Source of the DNA: a virus
Reading direction: 5' to 3' (one strand)
Virus record (IMG/VR): IMGVR_UViG_3300047558_000005
Coordinates: 1-20,166 of that record
DNA: 20,166 nt
Below, one piece after another: positions 1 through 20,166 of the stretch. The translations under genes and the position numbers were made by a program. Below the pieces are notes generated by a model. That model did not search any database and was not told the origin of the DNA. It saw only the letters and a list, made by a program, of their open reading frames with translations. Position 1 is the first letter of the stretch. Each line of letters starts with the position of its first letter.

Positions 1-401
1 ATATTGGGTATATTCTAATATAATCTAACTATTAATAGCATAGATTGTCAGCGGTCGCACTTAACAGGGTAACATATCATAACATTAAAATTGTTAGCTT
101 TGCCTATTATAAGAGGGTGTGGAAGAAGTCTATTTAACATAATATTTATTATTGGTTGATTAGATAACAGGATAAAGACCCCCTAGCCACTTTTTTAGCG
201 TAGAACTTTTGGGGAGTGCCTTGTGCCCCCTAAAATTCTGATATAAAACATTAACTTCACATTTCTTGAGATTGTAATTTTTTAATTTTTCCTATAACCC
301 ATTAAAAAAAAATGTAATATGTATAAATGCAAACCGAAACCAAAAAAGTAAAACGCAACTATAAGTTGCATAGATTTAGCGTATATACTCTATGGAGGAA
401 T
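1..401. other. Non-coding AT-rich region upstream of the terminase genes
   Basis: No convincing protein-coding frame is seen on either strand; stops are frequent. Seen in it: a perfect 10-bp palindrome CTATTAATAG (29-38); a short GC-rich island GCGGTCGC (around 51-58); three copies of TAACA (62, 70, 80) followed by the inverted form TGTTA (92-96); C-runs and G-runs at 179-183, 211-214 and 226-230 that could form weak hairpins; and a 6-bp stem at 355-369. Lying just upstream of terS, it could hold a late promoter, a packaging site or the end of the preceding module, but nothing decides between these. No tRNA cloverleaf or CRISPR pattern was seen. Confidence 0.6.
355..369. repeat. Short inverted repeat (6-bp stem, 3-base loop)
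   Basis: GCAACT (355-360) and AGTTGC (364-369) are exact reverse complements separated by ATA. It lies about 30 bases upstream of a GGAGG motif and the start of the terminase unit. No T-run follows, so it is not a terminator. It could be an operator or a small RNA hairpin in the leader; the role is unknown. Confidence 0.35.
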
Positions 402-500
402 ATGAATAGATATAATCCATCTAAGATTAGATATGCTATGTTTATGAATAAAATAATAGCAATAGAAGCAAAATACCAACCATATGAATGCACAATTTAA
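402..500 (+). CDS. Possible 32-residue small ORF with a Shine-Dalgarno motif, overlapping terS
   Basis: An ATG at 402 opens a 32-codon frame ending with TAA at 498-500, overlapping the terS start by 17 bases in another frame. The predicted peptide is basic and hydrophilic at its N-terminus, with no recognisable domain. What makes it worth listing is a canonical GGAGG (394-398) three bases before the ATG; almost no other gene in this window has such a motif. If translated, it could act as a leader that couples ribosomes to terS initiation at 484. A chance ORF in AT-rich DNA is just as possible, and the short spacing between GGAGG and the ATG counts against it. Confidence 0.3.
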   Translation: MNRYNPSKIRYAMFMNKIIAIEAKYQPYECTI

Positions 501-1011
501 AGACATAACCAAACAAGCCTTTATATTGGCTTACAAAGAGAACTTCGGTAACATCACTATTGCTTGTACAGCAGCAGGGGTATCTAGAGGAGCTTACAGC
601 AAATGGATTAAAGAAGATGAAGAATTCAGAAACACCTTAGCGGAGATTGAACCAGAAGAAATCATGTTAGACTTTGGTGAACATAAGCTAATGGAAAGAA
701 TTGCCAAAGGAGATACTTTAGCAACTATGTTCCTTCTAAAAACCAAAGGCAAAAGAAGAGGTTACATTGAAAGACAAGAAGTGGCTCACGAAGGTGATGT
801 GGTAAAACAAATTACGGTTAATGTCTTAAGACCTGAAGAATTAGAGAATGTTAGTCCTAAACAACTAGATGGTGATGAGAATTTGCAATTAGAAGATAGT
901 GGCATGACTGTACCAGCTACAATGGCTGGTGAAATTGATGAAATTCCGTTGTACAACCACGATAAAGGAAAATTATTGGACTTAAATGAGCAGGAAGAGT
1001 ATGAAGAGTAG
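484..1011 (+). CDS. terS: Terminase small subunit (DNA recognition)
   Basis: Protein of 175 residues. Small terminases bind the phage packaging site as a ring and deliver DNA to the large subunit. Residues about 8-45 form a helix-turn-helix-like segment, with a middle that reads TAAGVSRGAYSKWI, typical of the phBC6A51-type and related small terminases. Residues about 45-95 are helical (oligomerisation core), including a KGDTLATMFLLKTKGKRRGY stretch seen in these families. The C-terminus is acidic and probably flexible, ending EEYEE, as expected for the part contacting TerL. The start at 484 is the first ATG after in-frame stops. Position directly before terL supports the call; sequence divergence is normal for TerS. 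Confidence 0.85.
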   Translation: MNAQFKDITKQAFILAYKENFGNITIACTAAGVSRGAYSKWIKEDEEFRNTLAEIEPEEIMLDFGEHKLMERIAKGDTLATMFLLKTKGKRRGYIERQEVAHEGDVVKQITVNVLRPEELENVSPKQLDGDENLQLEDSGMTVPATMAGEIDEIPLYNHDKGKLLDLNEQEEYEE

Positions 1012-1058
1012 TTTAAAATCAATTTAAAGGGCATTTAGAGACGATTTAAGACACTTTA
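1012..1058. repeat. Five helically phased TTTA units (possible TerS-binding iterons)
   Basis: Immediately after the terS stop codon, TTTA occurs at 1012, 1023, 1034, 1045 and 1055, spacings of 11, 11, 11 and 10 bases. The first four units share a purine-rich follow-up (TTTAAAA, TTTAAAG, TTTAGAG, TTTAAGA). Spacing near one helical turn puts all units on one face of the DNA and would also favour intrinsic bending. Small terminases of other phages bind repeated or bent sites near their own gene, so a pac or cos-associated binding site is a plausible inference. AT-rich coincidence cannot be excluded. Confidence 0.45.
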
Positions 1059-1130
1059 ATACTAAAATAGTGCATATGTGTCAAAAAACCAATAAACTGA
1101 CTTATATCGCCTTAAAATGAGTCAAAATAA

Positions 1131-1145
1131 TATAGTAAAGCTATA
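1131..1145. repeat. Short inverted repeat TATAG-N5-CTATA
   Basis: TATAG (1131-1135) and CTATA (1141-1145) flank five bases. It adds to the cluster of dyads in the terS-terL gap. Being short and AT-rich, it may be chance. Confidence 0.25.
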
Positions 1146-1156
1146 ACTTAACCAAA

Positions 1157-1208
1157 TGTTGTATAAATTCAACAATATGATTAGATATGTTGAAGGTGTT
1201 CAACATAT
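1157..1208. promoter_or_regulatory. Two tandem TGTTG-N8-CAACA dyads upstream of terL
   Basis: Two 18-bp sites with the same architecture, TGTTG, eight bases, CAACA, lie at 1157-1174 and 1188-1205. Their centres are 31 bp apart, close to three helical turns. The second extends to a perfect 10-bp inverted repeat with a 4-base centre (1185-1194 and 1199-1208). The pair ends about 22 bases before the terL start codon. Two matching dyads on one DNA face are the usual look of an operator pair for a dimeric regulator; a terminase recognition site or paired RNA hairpins are alternatives. No T-run follows, so these are not intrinsic terminators. Confidence 0.5.
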
Positions 1209-1229
1209 AATAACCAAAAACCAACATGA

Positions 1230-2366
1230 ATGAACGTAACTACCAACAAAGTATTCCAAATCTTGCAAGAGAGTCCAAAAAAAATCTCAGTTATGCAAGG
1301 AGGAACAAGAAGTGGCAAGACATACAATATCTTGACATGGTTTATCGTAAAACTGTTACAAGAAAGGGGAAAGACGCTGACTATCTGCCGTTCCTCGCTG
1401 CCGTCTATCAAGGGTTCTGTAATGAGAGACTTCATAGAGATACTTTCGAAATATGGGCTTTACTCAGAAGACAAACACAACAAATCAGAAAATTTATACT
1501 TTCTAAGCGGAAACACCGTAGAGTTCGTATCTACTGACCAACCGCAAAAGATTAGAGGTCGTAAAAGACATTATTTGTTTATAAACGAAGCTAACGAGGT
1601 AAACTACGAATCTTGGATGCAGTTAGCCCTTCGTACAACCCATAAGATTGTAATTGACTACAACCCTTCCGATTATTACTCCTGGATTTACGACAAGGTG
1701 ATTCCTCGTGAAGATGCGGACTTTACTATTACAACCTACAAAGACAACCCATTTTTAGAAAAGTCTATTGTAGAGGAAATTGAAAGGTTAAAGGAAGCTG
1801 ACCACGAATACTGGAGAGTCTACGGTTTGGGTGAACGTGCTATAAGTGAAGCTACCATCTACAGTCATTGGAGAAGAAGACGAAACTTCCCTGAAGGTGG
1901 AGAGGTATTCTACGGATTGGACTTCGGTTATAACAACCAAACCGCTTTGGTTAGATGTAAAATGCATGATGGAGAGATTTATGTGGAGCAAATGATTTAC
2001 GAAACAAAGTTATCTACTGCCCTACTAATAGAAAAATTAAAATCTTTTGGTATGTCTCGTAGAGATGAGATATTCGCAGATGCCGCAGAACCTAAGACCA
2101 TCGCTGAAGTAAACAAATCAGGATTTAATCTGAAACCAGCTGTTAAGGATGTGTTTGCTGGAATCAACAAGGTAAAATCATTTCCATTGTTTGTTAAATC
2201 AGAATCACTTGATTTGTTAGATGAGATTAAGAATTACAAATGGAAAACTGACCATGATGGCAACATCATGGATGAACCTGTTAAGTTTAGAGACCACTTA
2301 ATGGATGCAATGAGATATGCCATATACACAAAATTTGCGAAACCTAAGAGAGGATGGGTTGTATAG
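1230..2366 (+). CDS. terL: Terminase large subunit (packaging ATPase and nuclease)
   Basis: Protein of 378 residues; the motor that pumps DNA into the prohead and cuts it. The N-terminal ATPase has a Walker A motif GGTRSGKT (residues 24-31) and a Walker B-like YLFINEAN (115-122) with E120 as the probable catalytic glutamate. The C-terminal RNase H-like nuclease shows its acidic residues in GLDFGY (D231), FADAAEP (D284) and FRDHLMDAM (D355/D359). This pattern fits the PBSX/Terminase_3 type. The ATG at 1230 is chosen because it gives the terminase frame; another ATG four bases upstream (1226) opens an out-of-frame ORF. The leader is A/C-rich with no Shine-Dalgarno, and two dyads lie just upstream. 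Confidence 0.95.
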   Translation: MNVTTNKVFQILQESPKKISVMQGGTRSGKTYNILTWFIVKLLQERGKTLTICRSSLPSIKGSVMRDFIEILSKYGLYSEDKHNKSENLYFLSGNTVEFVSTDQPQKIRGRKRHYLFINEANEVNYESWMQLALRTTHKIVIDYNPSDYYSWIYDKVIPREDADFTITTYKDNPFLEKSIVEEIERLKEADHEYWRVYGLGERAISEATIYSHWRRRRNFPEGGEVFYGLDFGYNNQTALVRCKMHDGEIYVEQMIYETKLSTALLIEKLKSFGMSRRDEIFADAAEPKTIAEVNKSGFNLKPAVKDVFAGINKVKSFPLFVKSESLDLLDEIKNYKWKTDHDGNIMDEPVKFRDHLMDAMRYAIYTKFAKPKRGWVV

Positions 2367-2387
2367 GTTAAAAATTTGTTACTTTTG
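2359..2387 (+). promoter_or_regulatory. Bacteroidota-type promoter before the portal gene
   Basis: TACTTTTG (2380-2387) matches the Bacteroidota -7 box TAnnTTTG, and a TTG at 2359-2361 lies 18 bases upstream, near the expected spacing for the -33 box. The upstream box overlaps the end of terL. Transcription would start near 2394, leaving a leader of about 11 bases before the GTG start at 2405. The sequence around the -7 box recurs before 7396 and 16882. Confidence 0.5.
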
Positions 2388-2404
2388 TAAAAACATAATA
2401 TAGC

Positions 2405-3814
2405 GTGAAATTAAAGGACATAATAGTGGGCTTGACCCCTTTTAAGAAAAAAGGTGTTGCCAACATAGGGTTCCCTTCAAATCCATTAAAAGATTTCGCT
2501 GGTTTAATCGCTGGTAGAATTTTATATCCTGATTTAAACGGAAAGAAGTTTGTAAACGACTACGATAACAATAGTGAAGTATATGCTATTGTTAAACGTA
2601 TATCTAAAACCATCTCTACCGTTCCTTTCTATGTGTATCAGGTTAAAAACAAAAAGGAGCTTACTCGTTATAAGGCGATGATGTCAAACGCTTCTACTGG
2701 AGCAGACGTTGCTAAAGCGGAGTTGACTAGAGTTAAGGCGGTAAGTGAGATAGCAGACTCTCCATTAAACAAGTTATTAGAAAAACCTAACGAGTATCAA
2801 TCTTTCTCTGAATTTGTAGAGAACGTGGTTGGATATAAGTTAATTACAGGTAACTCTTACATTTGGGCTAACAGATTGTCTAATGGTAAGGTTCAAGAAT
2901 TAGTAGTACTCCCATCCCAGTATGTAGCTATCATTTCTGATGGCACAATCAATGGGGTTGAAGGATATACTTTTACTTTGGTAGGATGGGATAATTTACC
3001 TGCGAAGGATGTAATCCATTTAAAATACTTCAACCCTTACTTTGATACTAACGGCCAACAATTATACGGTTTGTCACCTTTACAAGCTGCCTACAGAACT
3101 GTACAGCGTTCTAACGATGCTAAAGATACATCTGTTGGTATGTTGCAGAATCAAGGACCTAAAGGTATTTTGTATGCTAAGGATGGCAACAATGATTTTG
3201 GACCAGAAGCTGCAGGTAAGCTAAAAGAAGACTTCTACAATCAATATGGCACCAAGACTCAAGGGCAAATTGTACAGAATGCTGGTAGAGTGCTAATAGC
3301 AGGTGCTGAACTTGGGTGGGTGAACATGGGTATGTCTCCAGTAGACTTGCAGTTGTTAGAATCTGAGAAAATTACGCTAAGAGAATTATGTAATGTGTAT
3401 GGCGTAAACTCCGCATTATTTAACGACCCAGATAACAAGACTTATAACAACATGAAGGAAGCTAAGAAGGAAATGTTAACGCAAGTTGTGCTTCCTGAAC
3501 TTGTGGCACTTCGTGATGCTTTCAATAGATTTTTTGCTACAGAAATAGGAGAAGGATATTATATTGATTTTGATATTACAGTATTCCCAGAGTTACAAGA
3601 AGACATGAAAGAATTGTCAGCTATCCTTTCTCAATCATGGTGGACTACGCCTAACGAGAAAAGACAAGCGATGCGTTATGATACTATACAAGACCCTGTA
3701 ATGGATGAGATATTTATTCCAGCTGGTTACTTGCCTATAGATGAATTGACAATGTTACAAGACCCTCGTAATGCTCAGCAACAAGGTGATTATAACTTGC
3801 CTCCAGTAAAATAA
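2405..3814 (+). CDS. Portal protein, HK97 family
   Basis: Protein of 469 residues forming the dodecameric ring at the capsid vertex through which DNA enters and the tail attaches. Family features seen: an N-terminal positively charged segment, the early YAIVKRISKTISTVPFYVYQ region (about 59-80), LLEKPNEYQSFSEFVE, a LITGNSYIWANR segment, and AYRTVQRSNDAKDTSVGML followed by QGPKGILY, all characteristic of phage_portal HK97-type proteins. The start is GTG at 2405; no ATG lies nearby, and the frame is blocked upstream. The last 70 residues are acidic and Gln/Pro-rich, as usual for the portal C-terminus. A promoter-like element lies 17 bases upstream, and the next gene starts five bases after the stop. 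Confidence 0.95.
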   Translation: MKLKDIIVGLTPFKKKGVANIGFPSNPLKDFAGLIAGRILYPDLNGKKFVNDYDNNSEVYAIVKRISKTISTVPFYVYQVKNKKELTRYKAMMSNASTGADVAKAELTRVKAVSEIADSPLNKLLEKPNEYQSFSEFVENVVGYKLITGNSYIWANRLSNGKVQELVVLPSQYVAIISDGTINGVEGYTFTLVGWDNLPAKDVIHLKYFNPYFDTNGQQLYGLSPLQAAYRTVQRSNDAKDTSVGMLQNQGPKGILYAKDGNNDFGPEAAGKLKEDFYNQYGTKTQGQIVQNAGRVLIAGAELGWVNMGMSPVDLQLLESEKITLRELCNVYGVNSALFNDPDNKTYNNMKEAKKEMLTQVVLPELVALRDAFNRFFATEIGEGYYIDFDITVFPELQEDMKELSAILSQSWWTTPNEKRQAMRYDTIQDPVMDEIFIPAGYLPIDELTMLQDPRNAQQQGDYNLPPVK

Positions 3815-3819
3815 CATGA

Positions 3820-4650
3820 ATGCCCAAAATACTTTTGCCATCACAGCAGTACGAATTGCAGCAAAGAATTGCAAGGAAATCTGTAAGAGAATATCAGACT
3901 AAAATTAAGTCTGCTCTACAAAATGATTTTAATAAGGCTGCTTTGATGGTTGAAGAATTAGGTGCTTCTCAAGTGGCTAACTTTAGAAAGTCATTTTTTA
4001 ACTCTACTGAAGTTTCTAATATTTTACGAACTTTGTATGAAGGTACAGGTGGATACACAGGAATGAGGTATCAGAAGATATTTGACAGTTATAAGAAAGA
4101 AGAAACTATTGACATTAATACGGATTCTATTAGTGACTTTTGGTTAACGTTTATGCTTTCATATTGGACAGCTATTAGCGGTTTAAAAATGTACGGCATA
4201 GAAAACACTACCAACAATGAAATTATCAGGTTATTAAATGATGCCATTAAATACGGCAGAGAAAATAATTTGTCACAAAGTGAAGTAGATAATTTAGCTA
4301 TCCAGTTGTTAAGAGAGGGGAAAATTAATAATGCAAGAAGTTTATTGATTGCAAGAACGGAATCTCATCAGGCACTTTCGACAGGAGCTATGGGAGCAAC
4401 ACAAACAATTAATATACCTTTGCTAAAGCAATGGATTCATTCTGAATATGTAGGGCAACCTAGAATATGGCACAGAGAATTAGATAGACAAACAAATCCA
4501 GATGATGGACGAGTTAGAATTGGAGTTAATCAGCCGTTTCTAGTAAATACCCCTAACTACGGAGTAATTGAAATGCAATACGCACATGACGCTTCAGGCG
4601 GTGCTATAAATAACTGCAACTGCAGATGCTGTACGGTGTATATTGCGTAA
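3820..4650 (+). CDS. Phage head morphogenesis protein, SPP1 gp7 / MuF-like
   Basis: Protein of 276 residues. MuF/gp7-type proteins bind the portal inside the capsid and often enter the cell with the DNA. The N-terminal half is helical and charged. The MuF domain is in the C-terminal half: LLIARTESHQALSTGAM (about 175-191), then LKQWIHSEYVGQPRIWHRELD, and a terminal cysteine-rich NCNCRCCTVYI, the hallmark end of this domain. Position between portal and protease is standard. The ATG at 3820 is preceded four bases upstream by an out-of-frame ATG (3816), the same ATGAATG arrangement as at terL. No extra toxin domain, as fused to some MuF proteins, is visible. Confidence 0.88.
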   Translation: MPKILLPSQQYELQQRIARKSVREYQTKIKSALQNDFNKAALMVEELGASQVANFRKSFFNSTEVSNILRTLYEGTGGYTGMRYQKIFDSYKKEETIDINTDSISDFWLTFMLSYWTAISGLKMYGIENTTNNEIIRLLNDAIKYGRENNLSQSEVDNLAIQLLREGKINNARSLLIARTESHQALSTGAMGATQTINIPLLKQWIHSEYVGQPRIWHRELDRQTNPDDGRVRIGVNQPFLVNTPNYGVIEMQYAHDASGGAINNCNCRCCTVYIA

Positions 4651-4660
4651 ACAAATAAAT

Positions 4661-5434
4661 ATGAGTAATTTTTATAACAAAAAGGCGGTTAGTGGAGCTC
4701 CAGTCGATATGGCTGATGACTCAAGAACTATTACAGTTTACTATTCTGCTTTTGGAAACGTAGATAGCGATGGCGATATAATTATGCCAGGTGCTTTTAC
4801 TAAATCAATTAAAGAGAACGGACCAGGTGCTAAGAATAGAATATGGCACTTGTTTAACCACTCTACAGACAAACCTGTTTCTAAACCTAAAGAACTTATT
4901 GAAGATGCTTTTGGTTTAAAGGCAGTAGTTAAAATGCCAAATACAACTTTAGGTAGAGATACTTATGAATTGTATAAAGATGGCCACATTACCGAGCATA
5001 GTATAGGCTTTAAGACTATTAAGTCTCAAGCTAAAGCTACAGCTAATGAAATAACAGAAATTCAATTGTTTGAAGGCTCTTCAGTTTTATGGGGAGCTAA
5101 TGCTAATACACCAACAGTAAGTGTTAAATCAGAAATCAAAACTACGGTTATTGATGAGATAGCTAAAACTATCAAGTCTTTAAGAAATGGCTTTTATACT
5201 GATGAGACTTTCGGACTATTGGAGTTGAAGTTGAAACAATTACAACAATATCTCGCAGAAATGGAAGACGAAGAGTCAGTTACTTCTGAAGACCAACCGC
5301 AGACGGACTTTCCTGGTGAACTAGATAATCCAGAAGACCAAGCAGAAGATGCATTGGAAGAAGAAGAAAACCCGACTATTTCTATTGAAATCGAGGTAAA
5401 CAAATATTTACAATCATTTAAAATTTTCAACTAA
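4661..5434 (+). CDS. Prohead maturation protease, HK97 gp4-like (peptidase U35)
   Basis: Protein of 257 residues from the ATG at 4661; a TTG start at 4643 would add six residues but is less likely. The enzyme cleaves the capsid protein's N-terminal scaffold domain and itself during head maturation. Visible motifs: SDGDIIMPGAF (about 36-46), the histidine in HLFNHS (H67) and the serine in ITEHSIGF (S114), matching the His/Ser catalytic residues of the family. From about residue 190 the chain becomes a strongly acidic, Pro/Gln-containing tail, possibly an internal scaffold or targeting segment for the capsid lumen. It overlaps the capsid gene by one base (TAATG), implying translational coupling. 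Confidence 0.9.
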   Translation: MSNFYNKKAVSGAPVDMADDSRTITVYYSAFGNVDSDGDIIMPGAFTKSIKENGPGAKNRIWHLFNHSTDKPVSKPKELIEDAFGLKAVVKMPNTTLGRDTYELYKDGHITEHSIGFKTIKSQAKATANEITEIQLFEGSSVLWGANANTPTVSVKSEIKTTVIDEIAKTIKSLRNGFYTDETFGLLELKLKQLQQYLAEMEDEESVTSEDQPQTDFPGELDNPEDQAEDALEEEENPTISIEIEVNKYLQSFKIFN

Positions 5435-6600
5435 TGGTAGAAGAAATTAAAAGTGCTTTTGAAGGTATCAAGTCTGAATTAAACGGACAATTTGATGCAG
5501 CAAAAGCTGAAAACGTAGCTGCAGTAGACGCAGTAAAATCTGAATTAGAAGAATTAAAATCTCAAGTTGCTGTAGTTAAAGATGCTGCTGACAAACTTGA
5601 AGCAAAAAGCAATCGTAAAACAATGAACGAAAATCAAGCAAAAGGCTTCAATGCTACATTAGCTGAAGCAATTGAAAAGAATGCCGATGTATTAGGCAAA
5701 ATTGGTGCTGGTGAATTAAAGAGCCACGCATTTGTAATGGACACTAAGGCTGTAGGAAACATGACAGAAGCTTTAAGCTTAACTGGTGATATTCCTCGTC
5801 AATATGCTAACCAAGTTTATGGTTTACCTTCTCGTAAAGTACACGTTAGAAGTTTGTTACCAGTAGGTTCAATCTCTCAAGGTTTATTTACTTTCCCTCT
5901 TGAAACAGGTGGTGAAGGTGCTCCTGCTGCACAAGTACAAGGCTCTAGCAAAGCACAAGTTGATTTTGACATCACAATGACTAATGCTCCTGCACAAGTT
6001 ATTGCTGGTTACGTTAAAATCTCTCGTCAAATGTTAGATGACGTACCTGCTATGACTTCTTTCTTACAACAAAGATTGTTAGAGAAGTATTTAGTTGCTG
6101 AAGATGCTCAGTTATTAAGTGGTAACGGTACTGCTCCAAACTTACAAGGTTTAACTGGTGTTGCCTCTGCTTTCTCTGGTGCTGCTACAGTTGACGTTGA
6201 GCAATTAGTTCAATCTATTGCACAAGTTGAAGCTAGTAACTACACAGCTACTGGTATCTTGATTAACCCAACTGATTGGGCTAACATCATCAACACTAAA
6301 AACACTAATAGTGCTTACTCTTTACCAGGTTCTACAATCGTTACAACTAACGGTCAATTATCTATCGCTGGTATTCCTATCTATACTTCTACAGCTATTG
6401 CTGCTGACAAGTTCTTAGTAGGTGACTGGTCTATGGGTGCTCAAATCATGCAAAGAGATGGTATTTCTATTCGTTTCACAGAATTCGAAGGAAATGACTT
6501 TACTCAAAACATGATTACTGTAAGAGTTGAAGCTCGTATCGCATTCCCTATCTACTACGCTGGTGCGTTTGTGTACGGAGATTTTGGCAATGTTGCTTAG
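5434..6600 (+). CDS. Major capsid protein, HK97 fold
   Basis: Protein of 388 residues. Residues 1 to about 65 form a charged coiled coil (EEIKSAFEGIKSELNGQF and following heptads), equivalent to the HK97 delta domain that serves as built-in scaffold and is removed by the neighbouring protease. The rest carries typical HK97-fold segments: VHVRSLLPVGSISQGLFTFP, QVIAGYVKISRQMLDDVPAM and the C-terminal RVEARIAFPIYYAGAFVYGD. No separate scaffold gene is present, consistent with this layout. Codon choice is strongly biased to TTA, GCT, CAA and CGT, as expected of the most abundant virion protein. A terminator follows 30 bases after the stop, which would isolate its transcript. Confidence 0.95.
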   Translation: MVEEIKSAFEGIKSELNGQFDAAKAENVAAVDAVKSELEELKSQVAVVKDAADKLEAKSNRKTMNENQAKGFNATLAEAIEKNADVLGKIGAGELKSHAFVMDTKAVGNMTEALSLTGDIPRQYANQVYGLPSRKVHVRSLLPVGSISQGLFTFPLETGGEGAPAAQVQGSSKAQVDFDITMTNAPAQVIAGYVKISRQMLDDVPAMTSFLQQRLLEKYLVAEDAQLLSGNGTAPNLQGLTGVASAFSGAATVDVEQLVQSIAQVEASNYTATGILINPTDWANIINTKNTNSAYSLPGSTIVTTNGQLSIAGIPIYTSTAIAADKFLVGDWSMGAQIMQRDGISIRFTEFEGNDFTQNMITVRVEARIAFPIYYAGAFVYGDFGNVA

Positions 6601-6630
6601 GTAATATAACATAATTATTATACCTTTGTG

Positions 6631-6660
6631 GGGAGTAGTTCAAAAGCTACTCCCTTTTTT
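6631..6660 (+). terminator. Intrinsic terminator after the major capsid gene
   Basis: GGGAGTAG (6631-6638) pairs exactly with CTACTCCC (6647-6654); two more pairs, one a wobble, can close a 4-base CAAA loop. Six T's follow (6655-6660). It is the clearest rho-independent terminator in the window. The ATG of the homing endonuclease gene begins at the base right after the T-run, so read-through or a separate signal is needed to express that gene. Confidence 0.85.
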
Positions 6661-7371
6661 ATGATAGGTATATATAAAATTACAAGCCCAAGTGGCAAAA
6701 TTTACATTGGTCAAACTACCAATTTTACTAAGAGAAAGAATTACTACAAGAATGGTGCAAAGCCATATCAAGTAAGGATTCACAATTCATTACAGAAGTA
6801 TGGCTATGATGCACATACTATTGAATTTATTGAAAAATGTTTAGTAGAAAATCTAAACGAAAGAGAAAGATATTGGCAAGACTTTTATGATGTTATTGGA
6901 GAAAATGGTCTTAATTGCAGATTAACTGAAACTAAAGACAAATCTGGATTTATAAGCGAGGAATCTAAAATTAAAATGTCAGAAGCAAGAAAAAATAGAA
7001 TATTTGACCAAAATTGGATTGATAAACTAAGGAAATCTGCTATGGGTAAAAAACATAGCGAAGAAACTAAAAAAAGAATATCAGAATCAAATAAAGGCAG
7101 AAAGTTTAGTGCAGAACATATAGCTAAGTTGCCACAAAATCAAAAAGGGAAATTTAGACCAAAAGCATCTGAAGCTACTAAAATTAAGCAAAGTCTTAAT
7201 AGTGGAAAATCAAAGGTAGTTTATCAATATACTATTAATGGTATGTTTATAGACGAGTATAGAAATGTTGCTGAAGCTCAAAGGTGCTTAGGCATAAAAA
7301 ACATTAGTTCTGCTGCTTTGGGCAAAATACCATCATCTGGAGGCTTCAAATGGTCGTACACCAAATTTTGA
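6661..7371 (+). CDS. GIY-YIG homing endonuclease with NUMOD DNA-binding repeats
   Basis: Protein of 236 residues. A GIY-YIG nuclease domain occupies about 1-90: GIY at 3-5, YIG at 15-17, conserved arginine R25, the probable metal-binding glutamate E69 in LNERERYW, and N85. Two NUMOD3-like segments follow (SEESKIKMSEARK near 100 and SEETKKRISESNKGR near 135), then a NUMOD1-like segment from about 186 (VYQYTINGMFIDEYRNVAEA). This is the I-TevI/I-BmoI modular plan: nicking domain plus a beads-like DNA-binding arm. Such genes spread by cutting alleles that lack them. It is a free-standing mobile gene between intact neighbours. ATG 6661 is chosen because it begins the nuclease domain exactly; a GTG at 6628 would run through the terminator. 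No ribosome-binding site is visible. Confidence 0.9.
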   Translation: MIGIYKITSPSGKIYIGQTTNFTKRKNYYKNGAKPYQVRIHNSLQKYGYDAHTIEFIEKCLVENLNERERYWQDFYDVIGENGLNCRLTETKDKSGFISEESKIKMSEARKNRIFDQNWIDKLRKSAMGKKHSEETKKRISESNKGRKFSAEHIAKLPQNQKGKFRPKASEATKIKQSLNSGKSKVVYQYTINGMFIDEYRNVAEAQRCLGIKNISSAALGKIPSSGGFKWSYTKF

Positions 7372-7372
7372 C

Positions 7373-7380
7373 TATTTTTG
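7373..7380 (+). promoter_or_regulatory. Promoter-like TAnnTTTG element before the connector gene
   Basis: TATTTTTG lies one base after the endonuclease stop codon and 15 bases before the next ATG. The following bases GTAAAAATATA... closely match those after the portal element. No good -33 TTG is seen at the expected spacing, which weakens the call. It would restart transcription of neck and tail genes downstream of the capsid terminator. Confidence 0.42.
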
Positions 7381-7395
7381 TAAAAATATATTAGA

Positions 7396-7941
7396 ATGCA
7401 AATTGTAAGAGATATAGCGGTTTTGTCAGATACTATAGCAGAGCCAATAACACTTGAGGAAGCTAAAAACTATCTAAGAGTAGACTACCCTGAAGACGAT
7501 GCCTTAATTGAAGCTTTAATCACTTCAGCAAGAGTTAGGTTGGAGCAATATGCAGGTGTGGCTATGACTGAAAGAACATTACAAGTTGTAGCTTATATGA
7601 CTGAGTTTATAGAATTGCCTTATATGCCAATGGGGGTTTTGATGTCAGTAGAATATTGGAATAATATTTCATGGATTACTTTAGAAGAAGGAGATTATAA
7701 TACATTGGGTATTAACACAATGAAAGTGTATGCAGTTGCATATGGAGAAGGAGAATATAGATTTACTTATAGTTGTGGATATTGTGATGCTACTCCATCA
7801 ATGAGAACAGCTGTGTTTAAAATGTTAGCTGACCTTTACGAATACAGAGAATCAAGCGTTGAGTCAAGTAAGCCAAGTCCAAACTTAACTACGGCTTACG
7901 AATTAATGAAGCCTTATAAAAGAATAAACTATATCTTATAA
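7396..7941 (+). CDS. Head-tail connector protein, gp6-like
   Basis: Protein of 181 residues. The N-terminal ITLEEAKNYLRVDYPEDDALIEALITSARVRLEQYAG (given here only as positions 18-54, key residues EEAK-LRVD and ARVRLEQ) is the signature of the Phage_connect_1 / HK97 gp6-like family, a ring that docks under the portal and extends the channel. A central beta-rich portion and a final helix (AVFKMLADLYEYRES) complete the expected fold. It is the first gene of the neck set; its stop overlaps the next start by one base (TAATG). Confidence 0.88.
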   Translation: MQIVRDIAVLSDTIAEPITLEEAKNYLRVDYPEDDALIEALITSARVRLEQYAGVAMTERTLQVVAYMTEFIELPYMPMGVLMSVEYWNNISWITLEEGDYNTLGINTMKVYAVAYGEGEYRFTYSCGYCDATPSMRTAVFKMLADLYEYRESSVESSKPSPNLTTAYELMKPYKRINYIL

Positions 7942-8261
7942 TGATAGAGCAATTACGCAACAGAATCACTTTTAAGAGCCTTACAGGCGTTTCTGACGGT
8001 GCTGGTGGGTTTGTTAATACTGCAACTGCATATTATACTTGCTGGGCTGAAATAGTACGTCAAAATCAAAATAAGGATAATATAGCAATGAAAGATAATA
8101 TTGATGATAATATTACTTTTAGAATTAGATACACTACATCAAAAACTTTTGATAACAAACTTATCATAGAGTTTAAGAATAAGAAATACCTTATCAACTC
8201 AGTAATCAATGAAGGAGACATCAATAAGTACTTCTTGATTGGTTGTGCAACATTGAAATAA
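7941..8261 (+). CDS. Head-tail adaptor / head closure protein
   Basis: Protein of 106 residues, of SPP1 gp16 / Phage_H_T_join type. It starts IEQLRNRITFKSLTGVSDGA, followed by a GGFVNTATAYYTCWAEI segment and an FRIRYTTSKTFDNKLIIEF beta region, the usual small beta-barrel pattern of head-completion proteins (rings that seal the portal after packaging and carry the tail). One-base overlaps on both sides (7941 and 8261) indicate translational coupling within the neck cluster. Confidence 0.85.
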   Translation: MIEQLRNRITFKSLTGVSDGAGGFVNTATAYYTCWAEIVRQNQNKDNIAMKDNIDDNITFRIRYTTSKTFDNKLIIEFKNKKYLINSVINEGDINKYFLIGCATLK

Positions 8262-8716
8262 TGGCTACATTTAATGTACAAGTTCAAGGACTTAAAGAAC
8301 TTAGAAGTAAATTTCAAAAAGCTCCACAAAGTGTTGAAAATCAAGTAAAAAAAATTATTGACGAATCTGTTATTGATATGCAAAACAGAGCAAAACGTCA
8401 TGTACCTGTAAAGACTGGAGCTTTAAAATCTAGCATTACACATAGGCCATTTAATTATAAAACAGGTGCTTTGTTTATGGCTGGTAATCAAACTACTGTA
8501 AAATATGCTCCTTATGTAGAATTTGGTACTGGTGCAAGATTCCAAATACCTGCTTATCCAAATGTAAATTTAGATGACCTTGAAGCTTATGCATTTACAT
8601 TTAAAAGACCAAATACCAAAAAACAAGTAAATTTACCACATAGGCCATTTATGTTCTTAGCTTATTACGAAGTTTATAGTAATATGATTAAGAGAATTAA
8701 AGGAATAAAGATATAA
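8261..8716 (+). CDS. HK97 gp10-like neck / tail-completion protein
   Basis: Protein of 151 residues from ATG 8261, which overlaps the preceding stop by one base; an upstream TTG (8243) is possible but less likely. The family motif is clear: a helical N-terminus, then AKRHVPVKTGALKSSI (about 52-67), then KYAPYVEFGTGAR (about 88-100) and the late HRPFMFLAYYE. HK97 gp10 family proteins sit in the neck or tail terminator region. Genes in this order (connector, adaptor, gp10, completion protein, tube) are standard for siphoviruses. Confidence 0.9.
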   Translation: MATFNVQVQGLKELRSKFQKAPQSVENQVKKIIDESVIDMQNRAKRHVPVKTGALKSSITHRPFNYKTGALFMAGNQTTVKYAPYVEFGTGARFQIPAYPNVNLDDLEAYAFTFKRPNTKKQVNLPHRPFMFLAYYEVYSNMIKRIKGIKI

Positions 8717-8740
8717 ATATATTTCACTAAATTTGTATAA

Positions 8741-9166
8741 ATGAAAGACTGCGGATACGCTATAAGAAAAGCTTACATTGATAAGTTAACTGCGGCTTCC
8801 TATTCTTTAGGAGTTTATGATACCATAGCTCCTGATAGCATAGAACCTCCGTTCCTTATTATAAGCAGTCAGACATCGGCAGAGAATAGCGACAAGCAAA
8901 ACTATAATTTTGACGTCACTATTCAGTTTGACATAATTTATAAGACTTCTAAGACTGGTGAAGTAGGACAGAAATCAGTAGACGATTGGTCTAATGAGCT
9001 TTTAGGTATTATTGGCGTTTATCCAATAGACTATCCAAATGCTGGTCCTTATTTTAAAATTGTCACAAGAAAGGTTGGCTCAAATCAAGCAATGTTTGAT
9101 TATATCGACCAGGCTTATATTTTTAGAAGAGTTATGGTATTTGAACATTTCGTAAATCAATTATAA
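8741..9166 (+). CDS. Tail completion / tail terminator protein (DUF3168-like)
   Basis: Protein of 141 residues. It has the alpha/beta pattern of the gpU/DUF3168 group: an N-terminal helix (AIRKAYIDKLTAA), a YDTIAPDSIEPPFLIISSQT strand region, FDVTIQFDIIYKTS, and a closing YIFRRVMVFEHFV strand. The position directly before the tube gene supports a role capping the tail tube where it meets the neck. A TAAATTTG at 8728-8735 precedes the start by only five bases; this is too close for a normal promoter, and the gene is probably read from upstream. Confidence 0.72.
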   Translation: MKDCGYAIRKAYIDKLTAASYSLGVYDTIAPDSIEPPFLIISSQTSAENSDKQNYNFDVTIQFDIIYKTSKTGEVGQKSVDDWSNELLGIIGVYPIDYPNAGPYFKIVTRKVGSNQAMFDYIDQAYIFRRVMVFEHFVNQL

Positions 9167-9186
9167 AAAAGATAAAATAAAATAAA

Positions 9187-9624
9187 ATGGCAACAACAGG
9201 CGTATTTAACGGAACCTCATTAGTTGTGATGGTTGGAAGTGAGGTAGTAGCACATGCTACATCATGTTCTTTAAGCTTTTCAGTAGACTTACCTGAAACT
9301 ACAGATAAGCAAAGTGGTGGATGGGTAGAACATTTAGGTGGTGCAAAGTCTTGGACTTTGACTACAGATGGTTTAGCTACAGTTGACCCTGCTGCTACAG
9401 CAAATTACTATACTACAGGTGAATTAATGTCTGCTATAGCAAATAGAACTGCTGTAACTGTTTGGTTTACAACTGTAAGTGGTACAACTAAAGTAACAGG
9501 TGATTTGTCTTGGACTGGTTCTGCATTTGTAGAAAGCATGGATATTACTGCTGACATGGAGTCTCCAGTTACTTATTCTGCTACATTCACAGGAACTGGT
9601 GCTTTGACTCAAGCTACTAACTAA
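9187..9624 (+). CDS. Major tail tube protein
   Basis: Protein of 145 residues, TP901-1-like tail tube family. It begins FNGTSLVVMVGSEVVAHATS, continues with the DLPETTDKQSGGWVEH loop and KSWTLTTDGLATVD, and ends with VESMDITADMESPVTYSATF and FTGTG, all diagnostic of this tube fold. It forms stacked hexamers around the tape measure. The leader before the ATG is almost pure A/T with repeated AAATAA units, fitting high expression without a Shine-Dalgarno sequence. A diverged copy of this domain occurs in the gene at 13938-15116. Confidence 0.92.
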   Translation: MATTGVFNGTSLVVMVGSEVVAHATSCSLSFSVDLPETTDKQSGGWVEHLGGAKSWTLTTDGLATVDPAATANYYTTGELMSAIANRTAVTVWFTTVSGTTKVTGDLSWTGSAFVESMDITADMESPVTYSATFTGTGALTQATN

Positions 9625-9645
9625 TAACCAAAAAATAACCAAAAC
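9623..9645 (+). promoter_or_regulatory. AACCAAAA-type A-rich translation leader
   Basis: The gap before the tail chaperone gene carries AATAACCAAAAA (9623-9634) followed by a second ATAACCAAAA. The same 12 bases occur before terL at 1209-1220. With no Shine-Dalgarno motif, such A-rich leaders are the normal initiation context in Bacteroidota; exact recurrence suggests a selected leader. Confidence 0.35.
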
Positions 9646-10011
9646 ATGAGAGGACACTATGAATTAACTCTTTCCGATGGAAAGAAAATACCAATGCGTT
9701 TTTGTACTTGGAGTCTTAAAAGATTCTGTCAATTACAAGGCATTGGACCAGCTGAAATTGGTGAATCATTAAGCGGTTCTGATACTCTTGATGCAATCAC
9801 TAATTTATTAAGAGCAGCAGCGGAATATCCTTTATACAAAGAAGGTATTACGCCAAACTTTACTGATTTGGATGTATGTGATTGGATTGACGACATAGGA
9901 GGTATGTCAAGTGTAAAGTTTAATCAAATGATTGCTGTTTTAAATGAAAGCATGAATAGTGGATTAGAGCAACCTACGAAATCTAAGAAAGATAGAGTAA
10001 AAAAAAATTAG
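9646..10011 (+). CDS. Tail assembly chaperone, short form (gpG-like)
   Basis: Protein of 121 residues. It begins with a compact beta segment (HYELTLSDGKKIPMRFCTWS), then helices including LKRFCQLQGIGPAEIGESL and DAITNLLRAAAEYPLYKEG, typical of phage tail assembly chaperones that coat the tape measure before tube polymerisation. The last codons (GTA AAA AAA AAT TAG) contain a run of nine A's where a -1 frameshift can yield the longer GT-like product. Its position between tube and tape measure genes is the standard place for the G/GT pair. Confidence 0.85.
   Translation: MRGHYELTLSDGKKIPMRFCTWSLKRFCQLQGIGPAEIGESLSGSDTLDAITNLLRAAAEYPLYKEGITPNFTDLDVCDWIDDIGGMSSVKFNQMIAVLNESMNSGLEQPTKSKKDRVKKN
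9999..10005 (+). promoter_or_regulatory. Programmed -1 ribosomal frameshift slippery heptamer A_AAA_AAA
   Basis: A_AAA_AAA (9999-10005) lies in a run of nine A's six bases before the stop (TAG, 10009-10011) of the short chaperone. Tandem slippage by -1 leads directly into the frame of 10005-10325. In that -1 frame the nearest upstream stop is TAG at 9993-9995, so the two frames overlap only at 9996-10011 and the heptamer falls inside. This is the lambda gpG/gpGT arrangement. Confidence 0.85.
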
Positions 10012-10325
10012 AGTGGATTGATATTGAAAGATATACAATGGGGGAGTGCCAAGTGCTTCCCCATTTGTTTTGGGAGATGACGATGGCAGAGTTAGATTTT
10101 TTATGGTATGGATATAGGCATAAAGAAGAGCAAGAGTGGGTTAGATTAAGATGGCAAACTACTATATTAGTTAATTTAGTAGCACCTAAAAACAAAAAAA
10201 TAAAGCCAAAAGACCTTCTTGAGCTTGATTGCGATAATCGTAACTTTGTAAAGCAAAAGGTAATGAATCAAGATGAATTAAATGAAGTCTTGAAAAAATA
10301 TGAAAACTCTAAACCAATAGTATAA
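10005..10325 (+). CDS. Tail assembly chaperone, -1 frameshift extension (T part of gpGT-like)
   Basis: This frame adds about 106 residues to the first 120 of the short form, giving a fusion of roughly 226. The bases between the slip site and the first ATG (10038) translate as KLEWIDIERYTM, which looks like continuous coding sequence, and no ribosome-binding signal precedes that ATG; both favour translation by frameshift. An independent 95-residue product from 10038 is the alternative. The body (ELDFLWYGYRHKEEQEWVRL, then a basic Lys-rich stretch) resembles T domains that bind tail tube subunits and bring them to the tape measure. It overlaps the tape measure start by one base. Confidence 0.82.
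   Translation, partial: KLEWIDIERYTMGECQVLPHLFWEMTMAELDFLWYGYRHKEEQEWVRLRWQTTILVNLVAPKNKKIKPKDLLELDCDNRNFVKQKVMNQDELNEVLKKYENSKPIV
10037..10065 (+). repeat. Stem-loop downstream of the frameshift site
   Basis: AATGGGGGAG-type left arm (about 10037-10046) pairs with CTTCCCCATT (10056-10065): ten pairs including one G-U, with a 9-base loop. It lies about 31 bases after the slippery heptamer, farther than the usual 5-9 bases, so a direct stimulator role is uncertain; part of a larger fold is possible. It is one of few GC-rich hairpins in this AT-rich window. Confidence 0.5.
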
Positions 10326-12001
10326 TGGCTGACGAACAAATTAAGATTAGGATACAAGCTGATGCGGAACAATTTAAAATGGTATCAGCTGCTGTAGAAA
10401 GAGCATTAGCTGGTATAGGTAAAGAAGCTGATATAACTGCTGGAAAGATTAGAGGTGCTGGTAATGCAGTTAAATCTGCTAATCAACAATGGACAAGCTT
10501 AGCTTTAGTTATTCAAGATTTGCCATATGGTTTTAGAGGTATCCAAAACAACTTACCTGCATTAGCAAGTGGTGTAGCAAATTTAGCTGGTCCAGCTTAT
10601 TTAGCATTTTCTGCATTGGTTGCCGCTGTAACAGCATATGATATGGGTATTTTTGGTGCTAAAGAAAAAACAGATGATTTTAATAAAAGTTTAGCTGAAA
10701 CAAATAAAGAATTAAAAGGAGCAGTTAATTATATGAATGCTGACATAGCTTCATTAAATAGTTTATTAACTGTAACGACTAATCTTAATTACTCAGAAAG
10801 AGAAAGAAAACAAGCATTAAGTGATATTAAGGACATTATTGGTAAAGTAAATAAAGTTGAAGCTGAAAAAATAAAAAATGATGGTACTGCATATTGGGCC
10901 GTTGTTAAATATACAGAGGCTTTAAAACAGCAACAAATTGTTGAACTTACTGGTAAAAAAATTGCCGAGTTACAGATTGGCATAATGGAGAAAAGGGATA
11001 AACTTGACATTGCTAGAAGAAAAACGCAAAGAGGTGGACCAAGTCAATGGTTACAAGCTTTTTTAGGATACCCAGATTTACAAACAGCTGAAGAAGATGT
11101 AATAGGTGCTGAGTCATTACTAAGGAAACTTGAAAATATGAATGCATCTGCATTAGTAGCAGCAGGTAAAAATAAATTTTTAAATCCTGATAAGCAAGGT
11201 CCAACCGATAACAGTATGTATAAAAACCTTAAGTCAGAAACTGGCTTATGGTTAGCTGAATATAAAAAAAGACAAGAATTTGCAAAGAAAAATGCAAAAA
11301 TAATTGCTCAAACAAAACCTCAAGATAAAGCAAAGGCAGAAGACAAAAGGTTAAGTGATATAAAGCAATTTGGTGAATATGTTATGTCAGGTGATTTTGG
11401 AAAGTCATTACAAGGAGCAACATCTTCTTTTTATGAATCTTTAAATCCTGGTTTAATAGATGCCGAAAATGAAGCTTTAGTTACTAGAAATGAATTAATT
11501 AAGCAACAAGCCGATGCTTATTTACAAATGGCTGATACTATTTCAAATTTTGCCACTAATGCCTTTATGGGATTATGGGCTGCAATGGAGCAAGGCATGA
11601 GTATTGGTGATGCATTGGCTAATATGTTTATGGATTTAGTCAAACAAATTGCTGCTGCAGCATTTAAGGCTTTGATATTTTCTATAGTACTTAGTTTATT
11701 GCCTGGAACAGGAACACTAGGTACTGCCGCTGCTGCATCAAAAAAAGCGGCAAATGGATTTGGTGGATTGTTTAAATATTTTATGGGGTTTGCTAATGGT
11801 GGTATTATATCTGGACCTACTATGGGCTTAATGGGAGAATATCCAGGTGCTCAAAATAATCCTGAAGTTGTTGCTCCATTGGATAAATTAAAAGATTTAA
11901 TGGCTGGTTCAGGAGGCGGAGGTTCATTTGTACTTAGAGGTCAAGATTTAGTTTTAGCTATGAATAGAAGCGAATCATCATTAAAACTTAGAAGAGGATA
12001 A
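10325..12001 (+). CDS. Tail tape measure protein
   Basis: Protein of 558 residues. It begins with the common tape-measure opening IKIRIQADAEQFKM, followed by small-residue-rich helices, a hydrophobic stretch at about 77-106 with the QDLPYGFRGIQNNLP segment just before it, a long charged helical region (about 115-370), a second hydrophobic stretch (about 435-465) and a Gly-rich FANGGIISGPTMGLMGE end typical of these proteins. Using the family rule of about 1.5 angstroms per residue, the tail would be near 80-85 nm. Hydrophobic segments fit a role in genome delivery across the host envelope. No muramidase or peptidase domain is recognisable. Starts and stops overlap neighbours by one base. Confidence 0.9.
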   Translation: MADEQIKIRIQADAEQFKMVSAAVERALAGIGKEADITAGKIRGAGNAVKSANQQWTSLALVIQDLPYGFRGIQNNLPALASGVANLAGPAYLAFSALVAAVTAYDMGIFGAKEKTDDFNKSLAETNKELKGAVNYMNADIASLNSLLTVTTNLNYSERERKQALSDIKDIIGKVNKVEAEKIKNDGTAYWAVVKYTEALKQQQIVELTGKKIAELQIGIMEKRDKLDIARRKTQRGGPSQWLQAFLGYPDLQTAEEDVIGAESLLRKLENMNASALVAAGKNKFLNPDKQGPTDNSMYKNLKSETGLWLAEYKKRQEFAKKNAKIIAQTKPQDKAKAEDKRLSDIKQFGEYVMSGDFGKSLQGATSSFYESLNPGLIDAENEALVTRNELIKQQADAYLQMADTISNFATNAFMGLWAAMEQGMSIGDALANMFMDLVKQIAAAAFKALIFSIVLSLLPGTGTLGTAAAASKKAANGFGGLFKYFMGFANGGIISGPTMGLMGEYPGAQNNPEVVAPLDKLKDLMAGSGGGGSFVLRGQDLVLAMNRSESSLKLRRG

Positions 12002-13935
12002 TGGCATACGGACAAAAATACTCAGTATTGTTTGCTACAAGAGCAGATAAAAACGTTGAGCTTAAAATGTGGCAAGATGGATATTCTGGCTCTATTATTA
12101 GCCTACAAGGTATTGATGTTAATTTACAGTATATACCAAATTCAGATGACCCTTACGAACCAATATATGCATCGCAATTAGGTGTCACAATAGATTTTAC
12201 TGATAATTTATCAGATATTATAAACTTTACTAATATAGATGATAGATATACATATGTTGAAATGTATATAAATTCAGTTATTGAATGGGTTGGATTTGTT
12301 ATTAATGATAATGTTCAAGTATCTTATTCAACAGGTAGAAAGTTAGTTTCATTTAATGCTACTGATGGATTAGGAATGTTAAAAGATATTGTATTTGTTC
12401 CTAAAGCTGGTAATACTGGTGTTAATGATTCGACTAGCTTATTTAATATACTTGCTATATGTTTTAATGGAATTGGCTTTAAAAACAACAGAAACATTAT
12501 TACATTGTGCTCTTATTTTGCCAATGGTATGAGTAACAGGTCTGTAAATTCATGGAGAGACCCGTTTGTACAAACTTATATAAATTATAGAACATTTTTA
12601 GAAAATGAATATACTTATATAAATTGCTTAGATATTATTTCTAATATTGCTAAATCATTTGGATGTAGAATATTTCAAGCTAAAGGTAAATGGTGGGTAG
12701 TATCTATAAATGAATTTGCAAGTATAAATTCATATTATACTGAATATACATCAACAGGTACAGTAGTTAATAATGGTGATGGTAATTTAATTAACACGTC
12801 ATCTATTGTTCAACCATATGTCACAAATACTTCAGGTTTGTATTTTATTGATAATAGCCAATTAAAAATTATAAAAAAGGGATTTTATAAAATTATAGCA
12901 GAAGGAAATGTAGAAGTGTCTGAAAATTATATACCTAATGGCAATTTAATAGATAATAATGGAACAGAAGCTACTTTTTGGACTAGAAGTTCAACTGGTG
13001 ACGGTACTTGTTTATTACAGCAAAATGCTATTACAGATTCTTATTATTTTGAGCTTACTGCTCCTTCTGGAGGACCAGCTGGTACTGCAGGAATAACATT
13101 AGAATCTACTTCTAATGCTTATGTAACAGCAGGAGATTCATTACAATTAAACATATTAATTGGTGCAGCTACTGGAACCACCCCAATAGGTTTTATAGAT
13201 ATATCAATAAATACTGGAAGTATCATTTATTATTTAAACAATGATAAAAAATGGCAAACAACATCTACTTCATATACAGTATATAATCCAAAGACAACTG
13301 GTGCTGCAGAAGATTTTACTTTAGATTTAAAAACAGAGGCTTTTCCTGGAACTGGTCAGTTAAGTTTTACATATAGAATATCAGAAGGCATAGCTTTTGT
13401 TTCTTTGACTAATTTTGTTATGCAAATTAAATCTGGCATTGGTTCATATAATCTTACTGGAACATTATCAGAAAGCGAACAATATACGAAGAAGATTAGT
13501 TTACCTTATGGAAGTACTGGCAGTGATTCATATTATCCATCTGCAAAAGGAACTTTATTATTAAGCAATAATTCAGTTGCTGCAGGATGGTACAGGTATG
13601 GAATGGAACCTGTAGGAGAATTTTTCACTTTAGCAGAATTAATAGTTCAACAATATGTAAACACATTTGCATTAAATATAATTAATGTTGATTGTGATTT
13701 AAGTAGTTTTTATACAACTAATACTAACTTTAGAACATTAAACGCATCAAAACTTATTTTTGCAACAGATACGGACCCTGCATCAATAAATATTAGCAGC
13801 AAATCATATATGTTAGGTAATGCAACAATATCATATCCATCTAATAGTGCGAATGCTACATTGTTACAAATATCAAATACTGAGATAAGTTGCACAAGAG
13901 TAAATAAATATACACCTCAAACAAGTACATTTTAG
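12001..13935 (+). CDS. Distal tail / baseplate hub-like protein with a carbohydrate-binding-like domain
   Basis: Protein of 644 residues, directly after the tape measure, where distal tail and tail-associated proteins are encoded. The N-terminal part (about 1-300) shows the pattern IEWVGFVINDN...FNATDGLGMLKDI (key residues near 95-130), a segment recurrent in hub-like tail proteins of Bacteroidota phages, then an insert with CRIFQAKGKWWVVSINEF. From about 308 to 490 a beta-sandwich-like region beginning NYIPNGNLIDNNGTEATFW resembles carbohydrate-binding modules and may contact surface glycans. The C-terminus (about 490-644) is again beta-rich. No catalytic motif is seen. Family assignment is inferred from position and pattern, not a firm match. 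Confidence 0.65.
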   Translation: MAYGQKYSVLFATRADKNVELKMWQDGYSGSIISLQGIDVNLQYIPNSDDPYEPIYASQLGVTIDFTDNLSDIINFTNIDDRYTYVEMYINSVIEWVGFVINDNVQVSYSTGRKLVSFNATDGLGMLKDIVFVPKAGNTGVNDSTSLFNILAICFNGIGFKNNRNIITLCSYFANGMSNRSVNSWRDPFVQTYINYRTFLENEYTYINCLDIISNIAKSFGCRIFQAKGKWWVVSINEFASINSYYTEYTSTGTVVNNGDGNLINTSSIVQPYVTNTSGLYFIDNSQLKIIKKGFYKIIAEGNVEVSENYIPNGNLIDNNGTEATFWTRSSTGDGTCLLQQNAITDSYYFELTAPSGGPAGTAGITLESTSNAYVTAGDSLQLNILIGAATGTTPIGFIDISINTGSIIYYLNNDKKWQTTSTSYTVYNPKTTGAAEDFTLDLKTEAFPGTGQLSFTYRISEGIAFVSLTNFVMQIKSGIGSYNLTGTLSESEQYTKKISLPYGSTGSDSYYPSAKGTLLLSNNSVAAGWYRYGMEPVGEFFTLAELIVQQYVNTFALNIINVDCDLSSFYTTNTNFRTLNASKLIFATDTDPASINISSKSYMLGNATISYPSNSANATLLQISNTEISCTRVNKYTPQTSTF

Positions 13936-13937
13936 AT

Positions 13938-15116
13938 ATGGCATCAGTAATTAACGGAACTAATATAGTCTTATACGCAAAAAGAAGTAATGCAAAATAT
14001 TACCTTAATGGAAGTGTAAATAATGGCACTATTAGTGGTAATACATTTTATGAATTAGGCTCAAGTGAAAATACAGGCTCAAGTGCAGATTTTTCTAAAA
14101 ATACAGATGGTAGAATTACTGGATTTATTACTGATATTGGTTATCCAAGTTCTGTTACTCTTCCTGCTGGAACATGGACTTTTGTCAATTACCTTAGTAT
14201 TACAACAGACCTTACAGGTTCTCCAGGATTCTATTATAAAATATATAAATATAATGGTACTACATTAACCCTATTGGCTACATCATCAACTACAACTTTA
14301 ACATCAACTGCAAAGACTAAATATACTACAAGTATATCTATGTCAAGTGCTGTTTTAAGTGACACCGATAGAATAGCAATAGAGTTTTATTCTGTAAATT
14401 CTACAACAAGAACTACAACGTTATATACTCAAGGAGTTAATGATAGTTCTGTAGTAACAACATTTGATTATTATACTCCATTTGGAGCTTCTACAAACTG
14501 CTCTTTTGAAACTAGCGTAGAGCAAGTAGAAGTAACTAGCCAAACTTCAGCATGGTTCAGAGAATATAAGAATGATGTAATAACATGGTCTGTTAATTGT
14601 GATGGCTTTATTACTTTAAGTAATAATTACAACTATGCTTATTTATTACAATTAGTATTAGATAAGACGCCTATAACTATAAAATTTGCAATAGACAATG
14701 ACAATGGAGCTGGTAGTGATACTTTAGGTAATACTATACTTACAGGATTGGCTAACTTAACATCATTATCATTGTCAGGTCCAGTTGAAGGTGCTTCTAC
14801 ATATAGTGTATTATTGCAAGGAACTGGTGGATATTCTATCGATGGTATTTCAGTACAAACTCAAGGCATATCATTTAGCACTCAGATTGTTAAAATGCTA
14901 GATTATACGGCAACAGGCGGAGAAACTACAATAACATTTACTGATGCTATTGGATTTACTTGCTTTAGTGTAAGTAGAGGTGGAGTAGAAGTACAAACAA
15001 TATTAACGTCAGGAACTCCTACAGGAGACAATGTAATGTTTAATACTGCAAATGGGATATTAACTTTTGGAACAGCTTTAGGAACAGGAGAATTTGTTAG
15101 AGCATTATTTAAATAA
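13938..15116 (+). CDS. Tail protein with a tail-tube-like domain split by an inserted beta domain
   Basis: Protein of 392 residues. Its first residues (INGTNIVLYA) and residues about 183-297 (NCSFETSVEQVEVTSQTSAW, then VITWSVNCDGFITL, then ANLTSLSLSGPVEGAS and LLQGTG) align by eye with the tube protein at 9187-9624. Between them, about 15-182, sits a beta-rich module (VTLPAGTWTFVNYLSITTD, YYKIYKYNGTTLTLLATS, DRIAIEFYSVN) of a kind common in phage adsorption proteins. A short beta domain forms the C-terminus (about 300-392). It is probably a tail-tip or decoration protein that docks on tube-like rings. It starts two bases after the preceding stop. Confidence 0.6.
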   Translation: MASVINGTNIVLYAKRSNAKYYLNGSVNNGTISGNTFYELGSSENTGSSADFSKNTDGRITGFITDIGYPSSVTLPAGTWTFVNYLSITTDLTGSPGFYYKIYKYNGTTLTLLATSSTTTLTSTAKTKYTTSISMSSAVLSDTDRIAIEFYSVNSTTRTTTLYTQGVNDSSVVTTFDYYTPFGASTNCSFETSVEQVEVTSQTSAWFREYKNDVITWSVNCDGFITLSNNYNYAYLLQLVLDKTPITIKFAIDNDNGAGSDTLGNTILTGLANLTSLSLSGPVEGASTYSVLLQGTGGYSIDGISVQTQGISFSTQIVKMLDYTATGGETTITFTDAIGFTCFSVSRGGVEVQTILTSGTPTGDNVMFNTANGILTFGTALGTGEFVRALFK

Positions 15117-15118
15117 TT

Positions 15119-16372
15119 ATGAGTCAATTACAGATAGTAAATTCAGCCAAGTTCACTACCCTTGCAGGTTCAGGTAATGTAATTGCAGGTGGTGATACTA
15201 ATGGCACATTAACCAAAATAACTATAGGTAGTGGTTTAACGTTATCAGGTGGTGTACTTACTTCAAGCGGAAGTGGTACAGCCTTAACTCTAACAACTAC
15301 TGGGACAAGTGGAGCTGCTACTTATAATAGCGGTACAGGAGTATTAAACATACCTATATATTCTAGTGGTTCAGGTGCTGTAAGTTCAGTCTTTGGTCGT
15401 ACTGGAGCTGTAGTAGCTGTTAGCGGTGATTACAATACTGATTTAGTTACTGAAGGTTCTACTAATCTATATTTTACTAATGCTAGAGCAAGGGGTGTAT
15501 TAAGTGCAAATCCAGGTTCAGCATTAACTTACAATAGTTCTACTGGTAGGTTTACTTTAAACGCAGCAGATGGAGGTGTACCTGGTTATGTTACAACAAC
15601 TGATTATAACTATTGGGATAGTAAACAAGATTCAATAGGAACTGGTACAACTTCTCAATTTTTAAGAGGTGATTTAGTATGGGCTACTCCAGCACCAATA
15701 TCATTAAACGATTTAACAGATGTTGCTTATGTAGGAAGTCCTACAAATGGGCAAGTATTAACTTTTAGATTTGGAGATTGGAGAAACGAAACTCCTCCAT
15801 CTTATGTTTTAGCAAGTAGAACATTAACAATAAATGGAACATCTTATGACCTTTCTGCTGATAGGTCTTGGTCAGTTGGTACGGTAACATCTGTTACGGT
15901 GTCTGGACCATTATATACATCTGGGTCATCTACTGCCCCAGTAATTAACATTAATCAAGCGACAACAACTCAAAGTGGATATTTGTCTCAATATGATTAT
16001 AATGTTTTCAATAATAAGGCATCTACTGCTGACTTGGCAAATTATCTGCCATTAACTGGAGGAACTTTATCTGGAGTATTAACTGCTCCAGGCTTCTTTG
16101 AGTCATCAGATAAACGCCTTAAAAAGCAAATAGAGGCTAATTATGCCCCTAAAAGCATTCAGGATATACAAACATACCTTTACGAGAAAGACGGTAAAAT
16201 TGAGGCTGGATATTACGCACAAGAGGTGCAAGAAATTATGCCTTATGCGGTAGCTGAAGGTAAGGATGGCTTCTTGGCAGTAGCCTACAATCAAGTTTTA
16301 GCATCAAAGGTTCAATATTTAGAAAATGAATTAAAAGCGTTAAAAGATGAGTTGGGCAGGATTAGCAAGTAA
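15119..16372 (+). CDS. Tail fibre protein with C-terminal S74 intramolecular chaperone
   Basis: Protein of 417 residues. The N-terminal two-thirds is Gly/Ser/Thr-rich fibre repeat, including SSVFGRTGAVVAVSGDYNTD and EGSTNLYFTNARARGVLSA (about 88-130), modules also present in the fibre gene at 17250. The C-terminal 88 residues form a Peptidase_S74 domain: SDKRLKKQI with S330 and K335 as the probable Ser-Lys dyad, then AGYYAQEVQEIMPYAV, ending in a coiled coil (VQYLENELKALKDEL). In this family the domain trimerises the fibre, then cleaves itself off just before the serine. Its end overlaps the next gene by 26 bases. Confidence 0.85.
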   Translation: MSQLQIVNSAKFTTLAGSGNVIAGGDTNGTLTKITIGSGLTLSGGVLTSSGSGTALTLTTTGTSGAATYNSGTGVLNIPIYSSGSGAVSSVFGRTGAVVAVSGDYNTDLVTEGSTNLYFTNARARGVLSANPGSALTYNSSTGRFTLNAADGGVPGYVTTTDYNYWDSKQDSIGTGTTSQFLRGDLVWATPAPISLNDLTDVAYVGSPTNGQVLTFRFGDWRNETPPSYVLASRTLTINGTSYDLSADRSWSVGTVTSVTVSGPLYTSGSSTAPVININQATTTQSGYLSQYDYNVFNNKASTADLANYLPLTGGTLSGVLTAPGFFESSDKRLKKQIEANYAPKSIQDIQTYLYEKDGKIEAGYYAQEVQEIMPYAVAEGKDGFLAVAYNQVLASKVQYLENELKALKDELGRISK

Positions 16373-16838
16373 TCAATGTATAAGCTGGGATAATTTAAAA
16401 AACGCAGTTGATACTGGTGTTTTTGAGAAAGCTGAAGCCGCAGTTCCTCCTGGTTCTAAACAAATAACAAGGGCAGAAGCAGAACAATATGTTGTAATTA
16501 ATCCAATTACCTCAAAAGCAAATAATCAATTACCAGTAAAATCTGATTTAACTCCGTCTACTGGAGCATTTAAATTTAATATATCAGATAATGGTACAAA
16601 TAGTGCTGGAGCTTGTGCTTTATTTTTAGACCCTGCTACAATAGCTTGGTGCAATACCGCTACACCTGTAAATGGTACTGTTTTTTATGCAGATTATAGA
16701 TTTACTACTATATTTCCAATGAGTTCATATTCTGGACCATTTTTGCATTATAAAACATATGGCTCAACTGGCAATGGTTTTAGAGCAAGATTTGATACTA
16801 CAACCTCTACTATAAACAATACTCCTGTAGCTTGTTAG
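16347..16838 (+). CDS. Hypothetical tail/fibre-associated protein
   Basis: Protein of 163 residues, not firmly recognised. The N-terminus (ASNQCISWDNLKNAVDTGVF, about 7-26) followed by KQITRAEAEQYV resembles a short module found in tail-region proteins of Bacteroidota phages. The remainder is Thr/Asn/Gly-rich with aromatic residues and is probably beta structure (GACALFLDPATIAWCN, LHYKTYGSTGNGFRARF); four cysteines are present. The ATG at 16347 lies inside the end of the preceding fibre gene in another frame; no later ATG in frame would keep the N-terminal module. A small fibre or tip component is likely from position alone. Confidence 0.6.
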   Translation: MSWAGLASNQCISWDNLKNAVDTGVFEKAEAAVPPGSKQITRAEAEQYVVINPITSKANNQLPVKSDLTPSTGAFKFNISDNGTNSAGACALFLDPATIAWCNTATPVNGTVFYADYRFTTIFPMSSYSGPFLHYKTYGSTGNGFRARFDTTTSTINNTPVAC

Positions 16839-16857
16839 GCATTGTCTAATAATTGGT

Positions 16858-16865
16858 TATTTTTG
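16858..16865 (+). promoter_or_regulatory. Promoter-like TAnnTTTG element before the small baseplate gene
   Basis: TATTTTTG lies 20 bases after the preceding stop and 16 bases before the ATG at 16882, and the next bases (GTAGAAATATATA) match those following the elements before 2405 and 7396. A TTG at 16832-16834 is 23 bases upstream, longer than ideal. Could give separate transcription of the last fibre genes. Confidence 0.4.
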
Positions 16866-16881
16866 TAGAAATATATATATA

Positions 16882-17250
16882 ATGTCTTGTTTAAGTACAA
16901 ATGCTGATTTTAGACCAGCACAATACAATATCTCAATTTGGAAAAGTAATACATGGAGTCAGATTTTCTTATTGACTGCCAATACTGTACCAATAAATTT
17001 AAGTACTGCAACTGTTGAAATCCAAATCAGAAAGAAGATTACTTCTACTAATGCTGAATTAACCCTAACCGAGAATGGTGGCGGTATAGTGGTTGGGGGT
17101 GTCAACAATAACATGATTACCATTAATAAGGATATAGACCTTGATGCAGGTAACTATGTTTATGACATGGCAGTTCAATTTTCTAATTCTAACATTAAAA
17201 CATATATCTGGGGTAACTTCATCGTTTATCAAGATATTACACAATTATAA
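16882..17250 (+). CDS. Small baseplate protein, BppU N-terminal-like
   Basis: Protein of 122 residues. The pattern, a short lead, then WSQIFLLTANTVPINLSTAT, VEIQIRKK, a variable middle (GGGIVVGGVNNNMITINKDI) and a final DAGNYVYDMAVQFSNSNIKT with IWGNFIVYQDI, matches the compact beta domain seen at the N-terminus of baseplate upper proteins and related tail adaptor proteins. Here the domain stands alone. It may be the adaptor that anchors the long fibre encoded next, with which it overlaps by one base (TAATG). Confidence 0.6.
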   Translation: MSCLSTNADFRPAQYNISIWKSNTWSQIFLLTANTVPINLSTATVEIQIRKKITSTNAELTLTENGGGIVVGGVNNNMITINKDIDLDAGNYVYDMAVQFSNSNIKTYIWGNFIVYQDITQL

Positions 17251-20166
17251 TGAGTACAGAGATAACAATAACCGAGACCACGATTGACATTAATGTCACC
17301 GAGTATCCAATAACAATTGAAGCTCCTTCAGGTGCCTATCCACTACCTACGAGTGTTTATAGTGTGTTTGGTAGAACAGGTAATGTTGTAGCTACTGAAG
17401 GTGACTATACTTTAACTCAATTAGCTGGTGTAACAATCACTAGCCCTATTGCTGGTCAAGCCTTAGTATATAACGGAACAAGTTGGGTAAACAATACCGA
17501 GACTTATGTGGGTACTGTTACTTCTGTAAATATGAGTGTACCAACTGGGCTTACGATAAGCGGGAACCCTATTACAACGGCTGGTACATTAGCCTTAGGT
17601 TTAGCGAGTGGATACTCAATCCCTACAACAGCTAAACAAACTACTTGGGATACTGCTTACAACGATTCAATCGTTTCTGCTGCGGTTACTGGAACTACTA
17701 CTAAGACTTTAACTCTTAATCAACAAGATGGTGGAACTGTTACTGCAAGTTGGACTGATTATGATACTGCTCCAGTAACTTCGGTGTTTGGAAGAACTGG
17801 TGTGATTACTGCTCAAAGTGGAGACTACAATACTTTACAAGTAACAGAGAATACTAACTTATATTTTACTAACCAAAGAGCAAGATTTGCTATAAGTGGT
17901 GATGCTACTTCTGGTGTGGTATATTCTAATACAACAGGCATTATTGCTTTAGATGATATTCCTAATACAAGTTTACTTAACCCTTCACTTACAATTAATA
18001 GTAAGTCAGTTGCTTTAGGTGGAACTGTAACTTTAACTACTACGGATGTAGCAGAAGGCACAAACTTATATTATACTCAAGCAAGATTTAACTCTGCTTT
18101 TGCTGCTAAGACTACAACAGACTTAACAGAAGGTACTAATTTATATTTTACAACGGCAAGAGCACAATCGGCTATTACTGGTACTGCTCCTATTAGCGTG
18201 GCAAGTGGTAATGTTACTATTAGTCAAGCTGGTACTTCTGGGAATGGTTACTTAAGTTCTACTGATTGGAATACTTTTAACAATAAGCAAAACGCATTAA
18301 CATTAACCGTAACTGGTAACAATGGTTCTGCTACTTTGGTTGGTGCAACATTAAATATTCCTACATATACTTTAGCTGGATTGGGCGGTATTAGCTTAAC
18401 TGGTTTAAGTGCTTCTTCTCCTTTACTATATGATAACACAACTGGTAATTTTAGCATACAAGTTGCGAATGTATCTCAAAATGGTTATTTGTCAAGTACT
18501 GATTGGTCTACTTTTAATTCTAAACAAGCTGCTTTGAATGGCACTGGATTTGTTAAGATTAGTGGAACAACCATTTCTTACGATAACTCAACATATTTAA
18601 CAACTATTAGCGGTATTGCTGCTGGTGGAGAATTAAGCGGTACTTATGCAAACCCAAGTTTAGTGAATAGTGCGGTTACTGGCAAGGTTTTAACTGGTGT
18701 AAACATCACTGGAGGTACAATACAAGCAACAGATTCTATCTTAACTGCTTTTGGTAAAATACAAAATCAAATTAATGGTTTAGTTGGTGGGTCTATATAC
18801 AAGGGTACATGGAATGCATCAACAAACACTCCGACATTAGCGAGTGGAGTTGGGACAACTGGATGGTATTATATTGTCAATGTAGCTGGTTCTACAAACC
18901 TTGATGGGATTACTGATTGGAATGTGGGAGACTGGGCGATTTTTGATGGTACGGCTTGGCAACAAGTGGACAACACAGATGCGGTTGTTTCCGTAAACGG
19001 ATTTACTGGTGCGGTTTCTTTGACTACTTCAAACATAAGCGAGGGAACAAATCTTTATTATACCGATGCAAGAGCAAGAGCATCTAACTCGGCTGGAACT
19101 GGAATTAGTTACAACTCAACAAATGGAGTTATTACAAATAGTGCACCAGACCAAACAGTAAGTTTAACTGGTGGAACTGGCATTTCAACAAGCGGTTCTT
19201 ATCCTAACTTTACAATAACAAATACTGCTCCAGACCAGACTGTATCATTAACTGGTGCTGGTACTACATCAATAAGCGGAACTTATCCAAACTTTACTAT
19301 AACAAGTAATGACCAATATACTGGAACTGTTACAAGCGTTGGTATTACCGAGTCAAGTGCTGCTTTATCAATCACTGGCAGTCCAGTTACTACAAGCGGA
19401 AACATTAACATAGGATTTGCTGGTAATTCAACTCAATATGTGGCTGGGGATGGTTCTTTGATAACTTTTCCAACTATTGGTCAAGCAAGTAAATTAATTA
19501 CTGAAGTTTACAATTCAACTGGTGCAACTTTAACTAAAGGAACTGTTGTTTATATTAACGGAGGTTATGGCAACTTACCAAGTGTTACTAAGGCATTGGC
19601 TACAAGTGATGCAACAAGTGCTCAAACTTATGGTGTCATTCAAGGCGACATAACAAATAACAACAATGGATATGTGGTTGTAATTGGTGCTTTAACTGAT
19701 TTGGACACATCTGCTTATTCGGATGGAACTCAATTGTATTTAAGTTCAACAACGGCTGGTGCTTACACAAGTACAAAGCAATATGCTCCAGCACATTTAG
19801 TTTATGTAGGCATTGTAACTCGTGCACATCCAACTCAAGGTGTAATTGAAGTTAAGATTCAAAATGGTTATGAGTTAGATGAATTACACAATGTAAGTGC
19901 TCAAAGTCCTAATAACGGAGATATTTTACAATATGTATCAAGCACAAGTTTATGGACAAAGACTGCTGGTACAACATCAAGCATTGCAGAGGGCTCTAAC
20001 TTATACTATACAGATGCTCGTGCAAGAGGTGCGGTTAGTTTAACGACTACTGGCAACAACGGAGCATCAACATACAATAGCACAACTGGTGTTTTAAATG
20101 TACCTACTTATACTTTAGCTGGTTTAGGAGGTATTAACTTAACATCTCTAAGTGCTACAACTCCTT
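17250..20166 (+). CDS. Long repetitive tail fibre protein (partial, continues past the window)
   Basis: The ATG at 17250 overlaps the preceding stop, and the frame stays open for 972 codons to the window end, so the C-terminus is missing. It is a fibre made of recurring modules: VFGRTG..GDY at about residues 39, 179 and a variant at 582; EGTNLY(F/Y)T..RAR at about 203, 272, 297, 601 and 917; GYLSSTDW.TFN.KQ at about 332 and 412; YTLAGLGGI at about 372 and 953. Between them lies a less repetitive stretch (about 510-570, GSIYKGTWNAS...WNVGDWAIFDG) and a 740-880 region. The composition is Thr/Gly/Ser/Asn-rich with no cysteine-rich or catalytic motif. It probably binds receptors; a C-terminal chaperone or binding tip would lie outside the window. 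Confidence 0.85.
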   Translation, partial: MSTEITITETTIDINVTEYPITIEAPSGAYPLPTSVYSVFGRTGNVVATEGDYTLTQLAGVTITSPIAGQALVYNGTSWVNNTETYVGTVTSVNMSVPTGLTISGNPITTAGTLALGLASGYSIPTTAKQTTWDTAYNDSIVSAAVTGTTTKTLTLNQQDGGTVTASWTDYDTAPVTSVFGRTGVITAQSGDYNTLQVTENTNLYFTNQRARFAISGDATSGVVYSNTTGIIALDDIPNTSLLNPSLTINSKSVALGGTVTLTTTDVAEGTNLYYTQARFNSAFAAKTTTDLTEGTNLYFTTARAQSAITGTAPISVASGNVTISQAGTSGNGYLSSTDWNTFNNKQNALTLTVTGNNGSATLVGATLNIPTYTLAGLGGISLTGLSASSPLLYDNTTGNFSIQVANVSQNGYLSSTDWSTFNSKQAALNGTGFVKISGTTISYDNSTYLTTISGIAAGGELSGTYANPSLVNSAVTGKVLTGVNITGGTIQATDSILTAFGKIQNQINGLVGGSIYKGTWNASTNTPTLASGVGTTGWYYIVNVAGSTNLDGITDWNVGDWAIFDGTAWQQVDNTDAVVSVNGFTGAVSLTTSNISEGTNLYYTDARARASNSAGTGISYNSTNGVITNSAPDQTVSLTGGTGISTSGSYPNFTITNTAPDQTVSLTGAGTTSISGTYPNFTITSNDQYTGTVTSVGITESSAALSITGSPVTTSGNINIGFAGNSTQYVAGDGSLITFPTIGQASKLITEVYNSTGATLTKGTVVYINGGYGNLPSVTKALATSDATSAQTYGVIQGDITNNNNGYVVVIGALTDLDTSAYSDGTQLYLSSTTAGAYTSTKQYAPAHLVYVGIVTRAHPTQGVIEVKIQNGYELDELHNVSAQSPNNGDILQYVSSTSLWTKTAGTTSSIAEGSNLYYTDARARGAVSLTTTGNNGASTYNSTTGVLNVPTYTLAGLGGINLTSLSATTP
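18360..20166 (+). repeat. DNA-level fibre repeat (18360-18423 and 20103-20166)
   Basis: Two 64-base copies, aligned by eye without gaps, agree at 52 of 64 positions. They encode the PTYTLAGLGGI(S/N)L module and are about 1.74 kb apart in the same frame. The second copy runs to the end of the window. The upstream flank is also similar at protein level (TVTGNNGSATL versus TTTGNNGASTY), so the duplicated unit is larger than the part conserved in DNA. Confidence 0.7.

Follow-up and report, generated by a model that had tools for sequence, protein, structure and literature searches.

A second tail-tube-like protein with an optional inserted jelly-roll module, a candidate adsorption ring in phages related to Flavobacterium and Cellulophaga phages

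We analyzed a virus record of 20,166 bases, henceforth referred to as the window, that encodes terminase, portal, protease, capsid, connector and tail proteins. Downstream of its tube gene, the window carries a second tail-tube-like gene whose tube fold is split by a jelly-roll module, and this module has been repeatedly gained and lost or exchanged among related phages. We propose, with a probability of roughly 0.6, that the protein forms a tube-derived distal hexameric ring that would act as an adsorption platform with an optional surface-binding domain, in the role of an "evolved Dit". The capsid protein of the window is nearest to those of Flavobacterium phage 11b and Cellulophaga phage phi10:1 (34–35% identity). 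The tube gene (9187–9624) is followed by two small ORFs, the presumed tape-measure gene, a gene for a 644-aa protein, the second tube-like gene and the fibers. The coordinates that the first-pass annotation gave for the second tube-like gene were accurate and correspond to one ORF of 392 aa. The features are as follows.

9187..9624, plus strand: main tail tube protein, 145 aa (PF06199, 3.7e-11; phrog_1407, 4.4e-23)
10325..12001, plus strand: presumed tape-measure protein, 558 aa, assigned by position and length; its family matches are not convincing
12001..13935, plus strand: tail hub protein, gp27/Mu gp44/VgrG-like, 644 aa, assigned from its model and structural matches, with an internal CBM-like jelly-roll (residues ~307-478)
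13938..15116, plus strand: second tail-tube-like protein, 392 aa, with a split tube fold, an inserted jelly-roll and a C-terminal docking-like domain (ORF and translation, PF06199, phrog_1407, AlphaFold2 model)
13938..13985, plus strand: N-terminus and strand beta1 of the tube fold, residues 1-16, MASVINGTNIVLY... (alignments; kept in insert-free orthologs too)
13986..14468, plus strand: inserted jelly-roll module (INS), residues about 17-177, absent from close relatives (DNA comparison with the relative L012, empty and filled alleles, model)
14469..14837, plus strand: remainder of the tube fold, residues 178-300 (PF06199/phrog_1407 match; aligned jointly with residues 6-16 to the GTA tube, the monocin tube and lambda gpV)
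14529..14576, plus strand: presumed beta2-beta3 inter-ring loop, residues 198-213, EVTSQTSAWFREYKND (near-invariant columns in orthologs; low-pLDDT loop in the model; loop role per PMC8718954)
14889..15113, plus strand: C-terminal domain (CTD), residues 318-392, with a fold like CBA120 TSP4 XD3 and a Shigella phage B2 protein, kept in orthologs and absent from the relatives L025-L027
15119..16372, plus strand: tail fiber with a C-terminal Peptidase_S74 chaperone (PF13884)

Elsewhere in the window, a gene for a GIY-YIG endonuclease with NUMOD motifs lies at 6628–7371, between the capsid and connector genes. In L012, which lacks this gene, the DNA homology to the window ends at 6600 and restarts at 7363. 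By this comparison, window 6628–7371 is a free-standing homing endonuclease insertion.

We assessed the relationship of the second protein to the tube. Residues 185–297 match the tube protein in BLASTP at E = 1e-9 with 26% identity, and phrog_1407 ("major tail protein") matches across residues 175–330 at E = 3.6e-14. PF06199 reaches E = 7.2e-5 and 23.3 bits, 0.5 bit short of its curated cut-off of 23.8. Pfam and PHROGs return only tube families for the core and, by profile match and by its tube beta-sandwich fold, the core belongs to the tail-tube family PF06199/phrog_1407. A search for close relatives of the 392-aa protein in GenBank phages and bacterial genomes returned none, only distant major tail proteins. 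The first-pass annotation had described an in-order match of the N-terminus plus residues ~183–297 to the tube, and this homology holds. Because the shared N-terminal stretch (INGTNIVLY and FNGTSLVVM) is only ~13 residues long, its membership in the tube fold is decided by the orthologs and not from the window alone. Many orthologs are 229–239 aa long, start with MASVINGTNIVLY or a close variant and continue directly into the core, and the tube aligns over their whole first 145 residues. Since such insert-free orthologs (234 aa) align with the tube in one continuous piece (BLASTP E down to 3e-10), the N-terminal match is more than chance. Profile–profile comparison of the insert-free orthologs with the tube is significant (hhalign 98.3%, E = 1.8e-14), and they match the monocin tube in the PDB at E = 4.3e-6 across 3–141. 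Structure prediction also gave a tube-like fold, at low confidence in the tube part (pLDDT about 45–70): VIA-align of model residues ~5–320 matched the GTA tube (Z 9.9, 123 aa, 4.6 Å), the monocin tube (Z 8.8–9.0) and lambda gpV (Z 8.9). The shortness of the N-terminal stretch could be taken to mean that its match is chance and that a tube protein is merely fused behind an unrelated N-terminal domain. This is hardly credible, since the insert-free orthologs keep the 13 residues joined to the core with a tube alignment from end to end, the empty alleles contradict it, and the structural aligner matches residues between 6 and 303 to a single tube subunit.

Residues 198–213 are the most conserved stretch, with 15 of 16 columns invariant in the ortholog alignment, and coincide with the position that the inter-ring loop occupies in tubes. 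In known tubes, the beta2–beta3 loop carries ring stacking, and the beta1–beta2 loop lies on the exterior, in contact with the Ig domain in lambda and with the sheath in T6SS (PMC8718954). Given a near-invariant stretch at this place, ring stacking through residues 198–213 is likely, and we regard the loop as suggestive of hexameric stacked rings.

The module splits the tube fold after its first strand, in the beta1–beta2 loop, where ~160 residues replace a loop of about ten. An insertion into an early loop of the tube fold had been proposed, and natural empty alleles prove it. The ~170 residues of unrelated beta-rich sequence reported between the tube parts are indeed an unrelated beta module, of a smaller size (~160 residues, about 17–177). 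Its profile has no similarity to that of the tube (hhalign 0.2%). AlphaFold2 models residues 17–177 as a confident beta-sandwich jelly-roll (pLDDT mostly above 80–90). Among solved structures, the C-terminal jelly-rolls of CocE/X-prolyl-peptidase-type hydrolases come closest (Z 15.9, 148 aa, 2.5 Å), with CBM15 (Z 9.8) and CBM35 (Z 8.6) both below. A search with 16 INS members found no match beyond chance in Pfam or PHROGs, and the best E-value in the PDB was 0.87. Jelly-roll folds need not be sugar binders; the modeled fold is compatible with INS binding a host surface glycan or envelope ligand, which it probably does.

INS homologs also sit in fiber proteins at many positions (54, 138, 226, 367, 490, 674 and others), and in many relatives the gene at the position of the window fiber (15119–16372) carries an INS domain. 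This distribution suggests that INS is probably an independently folding unit and is widespread. The ring and fiber copies form two clades, separated by a starred split at 100. Most first matches of INS were in the downstream fiber, and we considered a shuttling of INS between ring and fiber, which the clade split rejects for recent times. Mutual exclusion of the ring and fiber copies was also rejected, as many phages have both.

We compared filled and empty alleles. L012 is 96.5% identical in DNA to the window over 7363–13,969 (6.6 kb, ending at codon 11), then lacks INS, and its homology restarts at 14,477 with 74% identity. L139 (filled) and L120 (empty) allow a cleaner comparison: they share 94% identity up to codon 11 and 86% past the slot, with ~500 nt in place of ~29 nt. 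In a set of 161 distinct proteins, the stretch that precedes the core has either 23–28 residues (90 proteins) or 176–181 residues (71 proteins), with no other class. Two further seeds retrieved 113 more proteins, possibly overlapping the first 161, in the same two classes, and no other module was found in the slot among these high-scoring relatives. In about 270 orthologs (both sets, with possible overlap), the slot is thus empty or holds this one INS family. On the best tree of 101 cores, with INS left out, the filled/empty state changes at least 10 times, of which 3 changes are forced by starred branches; this tree is short and in part unresolved. The histories of INS and core conflict: L246 and L227 have 98% identity in INS and 55% in the core, and L147 and L191 have 97% in the core and 36% in INS. 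These conflicts, together with the repeated state changes, indicate that INS moves as a cassette. They also bear on the possibility that INS is a structural or stabilizing domain, a ring-to-ring or ring-to-fiber clamp without host-surface binding. Domain2 of YSD1 provides a precedent, as an inserted beta-sandwich that clamps the neighboring subunit (PMC8718954), and a sugar-binding signature was not found by sequence in Pfam or PHROGs. We consider a clamp unlikely because presence or absence between near-identical phages and core-independent exchange fit an optional external function better, and because INS relatives occupy many positions in fibers.

The description of 13938–15116 as a two-part protein was incomplete, as it missed a third domain: the tube fold stops around residue 300, and a separate CTD occupies residues 318–392. 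Its predicted fold is a jelly-roll, as in the XD2/XD3 (T4 gp10-like) docking domains, with structural matches to the Shigella phage B2 protein 9d84_B (Z 9.5, 66 aa, 1.7 Å) and to XD3 of CBA120 TSP4, 7rej (Z 8.8, 65 aa, 1.6 Å). A CTD profile search of the PDB found no chain at E ≤ 1, and Pfam and PHROGs gave no convincing match. XD2/XD3 of CBA120 and their T4 counterparts, including those of gp10, are trimer-docking domains that bind other fiber or spike trimers (PMC8825819). By analogy, the CTD may dock the downstream fiber, although the CBA120 domains are parts of a trimeric tailspike whereas the CTD is the C-terminus of a tube-family protein and has no sequence match to them. The ring proteins of L025–L027 have no CTD, and docking through it therefore cannot be universal. 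In L163 (4001–4770), the CTD is replaced by a threonine-rich linker and a different sequence; the C-terminus is therefore exchangeable too. In L217 (4950–5858 and 5914–7107), the reading frame for the ring protein is disrupted close to its end (302 aa, odd C-terminus), by a frameshift or a sequencing error.

The structure model of the 644-aa protein just upstream has high confidence (pLDDT 87.9) and matches the baseplate hubs of Milano (Z 18.4) and Mu (Z 18.2), with PVC and VgrG also among its structural matches (Z 17–18 for the four). Hub residues ~307–478 form an internal jelly-roll of their own that matches K2-2 tailspike, CBM16 and CBM4 types at Z 12.6–14.8 (about 13–15). Kinship of the ring module with this CBM-like domain was dropped after a profile comparison of the two gave no match.

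The linkage of the second tube protein to its neighbors was evaluated across 121 phages. We had expected the tube core to track the hub; this was rejected, because the two are almost uncorrelated (Spearman 0.04), and 261 pairs have a hub identity <40% yet a core identity ≥90%. The core correlates with the CTD at 0.72, and the correlations with the fiber N-terminus are weak (0.25 for the core and 0.31 for the CTD). The uncoupling from the hub and the discordant pairs indicate that recombination often occurs at the start of gene 13938–15116 and that the protein behaves like a member of the adsorption block. We regard the CTD–fiber correlation as suggestive of binding of the CTD to another tail fiber or spike protein.

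In the phylogeny, the tube and the paralog form separate starred clades, and Firmicutes major tail proteins are placed next to them; long branches come together there and the branching order is unsafe. In L033 and L040, the paralog occurs alongside a main tube that shares only 27% identity with that of the window; this main tube is of a different, phi10:1-like lineage, and the second tube protein is unchanged in kind. Judged from the separate clades and from the retention of the paralog with a foreign main tube, the split is old, with duplication or acquisition both possible routes. The earlier suggestion that this phage's own tube gene was duplicated is not supported by the same evidence, nor is a recent in-situ duplication. 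L308 and L309 (1938–4242) have tandem tube paralogs, one of 141 aa without insert or CTD and then one of 625 aa with a long threonine-rich C-terminal extension.

Tube homology would also be expected of a minor tube subunit mixed into the tail shaft, where INS would decorate the tube along its length like the gpV Ig domains or 936 TpeX, and tube-borne sugar-binding extensions exist (PMC6669499). We judge this quite improbable, as the gene lies after the hub and adjoins the fiber, the core is linked to the CTD and fiber, and the protein is kept with a main tube of another lineage in L033 and L040, which disfavors co-polymerization.

We compared the proposed adsorption ring to known systems. Evolved Dits, in lactococcal 936/skunaviruses and other phages of Gram-positive hosts, are tube-fold ring proteins of the tail tip that occur in a short and a long form; the long one carries an internal insert (168 aa in some) that contains one or more carbohydrate-binding modules, and the forms differ between related phages (PMC10688798, PMC6669499). 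The protein described here is likewise a tube-fold protein and candidate ring protein with an internal insert and with short and long forms among related phages, the module being present in some close relatives and absent in others. It differs in that its core belongs to the gpV/PF06199 tube family without a Dit-family match, and the proteins that were scanned yielded no Dit-family gene. Because the Dit and tube folds are related, a distant Dit tie is conceivable. Dit genes usually precede the hub, and the evolved-Dit site is between the tape measure and the hub/Tal, whereas the gene here follows the hub-like 12001–13935. Further differences are the separate C-terminal docking-like domain, an INS family without sequence match to known CBMs and with putative ligand binding, and a setting in phages related to Flavobacterium/Cellulophaga phages. 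By analogy, the working principle would be that of an evolved Dit, and membership among evolved Dits is unsupported because the core matches the tube family and the gene is located downstream of the hub. The arrangement had been called unusual, which is half right, as inserted carbohydrate-binding modules in a tail-tip ring were already known from evolved Dits.

Tube folds with added outward beta domains are also found in lambda gpV, YSD1_22 (domain2) and SPP1/936 TpeX, but these are main tube proteins and not a second paralog. The site of addition differs as well, lying between alpha1 and beta4 in YSD1 and at the C-terminus in gpV and TpeX, in contrast to the beta1–beta2 loop here. Cellulophaga phage phi10:1 has two PF06199-annotated genes, gp084 and gp089, the second of which immediately follows gp088, a relative of the window hub. 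However, both INS and this CTD are missing from gp089, which scores better against the profile of the main tube (E = 3e-8) than against that of the paralog (E = 0.012); its orthology with the second tube protein is therefore unsupported.

In the mechanism that we propose, the tube-family protein would assemble into a hexameric ring that caps the distal end of a long non-contractile tail, stacks on the tube or hub through the conserved beta2–beta3 loop, and would serve as an adsorption platform like the Dit of Gram-positive phages. The CTD would dock the downstream fiber, and the beta1–beta2 loop, outward-facing in known tubes, would be the optional slot. The jelly-roll in the slot would bind a surface glycan or other envelope ligand as a weak, multivalent added attachment, with six copies around the distal ring giving extra weak contacts, comparable to those of evolved Dits with exopolysaccharide (PMC10688798). 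INS and the empty allele would be swapped by recombination at the conserved start of the gene and within the downstream core, and the platform would travel with the fiber and not with the structural hub. A terminal ring with outward domains is plausible, being consistent with the position after the hub, the near-invariant loop, the docking-like CTD and linkage to the fiber over the hub. For siphophages related to Flavobacterium/Cellulophaga phages as a group, we put forward tentatively, at slightly below even odds, that a second gpV-type tube protein supplies a Dit-like ring, that its beta1–beta2 loop is a plug-in site for one module family, and that filled and empty alleles are swapped by recombination at the conserved start of the gene, which also moves the ring together with the fiber and independently of the hub.

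The apparent gain, loss and swapping of the module among these phages resembles the way in which dairy phages exchange sugar-binding inserts in a different tail-tip protein. Most known cases of binding modules inserted into tail-tip rings come from phages of Gram-positive hosts. If our reading is true, this would be an independent case in a different ring protein, in phages that are common in metagenomes and have few cultured relatives. Natural pairs that differ almost only by INS make the effect of an optional tail-ring domain on adsorption directly testable, and the uncoupling from the hub marks a site at which adsorption parts recombine in these phages.
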